Of a stretch of DNA of 64,000 bases, positions 1 through 64,000 are shown piece by piece. The stretch covers positions 96,038 through 160,037 of the forward strand of contig JAFIHA010000056.1 in the NCBI GenBank assembly GCA_017848965.1, read 5' to 3'. A program made the translations under genes and the position numbers. The stretch comes from Dechloromonas aromatica (nom. nud.). Its GTDB lineage: Bacteria > Pseudomonadota > Gammaproteobacteria > Burkholderiales > Rhodocyclaceae. How positions within the stretch are numbered: the stretch's first letter is position 1; each line of letters begins with the position of its first letter. The notes beneath the pieces are model-generated. The model saw only the letters and a program-made list of their open reading frames with translations. It was not told the DNA's origin and searched no databases.

Positions 1-80
1 TCGCCGGGGAACACTGCGATTTCCACCAGGCCGGAGAAAATCGATTCTTCGGCACTGACGACATCACAATGAACGGTCAT
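1..80 (-). CDS. atpC: ATP synthase F1 epsilon subunit, N-terminal part (cut by window edge)
   Basis: Only the first 26 codons are in the window. The reading frame starts at the ATG at 80 and opens MTVHCDVVSAEESIFSGLVE, which matches the beta-sandwich N-terminus of bacterial epsilon subunits. In the enzyme, epsilon sits on the gamma stalk and regulates coupling. It follows atpD by 31 nt on the same strand, its normal position as last gene of the atp operon. The rest of the gene lies to the left of the window. Confidence 0.9.
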   Translation of the reverse strand, partial: MTVHCDVVSAEESIFSGLVEIAVFPG

Positions 81-111
81 AACCATTACTGGCTCCTATG
101 CTGAGGCCGCA

Positions 112-2416
<2,305 letters not shown>

Positions 2417-2431
2417 GGCGTTCTCCTAAGA

Positions 2432-3970
<1,539 letters not shown>

Positions 3971-3979
3971 GAAAATCTC

Positions 3980-4513
3980 CTAGTTGTTCAGTGCCACGGC
4001 CATCGCGTCAAGCTTGCCGCGGACTGAAGCATCCAGCATCTGGTCACCGACGGTAACCCGCACACCACCGATCAGGCTCGCATCGACTTCGACGCGGGCG
4101 GTCAGGCGGGTTCCGAAACGCGGCTCCAGTTGCTGCAGCAGAGCAGCGACCTGGGCGTCGTCAATCGGGAATGCGGAATACACCACCGCCTCCTGGACCC
4201 CTTCTTCCTGGCTGCGCGCCAGATCGAAAAGCCGGGAAATCTCCGGCAGGAGTGCGAGACGCCGGTTTTCTGCGAGGGTACGAACAAAATTGGCGAGAAT
4301 CGGGTCGCTGTCTTCGGACAGCGAAATGAACAATTCTGCAATCTGTTCAGCGGAGAGCCGGGGATTGCCCATGACCTGAGCCATGTCCCCGTCCTGGGCG
4401 ATCAGCGCCAGCCTTTGCAGGCGCTGCGACCAGATGCCCTGGGCCCCGCTTTCCTTGGCCAGCTTGAAAGCGGCGTCGGCGTAGGGGCGAGCGATGGTGA
4501 CGGATTCAGCCAT
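3980..4513 (-). CDS. atpH: ATP synthase F1 delta subunit
   Basis: Peripheral-stalk subunit joining the b dimer to the top of F1. The 177 residues start MAESVTIARPYADAAFKLAK, a typical OSCP/delta opening. The C-terminal part contains the conserved IGGVRVTVGDQMLDASVRGK segment. It is 5 nt from atpF and 9 nt from atpA, consistent with one transcript. Confidence 0.97.
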   Translation of the reverse strand: MAESVTIARPYADAAFKLAKESGAQGIWSQRLQRLALIAQDGDMAQVMGNPRLSAEQIAELFISLSEDSDPILANFVRTLAENRRLALLPEISRLFDLARSQEEGVQEAVVYSAFPIDDAQVAALLQQLEPRFGTRLTARVEVDASLIGGVRVTVGDQMLDASVRGKLDAMAVALNN

Positions 4514-4518
4514 AAGCG

Positions 4519-4989
4519 TTACAGATCCTGTTTGATCGTGGCCAGAATGTCGGAATGAGCCTGGGCGTTGATCTCGCGGCGCAGAATCTGCTCGGCACCG
4601 GTGACCACCAGGGCAGCGACCTGTTCGCGCAGCTGTTCCTTGGCACGGACGGCCTCCTGTTCGATTTCGGCCTTCGCACCGGCGACGATGCGGTCGGCTT
4701 CGACCTTGGCATTCGCCTTGGCTTCCTCGATCAGTTGGGCGCCGCGCTTTTCAGCGTTGGCGATCAGTTCGGCAGCCTTTTCCTTGCCTTCACGGAGAGC
4801 ATCCGTGGAGCGCTTGGTGGCCAGTTCGAGATCCTGCTTGCCGCGTTCAGCAGCAGCCAGACCATCCGCGATCTTCTTCGCACGCTCGTCGAGCGCCTTC
4901 ACAATGGGGGGCCACACGAATTGCATCGTGAACCACGCCAGAATGAAGAACACAACGAGCTGTGCAAACAACGTTGCGTTCAGATTCAC
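4519..4989 (-). CDS. atpF: ATP synthase Fo b subunit
   Basis: Peripheral-stalk subunit of 156 residues. It starts [20 protein letters not shown], a single N-terminal membrane helix. A long charged, alanine-rich coiled coil (about residues 35-150) follows, the usual b-subunit architecture. It lies between atpE and atpH in the operon. Confidence 0.97.
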
Positions 4990-5031
4990 GGTGTTAGTCC
5001 TCTTCTAAAGGGTTGATCGGAAGAGGAGTAA

Positions 5032-5298
<267 letters not shown>

Positions 5299-5364
5299 CT
5301 AAGTTTAAGTAATGAAAAGGTAAAGCGAAAACAGGGTTACTACGTTGAATCTGTTGGGTGAGTC

Positions 5365-6231
5365 TTAGTGTGCTTCGTGCGCCTGACCGATGTAGACCAG
5401 GGTCAGCATCATGAAGATGAAAGCCTGCAGGGCGACGATCAGGATGTGGAAGATGGCCCAGATCGAACCCGACAGGATGTGACCGATGAACAGGAAGACG
5501 CCGGTGGTCGTACCAGCCCAGGCGGCACCCATGAGGGCGATCAGCATGAACACCAGTTCGCCGGCGTACATGTTGCCGAACAACCGCATGCCGTGCGAAA
5601 CGGTCTTGGCCAGGAACTCGATCATCTGCATCGCAAAGTTGATCGGGTAGAGCAGCGGATGGCTGCCGAACGGCGCGGTGAAGAGTTCGTGCATCCAGCC
5701 GCCGAAGCCCTTGATCTTGACGTTGTAGTAGAGGCAGACGAGCAGGACGCCGATCGACATGCCCAGCGTGCCGTTCAGGTCGGCGGTCGGGACCACGCGC
5801 AGGTAGGCGTGATGATCGCCGGTGACGGTCTGCCAGATCGTCGGCAGCAGGTCGAGCGGCAGGAAGTCCATCGAGTTCATCAGGAAAATCCAGATGAAGA
5901 CGGTCAGCGCCAGCGGACCGACGGCCTTGCGCGATTCGGCGCTATGGACGATGCCCTTGGCCTGCTCATTGACCATTTCGAGAACGATTTCGACGGCAGC
6001 CTGCATGCGGCCCGGCACGCCGGAGGTCACGCTCTTGGCCACACGCCACATGACGAAGAGGCCGAGGACGCCCATCAGAACGGAGAAAACCACCGTATCG
6101 AGGTTGATGACGCTGAAGTCGATGATGCTCTTCTGCGCATGACCCGTGCTATTGAGATGGGTCAGGTGGTGAACGATATATTCGCCGGCGGTGGGCGCGT
6201 TCGCTGCTGCTTCGTGGCCTGCTGTAGACAT
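5365..6231 (-). CDS. atpB: ATP synthase Fo a subunit
   Basis: Membrane stator subunit with the proton half-channels, 288 residues from the chosen ATG at 6231 (MSTAGHEAAANAPTAGEYIV). The frame is open for six more codons, to 6249, but that start would overlap atpI further. Conserved segments include the SHGMRLFGNMYAGELV helix, with the essential arginine in MRLFGN, and the C-terminal QAFIFMMLTLVYIGQAHEAH. It follows atpI with stop and start almost touching, which suggests translational coupling. Confidence 0.96.
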   Translation of the reverse strand: MSTAGHEAAANAPTAGEYIVHHLTHLNSTGHAQKSIIDFSVINLDTVVFSVLMGVLGLFVMWRVAKSVTSGVPGRMQAAVEIVLEMVNEQAKGIVHSAESRKAVGPLALTVFIWIFLMNSMDFLPLDLLPTIWQTVTGDHHAYLRVVPTADLNGTLGMSIGVLLVCLYYNVKIKGFGGWMHELFTAPFGSHPLLYPINFAMQMIEFLAKTVSHGMRLFGNMYAGELVFMLIALMGAAWAGTTTGVFLFIGHILSGSIWAIFHILIVALQAFIFMMLTLVYIGQAHEAH

Positions 6232-6233
6232 GA

Positions 6234-6587
6234 TCAGGATTTCTTCCAAAACGCAATAAAACCAGCATGTAGAACAATCGCCAGACCAATCAGCAAGCTG
6301 GGCCAGTGCATCCCGGGATACCCCTTGATGGCGATTGCCAGTATTCCTATGGTGGCGCCGATCTTGAGGAATTCGCCGACAAAGAAGTTCGCTGCGTAGG
6401 ACGCCCCCGCGCGATTCTTCAACATCGTCAGCCGGACAGCAAAGAACAGGTTGGGCACGATAGCAGCCACAGCCGCAATCCCAACCGAAACCAGCCCCCG
6501 GGTTCCCACGATAGCACCAGCCGCGATCGCTGTTATCAATGCTGCACCAAGTTGTAGATATATCGCTTTCAACATGGTGTCACGCAA
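6234..6587 (-). CDS. atpI: ATP synthase assembly protein I
   Basis: Small membrane protein of 117 residues (113 if started at the internal ATG at 6575) with four hydrophobic segments. It contains SYAANFFVGEFLKIGATIGI, typical of betaproteobacterial AtpI. AtpI helps c-ring assembly and is non-essential in known cases. It is the first gene of the atp operon, and the likely promoter lies just upstream at 6618-6647. Confidence 0.9.
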   Translation of the reverse strand: MRDTMLKAIYLQLGAALITAIAAGAIVGTRGLVSVGIAAVAAIVPNLFFAVRLTMLKNRAGASYAANFFVGEFLKIGATIGILAIAIKGYPGMHWPSLLIGLAIVLHAGFIAFWKKS

Positions 6588-6617
6588 TCGCTGACCGGCT
6601 TAGCCACACAGACCTAA

Positions 6618-6647
6618 ATGATACAAGACTTCAAAAAATAGCGTCAA
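6618..6647 (-). promoter_or_regulatory. Candidate sigma-70 promoter of the atp operon
   Basis: On the minus strand the gap between parB and atpI reads TTGACG (6642-6647), an 18-nt spacer, then TATCAT (6618-6623). The element is about 30 nt upstream of the atpI start in an AT-rich pocket. It matches consensus well, but there is no experimental support. Confidence 0.55.
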
Positions 6648-6671
6648 TGAAAAATAAGGGTTTACCGCAAT

Positions 6672-7532
6672 CTAAGTACCCTGACGCAACTTGCCGAGGA
6701 TGCCTTCGAGCTGGTCGAGATTGCCGAATTCGATGGTCACCTTGCCCGCTCCCTTCTTGTTGCTGCGGATGGCGACGGCCGCCCCGACGGCATCCGAGAG
6801 CTCTTCCTGGAGGCGCACGAGGTCGCGGTCGACCACCGGCGTCGCCGGTTTCTTCGGCGGATTGACGATCTGCTGCACCAGCCGCTCGGTCTCGCGCACG
6901 GTCAGTTCCTTCTGCACCACCCGCTGCGCCACCGCCACCTGCTGCGCCCCGGGCAGCGGCAACAGGGCGCGCGCGTGGCCCATGTCGAGCTTGCCGCTCA
7001 TCAGCAGCTCCTGGACCGGCGCCGACAACTGCAGCAGGCGCATCAGGTTGGACGCTGCCGGGCGCGAGCGGCCGACGGCATCCGCCGCCTGCTGATGGGT
7101 GAGACCGAATTCCTGGATCAGACGCTGCAGGCCCTGCGCTTCTTCGAGCGGATTGAGGTTCTCGCGCTGGATGTTCTCGATCAGCGCCATCGCCAGCGCC
7201 TGCTCGTCGGGGATCGCCCGCACCAGCACCGGCACCTCGCCCAGGCCAGCCTGCTGCGCCGCGCGCCAGCGGCGTTCGCCGGCGACGATCTCGTAGCGCT
7301 CGGCACCCGGCGTCTTGTCAACGGCGCGTACCAGGATCGGCTGCATCACGCCCTGGGCCTTGATCGAGGCGGCCAGTTCAGCGAGCGACTCCGGGTCCAT
7401 CCGCGTGCGCGGCTGGTACTTGCCCGGCTTCAGGCGGTCTACCGGCAGATTGCGCAATTCGTCGTCGGCTTTCGCATCGCTGCCTGCGAGCAGCGCGTCG
7501 AGGCCGCGGCCGAGCCCCTTCATCTTGATCAT
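6672..7532 (-). CDS. parB: Chromosome partitioning protein ParB
   Basis: CTP-dependent DNA clamp that loads at parS sites near the origin. The 286 residues contain the ParB/Srx nuclease-like CTP-binding core with [17 protein letters not shown] and the box [18 protein letters not shown] helix-turn-helix segment ([20 protein letters not shown]) and a C-terminal dimerisation domain follow. Its start overlaps the parA stop by 4 nt (ATGA). An alternative ATG is at 7523. No parS palindrome was spotted in the window. Confidence 0.96.
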
Positions 7533-8290
7533 TTGGCGACCCTTTCGAGAATTTCGCGGGCAAGCGAGGTGTAGGCCTGCGCCCCCTTGGAGTTTTTGTC
7601 AAAGGCATTGACCGGCTTGCCGTAGGACGGCGCCTCGGCGAGACGGACGTTGCGCGGCACGATGGTCTGGTAGACCTTGCTGCCGAAGTGGCTTTCGAGT
7701 TCGTTGGAGACCTGCTGGGTCAGCGTGCTCTGGCCGTTGTACATGGTGCGCAGCAGGCCCTCGATTTCGAGCCGGGAATTGAGGTGGTGGCGCACCTTGC
7801 GCAGCGTTTCGACGAGATCGGAGAGGCCTTCCAGCGCGTAGTACTCGCACTGCATCGGGATCAGCACCGAATCGGCGGCGACCAGCGCGTTGACGGTCAG
7901 CATGTTGAGCGCCGGCGGGCAGTCGATGAGGACGAAATCGTATTCATCGTGATTCTGGGCCAGCGCCTCCTTGAGCCGGTATTCGCGCCGGTCGAGTTCG
8001 ATCAACTCGACTTCGGCGCCAGCCAGCTCGCGGTTGGCAGGCAGGATGTCGAAGTCAAAATCGGTCTTGATGCAGACTTCGCGCAGGGAAGCAGCGCCGA
8101 TCAGCAACTGATAGACGGTGGGCAACGCTTCCTTCTTGGTGATGCCGGAACCGGTCGTCGCGTTGCCCTGTGGGTCCATATCGATCAGCAGCACGCGCTG
8201 ACCCTCGGCACCCAGCGAAGCGGCGAGGTTGACGGCGGTCGTCGTCTTGCCGACGCCGCCCTTCTGGTTGGTGATGGCGAGTACTTTCAT
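7529..8290 (-). CDS. parA: Chromosome partitioning ATPase ParA (Soj type)
   Basis: Deviant Walker ATPase that drives origin segregation together with ParB. The chosen start, at 8290, gives 253 residues beginning [20 protein letters not shown], which places the KGGVGKTT P-loop at the usual residues 10-17. The frame is open upstream to 8407, but that extension overlaps rsmG and is arginine-rich shadow sequence. The start overlaps the rsmG stop by 4 nt. [11 protein letters not shown] (switch I region) is conserved. Confidence 0.97.
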
Positions 8291-8904
8291 TGGCCCGCTT
8301 TCAGGATGATCAGGTGTCTTTCGGCGTCCAGCCCGGGCACGGACAAGGGAACGATGCGGTCGACGACGATGTCGGCCGGCAGGGCGGCGATTTCCGCGTC
8401 GGGGCAAACGCCCTTCATCGCCAGCCAGCGACCGCCGGGGGCCAGCAGGTGGCGGGTGAGTTCAACGAAAAGCTTGAGCTCGGCAAAGGCACGCGAACTG
8501 ATCTGCGCGTACTGGCCGCCCAGCTCCTCGACCCGCGCATGGTCGACCGCGACATTCTTCAGGCCGAGCTGGATCGCCGCCTGCTGCAGGAAGGTCGCCT
8601 TTTTCTGCACGGTATCGACCATGCGCACGGAAAGCTGCTGACGGGCGATGGCCAGCGGGATGCCGGGCAGGCCGCCGCCGGAACCGACGTCGAGCAGGGC
8701 GCCGTCATTGACGTAGGGCAGGATCGCCAGCGAATCGAGCAGATGATGCGAGATCGCCTGGTCCGGATCGCGTAGCGCGGTGAGGTTGTAGGTCTTGTTC
8801 CACTTCAGCAGCAGGTCGCGGAAGGCGAGCAGTTGCTGCTGCGCGGCGTCGGGCAGGTCGATGCCGAGTGTGGCGAGACCTTCCGGAAGGGTGATCGCGC
8901 TCAT
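8287..8904 (-). CDS. rsmG: 16S rRNA (guanine-N7)-methyltransferase RsmG
   Basis: SAM-dependent methyltransferase modifying G527 of 16S rRNA. The 205 residues include the SAM-binding motif [20 protein letters not shown] and the family segment [20 protein letters not shown]. It sits between mnmG and parA, overlapping both by 4 nt. This is the classic gidA-gidB-parA-parB order near the replication origin. Confidence 0.96.
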
Positions 8905-10799
8905 GCCGCCCGCGACAGGTTGAGGCGCTTCAGGTGGATCAGCAGCAGCGAAATCGCCGCCGGCGTGATGCCCTGAATGCGCGAAGCCTGGCCGATGGTC
9001 TGCGGCCGGTGCTGCTGCAGCTTCTGGCGGACCTCGTTGGACAAACCGGCGACCGTTGCGTAGTCGATGTCGTCCGGCAGTTCGGTGCTTTCGTAGCTGG
9101 CCGACTTCGCCACTTCTTCGGCCTGGCGGTCGATGTAGCCCTGGTACTTGGCGGCAATCTCCAGTTGCTCAATCACCGCCGCGTCGATTTCCGGCGCCGC
9201 CGGCAAGACGCCGTCGATCGGCAGCGAAACCAGTTCGCGCCAGGCCACCTCCGGCCGCCGCAGCAGCTCGAACAGGCTGTATTCGTGCTCGATCGGCTTG
9301 CCCAGCACGCGCTGGCAATCGTCGGCGGCGACGATCTTCGGATTGACCCAGGTCGCTTTCAGCCGTTCCTGCTCGGCGGCGATCGCGTCGCGTTTGCGGC
9401 AGAAAGCGGCCCAGCGCACGTCATCGACCAGGCCGAGTTCGCGCCCCTTTTCGGTCAGGCGCAGGTCGGCGTTGTCCTCGCGCAGGCTGAGGCGGTATTC
9501 GGCGCGGCTGGTGAACATCCGGTAAGGATCGGCAACGCCGCGCGTCACCAGGTCGTCGACCATCACGCCGAGGTAGGCTTCGTTGCGCTTCGGGCACCAG
9601 CCGGCTTCGCCACGCACGTGGCGCACCGCGTTGATGCCGGCGAGCAGGCCCTGCGCCGCCGCTTCCTCGTAGCCGGTAGTACCGTTGATCTGACCGGCGA
9701 AGAAGAGGCCGCCGATCGCCTTGCTTTCCAGCGTGTCCTTGAGCCCGCGCGGGTCGTAGAAATCGTATTCGATGGCGTAGCCGGGGCGCAGGATGTGACA
9801 GTTCTCCAGGCCGCGGATCGAACGCACCAGCGCCAGCTGGATGTCGAAGGGCAGGCTGGTGGAGATCCCGTTCGGATAGATCTCGTGCGTCCCCAGGCCC
9901 TCCGGTTCGAGAAAGACATGGTGGCTGCTCTTGTCGGCGAAGCGGTGGATCTTGTCTTCGATCGACGGGCAGTAGCGCGGCCCGACCCCTTCGATGACGC
10001 CGGTGTACATCGGCGAGCGGTCGAGGCCGCCGCGGATGATCTCATGCGTGCGCTCGTTGGTTTCGGTGATCCAGCACGGCAACTGGCGCGGATGCTGGGC
10101 GGCGTTGCCGAGGAAGGAGAAGACCGGCAGCGGATCGTCCGAGTACTGCTCCTCCATCACCGAAAAATCGATCGTCTTGCCGTCCAGGCGCGCCGGCGTC
10201 CCGGTCTTCAGGCGCCCCTGCGGCAGCTGCAGTTCCTGCAGGCGGCGGGCCAGCGAGACCGATGCCGGATCGCCCATGCGGCCACCGGTGTAGTTCTCCA
10301 GCCCGACGTGGATCTTGCCGTTGAGGAAGGTGCCGGCGGTGAGGACGACGGCGTCGGCCATGAAGCGGATGCCGAGCTGGGTGATCGCACCACGCACACG
10401 GTCGCCATCGACGATCAGGTCGTCGACGGCCTGCGCGAAGATCGTCAGATTCGGCTGGTTTTCCAGGCGCCAACGGATCGCCTGGCGGTACAGCACACGG
10501 TCGGCCTGGGCGCGCGTCGCGCGTACCGCCGGGCCTTTCGACGCATTGAGGATGCGGAACTGGATGCCGGCTTCGTCGGTCGCCGCCGCCATCGCGCCGC
10601 CCAGCGCATCGACCTCGCGCACCAGATGGCCCTTGCCGATGCCGCCGATCGACGGGTTGCAGCTCATCGCCCCGAGCGTTTCGAGGTTGTGCGTCAGCAA
10701 CAACGTGGCCGCACCGGCCCGCGCCGCGGCAAGCGCGGCTTCGGTACCGGCGTGGCCGCCGCCGACGACGATGACATCGAAACGGGTGGGATAAAGCAT
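8901..10799 (-). CDS. mnmG: tRNA uridine 5-carboxymethylaminomethyl modification enzyme MnmG (GidA)
   Basis: FAD-dependent enzyme that, with MnmE, modifies the wobble uridine of several tRNAs. The chosen ATG at 10799 gives 632 residues. The dinucleotide-binding motif [20 protein letters not shown] lies near the N-terminus, and the signature [18 protein letters not shown] follows. The C-terminal domain (CASRIQGIT-like region) is intact. The frame is open upstream to 10895, but that extension overlaps the divergent promoter region. Confidence 0.97.
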
Positions 10800-10941
10800 G
10801 GGAAAATGTCTTGTTGCGGCGCAGTATGGGACCGGCGATTTTACGTCAGGCAACTGGAAAATCACAGACTTAAGCAAGCCAGGCAAACACAACACACAGT
10901 TCGGCTTGCCGTCGCCGGGCTTCTACAGTAATTTTCCGGAA

Positions 10942-12651
10942 ATGAATCACAAAACCGCCGGCAACGGCAGCCCGCTCGACGACGAGGAAATGCTGCTCGT
11001 CCTCCAGCACTCGCTGACCAAGAAACGTGTCCTGCTCATCGACCGCCACCCGCCGGCGCGCGACGCGCTGCGCCTGATGCTCGGCGCGCTCGGTGTGACC
11101 GCGGTGCATGGCGCCGGCAACTCGGCCGAGGTGATCCGCCAGGTCAAAGCCAACCGTTTCGACATCATACTTTCCGACTTCGTCCTCGACGATGGCCGCG
11201 ACGGCCAGCAACTGCTCGAGGAACTGCGCCACGCCCACCTGATTCCGCTGGCGACGGTGTACATGATCATCACCAGCGAACGCGGCTATACCAATGTTGT
11301 CGCCCTCGCCGAACTGGCCCCCGACGATTACCTGATCAAGCCTTTCACCGCCGAGCAACTGCAGGGACGCCTGGTTCGCGCCATCTACAAGAAGCATGTG
11401 CTGCGCAAGATCTACGAGCACATCGAAGCCAGCGAACTGCTGGAGGCGGTCGCCTCCTGCGACCGCGTGATCCAGCAGCAACCGCTGTACATGTACGACG
11501 CGCTACGCTTCAAGGGCGAACTGCTGCACCAGCTAGGGCGCACCCAGGAAGCCGAGGAAGTCTATCGACGCGTCCTCGAAGGCCGTGTCGTTCCCTGGGC
11601 AAAGATGGGCCTGGCCACTGCGCTGCGCGACCGCAACGCCCTCGACGAAGCGAAGCAGCTCGCCGAACAGGTACTGCTCGAAGCCCCGGAATTTCTCTCC
11701 GCCTACGACTTCCTGGCCTCGGTCCATGAAGCCCAGGGCCGCCTTCAGGAGGCGCAACTGGTCCTGCAACGGGCTGCCGAAGCCTCGCCGCACAACACCG
11801 TGCGGCAGCGCCTGGTCGGCGACGTCGCCGCCCGCAACAAGGATTTCCTGGTCGCCGAGAAAGCCTACAGCAAGGTCATGGAGCGCAGCCGGGGTTCGTT
11901 GTTGCGCAGCGTCGACGATTTCGCCAACCTGTCGCGCGTCCTCGTCGAGCGTGGCGATGTCGAAGCGTCGCGGCGCATCGTCGGCGAGATGAAGCGCGAG
12001 TTGCGCGGCGACAAGCAGGCGACGCTCGCCGCCCTCGTCGTCGAAAGCCTCTGCCTCGAACGCGAGGGGGCACCGGCCAAGGCCACGCAACTGATCGACC
12101 AGGCACTGGAGATGCAGCAGGAACTGAGCGCCGAGGCCAGCGAAAAAGGCCGCCCGGTCTCCCAGCGCCTCGCCGTCGACCTTGCCCACGCCTGCATCGC
12201 CACCGGCAAGCAAGCCGATGCCGAACGCATCATGCGCCAGGTCGCCGCCGAGAACAACGACGACAACCACCTGCTCGGCCACATCCACAACGTGTTCGAG
12301 AAAACCGGCCAGGTCGACACCGGCAAGGCGCTGCTCGCCGAAGTCAGCAAGGAGATCGTCCGCCTCAACAACGAGGGGGTGATGGGCGCGCGCGCCGGCA
12401 ATTTCGAGGAATCGGTCAGGCTGCTGATGCAGGCCGCCGACCAGATGCCCAACCTGCAGTTCCTGGTCAACGCGGCGAAAGCGATCTACACCCTGCTCGA
12501 CAAGCGGGGCTGGAACGACGAACTGGCGCAACGTGCCGGCGAATACCTGGCGCGCGCCCAGCAGAAGGACCGCAAGAGTCCGAAAGTGGCGTCGGCCAAG
12601 CAGATGCAACTCGCGGTGGCCAAAAAATACGGCGTCGGACCGGATAGCTGA
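10942..12651 (+). CDS. Response regulator receiver domain fused to TPR repeats
   Basis: 569-residue cytoplasmic protein. Residues about 26-145 form a receiver domain: D34 in the acidic pocket, D79 as likely phosphoacceptor (DIILSDF) and a lysine in DDYLIKPF. The rest is a tetratricopeptide-repeat array with no DNA-binding or enzymatic output domain, so output is probably by protein-protein contact. The start at 10942 was chosen because the upstream extension to 10798 overlaps mnmG. Similar receiver-TPR proteins occur in Proteobacteria, but the partner kinase is not in the window and the specific pathway is unknown. Confidence 0.85.
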   Translation: MNHKTAGNGSPLDDEEMLLVLQHSLTKKRVLLIDRHPPARDALRLMLGALGVTAVHGAGNSAEVIRQVKANRFDIILSDFVLDDGRDGQQLLEELRHAHLIPLATVYMIITSERGYTNVVALAELAPDDYLIKPFTAEQLQGRLVRAIYKKHVLRKIYEHIEASELLEAVASCDRVIQQQPLYMYDALRFKGELLHQLGRTQEAEEVYRRVLEGRVVPWAKMGLATALRDRNALDEAKQLAEQVLLEAPEFLSAYDFLASVHEAQGRLQEAQLVLQRAAEASPHNTVRQRLVGDVAARNKDFLVAEKAYSKVMERSRGSLLRSVDDFANLSRVLVERGDVEASRRIVGEMKRELRGDKQATLAALVVESLCLEREGAPAKATQLIDQALEMQQELSAEASEKGRPVSQRLAVDLAHACIATGKQADAERIMRQVAAENNDDNHLLGHIHNVFEKTGQVDTGKALLAEVSKEIVRLNNEGVMGARAGNFEESVRLLMQAADQMPNLQFLVNAAKAIYTLLDKRGWNDELAQRAGEYLARAQQKDRKSPKVASAKQMQLAVAKKYGVGPDS

Positions 12652-12709
12652 GCGACCGAGCCGGGAGCGGCATGATAAAGTCGCCCTCTTTCCCACCACG
12701 GACCCTGCC

Positions 12710-13306
12710 ATGTTCTCTGGAATCGTCGCGGCCGTCGGCCGCATCACCGAACTGACGCCGCGCGAAGTCGGCTACCGCCTGACCGTAGACGCCGGCAAAC
12801 TCGACATCAGCGACCTCGCCATCGGCGATTCGATCGCCCACAGCGGCGTCTGTCTCACCGTCGTCGGCAAGGAAGACAACTGCTTCATGGTCGATGTCTC
12901 CCCGGAAACCCTGTCCTGCACCGTCGGCCTCGACGCCCCCGGCCCGGTCAACCTGGAAAAGGCGCTGCGTCTGGCTGACGTCATCGGCGGCCACCTGGTC
13001 TCCGGCCACGTCGACGGCGTTGGCGAAGTGCTGCGTTTCGACGCCGTCGGCGACAACCGCCTGCTCGAAATCCGCGCCCCGCAGGACATCGCAAAGTACA
13101 TCGCGCGCAAGGGATCGGTCGCCGTCGACGGCACCAGCCTGACCACCAACGAGGTCAAGGGCACCGATTTCACCATCAACCTGATCCCGCACACGCTGGA
13201 AAACACCACGCTCAACCGCCTGCAGCCGGGCAGCAAGGTCAATCTCGAGGTCGACCTGATCGCCCGCTACTGCGAACGCCTGCTCAGCGCCGACCGCGCC
13301 GCCTGA
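12710..13306 (+). CDS. ribE: Riboflavin synthase alpha chain
   Basis: Condenses two 6,7-dimethyl-8-ribityllumazine molecules to riboflavin. The 198 residues contain two lumazine-binding beta-barrel repeats. The N-terminal MFSGIVAAVGRI and the SHSGVCLTVV-like segment AHSGVCLTVVGK are diagnostic. The second repeat contains SVAVDGTSLTTNEV. The start at 12710 fixes MFSGIV; the frame is open upstream inside the previous gene. No FMN riboswitch was recognised in the short 58-nt gap. Confidence 0.95.
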   Translation: MFSGIVAAVGRITELTPREVGYRLTVDAGKLDISDLAIGDSIAHSGVCLTVVGKEDNCFMVDVSPETLSCTVGLDAPGPVNLEKALRLADVIGGHLVSGHVDGVGEVLRFDAVGDNRLLEIRAPQDIAKYIARKGSVAVDGTSLTTNEVKGTDFTINLIPHTLENTTLNRLQPGSKVNLEVDLIARYCERLLSADRAA

Positions 13307-13312
13307 CCACCG

Positions 13313-13825
13313 ATGCGCGCTGCCGCGACTCTGCTGGCGGCCGTCCTGCTCGCCGGCTGTGCCGGCAGCGGAGCGCTCCCCGGTAGTCTCACTGTCACCG
13401 AACTCGAACAACGCCTCGGCGCCCCCGCCATGCGCTGGAGCGAGACGGACGGCGGCGAAACCCTGGCCTACCCGGAAGGGCCGCAAGGCTACCGGACCTG
13501 GTTCGTGCGCAGCGATGCCAGCGGCCATGTCGTCGCCCGCGACAACGTGCTGGTCGCCGCCCAGTTCGCGAAAATCCAGCCGCAGATGCGCGAGGAAGAC
13601 GTCCTCCGCCTGCTCGGCCCACCGGTTCCGCACTGGGTCACCTACTTCAAGGCGCGCGACGAACTGGTCTGGGAATGGCGTTATTGCGACGACTGGAACG
13701 AACCCGCCCGCTTCGACGTCATGTTCGACGGCCGCACCCGACGCGTCCGCTCGACCTACGCCGCCTCCGAAGATTTGCGCGGCCTCAACTGGTTCGGTAA
13801 TTTCCGCGGCTGGTGCAGCCGCTGA
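13313..13825 (+). CDS. Small outer-membrane-type lipoprotein, SmpA/BamE-like
   Basis: 170 residues starting MRAAATLLAAVLLAGCAGSG, a lipoprotein signal with lipobox LAGC (Cys16). The mature part has two similar segments, TVTELEQRLGAPAMRWSETD and MREEDVLRLLGPPVPHWVTY. These resemble the helix-turn of BamE/SmpA-like repeats. It starts 6 nt after ribE and is probably co-transcribed with it. The function is unknown; the BamE link is a fold-level guess. Confidence 0.7.
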   Translation: MRAAATLLAAVLLAGCAGSGALPGSLTVTELEQRLGAPAMRWSETDGGETLAYPEGPQGYRTWFVRSDASGHVVARDNVLVAAQFAKIQPQMREEDVLRLLGPPVPHWVTYFKARDELVWEWRYCDDWNEPARFDVMFDGRTRRVRSTYAASEDLRGLNWFGNFRGWCSR

Positions 13826-13871
13826 AACGTTTTCCGCAGCGCCCTTGAAAAAGCCCCCGGCCGCCCCCATA

Positions 13872-14160
13872 ATCCAGAGCATGGTTGTAATTCCGGCAAT
13901 CTGGAGGCGTTCTGGACAGGGGTTCGATTCCCCTCACCTCCACCCAAGGACATTCGGGGAGTGTCCTTGCGATGGGGGTGTACTGGTTTCGACAGGGCGG
14001 ACAAAGGTGCGCAGGCAACTCGAAAGGCGACGGACGTAATCCGCGCAAATCCATAATTGCCAACGATGAGCAATTCGCTATTGCCGCCTAAAAACGGATA
14101 GCCGGGGCTGCTGAAGCCTTGTTACCAAAGACAGCCGGCGGGGACTTCGGTCCCCGTCGT
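13872..14160 (+). ncRNA. ssrA: Circularly permuted (two-piece) tmRNA gene
   Basis: The acceptor half comes first: T-stem AGGGG/CCCCT (13918-13922 and 13930-13934) around TTCGATT, then acceptor strand CACCTCC (13935-13941) and discriminator A13942. A short intervening segment forms a 7-bp hairpin (13946-13952 with 13962-13968). The coding half starts GGGGGTG at 13974, which can pair over 7 bp (one G-U) with CACCTCC. The tag frame starts with resume codon GCC at 14059 and reads ANDEQFAIAA to TAA at 14089-14091. Permuted tmRNA genes are known in Betaproteobacteria. The outer ends are approximate. Confidence 0.92.
14139..14156 (+). terminator. Strong hairpin at the 3' end of the tmRNA gene
   Basis: C-GGGGAC, TTCG tetraloop, GTCCCC-G forms a perfect 7-bp stem-loop 48 nt after the tag stop codon. 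There is no clear T-run after it, so it may be part of the mature coding piece (a terminal pseudoknot or hairpin) or a processing/termination structure. Confidence 0.45.
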
Positions 14161-14179
14161 CACGTTTACGACCGGCAAT

Positions 14180-14755
14180 TCAGCCGGCGTAATGGAAGCT
14201 GCGCGTGGCATGGACACCGACGACGCGCGCCGGATTGAGGATGCCGCTACGCTCCAGTTGCTTGATCACCCGCGACACCGTCTCGAAGCGCAGGTCGGTG
14301 ATGTCGGCGATTGCCTGCCGCGTCGGCAGCACCACCTGCCCGTCGCTTTCGACCAGCAGACGGACCAGCGCCAGGACACGATCGACCGCCTGGCCGCCGC
14401 GCAACGCCACCACCTCGGCCGCCCGCTGCTGGGCGCGGGCCAGCGTGGCGAGCAGGGAATCGCCGGCCAGCCCGGCCTCGCCCTCCGGCCAGGGGACGAT
14501 TTCGCAGTCGGTCAGGGCGCAGGCCGAGAAGGTATAGACGCCGAACAGCAGGGTTTCGCAGCCGACGATGTCGTTGGCGATGGCCAGGCTGGCGAAACGC
14601 TCGCCGCCCGCCTGCGGGCTGTCGAGACGGAGCACGCCACGGCGCAGGCGCCAGGCCACGCCTTCATCACCGGCGCGGTAGAGGCTGACGCCGCAGTCGA
14701 GACGACGCGGTCCGGCAGTCGCCGGGGTCTTGCGATCGATCCTGAACAAGCCCAT
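14180..14755 (-). CDS. Crp/Fnr-family transcription regulator
   Basis: 191 residues from the ATG at 14755, chosen for its near-perfect Shine-Dalgarno (GGAGGAG, 6-nt spacing). The frame is open to a TTG at 14779. The N-terminal half fits a reduced cyclic-nucleotide-binding-type sensor domain. The C-terminal helix-turn-helix LPTRQAIADITDLRFETVSR is typical of the family. The N-terminal cysteine cluster of FNR is absent, so it is unlikely to bind an Fe-S cluster. Its neighbour on the same strand is a copper-receptor-like gene with a possible FNR-type box in its promoter. Regulation of that gene is an inference. Confidence 0.85.
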   Translation of the reverse strand: MGLFRIDRKTPATAGPRRLDCGVSLYRAGDEGVAWRLRRGVLRLDSPQAGGERFASLAIANDIVGCETLLFGVYTFSACALTDCEIVPWPEGEAGLAGDSLLATLARAQQRAAEVVALRGGQAVDRVLALVRLLVESDGQVVLPTRQAIADITDLRFETVSRVIKQLERSGILNPARVVGVHATRSFHYAG

Positions 14756-14775
14756 CTTCCACTCCTCCACAAACG

Positions 14776-14804
14776 ACAAAACCCCGGTCGGGATCGACCG
14801 GGGT
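14776..14804 (-). terminator. Rho-independent terminator after the TonB receptor gene
   Basis: Perfect 9-bp inverted repeat ACCCCGGTC (14781-14789) and GACCGGGGT (14796-14804) with a 6-nt loop. On the minus strand it is followed by TTTTG. It lies 17 nt after the receptor stop codon and just before the regulator start, so the two genes are probably separate transcripts. Confidence 0.75.
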
Positions 14805-14821
14805 CATTTCAGGCAATTGCC

Positions 14822-17125
14822 TCAGAACTTGATGTTGATGCCGGCATACAGCGAGCGGCCCATGCCGGGCACCGGGTTGCCCCAGCCGATCATCCCGTCG
14901 GCCACCGGCGGATTCATCGACATCGTCCGCCCCTGACCGAGGTAAGCGCCGCCGAGCGGCATCTCGTAGTAGCGATCGAATAGGTTTTCAACCCCGAAGT
15001 CGAGACGGACTTGCTTCCAGGTGTGGCTCAACCGCAAATTGACCAGCCCGTAACCGGCGGTCTTGACCTCGTTGCGCATGTCGGACACCTTGTTCTTCGC
15101 CGCCACGCCGACCACCTCCAGCGCATTCTCCCAGCCAGCCAGCTTCTGGGTCAGCGTCAGCGTCGCGTTGAGCGGCATGATGTTGTAGAGATCGTCGCCG
15201 GTCTTGCGGTTCTTGCCGCGCGTGTAGCTCAACACGCCCTTCAGGCCGAACTGGCCGAAACCGGTGCTGGCCAGCGGCGTTTTGCCGGACAGGTCGAGAC
15301 CGTAGAGGCGGGCGGACTGATTGACGTAGCGCAGCACTGTGAACTGGTCGGTGAGGAGCGTGGTGCGCGGCGCGTTGGTGGCGGCGTTCCACTGGACGGC
15401 GTCGATGTAGTCGCTGACATGCGTGTAGTAAGGCGTCAGCTTGAGTTCGCGGCTGCGCTCGGCGTTGTGCCAGTCAAAGGTGGTCGACAGGGTGTAGGCC
15501 TTTTCCGGATCGAGATCCGGATTGCCGACGTAACCGTTGCCATCGCCGACATAGTTGTTCATCGTCGCCGCCATCGGCCAGGTCGACCACGGATAGGCCT
15601 CGTACAGGCCGGGCGAACGCGTCTTGCGCGCGAAACCGATGTCAATATCGAGCGAGTTGCTGGCGGCGTAGCGGGCAAGGGCGGTGAAATCCCAGTTGTT
15701 GTCGTGGCGCGAACGGTCGCTGGCGTTGAAACGCGCGGCATCGGCACTGGTCATGCCGAAACTTCCCGGCGGCGCCGGGTCGACGTCGTAGCCGCGCACC
15801 TTGCCGGCATCCATCGCCACCCGTTCGAAACGCAAGCCCAGCGACGTGGTCCAGCGTTCGCTGCGACGGCTTTCCCATTCGGCGAACAAGGCGCTGCGGT
15901 CGCGCTGGCCGTCGTTGATGTTGACGAAGGTCCCGGGCCCCATACCGCCGCCGGAAGCCGGCCACCAGTCGTCGAGACGGTATTTCTGCAGCTCGCCGCC
16001 GACGCGCAGCAGATCCTTGCTGCCGAGTTGCACATCGGCCTTCAGGCTGGCGCCGGTGGTTTTGCTGGCGGTCTTCATCGGCATCCCGGCGGCGCAGGTA
16101 CCGGCCGGGTCGCCGGTATAGCGGATCGGCGTGCAAGGCGAACCATCGATAGCGCCGGAATTCGAGCCGTACCAGTAACGTTTGTCGTCGCCGAAGTCCA
16201 TGAAGTGATCGACGGTCTCGTGATAGACGCGGGCTTCCAGCTTGCCCCAGTCGTAGTCGCCGAGCCAGCGCAGGTTGATGCGCTTCTGCTCGTTGTCGAG
16301 CAGGTCCATGCGCTGGTTCGGGTAGAGCTGCTCCGGCATGTCCTGGTAGCCGACTTTGGCTTCGAACAGATGGTTGGCGTTGCGGAAGGCCAGGCCGAGG
16401 GTGTGGTTGCCGCTCTGGTAACTGGTCGAGCCGACCTCGTCGCGGTCTAGACGGTGGCCGGCGCGACCGGTGGCGGTGTAGTTCTTGAAGTTGCCGCCGG
16501 CGCTGTAGTTGTCGGCGGCGCTGTAGGCGCCGCTATAGCTCAGGCTGAGGCTGTCGCTGGCGACGGTGGCGCTGGCGTTGACGCCGCGGGCGTCGTTGTT
16601 GCTGCGATAGAAGGCGCCAACTTCGCCCTTGACCAGGCGCTCGCCGGGCGCGGCGAATTCCGGGGCGCGCGTTTCGGCGACGATGCTGCCGCCAATGCTG
16701 TCGCCGCCGACGCTGACCGGGCTGATCCCGGCATAGACGGTGAGGGCGCCGACCTGACTCGGATCGAGGTAGGAGAGCGCCGGGTTCATGTGGTTGGGGC
16801 AGGCGGCGATGAAATCCATGCCATCGACCTTGATGCGCAGGCGGTCGTCGGCCAGGCCGTGGATCGCCGGCAGGCTGGAAACGGCGCCGGCACCGTAGAA
16901 GCTGACGCCGGGAACCTCCTGCAGCAGCGATGCGACATCGCTGTTGCGGGCGCCGCGCTGGCGCAGTTCGGCTGCGTCGAGCTGAGTGGTGCTGCCAGCG
17001 CTCTTGTCGCGCTCGGCGCTGACGGTGATTTCACCGAGGGTCTGCGCCGTTGCCGGCGTACTCAGGGCGAACGAGGAAAAGGCGAAGCCGATGGCCGCCG
17101 CCAGCGGCCGAACGGAAAAAGACAT
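14822..17125 (-). CDS. TonB-dependent outer-membrane receptor, OprC/NosA-like (copper)
   Basis: 767 residues from the ATG at 17125, which has a GGGGG Shine-Dalgarno; the frame runs to a TTG at 17137. It has a signal peptide ending near STPATA, then a plug domain and a 22-strand-type barrel ending in a C-terminal phenylalanine (GINIKF). The plug carries CPNHM (C109-M113) and the barrel carries HFM (H307-M309). This CxxxM plus HxM pair is the copper-binding signature I associate with OprC of Pseudomonas and NosA. Likely role: import of copper across the outer membrane, for example for copper enzymes of respiration. Substrate assignment rests on these motifs only. Confidence 0.82.
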   Translation of the reverse strand: MSFSVRPLAAAIGFAFSSFALSTPATAQTLGEITVSAERDKSAGSTTQLDAAELRQRGARNSDVASLLQEVPGVSFYGAGAVSSLPAIHGLADDRLRIKVDGMDFIAACPNHMNPALSYLDPSQVGALTVYAGISPVSVGGDSIGGSIVAETRAPEFAAPGERLVKGEVGAFYRSNNDARGVNASATVASDSLSLSYSGAYSAADNYSAGGNFKNYTATGRAGHRLDRDEVGSTSYQSGNHTLGLAFRNANHLFEAKVGYQDMPEQLYPNQRMDLLDNEQKRINLRWLGDYDWGKLEARVYHETVDHFMDFGDDKRYWYGSNSGAIDGSPCTPIRYTGDPAGTCAAGMPMKTASKTTGASLKADVQLGSKDLLRVGGELQKYRLDDWWPASGGGMGPGTFVNINDGQRDRSALFAEWESRRSERWTTSLGLRFERVAMDAGKVRGYDVDPAPPGSFGMTSADAARFNASDRSRHDNNWDFTALARYAASNSLDIDIGFARKTRSPGLYEAYPWSTWPMAATMNNYVGDGNGYVGNPDLDPEKAYTLSTTFDWHNAERSRELKLTPYYTHVSDYIDAVQWNAATNAPRTTLLTDQFTVLRYVNQSARLYGLDLSGKTPLASTGFGQFGLKGVLSYTRGKNRKTGDDLYNIMPLNATLTLTQKLAGWENALEVVGVAAKNKVSDMRNEVKTAGYGLVNLRLSHTWKQVRLDFGVENLFDRYYEMPLGGAYLGQGRTMSMNPPVADGMIGWGNPVPGMGRSLYAGINIKF

Positions 17126-17143
17126 ACGAACCCCCAATTATTT

Positions 17144-17157
17144 TTGATCGACGACAA
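17144..17157 (-). promoter_or_regulatory. Possible FNR/DNR-type operator upstream of the copper receptor gene
   Basis: The minus strand reads TTGTC-GTCG-ATCAA, matching TTGAT-N4-ATCAA at 8 of 10 positions, 18 nt upstream of the receptor ATG. It is close to the start codon, so if functional it may act as a repressor site or lie near the transcription start. This is a weak prediction, supported mainly by the adjacent Crp/Fnr gene. Confidence 0.3.
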
Positions 17158-17241
17158 GGGGGCGATTGTCGGCAAGGAAGCTGCCCACGGGAATGTGACA
17201 AATCGTCGCACCCCTGCGGCAGCGGGCGTCACGCCGCTGGT

Positions 17242-18984
17242 TCAGGCGTTGAGCTTTTCCAGCGCTTCGCGCAAACGGGCCGGCTCGTCCAGGCGCAGCA
17301 TCTTGCGCACGTTGGGCGCCAGTTCGGCGAGTTCCGACTTGAGGACGCGACTCTTGACCTTGAGGATCTGCGACGGATGCATCGAGAAAATGCGCAGGCC
17401 CATGCCGAGCAGCAGCCGGGTCAGCTTGGGGTCGCCGGCCATTTCGCCGCACACCGAGACCGGCACGCCGGCCTTCTCGGCGCTCGAGATGGTATGCGCC
17501 AGCAGCATCAGCACCGCCGGGGGCAGCGGGGCGTAGAGCGCGGCGACCTGCTCGTCGGAGCGGTCGATCGCCAGCGTGTACTGGATCAGATCGTTGGTGC
17601 CGATCGACAGGAAGTCGAGCCGACGCAGGAAGATGCCGACGGCCAGCGCGGCGGCGGGAATCTCGATCATGCCGCCGACCTGAATGTGCTCGTCGAAGGC
17701 GATCTTCTCGCCGCGCAGGCTGGATTTGGCCTGCTCGACGGCGGCCAGCGTCTGGTCGATCTCGTGCGCGTGCGCCAGCATCGGGATCAGCAGTTTGATC
17801 GGGCCGAAACGCGAAGCGCGCAGGATCGCCCGCAACTGGGTCTGGAACATCTTCGGTTCGGCCAGCGACAGGCGGATCGCCCGCCGGCCGAGTGCCGGGT
17901 TGGTCTTGACGCGGTCGCCGGCGGTGGCTTCCGGCTTGATGTCCTTGTCGGCACCGAGGTCGAAGGTGCGGATGGTCACCGGCCGACCGGCCATGCCCTT
18001 GACCACCTTCTTGTACGCCTCGTACTGCTCCTGCTCATCGGGCATGTCGCCGCGATCGAGGAAGAGGAACTCGGTGCGGAACAGGCCGATGCCTTCGGCA
18101 CCGCCGTCGAGCGCGTCGGGCACATCGCCGGGCAGTTCGATGTTGGCGTGCAGCGCCACTTCGATGCCGTCGATGGTCTGCGTCGGCGCGCTGCGCAACT
18201 GGCGCAGCTTGGTCTTCTCAAGTTCGATCTGCTCGGCACGCAAGCGGTACTCATCGAGCACGCGCGGATCGGGGTTGACGATGACGACGCCGCGCAGGCC
18301 GTCGACGATCAGTTGCTCGCCATCACGGATCAGCGCGCGGGCGTTTTCCAGGCCCAGCACGGCGGGAATCGCCATGCTGCGGGCGAGGATCGCCGTGTGC
18401 GAGGTGGCGCCGCCGACGTCGGTGATGAAGGAGGCAAAGCGGTGGTCCTTGAAGGCGATGGTGTCGGCCGGCGACAGATCGTGGGCGACGACGATCAGCG
18501 ACTCTTCCTTGGTCTGCTTGGCCGCCTTCAGTGAAGCGCGCCCGGGATGGCCGAGCAACTCCTTGATCACCCGTTCGACCACCTGGATGACGTCGAAACG
18601 GCGTTCGCGCAGGTAGGGGTCGTCGAACTCCTCGAACTGCCCGACCAGATGTTCCATCTGCTGGACCAGCGCCCACTCGGCATTGCAGCGGCGCTCGCGG
18701 ATGATCTCGCGCGGCTTGCCGACCAGTTCGTTGTCCTCGAGGAACATCGTGTGGATGTCGATGAAGGCACCCAGTTCGGCCGGCGCGTGTTCGGCGTGCT
18801 CGCGCATCTGCACCAGTTCCTGCTTGACCGCCGCGACGGCGGCGTCGAAACGGGCGATCTCCTTGTCCACCAGACGCGGCGCCAGCGTCAGGTGCGACAC
18901 CTCCAGCGTCGCATGCGACATCAGCATCGCACGGCCGATGGCGATGCCGGTGGAAACGCCCAGTCCGTGCAGGATGAAGCTCAT
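17242..18984 (-). CDS. ptsI: Phosphoenolpyruvate-protein phosphotransferase (PTS enzyme I)
   Basis: Phosphorylates HPr from phosphoenolpyruvate. The 580 residues carry the swivelling-domain histidine motif GGATSHTAILARSMAIPAVL. The PEP-binding segment has TEFLFLDR, the metal site follows, and VSVCGEMAGDPKLTRLLLGM completes the barrel. It follows ptsH by 5 nt. No sugar permease (EIIB/EIIC) is nearby, consistent with a regulatory PTS. Confidence 0.96.
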   Translation of the reverse strand: MSFILHGLGVSTGIAIGRAMLMSHATLEVSHLTLAPRLVDKEIARFDAAVAAVKQELVQMREHAEHAPAELGAFIDIHTMFLEDNELVGKPREIIRERRCNAEWALVQQMEHLVGQFEEFDDPYLRERRFDVIQVVERVIKELLGHPGRASLKAAKQTKEESLIVVAHDLSPADTIAFKDHRFASFITDVGGATSHTAILARSMAIPAVLGLENARALIRDGEQLIVDGLRGVVIVNPDPRVLDEYRLRAEQIELEKTKLRQLRSAPTQTIDGIEVALHANIELPGDVPDALDGGAEGIGLFRTEFLFLDRGDMPDEQEQYEAYKKVVKGMAGRPVTIRTFDLGADKDIKPEATAGDRVKTNPALGRRAIRLSLAEPKMFQTQLRAILRASRFGPIKLLIPMLAHAHEIDQTLAAVEQAKSSLRGEKIAFDEHIQVGGMIEIPAAALAVGIFLRRLDFLSIGTNDLIQYTLAIDRSDEQVAALYAPLPPAVLMLLAHTISSAEKAGVPVSVCGEMAGDPKLTRLLLGMGLRIFSMHPSQILKVKSRVLKSELAELAPNVRKMLRLDEPARLREALEKLNA

Positions 18985-18989
18985 CGCGC

Positions 18990-19259
18990 CTATTCTCCCT
19001 CACCGAAATAGTCGGCGATCAACGCCAGCAGCGCCTCCATCGCCTCGGCCTCGTCCTTGCCGTCGGTTTCGATGGTCACCGTCGAGCCCTTGCCGGCGGC
19101 CAGCATCATCACGCCCATGATGCTCTTGGCGTTGATGCGGCGGCTGCCCTTGCTCATCCACACCTCGCAGGCGAACTTGCCGGCGAGCTGGGTCAGTTTG
19201 GCGGAAGCCCGGGCGTGCAGGCCGAGCTTGTTGATGATCAGGGTTTCCCGGGTGAGCAT
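18990..19259 (-). CDS. ptsH: Phosphocarrier protein HPr
   Basis: 89 residues with the active-site region KLGLHARASAKL (phosphorylatable histidine in LHAR). The regulatory-serine region is RRINAKSIMGVMMLAA, so HPr kinase control is possible though hprK is not in this window. It sits between the EIIA gene (3 nt) and ptsI (5 nt). Confidence 0.96.
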   Translation of the reverse strand: MLTRETLIINKLGLHARASAKLTQLAGKFACEVWMSKGSRRINAKSIMGVMMLAAGKGSTVTIETDGKDEAEAMEALLALIADYFGEGE

Positions 19260-19262
19260 GGT

Positions 19263-19652
19263 TCAGTGGTCGAGCAGGTTGAGGATGCCGTTGCGGCCGC
19301 CGTCGCGGGCGCGCACGAGCAGGGTTTCGAGGTCCTTGTCGCGGTGGGTCAGCGCCGACAGCAACATCGGCAGGTTGACCCCGGCCAGGCCGACGACGCG
19401 GCTGGGCTGCAGGAGTTTGAGGGCAAGATTGGCCGGCGTCGCGCCGAACAGGTCGGTCAACACCAGCGCGCCACCACCATGGTCGACCGTGGCCAGCATT
19501 TCGCGCGCCGTCGGCAGCAGGTCGAGCGGATCGTCCTGCGGCGCGACGCCGAGCTGCGCCAGCAGCGGCGGCCGCTGGTTGAGGACGTTGCAGACGTCCT
19601 GCACCAGTGCTTCGCCGTAACAACCGTGAGTGATGAGGAAGATGCCGATCAT
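19263..19652 (-). CDS. PTS EIIA component, mannose/fructose-specific family (regulatory)
   Basis: 129 residues from the ATG at 19652 (MIGIFLITHGCYGEALVQDV). H9 in LITHG is the phosphorylated histidine of the EIIA-Man family, and LVLTDLFGATPANLALKLL is the conserved core. It forms a three-gene operon with ptsH and ptsI. In Betaproteobacteria such an orphan EIIA without permease is thought to serve regulation, not sugar uptake. An alternative start 3 codons upstream is possible. Confidence 0.9.
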   Translation of the reverse strand: MIGIFLITHGCYGEALVQDVCNVLNQRPPLLAQLGVAPQDDPLDLLPTAREMLATVDHGGGALVLTDLFGATPANLALKLLQPSRVVGLAGVNLPMLLSALTHRDKDLETLLVRARDGGRNGILNLLDH

Positions 19653-19676
19653 GCGGGCCATTCTAACCCGCGAGAC

Positions 19677-20576
19677 CTACTTGTTGCGCCCCCTGCCGAC
19701 CACGAAAACCCCGGCGACGACCAGCGCCGCGCCAGCCAGTTGCGCCGCCGACACCGGCTCGGCGAGCAACCACCAGCCGAAACCAATGGTCAGGATCGGC
19801 CCGACCATGCCGTAGAGCGCGGCGCGCCCGGCGCCGAGACGGTGGATCGCACCGCCCAGCGCGAAGACCGGAATCACCGTTGCGAAAACCGCCATGGCCA
19901 GCGCCCAGCCATACACCGGCAAGGGTTGGACCAGGGCGGAAAGCGGTTGAGTAACAAGAAAATGCAGCAGAGTGACGCCGGTCGACATCAGCAGCGCCAG
20001 CGCCGAAAAGCGCAGCGACCCGAGGCGCTGGATCATCGCCCCGCTCCCGGAAAGATAGAGGGCATAGGCGACGCTCGACGCGAACACCAGCGCCCCGCCG
20101 ATCCATATGCTGCGCGCGTCGGCGAAAGCCAGGTCGTGGGCGAAGGCGAAGCCGATGCCGGCGTAGCAGAGGACGACGGCAAGCAGTTCGCGGCGGGTGA
20201 ACGGGCGGCCCTGAAAAAGGACGCCGATGAGCAGGGTCAGCGTCGGGTAGGTGAACAGGATCAGCCGCTCCAGCCCCGCCGAGATGTACTGCAGCCCCCA
20301 GAAATCGAGGATGCTGGCGCCGTAGTAGCCGAGTACGCCGAGCAGGAACAGGCGCCAGCCGTCGCCGGCGCCGAGCGGCGCGCCGCCGTGGCGGCGCAGC
20401 AGGCCGGCCCACAGGAAGACCGGCAACGAAAAACCCATGCGCAGCGCGAGCAGGGTGATCGCGTCGACGCCGTAGGGGTAGGCAAGCTTGATGAAGATCG
20501 CCTTCAGCGAGAAGCCGAGCGCGCCGACCAGCGCCAGCAGGAGACCGAGGCGTTCGGTGCCGCCGTTGCCGCTCAT
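19677..20576 (-). CDS. EamA/DMT-family transporter
   Basis: 299 residues from the ATG at 20576, with ten predicted membrane helices in two EamA repeats (for example FSLKAIFIKLAYPYGVDAIT and the second-half VFALGGAIHRLGAGRAALYG). The family exports metabolites or takes up small organics; the substrate cannot be told. The start overlaps the stop of the upstream MFS gene by 4 nt, so the two are translationally coupled. The open frame continues upstream to 21800 only as shadow of that gene. Confidence 0.88.
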   Translation of the reverse strand: MSGNGGTERLGLLLALVGALGFSLKAIFIKLAYPYGVDAITLLALRMGFSLPVFLWAGLLRRHGGAPLGAGDGWRLFLLGVLGYYGASILDFWGLQYISAGLERLILFTYPTLTLLIGVLFQGRPFTRRELLAVVLCYAGIGFAFAHDLAFADARSIWIGGALVFASSVAYALYLSGSGAMIQRLGSLRFSALALLMSTGVTLLHFLVTQPLSALVQPLPVYGWALAMAVFATVIPVFALGGAIHRLGAGRAALYGMVGPILTIGFGWWLLAEPVSAAQLAGAALVVAGVFVVGRGRNK

Positions 20577-21823
20577 TGCGCGAGCCGCCGCAGATGCCAG
20601 GCGATGCCGATCACCGCCCCGGCGCAGAGCAGCGCCGCCGCCGTCACCCCCGGCCAGCCGGCATGGCTCCAGGCCCAGCCGGTGGCGGTGCCGACGACGC
20701 TGCCGCCGAGGTAGTAGCTCGACAAGTAAAGCGCCGCAACGAAACCGCGACGCGGCCCGGCGCGGTGGCCGACCCAGGCGCTGGCCACCGAATGGACGGC
20801 GAAGAAGCCGAAGGTATACAGCGTCAGCGCGCCGACGATCAGCCACAGCGGCGTCGCCAGCGTCAGCGCGATGCCGGCGGTCATCAGCAGCGCCATCAGC
20901 AACTGCATGCGCTGGCGGCCATGGCGGGCGACCTGGCGGCCGGCCCAGGCCGACGACCAACTGCCCACCGCATAGAGCAGGAAGATGCTGCCGATCGCCG
21001 CCGGCCCCAGTTCGTAAGGCGCCAGGCCGAGGCGGAAGGGCAGGTAGTTGTAGAGGCCGACCAGCGTTCCCATGCTCAGGAAGGCGGTGCAGAACAGCCA
21101 GGGCAGCCCGGGATCGGCGTAGATGCGGCGGACATCGGCAAACAGCTGACGCGGCTGCAGCGAATGTGGCCGGAAATGCGCGGCCGGCGGCAGCAGGCGC
21201 CAGAAGGCGACAGCGACCAGCAGGCCGAGCAGGCTGACGGCGAGCAGGCCGTCGTGCCAGTTGCCGGCCCAGTCGCTGACGGCGGCGGCGAGCAGGCGGC
21301 CGGCCATGCCGCCGAGCGCGTTGCCCCCGATGTAGAGACCCATCGCCCGCGCCCGCTCGGCGGCAGGCAATTCCTCGCCGAGGTAGGCCATCGCCGCCGC
21401 CGGCACGCCGGCGATGCAGACGCCGAGCCCGGCGCGGGCCACCACCAGCAACCAGAAATCGGGGGCCCAGGCGGAGGCCAGCGAAAAGACGGCGGCGCCG
21501 GCAAGGCCGATGCGCATCAGCCGCTCGCGCCCCCAGCGGTCGGCGATCAGGCTGAGCGGGATGAGCAGCAAGGCCATCATGCCGGTGCCGGCGGTCACCG
21601 CCAGGCTGGCGCTTCCCGGCGTGATGCCGAAAGCGACCGTCAGTTGTGGCAGCAGCGGCTGCGTGCCGTAGAGCAGCAGGAAGCAGGAAAATCCCGCCAG
21701 CGACAAGGCCAGCGTGATGCGGAACGAAAGGGGCGAAGACAAGGCGTTTCCCGGCAAGGTGCAGGGGGTCGATTGAACGCCGGGCCGGCGTCGTCGGCAA
21801 TTGGTATTATCGCAAGCGAGCAT
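20573..21823 (-). CDS. MFS transporter (YnfM-like arabinose-efflux type)
   Basis: About 416 residues with twelve predicted membrane helices and the MFS loop motif SLIADRWGRERLMRIG. The first helix begins near SFRITLALSLAGFSCFLLLY. The start is uncertain: the ATG at 21823 sits in the divergent promoter region, only 18 nt from the LysR start. A TTG start near 21746, preceded by GGGAAA, is an alternative. It is divergent from the LysR gene, a common regulator-target pair. The substrate is unknown. Confidence 0.85.
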   Translation of the reverse strand: MLACDNTNCRRRRPGVQSTPCTLPGNALSSPLSFRITLALSLAGFSCFLLLYGTQPLLPQLTVAFGITPGSASLAVTAGTGMMALLLIPLSLIADRWGRERLMRIGLAGAAVFSLASAWAPDFWLLVVARAGLGVCIAGVPAAAMAYLGEELPAAERARAMGLYIGGNALGGMAGRLLAAAVSDWAGNWHDGLLAVSLLGLLVAVAFWRLLPPAAHFRPHSLQPRQLFADVRRIYADPGLPWLFCTAFLSMGTLVGLYNYLPFRLGLAPYELGPAAIGSIFLLYAVGSWSSAWAGRQVARHGRQRMQLLMALLMTAGIALTLATPLWLIVGALTLYTFGFFAVHSVASAWVGHRAGPRRGFVAALYLSSYYLGGSVVGTATGWAWSHAGWPGVTAAALLCAGAVIGIAWHLRRLAQ

Positions 21824-21840
21824 TCGATACAGACGAAACC

Positions 21841-22722
21841 ATGCACTACGACCTTCCCGATCTCCGGCTCGTCGCCGCGATCGCCGACTGCGGCGCCCTG
21901 AGCCGCGCCGCCGAGCGCGTGCACCTGGCGCCGTCGTCGGCCAGCCATCGTTTGAGCCAACTTGAAGCAAGCCTCGGCGTGGCCCTCTTCGAACGCCACG
22001 CGCGCGGCCTGACGCCGACCGTCGCCGGCGAATCGCTGCTCCGCCACGCCCGCCAGGTGTTCGCCCAGCTCGAACAGATGCACGCCGACCTCGCCCCCTA
22101 CGCCAGCGGCCTGAACGCCCAGGTGACGGTGTTCGCCAACACCAACGCGATCAACTGCTTCCTGCCCGAGGACCTCGGCGACTTCCTGCGCGAGCATCCG
22201 CAGATCCGCGTCAGCCTTGAGGAACAGCCGAGCCCGGCGATCGTCGGCGCGGTCGCCGCCGGCCAGGTCGATATCGGCGTGGTCGCCGCCGAAGGCGATT
22301 TCGGCGGCCTGGAAGTGACGCCCTACCGGCGCGACCGGCTGGTGCTGATCGTTCCCGACGAGCATCCGCTGGCGCAAAAAACCGAGATCGCCTTCGCCGA
22401 CGTGTTGAGCGAGGCCTTCGTCTGCCTGCACGCCGGCAGCGCCATCCACACCTTCATGATGAACCACGCGGCGCGCCTGGGTGGCCGGCTCGACGTGCGC
22501 ATCCAGGTGCGCAGCTTCGCCGCCGTCTGCCGCATGGTCGGCGCCGGCGTCGGCATCGGCATGGTGCCGCGCTCCTCGGTCGCCGCCGACGAGCGCCTGC
22601 AGACGGTGGAGATCGCCGACGCCTGGGCGCCGCGCGACCTCCATCTGTGCGTCCGCGAACGCGCCGCGCTCAGTCCGGCAGCGCGTGCGCTGTTCGACCA
22701 CCTGGCGACCATGGGCGGCTGA
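21841..22722 (+). CDS. LysR-family transcriptional regulator
   Basis: 293 residues. The N-terminal winged helix (residues 1-60) contains ALSRAAERVHLAPSSASHRL and is followed by the linker helix. A periplasmic-binding-like effector domain fills the rest (VDIGVVAAEGDFGGLEVTPY). It is divergent from the MFS-EamA pair and probably controls it, since the shared intergenic region is very short. The inducer is unknown. Confidence 0.92.
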   Translation: MHYDLPDLRLVAAIADCGALSRAAERVHLAPSSASHRLSQLEASLGVALFERHARGLTPTVAGESLLRHARQVFAQLEQMHADLAPYASGLNAQVTVFANTNAINCFLPEDLGDFLREHPQIRVSLEEQPSPAIVGAVAAGQVDIGVVAAEGDFGGLEVTPYRRDRLVLIVPDEHPLAQKTEIAFADVLSEAFVCLHAGSAIHTFMMNHAARLGGRLDVRIQVRSFAAVCRMVGAGVGIGMVPRSSVAADERLQTVEIADAWAPRDLHLCVRERAALSPAARALFDHLATMGG

Positions 22723-22726
22723 GGCC

Positions 22727-23641
22727 TCAGACCGGGGTCAGCCAGTCGGCGTGGCGCGCATCCTCGCCGCGCACGCAGGCGAAGAAAGCCTGCTGCAGTT
22801 GGCGGGTCAGCGGACCGGGCCGACCGCTGCCGATTTTCCGGCGGTCGACCTCGATCACCGGCGTGATTTCGGCGGCGGTACCGGTCAGGAAGACCTCGTC
22901 GGCGCAATACAGTTCGTCGCGGGTGATGCGCTTGCTGCGCACCGCCAGGCCGAGTTCGCCGGCCAGCGTGCACACCGTGCGGCGGGTGATGCCGTCGAGC
23001 GCCGAGGTGGTTTCCGGCTGCAGCAGCTCGCCGTCGCGGACCAGGAAGAGGTTTTCGCTCGAACCTTCGGCGACGTAGCCCTCGGTGTCGAGCAGCAGCG
23101 CCTCGTCGTAGCCGTCGCGGCGCGCTTCGCGCACGGCGAGGATGGAGTTGGCGTACATTGAAATGGCCTTGGCCCGGCACATCTGCACGTTCGGATGGTG
23201 CCGCGCATACGACGAAACGCGCACGCGGATGCCGTTCTCCAGCGCCGTCTGGCCGAGATAGGCGCCCCAGTCCCAGGCGGCGACCATGGCGTGAGTCGCG
23301 GCGCCGGCCGGGTCGACGCCGGTCTTCTCGGCGCCGAGAAAAATCAGCGGCCGGATGTAGCCGCTGTTCAGCCCGTTGCGCGTCACCGCCTCGCGGCAGG
23401 CGGCGGCCAGCGTTGCCCGATCGAAGGGCAGGTCGATGGCCAGGATGTGCGCCGAATCTTCCAGGCGCTTGAGATGCTCGGCGAGCCGGAAGATCGCCGG
23501 GCCGGTCGGCGTCGCGTAGGCGCGCAGGCCTTCGAAACAGCCGTAGCCGTAATGCAGGGTATGGGTCAGCACGTGCACCTTGGCATCGCGCCAGGGCAAC
23601 CAGTGGCCGTCGAGCCAGATGAATCCGTCTTTGTCTTGCAT
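22727..23641 (-). CDS. ilvE: Branched-chain amino acid aminotransferase
   Basis: PLP-dependent class IV transaminase for the last step of valine, leucine and isoleucine synthesis. It has 304 residues from the ATG at 23641, which has a GAGGA Shine-Dalgarno. Typical motifs are HTLHYGYGCFEGLRAY, the Lys-containing CRAKAISMYANSILAVREAR (PLP lysine) and EGYVAEGSSENLFLVRDGEL. It is convergent with the LysR gene (4-nt gap) and stands alone. Confidence 0.93.
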   Translation of the reverse strand: MQDKDGFIWLDGHWLPWRDAKVHVLTHTLHYGYGCFEGLRAYATPTGPAIFRLAEHLKRLEDSAHILAIDLPFDRATLAAACREAVTRNGLNSGYIRPLIFLGAEKTGVDPAGAATHAMVAAWDWGAYLGQTALENGIRVRVSSYARHHPNVQMCRAKAISMYANSILAVREARRDGYDEALLLDTEGYVAEGSSENLFLVRDGELLQPETTSALDGITRRTVCTLAGELGLAVRSKRITRDELYCADEVFLTGTAAEITPVIEVDRRKIGSGRPGPLTRQLQQAFFACVRGEDARHADWLTPV

Positions 23642-23992
23642 GGTGATTTTCCTCATGGAGATATCTCGGTTGACCGCAGCGGCGGTCGGCTGAAACGCGC
23701 GCCCGGGTAGGCGCGACGGTGTCCGCTGTGACAGGCGCCGGGTAGGCGTGCGCTGACGGAATGAACGGTGAGGAAAGGATCGGCCTGAGCAAGAGTGAAA
23801 ACAAACGAATCTTCATCGTCACACATGAGTTCATTTCATTTAAGCCCACCGGGCGCGCCCCAGACCGTCGCATCACTTCGCCTGCCGGACGCGCCGTTTC
23901 CTGCATTGACGGAGAACGGATTCGACGGCAATACTATTTCGAGACAAGGGCAGGCTTCGGCGTGCGCAAAACGATATTCGTGAGGAGACGCA
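23642..23992. other. Intergenic stretch with an imperfect direct repeat
   Basis: About 350 bases between ilvE and the next leader ORF. It contains two near-identical words: GCGCCCGGGTAGGCG at 23699-23713 and GCGCCGGGTAGGCG at 23735-23748. The 23760-23990 part is AT-richer and holds overlapping short frames without convincing start signals. It probably carries the ilvE promoter and leader and the promoter of the downstream GGDEF gene. No recognised riboswitch or RNA was seen. Confidence 0.5.
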
Positions 23993-24103
23993 GTGAAGTA
24001 CGACGAGTACAGACTTGACGACTTCCAGTGCAGCGCTGGCCAGCCTGCCGCGCCGCATCGGTTCTGGCGACGCAATGCCGGAATGCCGCGCCCGATATCG
24101 TGA
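23993..24103 (+). CDS. Possible 36-residue leader peptide coupled to the GGDEF gene
   Basis: A GTG at 23993 is preceded by GAGGAG with 5-nt spacing, the best ribosome-binding site in this region. The frame reads MKYDEYRLDDFQCSAGQPAA and ends at TGA 24101-24103. The stop overlaps the GTG at 24100 (GTGA) that starts the PAS-GGDEF frame. This arrangement suggests translational coupling or a leader peptide. A sequencing frameshift that would fuse it to the downstream gene cannot be excluded. No homologue is recognised. Confidence 0.5.
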   Translation: MKYDEYRLDDFQCSAGQPAAPHRFWRRNAGMPRPIS

Positions 24104-25104
24104 TCGATAGCGAACCTTACCGGGAACGCCTGCACCTGGCGCTGGAGGCTGCCGGCATGGACCTCTGGGAAAACGATCTGATCAGCGGCGAGGTGACGCA
24201 CCGGGTTTCCCGCATACTCAGCGACCTCGGCTACGACAGCCAGGAATCGCTGGCCTACATGGACGATCTGTTCGCCCTCGTGCATCCGGGCGATCTGGCG
24301 CGGGTGCGGGCCGCCATCGCTGAGCACCTGGACGGCAGGACGCGGCAATACCGCTGCGAATTCCGGCTGCGCTCGCGCGACGGCGCCTGGGTCTGGTATG
24401 CCAACTACGGCAAGATCATGACGCTCGCCGAACCCGCCGGCCGCCGCTTCATCGGCGTCACTTTCAATATCGACGACCGCAAGCGCCGCGAAGAGGAAAT
24501 CTCCGCCGCCAATTACAAGCTGGCCGAGCAGAACCGCGAACTCGACCGCATGAACGCCATCCTGCAGACGCTGGCGACCACCGATGCGCTGACCGGCCTG
24601 GCCAACCGGCGCAGTCTGTTCGAGATGGGCGAGAAGGAATGCCGCCGCGCCCAGCGCCAGACGCAGCCTCTGTCGCTGCTGATCGTCGACATCGATCACT
24701 TCAAGTGCGTCAACGACACCTGGGGCCATCCGGCAGGCGACCGCGTGATCTGCGCGGTCGCCGATCGCTGCCGGAAGCGCTTCCGTTCCGACATCGACCT
24801 GGTGGCCCGGATCGGTGGCGAAGAGTTCGCCATCCTGTTGCCGGCAACGGGCTACACCGACGCCTGGCGACTCGCGCAATGGTTGTGCGAATCGGTCGCC
24901 GAACAGCCGATCAGCCTCGCCAGCGACATCGTCACCTCCTGCAGCGTCAGTATCGGGGTGGCAACCCTGGCCGCGGATCGGGAGATCACGCCGGATTGCG
25001 CGGCGCGTTTTTCCCAACTGCTGGCCGAGGCCGATAGCGCCATGTATCGGGCCAAGGCGGCCGGCCGCAACCAGATTCAGGGCGCTGAAGGCGCGCCGCC
25101 CTGA
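24100..25104 (+). CDS. PAS-GGDEF diguanylate cyclase
   Basis: 334 residues from the GTG at 24100; the frame is open from a GTG at 24028. A PAS fold lies at about residues 5-130 (YRERLHLALEAAGMDLWEND through the PAC segment GVTFNIDDRKRREEEI). A short coiled linker and a GGDEF domain follow, with DIDHFKCVNDTWGHPAGD and intact GGEEF. The RxxD inhibitory site expected 5 residues before GGEEF is not evident (SDID there), so product inhibition may be weak. It makes cyclic-di-GMP from GTP. No membrane segment, so it is probably a soluble sensor. Confidence 0.88.
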   Translation: MIDSEPYRERLHLALEAAGMDLWENDLISGEVTHRVSRILSDLGYDSQESLAYMDDLFALVHPGDLARVRAAIAEHLDGRTRQYRCEFRLRSRDGAWVWYANYGKIMTLAEPAGRRFIGVTFNIDDRKRREEEISAANYKLAEQNRELDRMNAILQTLATTDALTGLANRRSLFEMGEKECRRAQRQTQPLSLLIVDIDHFKCVNDTWGHPAGDRVICAVADRCRKRFRSDIDLVARIGGEEFAILLPATGYTDAWRLAQWLCESVAEQPISLASDIVTSCSVSIGVATLAADREITPDCAARFSQLLAEADSAMYRAKAAGRNQIQGAEGAPP

Positions 25105-25191
25105 ACCGCCGTCACGCGCCGGGAAACCCCACTGAACAGTCAGCTGCCGTTTCCGGATGGCGCACCTATTACCGAGCTTGTCCACGACCGC

Positions 25192-26550
25192 ATGCCCGAC
25201 CTCGAAACCCTCTTCCTGAGCGCCAGCCGCCTGCTCGGCGACGGCGAACTGGCGGCCGCCGAAGTGCTGCTCCAGGACATCCTGCGGGAAGCCCCCGACC
25301 TCGCCGAAGCCCGGGCCAACCTCGCCCTGGTGTACGACCGGCAGGACCGCAGCGAACTGGCCGAAGCCGCCTACCGGCAAACCCTGGCGCTGGCCCCGGC
25401 GCTAGTGCAGGCGCGCCTCAATTTCGGCCTGCTGCTCGCCGCGCAGAAGCGTTTCGCCGAGGCCGAGGCCTGCTACCTGCGCGCCCTGCGGGACGACCCG
25501 CAGGCGGCGGACGCCTGGAGCCAGCTCGGTGTTCTCTACGCCTGCCACAAGCGGGAAGCCGAGGCCGAACAGTGCTACCGCAGCGCACTGGCGATCGACT
25601 CCGGGCACGGCGCTGCCGCCTTCAACCTGGCCTACGTGCTGCTGCGCCAGGGGCGCTACGAGGAAGGCTGGGCCCGCCTGGAAGCGCGCGACTGGTACGC
25701 CGCGCTCGACCGTGCACTGGCGCTGCCGCGCTGGCAGGGCGAGCCGCTTGCCGGCAAGGCGATCCTGATCGGCCTGGAAGCCGGGCACGGCGACATGATC
25801 CAGTTCTGTCGCTACAGCGCGCAACTGAAGGCGGCCGGCGCGCGGCGCGTCTCGGTGCTCTGCCATCCGCCGCTGGCCCGTCTGCTGCGCCGCCTGCCCG
25901 GCGTCGACGACAGCATCGCGCTTGGCGACGGTGTCGCCGACCCGCATTGGGATTTCTGGACGCCGCCCTTGAGCCTGCCCTACCGCTTCGCCACCCGGCT
26001 CGACTCGATCCCCGCTGAACTCCCCTACCTGGCCGCCGAACCTGCCGCTGTCGCCGCCTGGGCCGGTCGCCTTGGGGCTGACGAGGGAAGGCGTGTCGGC
26101 CTGGTGTGGAAGGGCAACCCGCGCTTCGAGAACGACCGCGAGCGCTCGCTACCGTCGCTAGGCACGCTGGCGCCGCTGGCCGGCGTCCCGGGCCTGCGTT
26201 TCTTCAGCCTGCAGAAGGGTGCTGGCGAGGACGAGGCAGCCGCACCGCCCTTCCCGCTCACCGACCTGGCGGCGGAAATCGGCGACTTCGCCGATACGGC
26301 GGCGATCATCGCCAACCTCGACTTGGTGATTGCCGTCGACACCGCCGTCGCCCACCTTGCCGGCGCACTCGGCAAGCCGTGCTGGGTGCTGCTGCCGGAT
26401 TACAAGACCGACTGGCGCTGGCTGGACGGGCGCGACGATACGCCGTGGTATCCGGGCGTCGTCCGCCTCTTCCGTCAGCCGCCGGGTGGTGGCTGGTCGC
26501 CGGTGATCGATGCTGTTGCCGCCGCGCTCGGAACTTTCGCTGGCGCCTGA
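25192..26550 (+). CDS. TPR protein with glycosyltransferase-like C-terminal domain
   Basis: 452 residues. The first about 150 contain four tetratricopeptide repeats (for example AEAEACYLRALRDDPQAADA). The C-terminal part resembles the GT9/GT41-like domain often attached to TPRs: GLEAGHGDMIQFCRYSAQLK, VGLVWKGNPRFENDRERSLP and NLDLVIAVDTAVAHLAGALG. Such proteins may glycosylate proteins or surface polymers. Acceptor and activity are unknown. It converges on the next gene with a 76-nt overlap of the two 3' ends. Confidence 0.8.
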   Translation: MPDLETLFLSASRLLGDGELAAAEVLLQDILREAPDLAEARANLALVYDRQDRSELAEAAYRQTLALAPALVQARLNFGLLLAAQKRFAEAEACYLRALRDDPQAADAWSQLGVLYACHKREAEAEQCYRSALAIDSGHGAAAFNLAYVLLRQGRYEEGWARLEARDWYAALDRALALPRWQGEPLAGKAILIGLEAGHGDMIQFCRYSAQLKAAGARRVSVLCHPPLARLLRRLPGVDDSIALGDGVADPHWDFWTPPLSLPYRFATRLDSIPAELPYLAAEPAAVAAWAGRLGADEGRRVGLVWKGNPRFENDRERSLPSLGTLAPLAGVPGLRFFSLQKGAGEDEAAAPPFPLTDLAAEIGDFADTAAIIANLDLVIAVDTAVAHLAGALGKPCWVLLPDYKTDWRWLDGRDDTPWYPGVVRLFRQPPGGGWSPVIDAVAAALGTFAGA

Positions 26551-27416
26551 ACGGCGTCGTGCGCACCGCGCACCAGCCAGCGGATGAAAGCCATCGCCGC
26601 CGGCCGCTCCTGGATCGCCGGCGGCGCCACGACATAGAAACTGCGGTCCGGACAGTCGACGGCAAACGGCCGGCACAAGCGCCCGTCGGCCAAGTAAGGC
26701 GCGGCCAGGCTGCCGGCCATCAGCGCCACGCCATGGCCGGCGACGGCGCCTTCGAGCATCAGCAGCGCATCCTCGTACAGCGGCCCGCTCGCCGGCTCGA
26801 GCCGCTGCAAGCCGGCGGCAGCGAACCAGCGTGCCCATGAGAGCAGCGGGTGGCGCAACAGGCGGCAGGTGTCGAGGTCGGCCGGCACCGTCAGGCCGGC
26901 GGCCAGCGCCGGGCTGCACACCGGGAAGACGCGTTCCTCGAACAACTTCCAGGCGAGCAGGCCGGGCCATTCCTCCTCGCCGTAGCGCAGGCCGATGTCA
27001 GCCTCGCCGGCGAGCAGCGGCCCCAGCCCGGTGGCGGTGGCAAGCGCGAACTCCAGCGCCGGGTGGCGCATCTGGTAAGCGGCGACGCGGCCGACCAGCC
27101 ACTGGCTGCCGAGCGCCGGTGCCGCCGAAATGCGCAGGCGCTCCTGGCGCGGCGATCGCAGGTGAGCACTCGCTTCGTCGAGACGCAGCAGCGCGTCGCG
27201 CACCACGGCGAGATAGCGGCGGCCGACCGGGGTCAGCGCCACCGCCCGGTGACGGCGTTCGAACAGCGGCTGACCGAGGTGTTCCTCAAGCAGCCGGATA
27301 CGGTGGCTGATCGCCGACGGCGTCAGGTGCAGCGCCTGCGCCGCCGCCAGGAAACTGCCCAGGCGCGCCGCCGCCTCGAAGGCGGGCAGCGTGTGCAACG
27401 GCGGCAGGTCGGTCAT
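26475..27416 (-). CDS. LysR-family transcriptional regulator (GcvA-like)
   Basis: 313 residues from the ATG at 27416. The winged helix MTDLPPLHTLPAFEAAARLG..SAISHRIRLLEEHLGQPLF is of the GcvA/AmpR subtype. The effector domain contains EADIGLRYGEEEWPGLLAWK. It overlaps the stop of the upstream small membrane gene by 4 nt. The 3' end runs 76 nt into the convergent TPR gene because no earlier stop exists. Confidence 0.9.
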   Translation of the reverse strand: MTDLPPLHTLPAFEAAARLGSFLAAAQALHLTPSAISHRIRLLEEHLGQPLFERRHRAVALTPVGRRYLAVVRDALLRLDEASAHLRSPRQERLRISAAPALGSQWLVGRVAAYQMRHPALEFALATATGLGPLLAGEADIGLRYGEEEWPGLLAWKLFEERVFPVCSPALAAGLTVPADLDTCRLLRHPLLSWARWFAAAGLQRLEPASGPLYEDALLMLEGAVAGHGVALMAGSLAAPYLADGRLCRPFAVDCPDRSFYVVAPPAIQERPAAMAFIRWLVRGAHDAVQAPAKVPSAAATASITGDQPPPGG

Positions 27417-27841
27417 CGCGCTGGCAGTTGCTCGGGGCTGCGGTCGCCCCAGCCGAAGCAAGCGGTCTCGCCGTCGGCAGCGACCTCGATGTAGGCGTAA
27501 TAGTCCGTTTCTCCGTCGCGGCGGGGAATGCGCCAGAAATGGACGCTGCCCGCGCCATCGGCAAACCGGCCGAGATAGACCAGATCGGCTGCCTGCAACG
27601 CGCCCGGTACATCGAGCAGTTCGCCGAATTCCCGGCGCAGGTAGCGCGGCAGTTCGCGCTCGTCGGCTTCCGGCAGGCCGGTGCGACCGAACCAGGGGGC
27701 GCTTTCCGGCGTCACATCCTCGGTGGCGCGCCGTCTGGCGTAGTCATCGAGTGCCGCGTCGAGGCCGGAACGCGAGCGGCGCAGCAGGCGATAGGCGGCA
27801 ATCAACAGTGCCAGAAACAACAGCAGCAGGACGATCCTCAT
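27413..27841 (-). CDS. Small membrane-anchored hypothetical protein
   Basis: 142 residues from the ATG at 27841, opening MRIVLLLLFLALLIAAYRLL, one N-terminal membrane helix. A soluble region follows (DLVYLGRFADGAGSVHFWRI and a DYYAYIEVAADGETACFGWG segment). No known domain is recognised. It is 4 nt from the SMI1-type gene and overlaps the LysR start by 4 nt, suggesting a three-gene unit. Confidence 0.7.
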   Translation of the reverse strand: MRIVLLLLFLALLIAAYRLLRRSRSGLDAALDDYARRRATEDVTPESAPWFGRTGLPEADERELPRYLRREFGELLDVPGALQAADLVYLGRFADGAGSVHFWRIPRRDGETDYYAYIEVAADGETACFGWGDRSPEQLPAR

Positions 27842-27845
27842 CTGT

Positions 27846-28526
27846 TCACTCCCCCAGACAGAGTTGCACCGACAACCAGTGGGCAAGACTCTGGAAATGG
27901 CTCGCCACCAGGTTCTCCACATCGAGCACATGACCGACCGGCACGGCCAGGCCGGGACCTTGCGCGATCAGCAGACAACGGGAAGCGCTGGCCTGCTGCA
28001 GGGCGAGGAAAGGATCGAGTTCGGCATATTCGAGCCAGCGCTCCGGTTCCCCGAGAACGCTGAAAACCCCCGGCGGATAGAGACCAATTCGCCGGTCTTC
28101 GCCATTTTTTGCCCGATATTTGCGCCAGTGCGCCTCCTGGCGCAGCGATAACGGCGGGACAAGCTTGCCAGCGGTCGACAACCGGTCGAGCGCCGGAAAA
28201 TAACCGCCGGTTTCGGCCACGGCGGACCAGGCGATGCCGTTGCTGGCCCGATAGAAATCGCGCAACTGCGCCGGCAGCGGCCAGCCCAGCCGCGCCTCGG
28301 CCGCCGCAATCTGCGCTGCCGACGCCGCCGGCTGCCGCTGCGGCGCCAGACCCGATGCCTGCAGCAGCTTGCTACCCAGCCAGAGCTCGATCATTTCGCC
28401 GGGCGGGCGATCCTTGCCGGTCGCCGCCGCGCTCACCGCCCGATCGACGCCCAGCATGGCCTCGCCGACAAGGCGGCCAATCTCTTCCTGCGCTTGGCGA
28501 CGTTTTGCCATGCCGGCGGCATCCAC
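27846..28526 (-). CDS. SMI1/KNR4-family protein
   Basis: 226 residues. The core AAEARLGWPLPAQLRDFYRA followed by SNGIAW is the signature of SMI1/KNR4 (SUKH) domains, which often act as immunity proteins of contact-dependent toxins in bacteria. No toxin gene was seen next to it, so it may be an orphan with another role. The start may be 5 codons later, at 28511. Confidence 0.75.
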   Translation of the reverse strand: MDAAGMAKRRQAQEEIGRLVGEAMLGVDRAVSAAATGKDRPPGEMIELWLGSKLLQASGLAPQRQPAASAAQIAAAEARLGWPLPAQLRDFYRASNGIAWSAVAETGGYFPALDRLSTAGKLVPPLSLRQEAHWRKYRAKNGEDRRIGLYPPGVFSVLGEPERWLEYAELDPFLALQQASASRCLLIAQGPGLAVPVGHVLDVENLVASHFQSLAHWLSVQLCLGE

Positions 28527-28544
28527 TGGCCGGGACCGCGCTTC

Positions 28545-30134
28545 TCAGCGCCGACCGCCGAGGATGGAGCCGAGCACGCCACGCAGGATCTGCCGGCCGA
28601 GCTCGCGGCCGACGGTGCCGGCGACGCTGCGCGCGGCGCTCTTGGCGGCGGCTTCCAGCACCCCTTCGCGGCGGCCGCCGCGCGGGCCGGTGGTACCGGT
28701 CAGCATGTCGCCCAGGCCGCCCAGGAAACCGCCGCCCGAGGTTTCCGCAGGCGCTGGCGCCGGGGCCGGTTGCGGGCGCGGCATCGCCGTCGGCCGGGCC
28801 GGACCGCCGGGTGCGGCAGGTGCCGGAATGGCGCCGGGACCGGCCTTCTTCGGCGCCGCCGGCTGGCCGCGCAGGATTTCGTAGGCCGATTCGCGGTCGA
28901 CCGTCGTCCCGTAGGTGGCGAGCAGCGGCGAGGCCTCGATGCTGGCGCGCCGTTCATCGACGCTCAGCGGGCCGAGGCGCGAAGCTGGCGGGAAAATGAA
29001 GGCGCGGTCGACGATGTTGGGCCGCCCCTTCTCGTCGAGGAAGGAAACCAGCGCCTCGCCGACGCCCAGCTCGGTAATCACGTCAGCGGCGTTGAACTTC
29101 GGATTGGCGCGCATCGTCTCGGCGGCCGACTGCACCGCCTTCTGGTCGCGCGGCGTAAACGCGCGCAAGGCGTGCTGGACGCGGTTGCCGAGCTGGCCGA
29201 GGATTTTTTCCGGGACATCGAGCGGGTTCTGGGTGACGAAGAAGACGCCGACGCCCTTCGAGCGGATCAGCCGCACCACCTGCTCGACCTTGTCCACCAG
29301 CGCCGCCGGCGCGTCGTCAAAAAGCAGATGCGCCTCGTCGAAGAAGAAGACCAGCTTCGGCTGGTCGAGATCGCCGGCTTCCGGCAACTGCTCGAACAAT
29401 TCGGCGAGCAGCCAGAGCAGGAAGGTCGAATAGAGCGCCGGCGCATGGATCAGCTTCTCGGCGGCGAGCACGTTGATGACGCCGCGCCCGTTGCTGTCGA
29501 CCTGCATCAGGTCATTGATGTCGAGCATCGGCTCGCCGAAGAAGAGGTCGCCGCCCTGTTCCTCAAGCGTCAGCAGGCCGCGCTGGATGGCGCCGATCGA
29601 CGCCGTCGACACGTTGCCGTACTCGGTCTTGAACTGCGCCGCGTTGTCGCCGACGTGCTGGACCATCGCCCGCAAATCCTTGAGATCGAGCAGCAGCAGC
29701 CCCTGGTCGTCGGCGATCTTGAACACCAGTTGCAGCACGCCGGACTGGGTGTCGTTGAGGTTGAGCAGCCGCGCCAGCAGCAACGGCCCCATGTCGGAAA
29801 TGGTCGCCCGCACCGGTACGCCGTTCTCGCCGAAGACATCCCAGAACGCCACGGTATTGGCGTAATTGGCATAACCCTCCAGCCCCAGCTCCTCGACCCG
29901 CTTCAACAGCTTGGGACTGGGCGTGCCGACCGCCCCCATGCCGGACAGGTCGCCCTTGACGTCGGCCATGAACACCGGCACGCCGATGTAAGACAAGCGC
30001 TCGGCCAACGTCTGCAGGGTCACCGTCTTGCCGGTCCCGGTCGCCCCGGTGATCAGCCCGTGGCGGTTGGTCATCTGCGGCAGCAGGGCGGGATAGCCGT
30101 CGGCGGACTTGGCGAGGTAAAGCGGTTCGGACAT
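28545..30134 (-). CDS. HerA-like ATPase of the DUF853/YjgR family
   Basis: 529 residues from the ATG at 30134 ([20 protein letters not shown]). Motifs: P-loop [29 protein letters not shown], and Walker [18 protein letters not shown]. An Ala/Pro-rich linker follows at about residues 405-455, then a Gly/Arg-rich tail. YjgR proteins are hexameric HerA/FtsK-type ATPases of unknown role. The open frame upstream to 30281 has no good start. Confidence 0.9.
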
Positions 30135-30322
30135 GGGGAAAACTCCGGGCAGGATCAGATGCCGGCATTCTAGCGCCCGGGCGGCGGGCTGGGGTGAAGG
30201 AGGGTAAAGCGGAGATGCCTGTCCCGAGTGCCAAGTACGCTTTTGTAAGCTGTTCCGCGAAAAAGCCCCCCAATGCCTCAATTAGCTGTCGAGCGGGATC
30301 AGGTTGGCTGTTGTGCGGACGC

Positions 30323-31138
30323 TCAGGGTTGTTTGGCCGAAGAAGCAAACATGCTCCTGAGCGTAGTTCCCCAAGTGCTGGTTGGGAGGGTCGATAGCTC
30401 ACTCTTGATGTGCTGCCTCTGCTCTGGAGACCACTGAGGAATCGGGGTGCGCGATAAATTCACCGGAAGGTTGACCGGGGGCGCTGAACGCACGATGGCG
30501 CCAGGAAGCGCTTGTTGATTCGTAGCGACGGTGCGGATTGCGAGCGGCTTTGCATTAGTGCAGTCGAGCAGTGCGACGCTTGAAATCAGGTGCATGACCG
30601 ATATCTGGTTTCCTGGTCCGCGCACGTAAATTCCTGTGCCTCCAATGACTTGGTTTGTTCCGCCCAAAAAATCGCTCGTCTTCGCTTTGGCCACCACGAG
30701 GAGCGCATCCAACTTGTTTTCCGAGCAGTAACTGCGAGTTGCGGGTCCGATCGCCTCCCAATTCGGTCCCCAGAACGCCGGAGCATCCCACGGACCGTTC
30801 AAGTCGTTGACATGGAAAAAAGCCTCCACTGAGTAGGGGGCTTTGACAACGGTCAGGCCGGGTAGCTTCTCAAGCTCAGCGGCCAATTGCCCTTCGTACT
30901 GTTGATCGATCTTCCAGTCGGAAATATCGATTTCTTCCCTCTCGTTGCCGAATACCGTCAGGCCTACGTACTGACGGGTGAATAGCTTGGCGGTAGACGA
31001 AATTACGGCGACACGATGTATGCGATTGGCAGCTTCAGGCGCAATGGGTGCCGGCGCCGTTGCACAGCCGGCCATCGCCAGGACGAGAGAAGTGATACCG
31101 AACTTTCCAAGCGCGCGGTGAACGGGGAATGGCTTCAT
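30323..31138 (-). CDS. Lipoprotein of unknown function in AT-richer DNA
   Basis: 271 residues from the ATG at 31138. The signal peptide ends in a lipobox (SLVLAMAGCATAP). The mature part has a mixed alpha/beta pattern (RIHRVAVISSTAKLFTRQYV, LDALLVVAKAKTSDFLGG) without a domain I can name. Base composition is clearly lower in GC than its neighbours and codon use differs, suggesting horizontal acquisition. It is flanked by about 190 nt of unassigned sequence before the HerA gene. Confidence 0.7.
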   Translation of the reverse strand: MKPFPVHRALGKFGITSLVLAMAGCATAPAPIAPEAANRIHRVAVISSTAKLFTRQYVGLTVFGNEREEIDISDWKIDQQYEGQLAAELEKLPGLTVVKAPYSVEAFFHVNDLNGPWDAPAFWGPNWEAIGPATRSYCSENKLDALLVVAKAKTSDFLGGTNQVIGGTGIYVRGPGNQISVMHLISSVALLDCTNAKPLAIRTVATNQQALPGAIVRSAPPVNLPVNLSRTPIPQWSPEQRQHIKSELSTLPTSTWGTTLRSMFASSAKQP

Positions 31139-31209
31139 TGCTTGATTGCGTAGGTCGTGGAGCACGCACTCTAGCGTTAGTGCTTTGTCATGTCGAGAGA
31201 GGCGCTACG

Positions 31210-32100
31210 CTAAGACGCTCGGATCCATACGGCAGGCAGCGTCGGTGCTCCTAAACGCGGAGCTTTGCCGTCCCCGACCGCCCCGAAGCGCGCATCCCCG
31301 TTTTCCCATTGCCGTTGCGCCTCGACGATGCTTTCGCGGTCGCCGGCGACGAAGTTCCACCACATCTGGAGCGGTGCCGTGAACGGCTCGCCGCCGAGTA
31401 GCAGGACTATGCTACCGGCGGGCAGCTTGAGTTGCAGGCGGTCGCGGCCGGGTTCGAGGTAGAGGAATTCGTCGCTGCCCAGGGTTTCGCCAGCGGCGGT
31501 GATGTGGCCGAGCAGGGGAAGCAGGCCGTATTCGAATTCGGTTTGCAGCGGCAGGTCGAGCGTCGCGTCAGTGGTGGCGGCAATGTCCAGGCCGAGTAGG
31601 GGGGTGTGGATGCGGGTCGGCGCGTGCTTGTTCCGGTAGTGGCCGGCGAGCAGCGTAAATCGGGCGCCGTCGGTGGTCCAGGTCGGCAGGTCGGGGTAGT
31701 GGGCGAAGTCGGGTGGGCAGTCGCGTTGTTCGGGCGGCAGGGCGATCCACAGTTGGGCGGCGTGCAGGCGCTGGCCCGGTTGCGGGGAGTCTTCGGTGTG
31801 GGCGATGCCGTGGCCGGCGGTCATCAGGTTGACTTGGCCGGGGCGGATCAGTTGTTCGTTGCCCAGGCTGTCGCGGTGCAGGATCTCGCCGGTGATGGGC
31901 CAGGTGAAGGTCTGCAGGCCGATGTGCGGGTGGGCGCCGACATGTAGGCCGGCATCCGGGGCGAAGTCGACCGGGCCGATGTGGTCGAGGAAGCACCAGG
32001 CGCCGACCATGCGCCGGTGGCGGGTGGGCAGGGCGCGGCGGATGCTCAGGCCGGCGCCGAGTTCGGTTTCGCGGGTGGCGATGCGCTGGATGGCGGACAT
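31210..32100 (-). CDS. Pirin-family protein
   Basis: 296 residues, bicupin. The N-terminal cupin carries the metal-binding motif HPHIGLQTFTWPITGEILHR and the NLMTAGHGIAHTE segment, both conserved in pirins and in YhhW quercetinase. It binds a metal and may have dioxygenase or redox-sensing activity. It stands alone on the minus strand. Confidence 0.93.
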   Translation of the reverse strand: MSAIQRIATRETELGAGLSIRRALPTRHRRMVGAWCFLDHIGPVDFAPDAGLHVGAHPHIGLQTFTWPITGEILHRDSLGNEQLIRPGQVNLMTAGHGIAHTEDSPQPGQRLHAAQLWIALPPEQRDCPPDFAHYPDLPTWTTDGARFTLLAGHYRNKHAPTRIHTPLLGLDIAATTDATLDLPLQTEFEYGLLPLLGHITAAGETLGSDEFLYLEPGRDRLQLKLPAGSIVLLLGGEPFTAPLQMWWNFVAGDRESIVEAQRQWENGDARFGAVGDGKAPRLGAPTLPAVWIRAS

Positions 32101-32176
32101 GGTTTCCCTTTCTGGCGGATGCTGGCGTCAGCCTGCCACAGGTGGTGGCGAAAGGGGAATCGGCGATTGCCGGGCG

Positions 32177-32204
32177 CCGGCTTGTCTGCAATGCGACAAG
32201 CCGG
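32177..32204 (-). terminator. Perfect stem-loop just after the small minus-strand ORF
   Basis: CCGGCTTGTC (32177-32186), 8-nt loop, GACAAGCCGG (32195-32204): 10 perfect pairs, 7 nt beyond the stop of the 32212-32547 gene. No T-run follows on the minus strand (it does on the plus strand, where no gene ends), so it may be a termination or mRNA-stabilising structure. Confidence 0.4.
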
Positions 32205-32211
32205 TGTGTTT

Positions 32212-32547
32212 TCAGTCCGTCTTGTTGTGGGCGGCGCTGAGGACTTCGGAGACGTACTCGCCGCGCGAGGTCGAGTTGTTTTCCTGCTGATTGGCGGCGC
32301 ACCAGGCAGCGAACTCGTCGGGGTCGATCTGGCATTCCAGGGCCATCACGCCGGAGCGCTGAAAATTGCGGCGGGCCGCGACGGCCATGGCTTTCCACTT
32401 GTCGAAGCTGTCTTCGAAGCATTCCGGATCGGTCGCCGTAGCTTTGACGCGAGCCCAGGTTTCCGGGGTGTACCAGGTGACGCCGATGACCATCTGCCGG
32501 CTGCGCCGGCGGGCCTTGAGGCTCTGGCTGAGGGTGGGTTTCTTCAT
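32212..32547 (-). CDS. Small hypothetical protein
   Basis: 111 residues from the ATG at 32547 (MKKPTLSQSLKARRRSRQMV). It contains VTWYTPETWARVKATATDPE and a central Cys-containing segment. It is probably cytoplasmic, with no signal peptide or membrane segment. The frame is open upstream to 32670, but the yebC promoter lies there. It is divergent from yebC. No function can be assigned. Confidence 0.65.
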   Translation of the reverse strand: MKKPTLSQSLKARRRSRQMVIGVTWYTPETWARVKATATDPECFEDSFDKWKAMAVAARRNFQRSGVMALECQIDPDEFAAWCAANQQENNSTSRGEYVSEVLSAAHNKTD

Positions 32548-32683
32548 GGTGATGGCGGGTTCCGCAGAAAAGATCGTCAAAACAAGCAACAAGCGGACCC
32601 AAAAAGCGGCGTGGCGGCCTGACGGGAGAACGCCGGACGGGTAAAATCGCCGCTTCTTCGTTATTCGCATTCAGGAAATCAGC

Positions 32684-33409
32684 ATGGCAGGTCACTCGAA
32701 GTGGGCAAACATCCAGCACCGCAAGGGCCGTCAGGACGAGAAGCGCGGCGCGACTTTCTCCAAGATTGCCAAGGAAATCACCGTCGCCGCCAAGATGGGC
32801 GGGGGTGATCCGAGCTTCAACCCGCGCCTGCGCGTCGCGGTCGACAAGGCCAAGGGCGTCAACATGCCCAAGGACAAGATCGACACGGCGATCAAAAAGG
32901 GCACCGGCGAGCTGGAAGGCGTCGAATACGTCGAGATCCGCTATGAAGGCTACGGCATCGGCGGCGCGGCGATCATGGTCGACTGCCTGACCGACAACAA
33001 GACCCGCACGGTGGCCGAAGTCCGCCACGCCTTCAACAAGTACGGCGGCAACATGGGCACCGACGGCTGCGTGGCCTTCCAGTTCAAGCACTGCGGCCAG
33101 CTGATCTTCGCTCCCGGTACCGATGAGGCGGCGCTGATGGACGCCGCCATCGAAGCCGGCGCCGACGACGTGGCGACCAACGACGACGGTTCGATCGAGG
33201 TGCTGACCGCGCCGACCGAGCTCATCGCCGTCAAGGACGCACTGGAAGCGGCCGGTTTCACGCCCGAGTTCTCGGAAGTGACGATGAAGCCGGAAGGCGA
33301 GAACGTCTTTGTCGGCGACGACGCGGTAAAGATGCAGAAGCTGCTCGACGCGCTGGAAGGCCTGGACGACGTCCAGGAAATCTACACCACGGCGGTCATC
33401 GAGGAGTGA
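32684..33409 (+). CDS. yebC: YebC/PmpR-family protein
   Basis: 241 residues starting [20 protein letters not shown], diagnostic of the family, with [15 protein letters not shown] in the middle domain. Homologues act as transcriptional regulators or, per recent work on YebC family members, help translate proline-rich stretches. It normally precedes ruvC directly. Here a 6.9-kb defence operon and a transporter separate them. Confidence 0.96.
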
Positions 33410-33439
33410 AACACCACCCCTCTTTTTAATTTTTGCAAC

Positions 33440-34771
33440 ATGCTTTTCCGGATATCTGATGTGACTACCAATAGCAACGAATCGGCAACCCATGCGCGTC
33501 TTCGCGACGAATACCTGCGGGACGATCGCCCATGGGTAGTTGCCTATTCCGGAGGCAAAGATTCCACTGCTTTGTTGCAACAGGTCTACAAGCTGGTTCT
33601 TGAGCTAGGGTCGCGGGCCGGTAAACCGATTCACATCATCGCCTCCGACACCAAGGTAGAGGCGCCTATCGTTGAGGATTATCTGGCGGCATCCTTGAGT
33701 GCCATTGAACTTCATGCCAGAGAACACGCACCCAGTATCTCCGTGCATCACGTCCAACCCGAGCCCGATCAGACTTTCTGGACCAATCTGATTGGCAGAG
33801 GATATCCGCCCCCAACCCGCTCGTTCCGCTGGTGCACAACCAAAATCAAGATTCGCCCTGCCAGGCGGATCATTGAAGACATCGCCAAACGTTATGGCAG
33901 CGTCCTTCTGTTGCTCGGAACACGCAGTGCTGAAAGCTCCAGCCGCTCCCAGCGCATGGAAGCAAGAGAAACCAATGACCGTGGGTTGAATCCGCATCAC
34001 GAGATTCCCAACGCACTGGTGTTTACGCCCATCGCAGAGTGGTCCAACGACGAAGTCTGGGACTATCTTTTCCGCAACAACCCAGCCCCCTGGGGCACGC
34101 GGCACGACGACATGCTGGAGTTGTACCGTCAAGCCAACGGCGGTGAATGCCCTGTCGTGCTGGATCTCAATACCCCTTCCTGTGGTGGCAGCCGGTTCGG
34201 CTGCTGGACATGTACCGTTGTGCGTCAAGACCGCTCTATGCAGGGATTCATTGCCACAGGCGACGAGTGGATGCGCCCCCTGGCTGAGTTCCGTGACACG
34301 CTGAAAGTCTGGCGGGAACGACCGGAAATGCGGGAAAGCAAGCGTCGCTCCGGTGAAATTGGTCCGGGCCCGTTTACCCTGGCGGCTCGCCAACAGATTC
34401 TGGAAGCACTTTTTCAGGTTGAAAGTGAAGTTCGCCGCAAGCTGATTGACGATGAAGAATTGCAATGCATTCAGTATCATTGGCAACGCGAAGGAGACGC
34501 CACGCAATCGGCACTTCGCCTAGCCAAGCGTTACGGACGCATCGTCTCCGAAGGGGGGCAATTCAGCATGGACAATCTGAACCGGGAACTCATCGCCGAA
34601 CTGGCTTCGGAATACGAGATCCAGGAGGCCTGGATCGAGGAGTTGCTGTATTTGGTCGATCAGAAATATCCGACTCTGGCACAACGTGGTGCTCGTCCTG
34701 CGCTCAATGAGGACGTGCGTTTTGTAGTCGAAAAAGCTGTCCAGCAGGAAGACATCGCCGCTGCTCCATGA
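33440..34771 (+). CDS. dndC: DNA phosphorothioation sulfurtransferase DndC
   Basis: 443 residues of the PAPS-reductase/ATP-pyrophosphatase fold. The PP-loop SGGKDS is at residues 37-42, FRWCTTKIKI at 129-138, and the cysteine cluster C237, C248, C255, C258 (PSCGGSRFGCWTCTVV) matches the Fe-S ligands of DndC. DndC activates DNA and transfers sulfur into the backbone. The initiator has no clear Shine-Dalgarno; a GTG 7 codons later is an alternative. Its stop overlaps dndD by 4 nt. The cysteine desulfurase (DndA) is not in the operon, so a housekeeping IscS is the likely sulfur donor. DNA is AT-richer than yebC. Confidence 0.93.
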   Translation: MLFRISDVTTNSNESATHARLRDEYLRDDRPWVVAYSGGKDSTALLQQVYKLVLELGSRAGKPIHIIASDTKVEAPIVEDYLAASLSAIELHAREHAPSISVHHVQPEPDQTFWTNLIGRGYPPPTRSFRWCTTKIKIRPARRIIEDIAKRYGSVLLLLGTRSAESSSRSQRMEARETNDRGLNPHHEIPNALVFTPIAEWSNDEVWDYLFRNNPAPWGTRHDDMLELYRQANGGECPVVLDLNTPSCGGSRFGCWTCTVVRQDRSMQGFIATGDEWMRPLAEFRDTLKVWRERPEMRESKRRSGEIGPGPFTLAARQQILEALFQVESEVRRKLIDDEELQCIQYHWQREGDATQSALRLAKRYGRIVSEGGQFSMDNLNRELIAELASEYEIQEAWIEELLYLVDQKYPTLAQRGARPALNEDVRFVVEKAVQQEDIAAAP

Positions 34772-36807
34772 TCTTTGAATCGATTACGCTGGAGAACCTG
34801 TTCTCCTATTGCGGTGCTCATACCTTCGATTTGGCAGGGACAAGCGAGGGGCGGAATATCGTTCTGATTTCCGGGCGCAATGGCTTTGGCAAGACCAGTT
34901 TCCTGAACGCCCTCAAACTCCTGTTCGGCGGTGTCACCGAAAATCTGCGGCGTGCGGTGCAGCGCGAGCGTACTCCCTCCGACAAGCAGTATGTCATCGG
35001 GGCCGGCGAGGACTGGTGGGGCTTGCTCAATCGCCGTGCCCGACAAAACCGGCAGAAGCACTGCGCGGTTCGCGCGGTATGGCGGGAAGACGCCGGTCGT
35101 GTCCAGGTCGAGCGCGTCTGGGAAATCGGGGCAAACAGCTACGAAACCCGGCTACGCATCGAGGCTGACTTTCTCGAACAGCCGCTTGAAGACACTGCTG
35201 CCCAGGAATTTCTCGATTTCCGCCTGCCCGCCGAGTTCATCAAGTTTTTCATTTTTGACGGCGAACAAATCCAGGAAATCGCCGAGGCCAATCGCGACGA
35301 GCAAGTCCGGCAGATCGAGGCCTTGCTCAACATCGGCAAGCTCGGCCTTCTGCGTGAAGCGCTCAAGGCGGCCAACCAGCACTGGCAAGAAGCGGCCATG
35401 GACACCCGCCGCGCCGCCGACCTGGAAGATCTCAAGGCGCGCCTGGCCAAAACCCAGGCCGACCAGGCAGCGACCGCGCTGGCACTGCAACTGGCAGAAG
35501 AAGAACTCGGCTTGCTTGAGAACGAGATTTCCGTCCTCAAGCGCCGCCAGGAAGGACGCCGAGCCTCGGTCAACCAATTGTCCGAAGCGCTCCTCAAGGA
35601 GCGGATTACGCAGGCTGAAAACGAACATACCTCCTTGTCCGCCAAGCTGGCTGACGCCCTGCCGCGCATCGCGCCTCTCTTGTTGTCTGCAGAACTGGCC
35701 GATAAAGGCATGCAACTGCTCGATAGGCAGCTAAAACAGAGCAATGGTCCAGCCCCCCTGCTGCGGAGATTGGCAGAAGTTTTGCCCGGCCAGGTTTTTG
35801 ACACGCCTCCCTTGCCACCCACACTACCCTTGCAGGCGAGCCAGGACAGCTTTTACCGCAATCGACTGCGCAAACTTCTGGAGGCCGAAGTGGGCGATGA
35901 TCTGCCACCCCGCTCCCAGATTGATCGCCCAAAAGTAGAAAAGGCCAAATCTGTCCTGCAGCGTTATGCCTACAACGACGACGCTCGTCGTCATTTCGCA
36001 GAAATGCTTTCGCGCCTTTGGACATTGGAAAGCCAGCGCAAGAAGCTGGAGCAGGAACGGCGCGATGCCACCAGTGAAAGTCAAGCAGAAAGGGAAGCCT
36101 ACGCCAAGGCAGAGGCCGAACTTGAAGCGTTGGGAAACAAACTGCTGGACCTCAAACTGCTAATCAAGGAACGACGCAACGAAAGTGAAAGGTTGTCCAA
36201 GCTGGCCCAGGATCAGACTGTGCAGATCGATCAACAACGACACTCGGTTGCGCTTTCGGAGCAGGCTCGTCAGCGATTGCAGGTTTCCAACAGACTCAGC
36301 CGTTTTCTTGATGCGTACAAGCAACGACTTAAAGAGAGCAGCCGCAAAGAACTAGAAGACGCTTTAAATCTTCGCTATTCGCAGTTAATGACGTCCAATA
36401 CTTTGGTAAGGCGCATCGCAGTCGACGAATTCTTTGCCTTACATTATTTGAATCTCGAAGGCGAAACTGTTGGCATGGGAAATCTGTCTGCTGGCACTAA
36501 ACAAATCGCTGCCACCGCACTACTTTGGGCACTAAAGGACTGCTCTGGGAAACAGCTTCCGGTAATTGTAGATACGCCTTTGGCGAGAATCGACCGGGGC
36601 AATCAGGAACGCTTGCTGACAGCTTACTACCCCCACGCCAGCCAGCAAGTCATCGTTCTACCCACCGATTCCGAACTTGACGAGGAAAAATATCGTCTGA
36701 TCCAGCCTCACGTATATCGTGAGTTTGTATTGCATAACCCGAGCGGCAGCGAAACAGAAATCCTCCATCAACCGATGTATCCGGCCCGAAAGGTACGCCA
36801 TGGCTGA
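34768..36807 (+). CDS. dndD: DNA sulfur modification ATPase DndD (SMC/Rad50-like)
   Basis: 679 residues. Walker A GRNGFGKTS is at 36-44; long coiled-coil arms run from about 195 to 510; the ABC signature LSAGTKQIAA starts at about 573; Walker B is PVIVDTPLARID at about 597-608. This is the domain order of DndD, the ATPase partner of DndC. It overlaps dndC by 4 nt and the next gene by 8 nt. The coiled-coil section may hold a zinc-hook-like apex, but no CxxC was noticed. Confidence 0.92.
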   Translation: MIFESITLENLFSYCGAHTFDLAGTSEGRNIVLISGRNGFGKTSFLNALKLLFGGVTENLRRAVQRERTPSDKQYVIGAGEDWWGLLNRRARQNRQKHCAVRAVWREDAGRVQVERVWEIGANSYETRLRIEADFLEQPLEDTAAQEFLDFRLPAEFIKFFIFDGEQIQEIAEANRDEQVRQIEALLNIGKLGLLREALKAANQHWQEAAMDTRRAADLEDLKARLAKTQADQAATALALQLAEEELGLLENEISVLKRRQEGRRASVNQLSEALLKERITQAENEHTSLSAKLADALPRIAPLLLSAELADKGMQLLDRQLKQSNGPAPLLRRLAEVLPGQVFDTPPLPPTLPLQASQDSFYRNRLRKLLEAEVGDDLPPRSQIDRPKVEKAKSVLQRYAYNDDARRHFAEMLSRLWTLESQRKKLEQERRDATSESQAEREAYAKAEAELEALGNKLLDLKLLIKERRNESERLSKLAQDQTVQIDQQRHSVALSEQARQRLQVSNRLSRFLDAYKQRLKESSRKELEDALNLRYSQLMTSNTLVRRIAVDEFFALHYLNLEGETVGMGNLSAGTKQIAATALLWALKDCSGKQLPVIVDTPLARIDRGNQERLLTAYYPHASQQVIVLPTDSELDEEKYRLIQPHVYREFVLHNPSGSETEILHQPMYPARKVRHG

Positions 36808-38284
36808 TATTGCCATAAGTGCCCAGGATGAAACGCTGGTTCGGGAAATCCTCAAACATGGCCTGAAACGCAACGTTCCCAAGCTGAACGTGTTGCGCTT
36901 GGCATTGGCCCGCTCTTTACGCCTGCCGACTCCGCCCGACGAAGCCCTGGATTATGAAGAGAGCCCGCATCGCTACGATCTGGAACAGGTTGCCGGCAAA
37001 GGCCTGAGCGATGACGAACAAGGACCGCGCGATTTCAATGACGCTTACAAAGCGCTCCTCTCGGCTTATCACGATACGGATTTGTTTGCTGATGAAGACC
37101 GTTATGTGTTGTTGCTGCAGCGTCATATCCGCCGTGGGCTGCGCGAATTCCGGACCAGTTGGCGGCAGAACCATGACTTCCATGCCTATCTCTACCAGGA
37201 GTTTTTCGGCGGCACAGCCATGGTCACGCGGGAAGATCGTCGTGACGACCTGGCTCGGGCATTGACCGAAATCGGTGTCAGTGCGGAAATCCGTGAGCGG
37301 GTTGATGGTCCTCGTTTGTCCCGCTACCGCTTGTATCTTTCCGACCTGAGCGATGCAGACCGGGTTCGCCGAGGCCTGGATCGCCTCGCCATCGCACTGA
37401 ATTTGCAGCGCCAAGGCGTCTTCCTTTCGCCAGGCGATGAGGCCAGAGTCATATGCCTGGATCTGCCACGCGCCCGCGAATCGTGGCAGCTATTGCCCGG
37501 CACCTCTTTACGCGAATGGGTGCGGGCCGAATGCAGCGATCCCTTGCCCGTGTGGCCGGGGGCTGACATTCAGGGCCAGCCATTTCGCTTTGATCTGGCG
37601 GCCGCGCCCCATCTGCTGGTCGCAGGCACCACGGGGAGCGGAAAAAGCGTCTGTTTGCACGCCATCATCCTTTCACTGCTTTGGCGACAAACTGCGGCCA
37701 ACCTTCGGCTGTTGCTGATTGATCCCAAACAGGTCGAGTTCTCTGCCTATCGCGGCATTCCCCATTTGGCGGGCAAAGGACCAATTTTTGAACCGGCCGA
37801 GGCAGCAGTTGAACTGAAAGCGCTGGTGGCAGAAATGGAACTACGCCATCAACGTTTTCAGGTCTTGGGGGTCGCCAATCTTGCTGAGGCCCAGGCAAAG
37901 GGAGAAGAATTGCCGCGCATCGTGGTGATGGTGGAGGAACTGGCAGACTTGATCCGGCAGCATCCTGCAGTCGAAGAATCGCTCATCCGGCTTGCCCAAA
38001 AAGCACGCTCGGCCGGCATCCATCTGGTTCTGGCTACACAACGTCCGGACGCCGAGACTTTTTCCGGCCTGTTGCGTTCCAACATCCCGGCTCGTATCGC
38101 GCTGGCTGTTCAGAAAGGAAGCGAATCCCGCATCATTCTTGACGATGAGGGTGCCGAAAAGTTACTTGGCCAAGGGGATATGCTGATTAAGCCGGGAACC
38201 GGTCCCGATACTTTCCGGGTTCACGGCGTTCGTATCAGCCGTGATGACATTTCCGCCTGCGTTCGTGCCTGCAAAGGAGGCTGA
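36800..38284 (+). CDS. DndE-like domain fused to an FtsK/SpoIIIE-type DNA translocase
   Basis: 494 residues from the ATG at 36800 (AAAGG upstream); an open extension to 36719 lies inside dndD. Residues about 7-135 look DndE-like: LKRNVPKLNVLRLALARSLR, then RHIRRGLREFRTSWRQNHDF. The motor domain follows: Walker A GTTGSGKS 276-283, LLLIDPKQVEFSAYRGIPHL, Walker B-like IVVMVEELADL (E379 where FtsK has Asp), and GIHLVLATQRP to LLGQGDML. No winged-helix gamma domain is present. Known DndE is a short stand-alone nicked-DNA binder; I infer that here it targets a DNA pump to the modification complex. The DndE assignment is by pattern memory and needs a profile search. Confidence 0.82.
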   Translation: MADIAISAQDETLVREILKHGLKRNVPKLNVLRLALARSLRLPTPPDEALDYEESPHRYDLEQVAGKGLSDDEQGPRDFNDAYKALLSAYHDTDLFADEDRYVLLLQRHIRRGLREFRTSWRQNHDFHAYLYQEFFGGTAMVTREDRRDDLARALTEIGVSAEIRERVDGPRLSRYRLYLSDLSDADRVRRGLDRLAIALNLQRQGVFLSPGDEARVICLDLPRARESWQLLPGTSLREWVRAECSDPLPVWPGADIQGQPFRFDLAAAPHLLVAGTTGSGKSVCLHAIILSLLWRQTAANLRLLLIDPKQVEFSAYRGIPHLAGKGPIFEPAEAAVELKALVAEMELRHQRFQVLGVANLAEAQAKGEELPRIVVMVEELADLIRQHPAVEESLIRLAQKARSAGIHLVLATQRPDAETFSGLLRSNIPARIALAVQKGSESRIILDDEGAEKLLGQGDMLIKPGTGPDTFRVHGVRISRDDISACVRACKGG

Positions 38285-38286
38285 CA

Positions 38287-39474
38287 ATGAGCCTGCAAAC
38301 TCTCCGTATTTTGGAATTCCGCCCTGTCTGGCTAACAGTCGATGGCAATGGTCCATTCCCGGAGCGGCCTTATGGCATCGATTTTACGGATGCCAGTGGA
38401 GCGCCCTGCAACGCTTTCCTGTTCATGTCCGACAATGGCATGGGCAAGACAACCCTGCTTCAGATCATGGCCAACATGATGCGCGTCTGGGGTGAGCGAG
38501 AGCCCAAATACTGGGGAGTTGAAGGCCTTGATTCGGGGGAACTGCGTGCCCAATGGGATTTGCGCATTCGTGTTTATTGGCGAGGTGAAGAGAAAGTCAT
38601 CATCCTCTCTTTGCTCGCTGGCAACTTCAGCGATGACCTAGCTCTTCTGAAACCTTGGGGTACGGCCGAACTTGCACAGGCACAGGCAGACTCCTGGCAT
38701 GTCGCCGGATACCGGCGTCGAGCACGAGGTTTTCTGACCGAAATAGGTCGTAGCGATGAACTGTGTGCAGACCTGACTGATACGTTCAGAGAATGGAATC
38801 AGGAAGAAGCCGAAAACAGTGCTGGGGGCTTTTCTGGTACCGCGTTTGATTTGCCGACAGCGCTGTACTTCAGCGCTTATCGCGATATCCCCGCTGTAGC
38901 ATCCCACGAGCGAGCAATCGGGCGTCCTGAGCATTGGGGATATCGTACCGCCCATTTGTTTGACCCGCATTCCAATCGCTGGCGGGACTCTTTGGATAAC
39001 CTTCTCGTCTGGTTGAAATGGCTGGATCAAAACCTGCTTCCCGATCAACCCGGCCGTTTTGATCGTGCCAGGGATTTTGTCAATCGCCATGTCTTTGACG
39101 AAACACCCGACAAATTCTTAGAGGGGATTTCGGTTGAGACCCTGGCCGCCATCGTACGTAATGGAGATGCTCGTCACCGACTGGACAGATTGAGTAGCGG
39201 CGAAAAGAATCTGGTTCATCTCTTTTTGCGTATCGGCGCACATATGACGCGTCATACGCTGATATTCATTGATGAACCAGAAGTGCACTTACATCCCCGC
39301 TGGCAGTACCGCCTGATTCGCCAGCTCAAAGCTTTGCCCAAAAACGACCCCGGTATCACGGTTATTGCTGCAACGCACTCCGTAGATATGCTGAAGGCCT
39401 TTGCTTTTGAAATTCCCGAGGATGGCCTTCATAAAGGCGGGGACATCATTCAAAAGAGCAAAGAGGAGGCCTGA
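38287..39474 (+). CDS. ABC-type AAA ATPase, AriA-like (PARIS) candidate
   Basis: 395 residues. Walker A SDNGMGKTT is at 48-56, signature LSSGEK at 302-307, Walker B LIFIDEPEVHLHP from 325, and the H-loop ATHSVDML follows. This is the AAA_15/AAA_21 type found in OLD, RecF and the AriA subunit of PARIS. The coiled-coil insertion is short, unlike DndD. It begins 2 nt after the FtsK-fusion gene and is followed after 3 nt by a TOPRIM-like gene, the AriA-AriB arrangement. In PARIS the ATPase scaffolds and holds the nuclease until triggered. The role here is inferred. Confidence 0.8.
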   Translation: MSLQTLRILEFRPVWLTVDGNGPFPERPYGIDFTDASGAPCNAFLFMSDNGMGKTTLLQIMANMMRVWGEREPKYWGVEGLDSGELRAQWDLRIRVYWRGEEKVIILSLLAGNFSDDLALLKPWGTAELAQAQADSWHVAGYRRRARGFLTEIGRSDELCADLTDTFREWNQEEAENSAGGFSGTAFDLPTALYFSAYRDIPAVASHERAIGRPEHWGYRTAHLFDPHSNRWRDSLDNLLVWLKWLDQNLLPDQPGRFDRARDFVNRHVFDETPDKFLEGISVETLAAIVRNGDARHRLDRLSSGEKNLVHLFLRIGAHMTRHTLIFIDEPEVHLHPRWQYRLIRQLKALPKNDPGITVIAATHSVDMLKAFAFEIPEDGLHKGGDIIQKSKEEA

Positions 39475-39477
39475 CCC

Positions 39478-40332
39478 ATGGCGTCTTTCAAAGGAAAGCC
39501 GAATTCTGAACGTGTTGAGTATGGGTATTTCAGGAAGGTAGTAGTTTTTCTGGAGTCCGAAGAAGATCGCCTGATCATTGGCGACCGCTGGTTTTTCGAG
39601 GATGGCGAATTTGACTTCAAACCCGCGGACGAAGGCTGTGGGGGAGGATCTTCGCGCGTAACGGCCCTTGTTGCTGAGGCCAGAACCAATCATTTTTCTG
39701 CGTTTGGGATTGTTGACCGCGATGCCCTTGCAGTCGAACCCCATTGGTCCATCTGGTGGGAAATGGATGACGGCAATTTTCATGCCTCGCGCCCGCTCGG
39801 AGAATATATTCGCGTACTGCCTCGTTGGGAAATAGAGAACTATCTTCTTGACCCCGAGGTAGTTGAAGCCGTGGTTGCCAATCGCGAGGGAAGATCTGTT
39901 CGCAGAGGAGAAGATGCGCTGCAAACAATCTATCGAGATATAGATTCAGTCGTCAACATATCTGCAGCGGTCATTGCCGGACGAAAACATGGTATACGCG
40001 TTGATGATGAACTGAACAAAATCCCCGCTGATGCTTTACCTCGACAAATTGAAAACCGACTGGGTGAAGCTGCTCCTTGCGTTTCCGAGCTTGCTACGCG
40101 CATTCGAGAGTTTGGAGCTCCATTACCGGAAGGAAGTGCAGCGCATTGGGAACGCATATCGCGACTACTGGATGGGAAGCGTTTCCTCAAACGACTTGAC
40201 CTATGCGGCAAAAACTTGGGCGCAAAGGAGGACAGACGCCTCGAATTGGCTGATCAAGCGCGTAATAGAGGGAAATTCATTCAGGAGATAAAAGCCTTTC
40301 TTGATGAATTCAAGAAAGAAGCTTTCGTGTAA
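39478..40332 (+). CDS. TOPRIM/DUF4435-like nuclease candidate, AriB-like (PARIS)
   Basis: 284 residues. A TOPRIM-like metal site can be read: E26 in VVVFLESEED and D80/D82 in FGIVDRDAL. The DUF4435-type segment LPRWEIENYLLDPEVVE follows at about 114-130. The C-terminal half is helical and charged. In PARIS, AriB is the TOPRIM nuclease released by AriA on phage attack. It is the last gene of the operon and 21 nt before the terminator. Assignment to DUF4435 is by motif reading, not search. Confidence 0.75.
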   Translation: MASFKGKPNSERVEYGYFRKVVVFLESEEDRLIIGDRWFFEDGEFDFKPADEGCGGGSSRVTALVAEARTNHFSAFGIVDRDALAVEPHWSIWWEMDDGNFHASRPLGEYIRVLPRWEIENYLLDPEVVEAVVANREGRSVRRGEDALQTIYRDIDSVVNISAAVIAGRKHGIRVDDELNKIPADALPRQIENRLGEAAPCVSELATRIREFGAPLPEGSAAHWERISRLLDGKRFLKRLDLCGKNLGAKEDRRLELADQARNRGKFIQEIKAFLDEFKKEAFV

Positions 40333-40353
40333 TGGTTATTTTGGCGCCCCCTA

Positions 40354-40376
40354 GGCGGCGATACGCCGCCTTTCTT
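40354..40376 (+). terminator. Rho-independent terminator of the dnd-type operon
   Basis: GGCGGCG (40354-40360), ATA loop, CGCCGCC (40364-40370), then TTTCTTATTT. Perfect 7-bp stem plus T-rich tail, 21 nt after the last island gene and 6 nt before the transporter start. It cleanly closes the island. Confidence 0.85.
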
Positions 40377-40381
40377 ATTTG

Positions 40382-41236
40382 ATGCAACGCGCCTATCCCC
40401 TCCTCTTCGTCTTCCTGTGGAGCACCGGTTTCATCGGTGCCAAGTTCGGCCTGCCGCATGCCGAACCGCTGTCTTTCCTGCTCACCCGCTACTGCCTGGT
40501 CGTCGCGCTGATGCTGCCGGTGGCGCTGGCGACGCGCGCGCCGTGGCCGCGCGATCCGCAACAGTGGCTGCACATCGCGGTCTCCGGCTTGCTGGTCCAC
40601 GCGCTTTACCTGGGCGGCGTCTTCGTCGCCATCGGCCACGGCCTGCCGGCCGGGATCACCGCGCTGGTGGTCGGCATGCAGCCGCTGCTCACCGCCTGCA
40701 GCGCCGGCTGGCTGCTCGGCGAAAAGGTCAGCGGCCGCCAGTGGGGCGGCCTGGCGATGGGCTTTGTCGGTGTCGCGCTGGTCGTGTCCGGCAAGCTCGG
40801 CGACGGCGCGCTCGGACCGATGCTGCTGCCGGCGCTGGTCGCGCTGCTGGCGATCACCGCCGGCACGCTGTACCAGAAACGTTTCTGCGCCCGTTTCGAC
40901 CTGCGTACCGGCGCGCTGATCCAGTTCGTGCCGAGCGCCATCGTCACCGGTATCGCCGTCGCACTGTTCGAGGATTACCGCATCGACTGGAGCGGCGAAT
41001 TCCTGTTCGCGCTCGGCTGGCTGGTGCTGGTTTTGTCGCTCGGTGCGATCAGCCTGCTCAACCTCCTGATCCGCAAGGGCAGCGCGGTCAATGTCGCCAG
41101 CCTCTTCTACCTGACGCCGCCGACGACGGCGCTGATCGCCTGGGCGGTCTTCGGCGAGACGCTGACGCCGGTAGCCGTGCTCGGCATGGCGGTGGCGGTC
41201 GGCGGCGTATATTTGGTGGCGAGGCCGGCGAAGTGA
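40382..41236 (+). CDS. EamA/DMT-family transporter
   Basis: 284 residues from the ATG at 40382; a TTG directly before is the only extension. Ten membrane helices are predicted in two EamA units (RAYPLLFVFLWSTGFIGAKF; NVASLFYLTPPTTALIAWAV). Composition returns to the GC-rich chromosomal type here. Its stop overlaps a GTG that begins the duplicated ruvC fragment (GTGA). The substrate is unknown. Confidence 0.9.
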   Translation: MQRAYPLLFVFLWSTGFIGAKFGLPHAEPLSFLLTRYCLVVALMLPVALATRAPWPRDPQQWLHIAVSGLLVHALYLGGVFVAIGHGLPAGITALVVGMQPLLTACSAGWLLGEKVSGRQWGGLAMGFVGVALVVSGKLGDGALGPMLLPALVALLAITAGTLYQKRFCARFDLRTGALIQFVPSAIVTGIAVALFEDYRIDWSGEFLFALGWLVLVLSLGAISLLNLLIRKGSAVNVASLFYLTPPTTALIAWAVFGETLTPVAVLGMAVAVGGVYLVARPAK

Positions 41237-41379
41237 GCGGCGTGCGTATCCTCGGCATCGACCCCGGCTTGCGCGTGACCGGTTTTAGCTTCGGCCGCAG
41301 GCTTCGCCCGCTTGACCGGCGACGCCGGTCAGCCTGCGCTGAAGCCGACCACGCGCGATGCGGAAAGCCGCTGCAATGA
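41233..41379 (+). pseudogene. Duplicated 5' fragment of ruvC
   Basis: The 48-codon frame opens with GTG overlapping the transporter stop and reads [20 protein letters not shown], nearly identical to the ruvC N-terminus ([20 protein letters not shown]). The 54-nt match (41233-41286 versus 41376-41429) differs at several bases. After it the frame runs through a palindrome into unrelated Arg-rich sequence and stops at TGA overlapping the true ruvC ATG. It looks like the original ruvC start, cut off by an inserted palindromic element, with a second copy of the start downstream. Confidence 0.8.
41287..41346. repeat. REP-like palindromic element
   Basis: Nested inverted repeat: inner GACCGGC-GAC-GCCGGTC (41314-41330) and outer imperfect arms GCTTCGGCCGCAGGC (41288-41302) and GCCTGCGCTGAAGC (41332-41345). 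Size and structure resemble REP/BIME-type elements. No second copy was noticed in the window, though a systematic scan could not be made. Confidence 0.6.
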
Positions 41380-41909
41380 GCGCGCTCCGTATCCTCGGCA
41401 TCGACCCTGGGCTGCGCGTGACCGGCTTTGGCGTCATCGAGAAGCACGGCAGCCAGTTGCTCTATGTCGCCAGCGGCTGCATCAAGTCGAACGACAAGGA
41501 ATCGCTGCCCGAGCGCATCGGCACGCTGTTCGCTGGCATCGGCGAGGTGATTGCCACTTACCGGCCGGATCAGTCGGCGATCGAGAAGGTGTTTGTGAAC
41601 GTCAATCCGCAGTCCACGCTGCTGCTCGGCCAGGCGCGCGGGGCGGCGATGTCGGCGCTGGTCCATGGCGGGTTGCCGGTGGCCGAATACACCGCGCTAC
41701 AGGTCAAGCAGGCGGTGGTCGGGCATGGCAAGGCGGCCAAGGAGCAGGTGCAGGCGATGATCGTCCGCCTCCTGAACCTGCCCGGCGCGCCGACGGCGGA
41801 TGCCGCCGACGCGCTCGCCTGCGCGATCTGTCACGCGCACGGCGGCCAGGGTCTGGGGGCGCTGGCGACGGCGGGGTATCGCGTTCGCGGCGGACGACTG
41901 ATAGGATGA
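41376..41909 (+). CDS. ruvC: Crossover junction endodeoxyribonuclease RuvC
   Basis: Resolves Holliday junctions. 177 residues from the ATG at 41376, preceded by GGAAAG. Acidic active-site residues are in ILGIDPG, SAIEKVF and [28 protein letters not shown] is the conserved dimer helix. The start overlaps the stop of the duplicated fragment (ATGA), so translation may be coupled. It is followed by ruvA and, after a transporter gene, ruvB. Confidence 0.96.
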
Positions 41910-41943
41910 GAACCTGTTTGGACATACAGTATCGGATTACCTC

Positions 41944-42522
41944 ATGATCGGAAGACTCAGCGGCCTCGTCGTCGAAAAGAACCCGCCGCAGATCGTGCTC
42001 GACGTCAATGGCGTCGGCTACGAGCTCGACGTGCCGATGAGCACCTTCTACAACCTGCCGTCAGTCGGCGAGAAGGTGACGCTGCTCACCCACTTCGCGG
42101 TACGCGAGGACGGGCATTTCCTCTACGGTTTCCTCGGCGAGGCCGAGCGCTTCGCCTTCCGCCAGTTGCTCAAGGTTTCGGGGATTGGCGCCCGCACCGC
42201 GCTGTCGGTGCTCTCCGGCCTGTCGGTCAATGACCTGGCAGCGGCCGTGGCGCAGCAGGAGCTCGGCCGCCTGGTGAAGATTCCCGGGATCGGCAAGAAG
42301 ACCGCCGAACGCCTGCTGCTCGAACTGAAGGGCAAGCTCGCCCAGGTTGGCGGCGTGACGCTCAATGTCGCGGCCGACGACGCCCGCGCCGACATTTCCA
42401 ATGCGCTGCTGGCGCTCGGCTACAACGAGAAGGAAGCCGCCGCCGCAATGAAGCAGTTGCCGGCCGACGTCGGGACCTCCGACGGCATCCGCCAGGCGCT
42501 CAAACTGTTGTCCAAAGGCTGA
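41944..42522 (+). CDS. ruvA: Holliday junction DNA helicase subunit RuvA
   Basis: 192 residues starting [20 protein letters not shown]. The helix-hairpin-helix pair is present ([20 protein letters not shown] and [20 protein letters not shown]), as is the C-terminal RuvB-binding domain. It binds the four-way junction and loads RuvB. The stop overlaps the next gene by 1 nt. Confidence 0.97.
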
Positions 42523-43573
42523 TGCTGCTCGACGACGAACCCAAACGGCTGGCGCAGATTGCGCTGGTGGTGCTGATCATCGTCGGCTGTGTCGCCGTGC
42601 TGCTGCCCTTCGTCGGCGCGCTGCTGTTCGCGCTGGTGATCTGGGTGTGCACCTGGGAAAGCTACCGCGACCGCCTGCTGCCTCGACTGCGCGGGCGCGA
42701 CACGCTGGGCGCCGCGCTGATGGTCGTGCTGCTGGTGCTGATCCTGCTGGTACCGACGATCTTCCTGGCCGGCGCGCTGGCCAGCGGCGCCGATCACCTG
42801 ATCGACCTGGTCAAGCCCTATGTCGAGCAGGGACTGCCGACCGAACCGCCGACCTGGTTTGCCGAGGTGCCGCTGTTCGGCCAGCGGATGATCGACTTCT
42901 GGCACGAAGTGGCAAGCAGCCGCGAGGCGCTCAACACCCTGCTCGCGCAGGGCGTGGCGCCAGCCCGCCAATTCCTGATCGCGGCCGGCGGCGTCGTCGC
43001 CAACGGTCTGCTGCAACTGGCATTGGTCCTGTTCGTCGTCTTCTTCCTCTATCGCGACGGCGAGGTGGTTGCCGCCGCGCTCTACGGCGGCGCCCGCAAG
43101 CTCGGCGGCGAACTCGGCGAAGGCCTGGTCGACAAGGCGCGCGGCACCGTGTTCGGGGTCATGCTCGGCGTCGTCGGCACCGCCGCCGCGCAGGGCGCGG
43201 TGGCGATGCTCGGCTTCTTCGTCGCCGGCGCGCCGGCACCGGTGCTGCTCGGCTTCGCCACCTTCTTCCTGTCGATGATCCCGGTCGGCCCGCCACTGGT
43301 CTGGGGCGGCGCCGCGCTCTGGCTCTACGGCGACGGCCAGACCGGCTGGGCGATCTTCATGGCGCTCTACGGCCTGCTCATCATCAGCAGTATCGACAAC
43401 GTCGTCAAACCCGTCCTGATGGCGCGCGGCGCCGGCCTTTCCGTGCTCATCGTCGCCCTCGGCGTGTTCGGCGGCGTGCTGGTGTTCGGCTTCATCGGCA
43501 TCTTCCTCGGCCCGGTGTTGCTGGCGCTCGGCCACATGCTCCTGACGCGCTGGCTGCGCGAGGAAACGACATC

Positions 43574-43577
<4 letters not shown>
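42522..43577 (+). CDS. AI-2E/PerM-family membrane transporter
   Basis: 351 residues with about eight membrane helices. [20 protein letters not shown] and [20 protein letters not shown] are typical of the family. It lies within the ruv cluster, overlapping ruvA by 1 nt and ruvB by 4 nt, so it is co-translated with them. A link to recombination is unlikely; its function is unknown. Confidence 0.88.
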
Positions 43578-44632
<1,055 letters not shown>

Positions 44633-46102
44633 TCAGGCGCTGGCGGCGGCCATCGCCACGCCGTTGCGGCCGCCCTGCTTGACCTTGTAGAGCGCGTTGT
44701 CGGCGCGGCCGATCGCCTGGTCTGGGGTTTCCTCGCCGTCGAACTCGCTGACGCCGATGCTGACCGTCACCCGCAGTTCCTGCCATTCGGCGCAGGGAAT
44801 CGACGCGGCGACGGCCTGGCGCAGTTTTTCGGCGACGCTGCGCGCCTCGTCGGCGGTGCAACCAGGCAGGACCAACAGGAATTCCTCGCCGCCCCAGCGC
44901 ACCGCAAAATCGGCCTCGCGCAACTGGGCACGCAAGGCGGCGGCAACCTGGACCAGGACGCGATCGCCGACGCGATGCCCGTACCCGTCGTTGACCGCCT
45001 TGAAATGGTCGATGTCGGCGAGAAGGAAGCTGATCGGTCGCGGGCTGCGCCGGTAGCTGGCGATCAGCTTGTCGATCAGGATGCCGAAGGCGTGCCGGTT
45101 GAGCAGCCCGGTCAGCTTGTCGGTCGACGCCATCTTCTCGATCCGCGACTGGTAATGGCCGAGCGTGATGTAGCAGAGCCAGGTAACGATCAGCGTCACC
45201 AGCAGGCTGATCGCCAGATTGATGTACAAGGTCTGGCGAACGCCGGCGAGCGCGACGTCCTCGTTCTGCTCGACGAACAGGTACCACTGCAGTTCGGGCA
45301 GGTAATTGACGTTGAGGATGTGGTTGTCGCCCTCATCGACGAACTGGTACATGCCACCGCCCTGCTTGAGGATGGTGTCGAGCTGCGCCGCCAGCCCGGG
45401 GCGCTGGCGCAGGTTGGGTAGCTGCGCCTGGTCGCCCTGGAGGACGACGCGACCGCTGGCGTCGGTGAAGTAGATGGTGCGCTTGAAGCGCGCCTGGTAT
45501 TCGCGGATCAACCGGCGCACCGAATCAACGGTGAGGCCGATGCCGGTGGCGCCGATGTAGCGGTTGTCGAAGTCGAACACCCGGTAATTGATGAAGATGG
45601 TCAGCGCGTCGCGGTTGGCCAGGTCGGGATCGACGTTGATCTCGTAATCCTCGCTCATCTTGCGCACCCGGTAATACCAGACGTCGCGCGGTTCGCTCGG
45701 CGAAACCTGCTTCAGGATGCCGTCACCGGTGTAGTAGTTGGTGCTCTTCTCGGAAACGAAGAAGCTGCTGAAGGCCTTGTGCCTGACCTTGACCTCCTGC
45801 AGGTAGCGCGCCATCGCCCGCACGTCGCGTTCGCCGCCGAGCACCCAGTCGCGCAGGAAGGTGTCGTGCGCCATGGTCGACGAGATCAGCACCGGCCGCA
45901 CCAGATCCTTCTGGATTTCCGAGTAGATGTTGCTCGCCGTCAGCGGCAGATCCTGGCCGATGATCGCGCTGCGGATCGCCTCGCGCGAGACGAAGTAGCC
46001 GAACAGCGTCGTGGCGAAGAAGCCGACGCTGAGCAGCAGGCCGAGCAGCAGGATCAGGCTGCGACGATCGATGAGGCGGAGTTTTCCGGGCATGGTGGGC
46101 AT
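44633..46102 (-). CDS. Membrane-bound GGDEF diguanylate cyclase with periplasmic Cache-type sensor
   Basis: 489 residues from the ATG at 46102. Membrane helices lie at about 13-35 and 310-330 (LYINLAISLLVTLIVTWLCY). The periplasmic part between them carries a dCache-like fold (YYRVRKMSEDYEINVDPDLA, FDNRYIGATGIGLTVDSVRR). The C-terminal GGDEF domain is intact (WGGEEFLLVLPG) with an RxxD inhibitory site (READ) 5 residues before it. It senses an unknown small ligand and makes cyclic-di-GMP. It converges with ruvB, stop against stop, and is divergent from ybgC. Confidence 0.88.
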   Translation of the reverse strand: MPTMPGKLRLIDRRSLILLLGLLLSVGFFATTLFGYFVSREAIRSAIIGQDLPLTASNIYSEIQKDLVRPVLISSTMAHDTFLRDWVLGGERDVRAMARYLQEVKVRHKAFSSFFVSEKSTNYYTGDGILKQVSPSEPRDVWYYRVRKMSEDYEINVDPDLANRDALTIFINYRVFDFDNRYIGATGIGLTVDSVRRLIREYQARFKRTIYFTDASGRVVLQGDQAQLPNLRQRPGLAAQLDTILKQGGGMYQFVDEGDNHILNVNYLPELQWYLFVEQNEDVALAGVRQTLYINLAISLLVTLIVTWLCYITLGHYQSRIEKMASTDKLTGLLNRHAFGILIDKLIASYRRSPRPISFLLADIDHFKAVNDGYGHRVGDRVLVQVAAALRAQLREADFAVRWGGEEFLLVLPGCTADEARSVAEKLRQAVAASIPCAEWQELRVTVSIGVSEFDGEETPDQAIGRADNALYKVKQGGRNGVAMAAASA

Positions 46103-46217
46103 TATGCGCAAGGGACCGCCAGAAGACCAGCTTCCCCGGCGACAGTTCAAAATGGCGATATTTTCGTGGAAACAAGCCGTTACAATAGGATGTTCCAGCA
46201 CAAGATAAAATCGCCGG

Positions 46218-46640
46218 ATGTCAGCCCACGCCCACCAGCCCTCGTTTTCCATCCCGGTCCGCGTTTACTACGAGGACACGGATGCCGGCGGCGTCGTCTA
46301 TTACGCCAATTACCTGCGTTTCTTCGAGCGCTGCCGCACCGAATGGATGCGCAGCGCCGGCTACGGCCAGGCCCAGCTCGCCGCCGAAGCCGGCATCGGC
46401 TTCGTCGCCCGCAAGGCCAGTTGCGAATACCTGAAGCCGGCGCGGCTCGATGATCTGGTCGAGGTTGGCCTGAGCGTCGAGAAACTCACCCGCGTCCGCG
46501 TCGTCTTCCGCCAGTCGGTACGCCGCGGCGACGAGGAACTGGTCACCGGCGAGGTTGAAATCGCCTGCGTCAACATGGCGACGATGACCCCCGCCCCGAT
46601 TCCCGATTTCCTGCATTCCCGGCTCGAACAACTCAAATGA
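46218..46640 (+). CDS. ybgC: Acyl-CoA thioesterase of the Tol-Pal cluster
   Basis: 140 residues, hotdog fold with [20 protein letters not shown], the 4-hydroxybenzoyl-CoA thioesterase-family signature. It hydrolyses short acyl-CoA or acyl-ACP and is linked to phospholipid metabolism at the cell envelope. It is first in the tol operon; its stop overlaps tolQ by 4 nt. Confidence 0.94.
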
Positions 46641-47314
46641 ACGTCACCCAGGACCTTTCCATCCTCCATCTGATCCTCGAGGCTTCGGCCGTCGTCCAGA
46701 TCGTCATGGCGCTGCTCGCCGGCGTCTCCTTCATGTCCTGGTACTACATCGCGATGAAGTGGTTCGCGGTACGCCAGGCGCGCGCCAAGACCGAGGACTT
46801 CGAGCGCGACTTCTGGTCCGGCGGCGATCTCAGCAACCTCTACCAGAGCGCGGTCGAAGGCCGCCACCAGACCGGCTCGATGGAGCGTATCTTCGAGGCC
46901 GGCTTCCGTGAATTCACCAAACTGCGCGGCCAGAAACACCTCGACTCGAAGGACGTGGTCGATGGTTCGCGGCGCGCCATGCGCGCCACCTACCAGCGCG
47001 AGATGGACGCCCTCGAAGCGCACCTCGCCTTCCTCGCCTCGGTCGGCTCGGTATCGCCCTACATCGGCCTGTTCGGTACCGTCTGGGGGATCATGCACGC
47101 CTTCCGCGGCCTCTCCAACGTCGGCCAGGCGACGCTCGCCTCGGTCGCCCCCGGCATTGCCGAAGCCCTGGTGGCGACGGCGATCGGCCTGTTCGCGGCG
47201 ATCCCGGCAGTGCTCGCCTACAACCGCTTCTCGCACGACATCGACCGCCTGGCGGTGCGCTACGAGTCGTTCATGGAAGAGTTCTCCAACATCCTGCAGC
47301 GGCAGATGCGTTAA
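46637..47314 (+). CDS. tolQ: Tol-Pal proton-channel subunit TolQ
   Basis: 225 residues with three membrane helices of the MotA/TolQ/ExbB type; [20 protein letters not shown] is the family signature. With TolR it uses the proton-motive force to energise TolA during outer-membrane constriction. Next gene tolR starts 3 nt downstream. Confidence 0.96.
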
Positions 47315-47317
47315 GCC

Positions 47318-47716
47318 ATGCGCCAGCGCCGACTCAAGAACGAAATCAACGTCGTCCCCTACATCGACGTGATGCTGGTGCTGCTCGTCATCTTCATGGT
47401 GGCGACGCCGATGATGACGACCGGCTCGGTCGAGTTGCCGAGCGCCGGCACGGCACCACAAAAACCGGACAAGTACCTGAAGGTGCAGGTCGACAAGGAC
47501 GGCGCCCTGGTCCTCTTCGATCTCGACGGCAAGGAACGCCCGCTGGCCGGCATGCGCGAGTTGCGCGACCAGCTCGCCGGTCGCCAGGAAGCCCGCGAGA
47601 CGGCGGTGCTGGTCGCTGGCGACGGCGAAGCGCCGTACAAGGAAGTGATCCGCGTGCTGGACGAGGTCAAGAAGGCCGGCTTCTCCCGCGTCGCGCTGGA
47701 AACCGCGGTCAAGTAA
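47318..47716 (+). CDS. tolR: Tol-Pal proton-channel subunit TolR
   Basis: 132 residues. One N-terminal membrane helix holds the essential aspartate (VVPYIDVMLVLLVIFMVATP), followed by a periplasmic domain. It partners TolQ. It is spaced 3 nt from tolQ and 4 nt from tolA. Confidence 0.96.
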   Translation: MRQRRLKNEINVVPYIDVMLVLLVIFMVATPMMTTGSVELPSAGTAPQKPDKYLKVQVDKDGALVLFDLDGKERPLAGMRELRDQLAGRQEARETAVLVAGDGEAPYKEVIRVLDEVKKAGFSRVALETAVK

Positions 47717-47720
47717 GGCG

Positions 47721-48506
47721 ATGCGTCCGGAAACCCCCGTCGAACCAGGCAAGAAGAAGGCACTGACCTTCACGCTGCTGGTCCATCTGGCACTGGTCGG
47801 CGCCCTTTTCCTCGGCGTGCAGTGGAAGCGCAGCGAGCCGGAGGCGATGCAGGTCGAACTGTGGTCGCCGACACCGCAGAAGGCGACGCGCGTCGCCCCG
47901 CCGGAACCGGCACCGGAGCCGAAGCCCGAACCCAAGCCGGAGCCAAAGCCGGAACCGAAGCCCGAGCCGCCGAAAAAGCTGGAAACGCCGAAGCCGCCAG
48001 CCATCGTCGTCAAGGAAGAAAAGAAGAAGCCGGAACCGAAAAAGCCGGAGCCCAAGCCCGAACCGCCCAAACCGGAACCGAAACCCGAACCCAAGCCGGT
48101 ACCGAAGCCGAAGAACGACCCGTTCAAGGAAATGCTCGAACGCGAAAACCACCAGCGCCAGGCTGTCGCCGAGCAGGACCGCCTGGCCGAACTGGCCAAC
48201 CAGGCGCAGAAGGCGGCCGCCAATCGGCGCGGCCTGGAAAGCTACGCGGCGAAGATCCGCGCCAAGGTGCGCGGCAACATCGTGCTGCCGCCCAACCTGC
48301 CCGGCAATCCGGAAGCGCTGTTCGAGGTCAACCAGTTGCCGGGCGGCGACGTTCTGTCGATCCGCCTGAAACGATCAAGCGGCGTGCCGGCGCTCGACGA
48401 AGCCATCGAACGGGCGATCCGCAAATCCTCGCCGCTGCCGAAACCCGACGACCCCAGCCAATTCCAGCGCACGCTCGAAATCAAATACAAGCCATTTGAA
48501 GAGTAA
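47721..48506 (+). CDS. tolA: TolA with a proline-rich (PEPK-repeat) linker
   Basis: 261 residues. An N-terminal membrane helix is at about 15-32. A linker at about 55-135 consists mostly of PEPK/KPEP repeats. A short helical segment and a C-terminal TolA/TonB-like domain follow (RGLESYAAKIRAKVRGNIVL to the end). Classical TolA has an Ala/Lys helical linker; the extended proline-rich form resembles TonB. It spans the periplasm to contact Pal and TolB. Confidence 0.92.
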   Translation: MRPETPVEPGKKKALTFTLLVHLALVGALFLGVQWKRSEPEAMQVELWSPTPQKATRVAPPEPAPEPKPEPKPEPKPEPKPEPPKKLETPKPPAIVVKEEKKKPEPKKPEPKPEPPKPEPKPEPKPVPKPKNDPFKEMLERENHQRQAVAEQDRLAELANQAQKAAANRRGLESYAAKIRAKVRGNIVLPPNLPGNPEALFEVNQLPGGDVLSIRLKRSSGVPALDEAIERAIRKSSPLPKPDDPSQFQRTLEIKYKPFEE

Positions 48507-48537
48507 AATCGCGCACAATTCAGAGAAACCGCCACCA

Positions 48538-49809
48538 ATGTCCAGAATTTCCCGCCGTATCTTCCTGATTTTCAGCCTGCTCGGCGCTGGCCTGGCCCAG
48601 GCCCAGCTCTCGATCGAGATCACCGGCGCCGGCGCCAACCGGATTCCCGTCACCATCGCCGAATTTGCCGGCGACGCCAGCCTGTCGCGCGACATCACCG
48701 AGATCGTCCGCGCCGACCTCGAACGCAGCGGCCTGTTCCGCATGGTGCCGCCGAACGCCGGCACGATGGATGAGAATGCGCCGGTCGATTACGCCGCCTG
48801 GAAAGCGCGCGGCAGCGACGCGCTGGCCGCCGGCAGCGTGCTGCGCGCGGCCGACGGTCGCATCGAGGCGCGTTTCCGTCTCTACGACACGCAGAAGGGC
48901 GAGCCGCTGGGCGGCGCCGTCTATGTCACCGGCAAGGCGCAGATGCGCATGGCCGGCCACCGCATCGCCGATTTCATCTACGAGAAGCTGACCGGCGAAC
49001 GCGGCGTCTTCTCGACGCGCATCGCCTACGTCGTCAAATCGCGCGGCCAGTACCTGCTGCAGGTCGCCGACGCCGACGGCCAGGGCGCAGCCACCGCGCT
49101 GACTTCCGCCGAACCGATCATCTCGCCGGTCTGGTCGCCGGACGGCAGCCGCCTCGCCTATGTCTCCTTCGAAAAGAAGAAGCCGATGATCTACGTGCAT
49201 TCGCTGGCGTCCGGCCAGCGCCGCATCGTCGCCAACTTCAAGGGCTCCAACTCGGCCCCGGCCTGGTCGCCGGACGGTCGCAAGCTGGCGGTTGTCCTCT
49301 CCAAGGACGGCAATTCCCAGTTGTACTCGGTCAACGCCGACGGCAGCGGCCTGCAGCGCCTGAGCCAGTCTTCCGGCATCGACACCGAACCGCGCTTCTC
49401 GGCGGACGGATCGAGCATCTATTTCACCTCGGATCGCGGCGGCAGTCCGCAGATCTACCGGGTTGACGCCAACGGGGGCTCCGCCCAGCGCGTCACTTTC
49501 GAAGGCAGCTACAACGTTTCGCCCCGTCCCTCGCCGGACGGCCGCACGCTGGCCTTCATCTCCCGGCGCGAGGGACGTTTCCAGCTGGCGGTCATGGACC
49601 TCGCCAGCCGCCAGGTACAAGTGCTCACCGATTCGACCAAGGACGAATCGCCGAGCTTTGCCCCGAACGGCCGGACGATCCTGATCGCCACGGAAACTGG
49701 CGGGCGCGGCGTCCTCTCCGCCGTCTCCGCCGACGGTCGTATAAAACAACGCCTCACCATTGCCGCTGGCGACGTCCGCGAGCCGGCATGGGGCCCATTC
49801 CTGAAATAG
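48538..49809 (+). CDS. tolB: Tol-Pal periplasmic beta-propeller TolB
   Basis: 423 residues from the ATG at 48538. The signal peptide ends near GLAQA. An N-terminal alpha/beta domain is followed by a WD40-like propeller (PVWSPDGSRLAYVSFEKKKP, APAWSPDGRKLAVVLSKDGN and further copies). It binds Pal and TolA. An in-frame start at 48496 would overlap tolA. Confidence 0.96.
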   Translation: MSRISRRIFLIFSLLGAGLAQAQLSIEITGAGANRIPVTIAEFAGDASLSRDITEIVRADLERSGLFRMVPPNAGTMDENAPVDYAAWKARGSDALAAGSVLRAADGRIEARFRLYDTQKGEPLGGAVYVTGKAQMRMAGHRIADFIYEKLTGERGVFSTRIAYVVKSRGQYLLQVADADGQGAATALTSAEPIISPVWSPDGSRLAYVSFEKKKPMIYVHSLASGQRRIVANFKGSNSAPAWSPDGRKLAVVLSKDGNSQLYSVNADGSGLQRLSQSSGIDTEPRFSADGSSIYFTSDRGGSPQIYRVDANGGSAQRVTFEGSYNVSPRPSPDGRTLAFISRREGRFQLAVMDLASRQVQVLTDSTKDESPSFAPNGRTILIATETGGRGVLSAVSADGRIKQRLTIAAGDVREPAWGPFLK

Positions 49810-49828
49810 AACCTCGTCGGAGAAAATC

Positions 49829-50377
49829 ATGAAAAAACTGTTGTCGATTTCCCTGCTGCTCGCCCTGATCGCCGGCTGCAGCACCACCCCCGCCCCTGAT
49901 GAAAATGCCGGCGCCCCGGTCGAAAGCCGCAGCGCCAGCCAGCAGCCCGACGTCACCCCGGTGGTCGCCGATGGCCTCGACGCCAGCGGCCTGCCGCGCG
50001 TCCTGACCGATCCGAAGAGCCAGCTCTCGCAACGCAGCATCTACTTCGATCTCGACAAGTACGAAGTGAAGAGCGAATACCAGGCGCTGGTCGCCGCCCA
50101 CGCCAAGTTCCTGGTCGCCAACCGCGACTTCAAGGTGCTGCTGCAAGGCAACACCGACGAACGCGGCAGCCGCGAGTACAACCTGTCGCTCGGCCAGAAG
50201 CGTTCCGATGCGGTGAAGCGCGCCCTGGTCCTGCTCGGCGCCCGCGAAGACCAGGTGGAATCGGTCAGCCTCGGCGAGGAAAAGCCGCGCAATCCGGGTC
50301 ATGACGAAACGGCCTTCGCCGAAAACCGTCGCGCCGACATCCTCTATCGCGCCCCTGACGGCCGCGGCGAGTTCTGA
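49829..50377 (+). CDS. pal: Peptidoglycan-associated lipoprotein Pal
   Basis: 182 residues. The lipoprotein signal MKKLLSISLLLALIAGCSTT has its lipobox Cys at 17. The C-terminal OmpA-like peptidoglycan-binding domain contains GNTDERGSREYNLSLGQKRS and ENRRADILY. It anchors the outer membrane to peptidoglycan and completes the Tol-Pal machine. Confidence 0.96.
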   Translation: MKKLLSISLLLALIAGCSTTPAPDENAGAPVESRSASQQPDVTPVVADGLDASGLPRVLTDPKSQLSQRSIYFDLDKYEVKSEYQALVAAHAKFLVANRDFKVLLQGNTDERGSREYNLSLGQKRSDAVKRALVLLGAREDQVESVSLGEEKPRNPGHDETAFAENRRADILYRAPDGRGEF

Positions 50378-50379
50378 TC

Positions 50380-51105
50380 ATGCGCCGCCTGCCGCTGCTG
50401 ATGCTGGTCGGGCTCCTTGGCAGCCAGCCTGCCTGGGCGCTGTTTGACGACAACGAGGCCCGGCGCCAGATCGCTGACCTGAAGATCGCCAGCGAGGCGC
50501 GCTTCGACCAGCAGGCCCGGGCCCAGCTCGAACTGGCGGCACAGATCCAGCGTCAGGCGGAAGAAATCGCCCGCCTGCGCGGCCAGGTCGAAACCCTGAG
50601 CTACGAACTGGAACAGGCCAAGCAGCGGCAGCAGGACTTCTATCTCGACCTCGACAGCCGGCTGCGCCGCTTCGAGGCCGCGCCGACGGCCGGCAGCGAT
50701 GCCGGCCCGCAGGCGACGGTGGCCGGCGATCAAGGCGCGGAAACCCGCAGCTACGACGCCGCCCTCGACCTCTTCAAGGCAGCGAAATACGCGGAAGCGG
50801 CCGCCGCCTTCGCCAGCTTCGTGCAGCAATACCCTACCGCCACGCTGGCGCCCAACGCGCAGTACTGGCTGGGCAATTCCTGGTCGGCGCAACATAACTG
50901 CACCAAGGCGATCGAAGCCCAGAGCCAGGTCATCACCCGCTACCCGGATAGCGACAAGGCGCCGGACGCGCTGCTGGCAATCTCGACCTGCCAGCAGGAA
51001 CTCGGCAACCGCAAGGGCGCCGCGCAATCGCTGGAAACCCTGCTCCAGAAATACCCGTCCTCGCCCGCCGCCGCCAAGGCCAGGGAACGCCAGAAGAAGA
51101 ACTAA
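50380..51105 (+). CDS. cpoB: Cell division coordinator CpoB (YbgF)
   Basis: 241 residues. A signal peptide ending near PAWA is followed by an N-terminal coiled coil (about 25-90, trimerisation) and C-terminal TPR repeats (YDAALDLFKAAKYAEAAAAF onward). It links TolA with peptidoglycan synthesis at division. It starts 2 nt after pal and ends immediately before queE. Confidence 0.94.
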   Translation: MRRLPLLMLVGLLGSQPAWALFDDNEARRQIADLKIASEARFDQQARAQLELAAQIQRQAEEIARLRGQVETLSYELEQAKQRQQDFYLDLDSRLRRFEAAPTAGSDAGPQATVAGDQGAETRSYDAALDLFKAAKYAEAAAAFASFVQQYPTATLAPNAQYWLGNSWSAQHNCTKAIEAQSQVITRYPDSDKAPDALLAISTCQQELGNRKGAAQSLETLLQKYPSSPAAAKARERQKKN

Positions 51106-51744
51106 GTGGCATTGCGCATCACCGAAATCTTTTATTCGCTGCAAGGCGAAGCGTCGCGCGTCGGCCTGCCGACCGTCTTCGTCCGCCTCACCGGCTGCCC
51201 GCTGCGCTGCACCTGGTGCGACACCACCTACAGCTTCAGTGGCGGCAAAATCATGGAAATCGCCGACATCCTGGCCGTCGTCGGCAGCCATCCGGCGCAT
51301 CAGGTCTGCGTCACCGGCGGCGAGCCGCTGGCGCAGAAGGACTGCCTGCCGCTGCTGACGGCGCTGTACGACGCCGGCTACGACGTCTCGCTGGAAACCT
51401 CCGGCGCCTTCGACATCGCCCCGGTCGACCCGCGGGTTTCCTGCATCATGGACCTCAAGGCCCCCGATTCCGGCGAAGCGGCGAAGAACCTGTGGACCAA
51501 CCTGGCGCACCTTAAGCCGCGCGACGAGATCAAGATAGTCATCGCCTCGCGCGAGGACTACGAATGGGCGCGCGAAGTCGTCCACGCGCACGGCCTGGAC
51601 GCGCGCTGCCCGGTCCTCTTTTCGCCGGCGCAAGGCAGCGTCGAGCCGGCGGCACTGGCCGGCTGGATCCTCGAAGACGGCCTGCCGGTGCGCTTTCAGT
51701 TGCAGTTGCACAAGCTGCTTTGGGGTAACATGCAGGGCAAATAG
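51106..51744 (+). CDS. queE: 7-carboxy-7-deazaguanine synthase
   Basis: Radical-SAM enzyme of the queuosine/7-deazaguanine pathway. 212 residues with a GTG start directly after the cpoB stop. The cluster motif is TGCPLRCTWCDTTYSFSGGK, followed by VCVTGGEPLAQ. Its usual partner queC is 6.8 kb downstream instead of adjacent. Confidence 0.95.
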   Translation: MALRITEIFYSLQGEASRVGLPTVFVRLTGCPLRCTWCDTTYSFSGGKIMEIADILAVVGSHPAHQVCVTGGEPLAQKDCLPLLTALYDAGYDVSLETSGAFDIAPVDPRVSCIMDLKAPDSGEAAKNLWTNLAHLKPRDEIKIVIASREDYEWAREVVHAHGLDARCPVLFSPAQGSVEPAALAGWILEDGLPVRFQLQLHKLLWGNMQGK

Positions 51745-51759
51745 CCCCCGGAGACAAAC

Positions 51760-52122
51760 ATGGCCGAAAATCGCAGGCAATTCACCCGCATCGTGTTTTC
51801 CGGACCGGCCCGCCTGTTCCTGGCTGACGGCGAACATCCGGTCGACGTCCTCGACCTCTCCCTGAAAGGCGCCCTGATCCGCCCCTGCGCCGAGATGTAC
51901 ACCCGCATCGGCGGCCAGGGTGTGCTGCATCTGCGCCTCGACGGCGGCGAAACCGACATCCGCATGGCGGTCACCGTCGTCCACCACCAGGGCGACACCT
52001 ACGGCCTGGCCTGCCACGAAATCGACCTCGACAGCGTCACCCACCTGCGCCGCCTGGTCGAACTCAATCTTGGCGACGAAACCGTCCTGGAACGCGAAAT
52101 CGGCCTGCTGTCCCGGGCTTGA
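51760..52122 (+). CDS. PilZ-domain cyclic-di-GMP receptor
   Basis: 120 residues, almost only a PilZ domain. The RxxxR motif lies at residues 6-10 (RRQFTR) and the D/NxSxxG motif in DLSLKGALI. It binds cyclic-di-GMP; the target is unknown. It lies next to the PAS-GGDEF-EAL gene, 101 nt away. Confidence 0.9.
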   Translation: MAENRRQFTRIVFSGPARLFLADGEHPVDVLDLSLKGALIRPCAEMYTRIGGQGVLHLRLDGGETDIRMAVTVVHHQGDTYGLACHEIDLDSVTHLRRLVELNLGDETVLEREIGLLSRA

Positions 52123-52223
52123 TGAGAAGCGTTCTTGCTGGCCAGACCTGACTTAAGGCATACTCCGTTTATACCTAAAAAAGATGGAAATTGCCTTTAG
52201 AACCGCAGGCATGAGGGAGTGTC

Positions 52224-53945
52224 ATGTCGAATTTCGAGTTTCCGGAGGCCTCCGCTGACAATTCGGTCGCGCCGGAAAGTCAGCACGCCATCCTCAACCA
52301 GATTGGTGCTGCCGTCATGCTCACCGATCCCGCCGAACGCATTCTCTGGATCAACGAGGCGTTCAGCCGTCTGACCGGCTACCAGCCAGAGGTTATCATC
52401 GGCCGCACACCGAAGATCCTCGCATCCGGACGCCAGTCGCCAATCTTCTATTCGCACATGTGGCAGGCCCTCGATAGTGCCGGACACTGGGAAGGCGAAA
52501 TCTGGAACCGGCGCAAGAACGGCGAAATCTATCCGGAATGGCTGATCATCAGGCGCAGCGACAACGCGAACGGCGAAACCACGGGCTACGTGGCGACTTT
52601 CTCCGACATCAGCAAGCTGAAACATGCCGAATCCGAAGTGCAGCATCTCGCCTTCTATGATCCGCTGACCGCGCTGCCCAACCGACGCCTGCTGCGTGAC
52701 CGACTCGCCCAGGCCTGCGCGGCAGGCAAGCGCAGCAGCGGTCACGGCGCCCTGCTGATCATCGACATCGACAACTTCAAGATTCTCAACGACACCCTCG
52801 GCCACGACATCGGCGACCACCTGCTGATCGAGATCGCCTGTCGCCTGCGGCAATCGATCCGGCAATGCGACACCGCGGCGCGCCAGGGTGGCGACGAATT
52901 CGCGGTGATGCTCGAGGACCTCGATCCGCACCCGCAGTCGGCGGCGGTCAGCGCCGAAGCGATCGCCGAGAAAATCCGCGAGGCATTGTCGCATCCGGTA
53001 GCGCTGACCGAGGGGCATGAGCATTACTGCACCGCGAGCATCGGCGTCACCCTGTTCCGCGGCGGCGAAAAGTCGGTCGACACCCTGCTCAAGCAGGCCG
53101 ATATCGCCTTGTACAAGGCCAAGGAGGCCGGCCGCAACGCGACCCGCTTCTTCGACCAGGCGATGCAGACGACACTCGACCACCGCGCCGGCATCGAAGC
53201 CGGTCTGCGCCACGCGCTGGCGCGCGAGGAATTCGTCCTCTATGCCCAGCCGCAGGTCAATGCCGAAGGCACCCTGATCGGCGCCGAACTGCTGCTGCGC
53301 TGGCAGCCACCGGGACAAGCGCTGGTGCTACCCAACGATTTCATTCCGCTCGCCGAGGAAAGCGGGCTGATCGTGCCGATCGGCCTCCGGGTGCTGCACA
53401 GCGCCTGCGCCACGCTGCACCGCTGGGCCGCCGATCCACGACGCGCCGGCCTGGCGCTGGCGGTCAACGTCAGCGCCCGACAATTCCGCCAGCCGGATTT
53501 CGTCGAGCAGGTGGCCAGCGCACTGAGCTACTTTTCCATTGCGCCGCAACGCCTGAAACTCGAACTCACCGAAAGCCTGCTGCTCGACAAGGTCGACGAA
53601 GTGGTGGCCAAGATGCGGGCGCTGCACGCGCTCGGCGTGCGCTTCTCGCTCGACGATTTCGGCACCGGCTACGCCTCGCTCGCCTACCTGAAACGCTTCC
53701 CCTTCGAGCAATTGAAGATCGACCGTTCCTTCATCCGCGATATCGCCAGCGACCCGGACGACGCAGCGATCGTCCGCGCCATCGTCGCCATGGGCGACGC
53801 GCTGCGCCTCGATGTCGTCGCCGAAGGGGTCGAGAACGACGCCCAGCTCGCCTACCTGACCGAGCACGGCTGCCGCGCCTTCCAGGGCTACCTGTTCGGC
53901 CGGCCGGTACCGCTGGCGGAATTCGAGACCCGTCTCGAAAGCTGA
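52224..53945 (+). CDS. PAS-GGDEF-EAL protein
   Basis: 573 residues, soluble. PAS is at about 25-140 (AAVMLTDPAERILWINEAFS). GGDEF at about 150-310 has intact GGDEF near 223 and an RxxD inhibitory site (RQCD). EAL runs from about 325 to the end. The EAL motif itself reads E-L-L (GAELLLRW, E355), but NVSA, ELTES, DDFGTGYASL, KIDRSF and AEGVE are kept, so phosphodiesterase activity is likely. A good GAGGGAG ribosome site precedes the ATG. Confidence 0.92.
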   Translation: MSNFEFPEASADNSVAPESQHAILNQIGAAVMLTDPAERILWINEAFSRLTGYQPEVIIGRTPKILASGRQSPIFYSHMWQALDSAGHWEGEIWNRRKNGEIYPEWLIIRRSDNANGETTGYVATFSDISKLKHAESEVQHLAFYDPLTALPNRRLLRDRLAQACAAGKRSSGHGALLIIDIDNFKILNDTLGHDIGDHLLIEIACRLRQSIRQCDTAARQGGDEFAVMLEDLDPHPQSAAVSAEAIAEKIREALSHPVALTEGHEHYCTASIGVTLFRGGEKSVDTLLKQADIALYKAKEAGRNATRFFDQAMQTTLDHRAGIEAGLRHALAREEFVLYAQPQVNAEGTLIGAELLLRWQPPGQALVLPNDFIPLAEESGLIVPIGLRVLHSACATLHRWAADPRRAGLALAVNVSARQFRQPDFVEQVASALSYFSIAPQRLKLELTESLLLDKVDEVVAKMRALHALGVRFSLDDFGTGYASLAYLKRFPFEQLKIDRSFIRDIASDPDDAAIVRAIVAMGDALRLDVVAEGVENDAQLAYLTEHGCRAFQGYLFGRPVPLAEFETRLES

Positions 53946-54656
53946 TCAGAGCCCGAGGTAACGGTGCCAGATCGCGTGATCGGCATCGAGCTCGGCCGAA
54001 CTGCCCGCCCAGACGACGCGACCGCGTTCGACGATGGTGTGGCGGTCGGCCAGGGCGATCAGCTTTTCCACGTACTTGTCGACCACCAGCACGCTCTGTC
54101 CCGCGCCGCGCAGGCGGTCGAGGCAGGCCCAGATCTCGTCGCGGATCAGCGGCGCCAGGCCCTCGGTCGCCTCGTCGAGGACGAGCAGACGCGGGTTGGT
54201 GACGAGCGCCCGGCCGATCGCCAGCATCTGCTGTTCGCCGCCGGAGAGCTGGTTGCCGAGGTTTTTGCGGCGCTCGGCGAGGCGCGGGAAGAGTTCGTAG
54301 ACGCGGGCCGGCGTCCACGGCCCGGCAACGCCGCGCCGGTTGGCCTGGAAGGCAAGCAGATGCTCGTCGACCGTCAGGTTGGGAAAACACTGGCGGCCTT
54401 CCGGCACCAGCGCGATGCCGGCACGGCCGATGCGGTCCGGGCGCCAGCCGTCGATCCGCTCGCCGGCGAAGCGGATGCTGCCGGCACGCACCGGCTGCAG
54501 GCCGCACAGGGCGCGCAGCGTCGTCGTCTTGCCCATGCCGTTGCGACCGAGCAAGGTCGCCGCCTCGCCCTCGGCCATGGTCAGGTCGATGCCGAACAGC
54601 ACCTGGCTCGGGCCGTAGGCGACTTCCAGGCCGACGATTTCGAGCAGCGCGCTCAC
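53946..54656 (-). CDS. livF: Branched-chain amino-acid-type ABC transporter ATPase LivF
   Basis: 236 residues. Walker A is LGRNGMGKTTTL, the signature is QLSGGEQQMLAIGRALVTNP and Walker B is LLVLDEATEGLAP, typical of LivF. It overlaps livG by 4 nt and is last in a five-gene operon. It energises import together with LivG. Confidence 0.93.
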   Translation of the reverse strand: MSALLEIVGLEVAYGPSQVLFGIDLTMAEGEAATLLGRNGMGKTTTLRALCGLQPVRAGSIRFAGERIDGWRPDRIGRAGIALVPEGRQCFPNLTVDEHLLAFQANRRGVAGPWTPARVYELFPRLAERRKNLGNQLSGGEQQMLAIGRALVTNPRLLVLDEATEGLAPLIRDEIWACLDRLRGAGQSVLVVDKYVEKLIALADRHTIVERGRVVWAGSSAELDADHAIWHRYLGL

Positions 54657-55408
54657 AGGTGGTCTCCCAGGTAGGCGCGGCGCACGCCGGCATCGTTGCG
54701 CACTTCGTCCGGCGTGCCGGTGCAGATCAGCTCGCCGCCCTCCAGCACCGAGATGCGGTCGGCGAGGCGGAACACGGCGTCCATGTCGTGCTCGACCAGG
54801 AGGATCGTGACGTGACGGGCGAGGTGTTCGATCAGCTCGACCATGCGCGCCGATTCCTCGGGACCGGTGCCGGCCATCGGCTCGTCGAGGAGCAGCAGTT
54901 GCGGTTTGGTCGCCAGCGCCATCGCCAGCTCCAGCGCCCGCTGCTCGCCGTGCGAGAGATTGCCGGCGAGCGTCGCCGCCTGTGCGGCGAGGCCGACCTG
55001 GGCGAGGAACTCCCGGGCTTCGTCGAACAGCCGGGCCTCGCGCCGGACCGGCCGCCAGAAGCGGAAGCTGCTGCCGGCGTCGGGCCGCCCCTGGACCGCC
55101 AGCGCGACGTTGTCAAGGGCGGCGAGACCGAGGAAAACGTTGGTGATCTGGTAGGAACGCGCCATGCCGGCGCGCACCCGCTCGTGCATCGACAGCCGGG
55201 TGACGTCGCGGCCGGCGAAGCGGATCTGGCCGGCGTCCGGCAACAGCGCCCCCGACAGGTGATGGATGAAGGTCGTCTTGCCGGCGCCGTTGGGGCCGAT
55301 CAGCGCATGCACCTCGCCGGCGGCGACCACGAAATCGACCGCCTTCAGCGCCTCGACCGCGGCAAAGCGGCGCGTCAGCCCGGCAACTTCGAGCAGGTTC
55401 TCAGTCAC
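54653..55408 (-). CDS. livG: Branched-chain amino-acid-type ABC transporter ATPase LivG
   Basis: 251 residues. Walker A is IGPNGAGKTTFIHHLSG, the signature is NLSHGEQRALELAMALATKP and Walker B is LLLLDEPMAGTGPEES. The C-terminus ends in the LivG-type segment GTPDEVRNDAGVRRAYLGDH. It overlaps livF by 4 nt and livM by 8 nt. Confidence 0.93.
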   Translation of the reverse strand: MTENLLEVAGLTRRFAAVEALKAVDFVVAAGEVHALIGPNGAGKTTFIHHLSGALLPDAGQIRFAGRDVTRLSMHERVRAGMARSYQITNVFLGLAALDNVALAVQGRPDAGSSFRFWRPVRREARLFDEAREFLAQVGLAAQAATLAGNLSHGEQRALELAMALATKPQLLLLDEPMAGTGPEESARMVELIEHLARHVTILLVEHDMDAVFRLADRISVLEGGELICTGTPDEVRNDAGVRRAYLGDHL

Positions 55409-56348
55409 GCGACCTCCCGAACAGCGCCGCGACGCCCTTCGGCGCGAACAGCACGATGCCGAGCAGGAGCAGGCCGAGAACGATGTGCCAGTGCGCGAAC
55501 CAGCTCAGCAGCAGCTCCTCCAGACCGAGCAGGACGATGGCGCCGACGACGCCGCCGTAGAGGTAGCCGACGCCGCCAATGATCACCATCACCAGCAGCG
55601 TGCCCGACTGCGTCCATTGCAGCAGGCTGGGGCTGGCCAGCCCGCTCTGGTTGGCGAGCAGCGCCCCGGCCAGGCCGGCGCAGGCGCCGCCCAGCGCAAA
55701 GCAGACCAGGCGGTAGCGGAAGACCGGGTAGCCGAGCGCCTCCATGCGCGTCTCGTTCTCGCGGATCGCCTGCACGGTGCGCCCGAAACGGGCATCGGCC
55801 AGGCGCCCGAAAAGGAACATGGCGAACGCCAGCGCGCCGAGCGCGGTGTAGTAGAGCGCCGCGTCGCCGACCAGACTGAAGCTGCCGAGTTGCAGGCGCT
55901 CATAGATCGGCAGCCCGTCGTCGCCGCCCCAGGCGCTGGCGGAGACGAACAGGTAATAGACCATCTGGGCGAAGGCCAGCGTGATCATGATGAAGTAGAC
56001 GCCACGCGTGCGCAGGCTGATCGCCCCGACCAGCAGCGCGAACAGCCCGGCCACCACCATCGCCAGCGGCAGCACCAGCAGCCCTTGCTGGATGCCGGCC
56101 TGGTGGCAGATCGCCGCGACGTAGGCGCCGATGCCGAGGAAGGCGGCGTGACCGAGCGACACCATGCCGCCGAAGCCGAGCACCAGGTTGAGGCTGCTGG
56201 CGGCCAGCGCGAAGATCAGCATGCGCGTCGCCAGGCCGAGGTAGTAGCTCTGGTCGATGAATTCGAGGCATTGCGGCAAGGCCAGTGCCGCCAGCAGGGT
56301 GACGGCGGCAAAGGGCTTCTGCCAGGAAGCGGGACGATAGAAAGCCAT
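55401..56348 (-). CDS. livM: Branched-chain amino-acid-type ABC transporter permease LivM
   Basis: 315 residues with about nine membrane helices. GFGGMVSLGHAAFLGIGAYV and RTRGVYFIMITLAFAQMVYY are typical LivM sequences, and the EAA-like loop IRENETRMEALGYPVFRYRL is present. It abuts livH (stop next to start) on the same strand. Confidence 0.93.
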   Translation of the reverse strand: MAFYRPASWQKPFAAVTLLAALALPQCLEFIDQSYYLGLATRMLIFALAASSLNLVLGFGGMVSLGHAAFLGIGAYVAAICHQAGIQQGLLVLPLAMVVAGLFALLVGAISLRTRGVYFIMITLAFAQMVYYLFVSASAWGGDDGLPIYERLQLGSFSLVGDAALYYTALGALAFAMFLFGRLADARFGRTVQAIRENETRMEALGYPVFRYRLVCFALGGACAGLAGALLANQSGLASPSLLQWTQSGTLLVMVIIGGVGYLYGGVVGAIVLLGLEELLLSWFAHWHIVLGLLLLGIVLFAPKGVAALFGRSRD

Positions 56349-57275
56349 CTAGGCGCGCGCCGGGAACAGGCCTTGCGGCCGGAAGAAGAGGATGCCGGCC
56401 ATCAGCAGGTAGATCAGGATCGACGCCAGCGCCGGCCCCAGCGTGGACGCCGCGTCAGCCGGCAGGACGGCGCCGAGCAGGGTCGGCAGCAGCGCCCGGC
56501 CCAGGGTATCGACGGCGCCGACGATCAGTGCGCCGACCAGGGCGCCGCGAATCGAGCCGATGCCGCCGATGATGATGACGACAAAGGCGAGGATCAGCAC
56601 GCTCTCGCCCATGCCGACCTGGACCGCCAGCAGCGGCCCGAGCAGGCCGCCGGCGAGCGCGCAGAGGGCGGCGCCGAAGACGAAGACGGCAGTGAACAGC
56701 GCCCGCACGTTGATGCCGAGGGCTTCGGTGATCTCCCGGTTGGCGGCGCCGGCGCGCACCCACATGCCGACCCGGCTCTTCGCCACCAGCAGGTAGAGCA
56801 GGGCGGCGACCGCCAGGCCGCAGCCGATGATCAGCAGCCGGTAGGCCGGATAGAAGAAGCCGCCGATCTCGACCGGCCCGGCCAGCGCATCCGGCGGGTT
56901 GAGCATGAGCGGCGCCGGCCCCCAGATCAGGCGCACCGCCTCGTTGGCGATCAGGATCAGGGCAAAGGTCGCCAGCACCTGCGACAGGTGGTCGCGCCGG
57001 TAGAGCTGGCGAAACAGCGTCAGTTCGAGCAACAGGCCGAGCCCGGCGGTGCCGGCGACACCGACGCCCAGGCCGAGCCAGAACGAATCGGCGGCCTGCG
57101 CAGCGGCGGCGACGAAGTAGGCGCCGACCATGTACAGCGAGCCATGCGCCAGGTTGATGCAGTCCATGATGCCGAAGACGAGCGTCAGCCCGGCGGCCAG
57201 CAGGAACAACATGAGGCCGAACTGCAGGCCGTTGAGAGCCTGCTCGAGAACCAGCTGGGTCACTTCATCTTGCAC
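56349..57275 (-). CDS. livH: Branched-chain amino-acid-type ABC transporter permease LivH
   Basis: 308 residues with about eight membrane helices; NGLQFGLMLFLLAAGLTLVF and MDCINLAHGSLYMVGAYFVA are the LivH opening. The EAA-like loop is VRAGAANREITEALGINVRA. Its start overlaps the end of the binding-protein gene by 16 nt. Confidence 0.93.
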   Translation of the reverse strand: MQDEVTQLVLEQALNGLQFGLMLFLLAAGLTLVFGIMDCINLAHGSLYMVGAYFVAAAAQAADSFWLGLGVGVAGTAGLGLLLELTLFRQLYRRDHLSQVLATFALILIANEAVRLIWGPAPLMLNPPDALAGPVEIGGFFYPAYRLLIIGCGLAVAALLYLLVAKSRVGMWVRAGAANREITEALGINVRALFTAVFVFGAALCALAGGLLGPLLAVQVGMGESVLILAFVVIIIGGIGSIRGALVGALIVGAVDTLGRALLPTLLGAVLPADAASTLGPALASILIYLLMAGILFFRPQGLFPARA

Positions 57276-58426
57276 TGAGCCGCGTAGGCGTCAGCATGAT
57301 TGGTGAAGATGCTGCCCATCGTCTTGTTGGTGACGCGACCCTGGGCGTCCTTGCCGATCACGCGCAGGTAGTAGTTCTGCACCGGGTAATGGTTGCTGTT
57401 GAACTTGAAGTCGCCGCGCACCGACTTGAAGCGCTTGGCCTCCAGCGCCTTCTGCAGCGCCTTCTTGTCGGCGACGTTGCCCTTCACGTCGCGCACCGCG
57501 GCGTCCATCATCAGCGCCGCGTCGTAACCCTGCGAGGCGTAAAGCGACGGCAGGCGGCCGTATTCCTTCTCGAAGGCGGCAACGAAGCGCTTGTTCTCGG
57601 CGTTGTCCATGTCGTGCGCCCAGTGCGACGAGTTGAACATGCCCATCATCGGCGCGCCGACTGCCTTGATCACGTCCTCGTCGGCCGAGAAGCCCGGCGC
57701 GAAGAGCTGGGTGTCGCGCGACAGGCCGGCGGCGACGAACTGCTTGACGAAGTTGATGCCCATGCCGCCCGGCAGGAAGAAGAACAGCGCATCCGGCTTG
57801 CCGGCGCGGACCTTGGCCAGTTCGGCGGCATAATCGAGCTGACCGAGCTTGGTGTAGATCTCCTCGCTGACCTGATCCTTATAGTAGCGCTTGAAGCCGG
57901 ACACCGCATCCTTGCCGCCCGGGTAGTTGGGGGTGACGATGACGACATTCTTGAAGCCCTTGTCCTGCACGTACTTGCCGACGGCCTCGTGCAGGTTGTC
58001 GTTCTGCCAGGCGACGTTGAAAAAGAAGGGGTTGCACTGCTCGCCCGCATACTGCGACGGACCGGCATTGGCCGAGATGTAGAAGGTCTGGTTCTGGAAA
58101 ACGGCCGGCCCGACGGCCAGCATCAGGTTGGAGAAGACGATGCCGGTCATGAAATCGACCTTGTCCTTCTTCAGCAGCTTGTCGGTCGCCTGCTTGGCGA
58201 CATCCGGGTTCTGCTGGTCGTCAGCGACCAGGACTTCGGCCGGCAGGCCGCCGAGCTTGCCGTTCAGTTGTTTCATCGCCAGCTGGAAACCGTCGCGGAT
58301 GTCGACGCCGAGACCGGCCCCGGGACCGGACAGGGTGGAAACGAATCCGACCTTGATCTGGTCGGCGGCGTGGGCGGCGCCGGCCAGCAGCAAAGCGGCG
58401 GCGAGGGCGGTCAGGCGGATCGGCAT
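57260..58426 (-). CDS. Periplasmic substrate-binding protein of the Liv-type transporter
   Basis: 388 residues with a signal peptide (cleavage near GAAHA) and a type I periplasmic-binding fold ([20 protein letters not shown]). Such proteins bind branched-chain amino acids, but related ones bind aromatic acids, urea or amides. No ligand-specific motif was recognised, so the substrate is open. It is the first gene of the liv operon, divergent from queC. Confidence 0.88.
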
Positions 58427-58524
58427 CTGGTTCTCCGGAGCGGTGGGGCGAGCGGCAAATTGTAGCGCAGGAACAAGCAGATACCGTCCCGGTCGACCGG
58501 CAAATTCGGGTATATTCGCGCCCC

Positions 58525-59202
58525 ATGAACGAAAAAGCCGTAGTCCTTCTGTCCGGCGGCCTGGACTCCGCCACCTGCCTCGCCATCGCCCGCAGCCGGG
58601 GTTTCGACTGCTACTGCCTGTCCTTCGATTACGGGCAGCGGCACAGCGCCGAACTGCAGGCCGCCGACCGCGTGGTCAAGGCGCTCGGCGCCGCCGAACA
58701 CCGGGTGATCAATTTCGGCCTCGCCCAGTTCGGCGGTTCGGCGCTCACCGACACCTCGATCGCCGTGCCGACCGGCGGCGTGCAACCGGGCATCCCGGTC
58801 ACCTACGTACCGGCACGCAACACCATCATGCTCTCGCTGGCCCTGGCCTGGGCCGAAGTGCTGGGTAGCCGCGACATCTTCGTCGGCGTCAACGCGGTCG
58901 ACTACTCCGGCTACCCGGATTGCCGCCCGGAATACATCGCCGCCTTCGAGACCATGGCCAACCTGGCGACCCGGGCCGGCGTCGAAGGGCAGAAGCTGCA
59001 CATCCACGCGCCGCTGATCGACCTTTCCAAAGCCGAAATCATCCGCACCGGCCATGCGCTGGGCGTCGACTACGGGCTCACCGTTTCCTGCTACCAGGCC
59101 GATGAACTCGGCCGCGCCTGCGGTGTCTGTGACTCCTGCCGGCTGCGTGCCGAGGGCTTCGCCGCCGCCGGCCTTCCCGATCCCACGCCTTACCGGACCT
59201 GA
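58525..59202 (+). CDS. queC: 7-cyano-7-deazaguanine synthase
   Basis: 225 residues. ATP-dependent conversion of the queE product to preQ0. The PP-loop is [14 protein letters not shown] and the zinc cysteines lie in [11 protein letters not shown] near the C-terminus. It is followed after 1 nt by the sulfur-transporter gene. It belongs functionally with queE at 51106. Confidence 0.96.
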
Positions 59203-59203
59203 C

Positions 59204-60304
59204 ATGGACGTCGACGTTTCCCCGAACACCGTACTCTGGCTCACTTTCGCCATCGCCTTCGTCTTCGGGGCGATCGGTCAGAAAACCCATTTCTGCACCA
59301 TGGGCGCGGTTTCCGACATCCTCAACATGAATGACTGGAGCCGCATGCGCATGTGGCTGCTCGCCATTGCCGTCGCCATCCTCGGCGCCGGCGCGCTTGA
59401 CGCCGGCGGCCTGATCGACCTCGACAAGTCGATCTACCGTACCACCAGCCTGACCTGGCTGTCCTACCTGGTCGGCGGCTTCAGCTTCGGCGTCGGCATG
59501 GTGCTGGCTTCCGGCTGCGGCTCGAAGACGCTGATCCGCATCGGCAGCGGCAACCTGAAATCGCTGGTCGTCTTCCTCGTCCTCGGCCTCTTCGCCTACA
59601 TGACGATGCGCGGCGTGTTCGGCGTCTTCCGCGTCAAGTTCCTCGACCCGGTCGCCGTGGCCATGCCGGAAGGGCAGGACATTCCGTCGCTGCTCGGCGG
59701 CCTCGGCCTCGCCGAAACGAGCGCCGCGACCCTGGCCGTCCTCGCCATCGGCGGCGGCCTGCTCGCCTTCTGCCTGCTGCGCCGCGACTTCTGGACCCTG
59801 GACAACCTGCTCGGCGGTCTCGGCACCGGCCTGCTCGTCGTCGGCGCCTGGTATGTCAGCGGCCACCTCGGCTATCTCCCGGAACACCCGGACACGCTGG
59901 AAGAGGCTTTCATCGCCACCAACAGCGGCCGCATGGAATCGCTGACCTTCGTCGCGCCGGTCGCCTACACGCTGGAACTGTTCATGCTGTGGTCGGACAG
60001 CAGCCGCGTCCTGACCGTCGGCATCGTCTCGGTACTCGGCGTCATCGCCGGCTCGGCAGCGTGGTCGCTGGCCACCCGCAGCTTCCGCTGGGAAGGTTTC
60101 GCCAGCGTCGAGGACACTGCCAGCCACCTGATCGGCGCCGCGCTGATGGGCTTCGGCGGCGTCACCGCCTTCGGCTGCACGATCGGCCAGGGCATCACCG
60201 GCGTGTCCACGCTGGCGCTCGGCTCCTTCATCACGCTGGCCGCCATCATCGCCGGCTCGGTGCTGGCGATCAAGGTCCAGTACTGGCGGCTGATGCGCGA
60301 CTAA
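59204..60304 (+). CDS. YeeE/YedE (TsuA-type) sulfur transporter
   Basis: 366 residues from the ATG at 59204 (MDVDVSPNTVLWLTFAIAFV), about nine membrane helices. Three conserved cysteine motifs are visible: THFCTMGAV (C31), ASGCGSKT (C105) and FGCTIGQG (C325). These match the cysteines that relay thiosulfate in TsuA. A selenium role is also known for YedE relatives. The sulfur substrate is an inference. Confidence 0.86.
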   Translation: MDVDVSPNTVLWLTFAIAFVFGAIGQKTHFCTMGAVSDILNMNDWSRMRMWLLAIAVAILGAGALDAGGLIDLDKSIYRTTSLTWLSYLVGGFSFGVGMVLASGCGSKTLIRIGSGNLKSLVVFLVLGLFAYMTMRGVFGVFRVKFLDPVAVAMPEGQDIPSLLGGLGLAETSAATLAVLAIGGGLLAFCLLRRDFWTLDNLLGGLGTGLLVVGAWYVSGHLGYLPEHPDTLEEAFIATNSGRMESLTFVAPVAYTLELFMLWSDSSRVLTVGIVSVLGVIAGSAAWSLATRSFRWEGFASVEDTASHLIGAALMGFGGVTAFGCTIGQGITGVSTLALGSFITLAAIIAGSVLAIKVQYWRLMRD

Positions 60305-60525
60305 CCCGGCCCGCCGTCGCCTTCCTTCAATTTCTCGATGACCAACGGGAAGGCGCCGGAACCGATCAGCGCCACCGCGGAAACGATGAAGGCAAGACCG
60401 GCCATCGGGTCGTCGAGCACCGGATGCAGCATGCCGCCGAAGCCGGCAACGCTGAGCAGGCCGACCAGCGCGCAAAGTGCGCCAAGCGCCGAAAGCAGCA
60501 GGAAGGAAATCGGGAAACGTCGCAT
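60301..60525 (-). CDS. Small two-helix membrane protein
   Basis: 74 residues from the ATG at 60525 (MRRFPISFLLLSALGALCAL), with two predicted membrane helices and a charged tail (EKLKEGDGGPG). The frame continues upstream to 60594 without a good start. Its stop overlaps that of the convergent yedE gene. No family is recognised. Confidence 0.6.
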   Translation of the reverse strand: MRRFPISFLLLSALGALCALVGLLSVAGFGGMLHPVLDDPMAGLAFIVSAVALIGSGAFPLVIEKLKEGDGGPG

Positions 60526-60596
60526 GCGGCAAGTGTAGACGAGCACCGGCTTCGGCGCGAAGATAGGCGACCATTTTAACAATTCAGGAGACACTG

Positions 60597-61607
60597 ATGA
60601 ATCGCCGCCATTTCCTTCGCGCCGTGGCCGCCATGTCGGCCGCCGGCGTCGCCGAATTCACCCCCTGGCATGCCGTCGGCGCCTTTGCCCAGGACCTCGA
60701 CAACTTCGTGCGCGGCCCGGCGGTCAAGGATCATCCGCTGCGCCAGTTGTCGAAGCACGTCTGGATGATCTTCTCGCCCGACGGTTTCCCGACCCCGGAA
60801 AACCAGGGGATGATGTGCAACCTGAGCTTCGTCGACACGCCGAAGGGCCTGGTCGCCGTCGATACCGGCGCTTCGGTGCAGATCGGCGAAATGGCCGTCC
60901 GCCAGTTGAAGAAAACGCTGAACAAGCCGGTCGTCGCGATCATCAACACCCATTACCACGGCGACCATTTCCTCGGTAACCAGGCCTTCGTCGAAGCCTA
61001 CGGCGAGATGCCGATCCACGCCCACGCCGGCACCATCGAGCAGATCAAGGGCATGGAAGGCAACACCTGGCGCCGCCTGATGGAGCAATGGACCAACCAG
61101 GCGACGATGGGCACCAAGGTGGTGGCGCCGAATGTCGCGGTCGACCACGGCCAGGAACTGAAATTCGGCGACGTCGTCCTGCGCCTGCATCACTACGGCA
61201 AGGCGCACACGCCGTCCGACATCTGCGTCGAAGTCGTCGGCGACGGCCTGACCTGCGTCGGCGACGTGGCGATGAACGGGCGCATCGCCAACATGGACGA
61301 CGGTTCCTACGCCGGTACGCTGAAAGCCTACGAGGCGCTGGAAAAGAACACCAAAACGAAAATCTGGCTGCCCGGCCACGGCGAAGCCGGCGCCGGCGTG
61401 CTGCAATGGAACCGCGAACTGTTCGCCGGCATCTACGAAAGCTGCGTCAAGGCCGTGCAGGCCGGCCAACCGATGGAAGAAGCCAAGGCGCTGGTCCTGC
61501 GCGACCCGCGCGTCGCCAGCCGGGCCAAGGAAACCAAGGGCTTCGACAACAACATCGGCAAGTATGTCAGTCTCGCCTACCTGGAAGCCGAAGCGGCTGC
61601 CTTCTGA
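60597..61607 (+). CDS. Metallo-beta-lactamase-fold hydrolase, Tat-exported
   Basis: 336 residues. The twin-arginine-type N-terminus MNRRHFLRAVAAMSAAGVAE directs export. The zinc motif NTHYHGDHFLGNQAF (HxHxDH) and LPGHGEAG are present. It resembles SoxH and quinoprotein-linked metallohydrolases. It may act in periplasmic sulfur metabolism given the adjacent YedE gene, but this is inference. Confidence 0.85.
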   Translation: MNRRHFLRAVAAMSAAGVAEFTPWHAVGAFAQDLDNFVRGPAVKDHPLRQLSKHVWMIFSPDGFPTPENQGMMCNLSFVDTPKGLVAVDTGASVQIGEMAVRQLKKTLNKPVVAIINTHYHGDHFLGNQAFVEAYGEMPIHAHAGTIEQIKGMEGNTWRRLMEQWTNQATMGTKVVAPNVAVDHGQELKFGDVVLRLHHYGKAHTPSDICVEVVGDGLTCVGDVAMNGRIANMDDGSYAGTLKAYEALEKNTKTKIWLPGHGEAGAGVLQWNRELFAGIYESCVKAVQAGQPMEEAKALVLRDPRVASRAKETKGFDNNIGKYVSLAYLEAEAAAF

Positions 61608-61620
61608 ACTGGAAAGACGC

Positions 61621-61986
61621 ATGAAAGAGATCAACCACCAACGCCTCGATAAAGTCGTCGCCGACGCCCGCAAGGCCGCCGACGAGCGCGCAAAGGGCTA
61701 CCGCGAGCGGGCGCTGAAGCTTTACCCGTGGATCTGCGGCCGCTGCGCCCGCGAATTCACGCACGCCAACCTGCGCGAACTGACCGTGCATCACCGCGAC
61801 CACAACCACGACAACAACCCGGCCGACGGCAGCAACTGGGAACTCCTATGCCTGTACTGCCACGACAACGAACACCAGAAGCAGATCGAGGCCGACCGCG
61901 GCTACACCGACAGCCGCAACAACGCCCCAGTGGCCACCCATTCGCCCTTCGCCGCGCTGAAATCGCTGCTCGACAAAGACAAGTAA
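61621..61986 (+). CDS. yajD: HNH nuclease-fold protein YajD
   Basis: 121 residues from the ATG at 61621. The zinc-binding pairs CGRC and CLYC flank the HNH core TVHHRDHNHDNNPADGSNWE, as in YajD. It is predicted to bind or cut nucleic acid; the cellular role is unknown. It is followed after 2 nt by a small gene. Confidence 0.88.
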   Translation: MKEINHQRLDKVVADARKAADERAKGYRERALKLYPWICGRCAREFTHANLRELTVHHRDHNHDNNPADGSNWELLCLYCHDNEHQKQIEADRGYTDSRNNAPVATHSPFAALKSLLDKDK

Positions 61987-61988
61987 CA

Positions 61989-62354
61989 ATGCAGCGCCCG
62001 CAACGCCCCAGCCCGGCGGCCACCGACCGGGGAGCCCGCATCGCCCTGCTGTTCGCGCTGGTCGCCCAGCGCCTCGACAGCTACTACGAACACGGCCAGG
62101 AACTCACCCCGGCCCAGGGCGCCGCCCTCGCCGCCGACTGGCTCGCCCGCAGCCGGCGCAGCCTGACGCAGGAAGAGCGGCTCCATCTCTCCCGCCTCAG
62201 CGACGACATGGCGCGCACCATGCGCAGCACGCTCTCCCGCGAAGCCGGCCTGTTCACCGCCCACGAAATGATGCAGGCGCTCGACCCCAACTACCACTCC
62301 GAGCTCGCCCGGACGCTGATGGTCGAGTGCGAGCGTCTGCTCGACGCCGAATGA
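61989..62354 (+). CDS. Small hypothetical protein
   Basis: 121 residues from the ATG at 61989 (MQRPQRPSPAATDRGARIAL). It is all-helical in appearance (ALVAQRLDSYYEHGQELTPA; ERLHLSRLSDDMARTMRSTL). No domain is recognised. It sits between yajD (2 nt) and the HD gene (13 nt), probably in one transcript. Confidence 0.65.
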   Translation: MQRPQRPSPAATDRGARIALLFALVAQRLDSYYEHGQELTPAQGAALAADWLARSRRSLTQEERLHLSRLSDDMARTMRSTLSREAGLFTAHEMMQALDPNYHSELARTLMVECERLLDAE

Positions 62355-62367
62355 CACACCATCACCG

Positions 62368-63057
62368 ATGACTGCCCCAGCGCCAAACCTCTCCGCACCG
62401 CCGACCCCGCTGCCGAGCGACCTGATTTCCCGCGTCGCCGCCCACATCCAGGCTCGTTTCAGCGGCGAAGGCTCCGGCCACGACTGGCACCACATCGACC
62501 GCGTCCGCCGGCTGGCGCGGCGGATCGCCGCTGCCGAAGGCGCGGACCCGGAGATCGCCGAACTGGCGGCGCTCGTCCATGACATCGCCGACTGGAAATT
62601 CCACGGCGGCGACGACGACATCGGCCCGCGCGAAGCCGAACGCCTGCTGACCGAAGAAGGCGCACCGAGCGACGTCATTGCAGCGGTGGTGGAAATCGTC
62701 CGCAGCATCTCGTTCAAGGGTGCCGGCGTACACACCGCGATGCGGACGCTGGAAGGCCAGTGCGTGCAGGACGCCGACCGCCTCGACGCCATCGGCGCCA
62801 TCGGCATCGCCCGCTGCTTCGCCTACGGCGGCCACGCCGGCCGGCCGCTCTACGACCCCGCCGTGCCGCCGGTGATGCACGCCAGCGCCGAGGCATACAA
62901 GGCCGCCAAGGGGCACAGCCTGAACCACTTCCACGAGAAGCTCTTCCTCCTCAAGGAGCGCATGAACACCGCCAGCGGCCGCAAATTGGCTGAGGAACGG
63001 CACCAATTCATGGAAAGCTTTGTCTCACGCTTTCTTGAAGAATGGGAAAGCACATGA
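62368..63057 (+). CDS. HD-domain metal-dependent phosphohydrolase
   Basis: 229 residues. HDWHHIDRVRRLARRIAAAE and the HD pair in LAALVHDIADWKFHGG match YedJ/YpgQ-type HD hydrolases, which act on nucleotides or unknown phosphates. It overlaps the DsbA-like gene by 4 nt (ATGA). Confidence 0.88.
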   Translation: MTAPAPNLSAPPTPLPSDLISRVAAHIQARFSGEGSGHDWHHIDRVRRLARRIAAAEGADPEIAELAALVHDIADWKFHGGDDDIGPREAERLLTEEGAPSDVIAAVVEIVRSISFKGAGVHTAMRTLEGQCVQDADRLDAIGAIGIARCFAYGGHAGRPLYDPAVPPVMHASAEAYKAAKGHSLNHFHEKLFLLKERMNTASGRKLAEERHQFMESFVSRFLEEWEST

Positions 63058-63719
63058 GCCACCACCAACCACTGATCATCGAAGTCGTCTCCGACGTCGT
63101 CTGCCCCTGGTGCTTCATCGGCCAGCGCCGACTGGCGCAAGCCATCGACCTCGTCCACGCCGAGGTGCCCGACTTCCGCCATGAAATCCGCTGGCGCCCC
63201 TTCTTCCTCAACCCCGACACGCCGCCGGCAGGCGAACCCTATCTGCCCTTCCTGGTGCAGAAATTCGGCAGCCGGGCACAAGTCGAAGGCATCTGGCAGC
63301 GCATCCGCGAAATCGGCGCGCCGCTCGGTATCGACTACCGCTTCGAGAAAATCGAGGTGCGCGCCAACACGCTGGCGGCACACCGCCTGATCCACTGGGC
63401 GCAACAACAGGGCGACGCCGCCGTGCTGGTCGAAGGACTGTTCAAGGCCCAGTTCGAGCAGGGCAAAAACGTCGGCGACCCAGAAGTCCTCGCCCAGGTC
63501 GCCGCAACCTGCGGTCACGACCCGGCGGCCGTACTTGCCTACCTCGACTCCGACGAAGACGCAGCCACCGTCCAGCAAATGGAACGCGAATCCCGAAGCT
63601 GGGGCGTCAGCTCCGTACCGACCTTCGTCTTTGCCCGCCAGTCAGGCATTCAGGGGGCGGAGGAACCGAGAGTGCTGGCGGATGGGATTCGGCAGGCGTG
63701 GGCTGCGGTGGCTGGGTGA
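63054..63719 (+). CDS. DsbA/FrnE-family thiol oxidoreductase
   Basis: 221 residues from the ATG at 63054. The thioredoxin-fold active site CPWC lies in SDVVCPWCFIGQRRLAQAID. The cis-proline loop is WGVSSVPTFVFARQ. No signal peptide, so it is cytoplasmic like FrnE/2-hydroxychromene-2-carboxylate isomerase relatives. Confidence 0.9.
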   Translation: MSHHQPLIIEVVSDVVCPWCFIGQRRLAQAIDLVHAEVPDFRHEIRWRPFFLNPDTPPAGEPYLPFLVQKFGSRAQVEGIWQRIREIGAPLGIDYRFEKIEVRANTLAAHRLIHWAQQQGDAAVLVEGLFKAQFEQGKNVGDPEVLAQVAATCGHDPAAVLAYLDSDEDAATVQQMERESRSWGVSSVPTFVFARQSGIQGAEEPRVLADGIRQAWAAVAG

Positions 63720-63859
63720 CGTGGGATTGGGGGGAAGCAGAGTTTCTACAACGTCAGAGGTCGAAGCTAAAGCTCAGCTTTATCCGGCGTATGGCGAACC
63801 GTGAAGGTGAGCGGCGCCTCGACTGAGTATTAGCAACGCAACCTACCTGGCATTACTTG

Positions 63860-64000
63860 GCTAGAGCGTGTTCACATTAGCCAGATGTAAGCGCAGGCAA
63901 GTTGCAAGAATGCGTTGAAGCGCGTAGCCAGTTTTTCATAGCGAGTTGCCAGTCGGCGGAATTGCTTGAGGCGGCAGAAAAAACGCTCAACCAGATTTCG
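63860..64000. mobile_element. End of an IS5-type insertion sequence (cut by window edge)
   Basis: The transposase C-terminus lies on the minus strand. The likely element end is near CTAGAGCGTGTTCAC (63861-63875), where IS5/IS427-group elements often carry a terminal repeat. The boundary is approximate because the other end is outside the window. Confidence 0.6.
63872..64000 (-). CDS. IS5-family transposase, C-terminal part
   Basis: The minus-strand frame reads RNLVERFFCRLKQFRRLATR, then YEKLATRFNAFLQLACAYIW and a stop at 63872-63874. This is the C1-region end (E residue of the DDE triad lies in RNLVERFF) of IS427-type transposases. The rest is beyond the window. Confidence 0.85.
   Translation of the reverse strand, partial: RNLVERFFCRLKQFRRLATRYEKLATRFNAFLQLACAYIWLM

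What the first reader, a model, noticed from the sequence alone, without database searches (positions are those of the whole stretch)
33440..40332. Five-gene hybrid of DNA phosphorothioation genes and a PARIS-like ATPase/TOPRIM pair
The operon dndC, dndD, DndE-like-FtsK, AAA ATPase, TOPRIM/DUF4435 is tightly coupled (overlaps of 4 and 8 nt, gaps of 2 and 3 nt) and closed by one terminator. Known phosphorothioation systems pair DndBCDE with DndFGH, or SspABCD with SspE/SspFGH. Here neither partner is present, and the last two genes resemble AriA/AriB of PARIS. The inference is a defence system in which sulfur-marked self DNA is protected and the AriA/AriB-like pair attacks or aborts. I do not recall a named system with this exact content.
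Basis: partly seen in the sequence, partly recalled or inferred. Interest (0 to 1): 0.92.

Follow-up and report, generated by a model that had tools for sequence, protein, structure and literature searches.

The report
Phosphorothioate operon with paired ATPase–nuclease effector
A compact, mobile five-gene bacterial operon, found in scattered proteobacteria and their kin, joins enzymes of the DNA-sulfur-marking type to an ATPase–nuclease pair that probably blocks invaders, and it appears to be an undescribed variant of the known sulfur-based anti-virus systems.

The parts
33440..34771 (+). gene 1: DndC-type PAPS-reductase-like sulfurtransferase (443 aa)
   Evidence: TIGR03183 367.6 bits, over cut-off; SGGKDS at 37-42; four cysteines C132, C248, C255, C258 kept in at least 93% of 17 sequences, window included
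34571..34747 (+). C-terminal domain of gene 1 resembling the stand-alone Dnd-associated small protein (SP)
   Evidence: PF20306 Sp-DndD E 0.0093, below cut-off; profile of 4 stand-alone SPs hits it at 1.5e-4 (first round; the second round is circular, since the window was put into the profile). Weaker similarity also in 3 of 11 DndC-like proteins from outside the module, so not unique to this system
34768..36807 (+). gene 2: DndD/PbeC-type coiled-coil ABC ATPase (679 aa), no CxC zinc hook
   Evidence: TIGR03185 260.9 bits, over cut-off; PADLOC PbeC 389.9 bits > DndD 277.4; no CxC/CxxC in the coil region in 23 of 23 sequences, window included
36800..38284 (+). gene 3: DndE fused to an FtsK/HerA motor (494 aa)
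   Evidence: DndE E 8e-4 and FtsK_SpoIIIE 5e-44; Walker A GTTGSGKS 276-283 and ATQRP 412-416; start ATG 36800
36800..37249 (+). DndE-like N-terminal part of gene 3 (approximate limits)
   Evidence: PF08870; occurs as a separate 146-aa gene in L056, where it passes the Pfam cut-off at 25.2 bits
37535..38047 (+). FtsK/SpoIIIE ATPase domain of gene 3
   Evidence: PF01580
38287..39474 (+). gene 4: ABC/OLD-type ATPase (395 aa), nearest solved fold PtuA, then Rad50 and AriA
39478..40332 (+). gene 5: DUF4435/TOPRIM-like protein (284 aa), nearest solved fold AriB
40353..40381 (+). terminator-like hairpin and T-rich tail
   Evidence: 8 pairs, 7 of them G-C, then TTCTTATTTG
32684..33409 (+). left flank: yebC (241 aa), conserved chromosomal neighbour
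   Evidence: 33 of 35 genomes of the genus, window's included, have it; in 29 congener loci no dndC is seen in the up to 1.5 kb that follow. The name yebC is from recognition, not from a family search
40379..41236 (+). right flank: membrane transporter gene (DMT-like), then ruvC
   Evidence: a homologue is found downstream of yebC in 28 of 29 congener loci. Gene names are from recognition, not from a family search

Best explanation
A horizontally acquired phosphorothioate-linked anti-invader system of the Dnd/Pbe kind with a new effector pair. Inferred steps: host IscS supplies sulfur; DndC, with the coiled-coil ABC ATPase and DndE, writes phosphorothioate on self DNA, or belongs to a machine that does. 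The DndE-FtsK motor with the ABC ATPase then surveys DNA. Unmodified or abnormal DNA changes the state of the PtuA-like ATPase, which releases or activates the AriB-like TOPRIM nuclease. The nuclease then cuts nucleic acid (tRNA as AriB does, or DNA as OLD nucleases do). Shown here: gene content, motifs, predicted folds, recurrent order, parallel divergence, and insertion at a site where the examined congeners lack it. Not shown: sulfur in DNA, sensing logic, nuclease activity or target, phage resistance.
Against: Two carrier genomes have no intact DndC found. G307 (completeness 100) keeps SP-genes 2-5 as full ORFs, but at the locus only the SP domain of dndC is left, and no match appears in the DndC search at E <= 1e-20. 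In G321 dndC has a large internal deletion, and its gene 4 also holds a stop. Broken dndC is also in L053 (stop) and L055 (frameshift), which may be sequencing errors. Either these copies decay, or genes 2-5 do not need phosphorothioate. G425 has genes 1-3 followed by housekeeping genes without 4-5. Genes 4-5 occur without genes 2-3 in 4 of 38 loci, and gene 4 without a visible gene 5 in 9 of 38, one of them at a contig end, so the pair can persist by itself. DUF4435 is below the Pfam cut-off for the window protein. The family scans of the five proteins named no phosphorothioate-reading domain. All function is inferred.
Confidence: 0.47

Rival explanations
1. Genes 4-5 are a self-contained PARIS/Septu-like abortive guard that senses phage anti-restriction proteins and rides along with a phosphorothioate modification operon as a back-up, without reading phosphorothioate at all.
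For: Genes 4-5 stand without genes 2-3 in 4 of 38 loci (L048, L059, L060, L077). AriA senses phage trigger proteins and AriB then cuts host tRNAs (PMC12409363, passages). PARIS-like modules are recruited by BREX as back-up effectors (PMC12839542, passages).
Against: Close coupling of the reading frames and a fixed position after DndE-FtsK in 24 of 38 loci (and tally); in the 398-genome sample 9 of 10 gene 4-5 carriers besides the window's have gene 3.
Confidence: 0.27
2. Genes 2-5 are an autonomous ABC/DndE-FtsK/ATPase/TOPRIM system that intercepts DNA by translocation, as proposed for 'HerA/FtsK capture' systems; DndC is an accessory and the trigger is DNA structure or packaging, not sulfur.
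For: G307 keeps genes 2-5 without a DndC match, and G321 has only an internally deleted dndC; PMC10853773 proposes interception by HerA/FtsK domains and notes that many DndD-DndE cores lack PT genes.
Against: dndC, full-length or broken, is in front of gene 2 (directly or with only SP between) in 17 of the 18 window-type loci where that position can be read, G307 being the 18th; 14 of the 17 are full-length. The 3 unbroken alphaproteobacterial loci carry dndC too.
Confidence: 0.18
3. The operon is a decaying remnant with no present function in this genome.
For: None of the 59 other genomes in the relatives search has the DndE part of gene 3; some relatives have broken copies (L005, L047, L053, L055).
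Against: All five frames and motifs are intact in the window; starts and stops still overlap.
Confidence: 0.05

Closest known systems
DndCDEA-PbeABCD (CxC ABC-ATPase-anchored Dnd system)
   Same: Dnd modification genes linked to a second-type ABC ATPase (PADLOC ranks PbeC first for gene 2), a DndE cognate and a small SP protein; the Mesorhizobium locus has dndACDE followed by SP-ABC-DndE.
   Different: The window operon has no PbeA (HKD nuclease-SF2 helicase, as described in PMC10853773); an ATPase-TOPRIM pair takes its place (the rest of the genome and the relative loci were not scanned with a PbeA model). DndE is fused to FtsK. Gene 2 lacks the CxC zinc hook in 23 of 23 sequences. In most window-type loci SP is fused to DndC and one ABC-DndE pair is seen.
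DndE-FtsK subset of Dnd systems (PMC10853773, 'clade-3')
   Different: DUF4435, AriA and PARIS have no occurrence in that main text, and its two TOPRIM mentions concern other things; its supplementary data were not readable here.
PARIS (AriA/AriB)
   Different: Gene 4 fold nearer PtuA than AriA; pair embedded in a phosphorothioate operon.
Septu / retron PtuA
   Different: Nuclease partner is TOPRIM-like, not the HNH PtuB.
IscS-DndBCDE-DndI and SspABCD-SspE
   Same: Phosphorothioate-linked defence with an NTP-dependent nuclease effector other than DndFGH (PMC11662687, passages).
   Different: DndI is a single protein with an N-terminal ATPase carrying a PT-sensing patch and an HNH nuclease domain; no HNH was named in genes 4-5.

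Membership tests
Dnd phosphorothioate modification (DndC) | DndC equivalog with PP-loop and [4Fe-4S] cysteines | tested here: met
   TIGR03183 over cut-off; SGGKDS and four conserved cysteines; that these four bind the cluster is inference
Dnd phosphorothioate modification (DndC) | Cysteine desulfurase available (DndA or IscS) | tested here: met
   No dndA in the operon; IscS over cut-off in the genome
Dnd phosphorothioate modification (DndC) | Phosphorothioate in DNA | not testable with these tools
   needs LC-MS/MS or iodine cleavage
DndBCDE-DndFGH | DndB and a DndFGH restriction module | tested here: not met
   TIGR03233 DndB none in own genome, with only weak ringing in 2 of 14 controls; dnd_assoc_2 (TIGR03237, DndH-type by recall) none, while 1 of 6 other DndC genomes, G536, rings as positive control. 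DndF and DndG models not run
DndCDEA-PbeABCD | PbeC-type ABC ATPase with DndE cognate and SP | tested here: met
   PADLOC PbeC best for gene 2; DndE in gene 3, below Pfam's cut-off; SP-like domain
DndCDEA-PbeABCD | CxC zinc hook in the ABC ATPase coil | tested here: not met
   0 of 23 gene 2 proteins
DndCDEA-PbeABCD | PbeA nuclease-helicase in the operon | tested here: not met
   none among the five genes (PADLOC lists for genes 2 and 4 were cut at 25); elsewhere in the genome not searched
PARIS | AriB-type DUF4435 TOPRIM protein | tested here: met
PARIS | AriA-type ATPase as the closest relative of the partner | tested here: not met
PARIS | activation by phage anti-restriction proteins, tRNA cleavage | not testable with these tools
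   needs assays
Septu | HNH nuclease PtuB next to PtuA | tested here: not met
   gene 5 is TOPRIM-like

The most novel reading that the evidence does not exclude
A phosphorothioate-gated abortive-infection machine: a DndE-FtsK motor pumps along DNA, tells sulfur-marked from unmarked DNA, and through a PtuA-like ATPase unleashes an AriB-like TOPRIM nuclease on the cell's tRNA. To my knowledge that would be the first link from a DNA-backbone mark to translation shut-off.
Probability: 0.16. Interest if true: 0.87.

Novelty: new variant of a known kind. Interest (0 to 1): 0.61.

Why it matters
Phosphorothioate systems are often found without their supposed restriction partner DndFGH, and which nucleases then do the work is open (PMC10853773). 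This is a conserved, compact, clonable operon that supplies a candidate answer: a TOPRIM effector of the AriB fold held by a PtuA-like ATPase and coupled to a DNA-translocating DndE. In the 398-genome sample, 7 of the 13 genomes with DndC over cut-off, the window's included, carry genes 1-3 of this type, and 6 of those 7 carry genes 4-5 as well. It may therefore be a common phosphorothioate arrangement in Proteobacteria, although several carriers come from the same families and the sample is small.

Tried and rejected
Rejected: chance or assembly artefact (order recurs in unrelated genomes). Rejected: DndC-SP fusion as a hallmark of this system; weaker SP-like C-termini also occur in 3 of 11 DndC-like proteins from outside the module. 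Rejected: gene 2 as a CxC-type ATPase by its hook. Rejected: an early idea that gene 4 in G425 was frameshifted; its contig carries TusA, NUDIX and other housekeeping genes there.

Led nowhere: gene 5 by tblastn in plasmids, none; gene 5 alone in 274 genomes of the class, only the window's and one weak match, G032; gene 4 profile in viral contigs, none confirmed; gene 4 in phage records, none; the Mesorhizobium gene 4 in plasmids, only the two records already known; gene 5 profile in PDB sequences, no relevant hit. Gene 3 against plasmids returned 620 records, of which 2 covered 80% of the query and the 30 listed were mostly FtsK. The gene 3 N-terminal profile made from two sequences hits ordinary FtsK in relatives. 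The DndC tree needed 2 changes for the module label, the alphaproteobacterial DndCs falling apart from the window-type ones; some branches were long and support uneven, so no origin is claimed. The 'canon' label there covers all 11 non-module rows, including 5 below the DndC cut-off.

Rows dropped: of 80 loci (L081-L134) match only part of the ATPase (E >= 5e-17) and were left out; of 16 other genomes, 6 with E >= 4.5e-14 were left out. One search left out fragments below length thresholds (rows: g1 17, g2 23, g3 24, g4 35, g5 30, window included).

Print searches: (lists cut at 15 of 104, 6 of 7, 10 of 11). No title or abstract start listed names a DndC + DndE-FtsK + ATPase + TOPRIM operon, but for most papers only the listing was seen, supplements were not readable, and Krishnan 2020 (PMC7544218), cited for the fusion, is not held.

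The E-value of the second SP round was dropped as circular.

Full report
OBSERVATION. With ATG 36800 as the start of gene 3 the spacing is 4-nt overlap, 8-nt overlap, 2-nt gap, 3-nt gap, and a hairpin with a T-rich tail closes the operon. No promoter-like site was seen on the + strand between yebC and dndC, which lie 30 nt apart. GC is 0.55 in the operon against 0.65-0.66 in the rest of the window. The operon sits between yebC and a DMT-like transporter gene followed by ruvC; these flank names are from recognition. Of 34 congeners searched 32 have yebC; the loci of 29 were examined, up to 1.5 kb past it. None has dndC there; 28 have the transporter gene and one has ruvC. None of the 59 other genomes in the relatives search, 35 of them of the same genus, has the DndE part of gene 3; the matches listed begin at position 142 or later of the profile, the part shared with ordinary FtsK. 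So this is an insertion, not a genus trait.

PROTEINS. Gene 1 is DndC by NCBI's equivalog model, with the PP-loop SGGKDS and four cysteines kept in at least 93% of 17 sequences. Its C-terminus resembles the small 'Sp-DndD' protein (Pfam 0.0093, below cut-off; profile of four stand-alone SPs 1.5e-4). That protein is a separate gene in front of gene 2 in L004, L005, L079, L080, L056, L061 and L064, and is parted from DndC by a stop in L063. Weaker similar C-termini in 3 of 11 DndC-like proteins from outside the module mean it is not unique. Gene 2 passes NCBI's DndD cut-off but PADLOC's PbeC models score higher, and it has no CxC hook (0 of 23). Gene 3 is DndE joined to an FtsK motor with its motifs present; in L056 the DndE part stands alone and passes Pfam's cut-off.

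CONSERVATION. Anchoring on gene 4 gave 38 relative loci: 2 plasmid loci, 10 from 398 proteobacterial genomes and 26 from named genomes. Tally by hand. Five genes in window order with full-length ORFs: 14, counting L063 where a stop parts DndC from SP, and L061 and L064 where SP is its own gene (L045, L049, L050, L054, L057, L061-L067, L073, L076). The same with broken genes: 3 (L047 with an internally deleted dndC and a stop in gene 4; L053 and L055 with dndC broken by a stop or frameshift). Contig begins inside gene 2, genes 2-5 present: 2 (L051, L052). Alphaproteobacterial type dndACDE-SP-genes 2-5: 4 (L004, L005 broken, L079, L080). SP-genes 2-5 without dndC: 1 (L046). SP-gene 2-4-5-DndE, contig beginning at SP: 1 (L056). 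Genes 4-5 without 2-3: 4 (L048, L059, L060, L077). Gene 4 without gene 5 seen: 9 (L058, L068-L072, L074, L075, and L078 at a contig end); six of these nine are 86-94% identical to one another. The 38 are therefore not all independent; L062/L063 and L067/L073 are also near relatives. Named hosts of the five-gene type include Chromatiaceae, Zoogloea, Marinobacter, Desulfobacteraceae and Desulfobulbaceae; the alphaproteobacterial type is in Rhizobium, Asticcacaulis and Mesorhizobium.

RECIPROCITY. In the same 398 genomes and outside the window's genome, strong gene 4 matches are in 10, gene 5 in the same 10, and gene 3 in 10, of which 9 are shared. The exceptions are G303 (genes 4-5 only) and G425 (genes 1-3 followed by TusA, NUDIX and other housekeeping genes). 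In a sample of 274 genomes of the window's own class, a single-sequence search with gene 5 found only the window's and one weak match, so the system is sparse there. DndC is over its cut-off in 13 of 398; 7 of these, the window's genome included, are of this type. Pairwise distances of the five proteins correlate at 0.70-0.86 in 14 loci without the alphaproteobacteria and 0.80-0.90 in 17 with them, Mantel 0 of 2000 in every pair. Shared vertical descent would also raise these numbers, so they show joint travel, not interaction.

MECHANISM. In the unbroken alphaproteobacterial loci a complete dndACDE set precedes SP and genes 2-5. Genes 2-5 therefore look like a second, surveillance half, as PbeABCD does beside DndCDEA. 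In the window operon a separate DndD and DndE are missing, and one ABC ATPase and one DndE (fused to FtsK) would have to serve both halves. I infer that DndC with IscS (present) marks self DNA, that the DndE-FtsK/ABC complex surveys DNA, and that genes 4-5 are the effector, with the ATPase holding a TOPRIM nuclease in check. Whether the nuclease cuts tRNA, as AriB does, or DNA, as OLD nucleases do, cannot be told from sequence. The strongest evidence against the phosphorothioate part is G307, which keeps SP-genes 2-5 as full ORFs, has lost dndC at the locus and has no DndC match at E <= 1e-20; G321, with an internally deleted dndC and no other DndC match, points the same way, though its gene 4 is also broken.

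WHAT IS KNOWN. PMC10853773 (2024; abstract, sections 14, 16, 17, 24 and passages read) reports HerA/FtsK domains fused to DndE beside a DndD-related ABC ATPase in a subset of Dnd systems, and re-annotates PbeABCD. Its main text does not hold DUF4435, AriA or PARIS. PMC12839542 (2026; passages) describes TOPRIM-linked OLD ATPases, PARIS among them, as back-up effectors of BREX. PMC11662687 (2024; passages) describes DndI. No title or abstract start listed describes this five-gene content. No paper was read whole, and supplements were not available.

VERDICT. Observation confirmed; interpretation partly right. It is a new variant of a known kind: a Dnd/Pbe-like phosphorothioate-linked system with a PtuA-like ATPase and an AriB-like TOPRIM protein as its probable effector pair.

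Noticed in passing
L060 3097-9997: A Methylococcaceae locus where the 5' part of dndC is followed by an HNH_2 protein, a Cap4-nuclease protein and an LmuB-like ATPase (by recall a Lamassu-type pair), then genes 4-5: a Lamassu-like cassette appears to have replaced genes 2-3.
   Followed up: partly
L068-L072, L074, L075: Gene 4 homologues (about 410-440 aa) stand alone, without gene 5 or Dnd genes seen, in Nitrotoga and related betaproteobacteria; in L069 the neighbours are a ClpB-like and a Rho-like gene. An ATPase kept without its nuclease is odd.
   Followed up: partly
L056 327-5083: Thiomargarita: order SP, gene 2, gene 4, gene 5, then a stand-alone DndE with no FtsK domain.
   Followed up: yes
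L046 12571-13805: G307 lacks dndC: the SP domain alone remains in front of gene 2, next to a pseudouridine-synthase-like gene (name by recognition), and the genome has no DndC match at E <= 1e-20.
   Followed up: yes
L047 12446-13078: G321: dndC with a large internal deletion that leaves its start and its SP-like end; no other DndC match in that genome.
   Followed up: partly
L063 5094-6422: In one Thiocystis violacea strain an in-frame stop separates the DndC catalytic part from its SP domain; the other strain (L062) has them fused.
   Followed up: no
L157 5324-6988: In G425 genes 1-3 are followed directly by TusA (a sulfur-relay protein), NUDIX and hydrolase genes; the TusA neighbour may be chance.
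   Followed up: no
L217 44-1748 (-): A distant AAA_21 + DUF4435 pair (DUF4435 over cut-off) beside Leu/Phe- and Arg-tRNA-protein transferase genes, at a contig end.
   Followed up: no
L188-L216: The gap between yebC and the transporter gene in congeners varies from about 45 bp to over 1 kb, so this may be a recurrent insertion spot.
   Followed up: no
window 13853-14182: tmRNA gene with tag ANDEQFAIAA.
   Followed up: no
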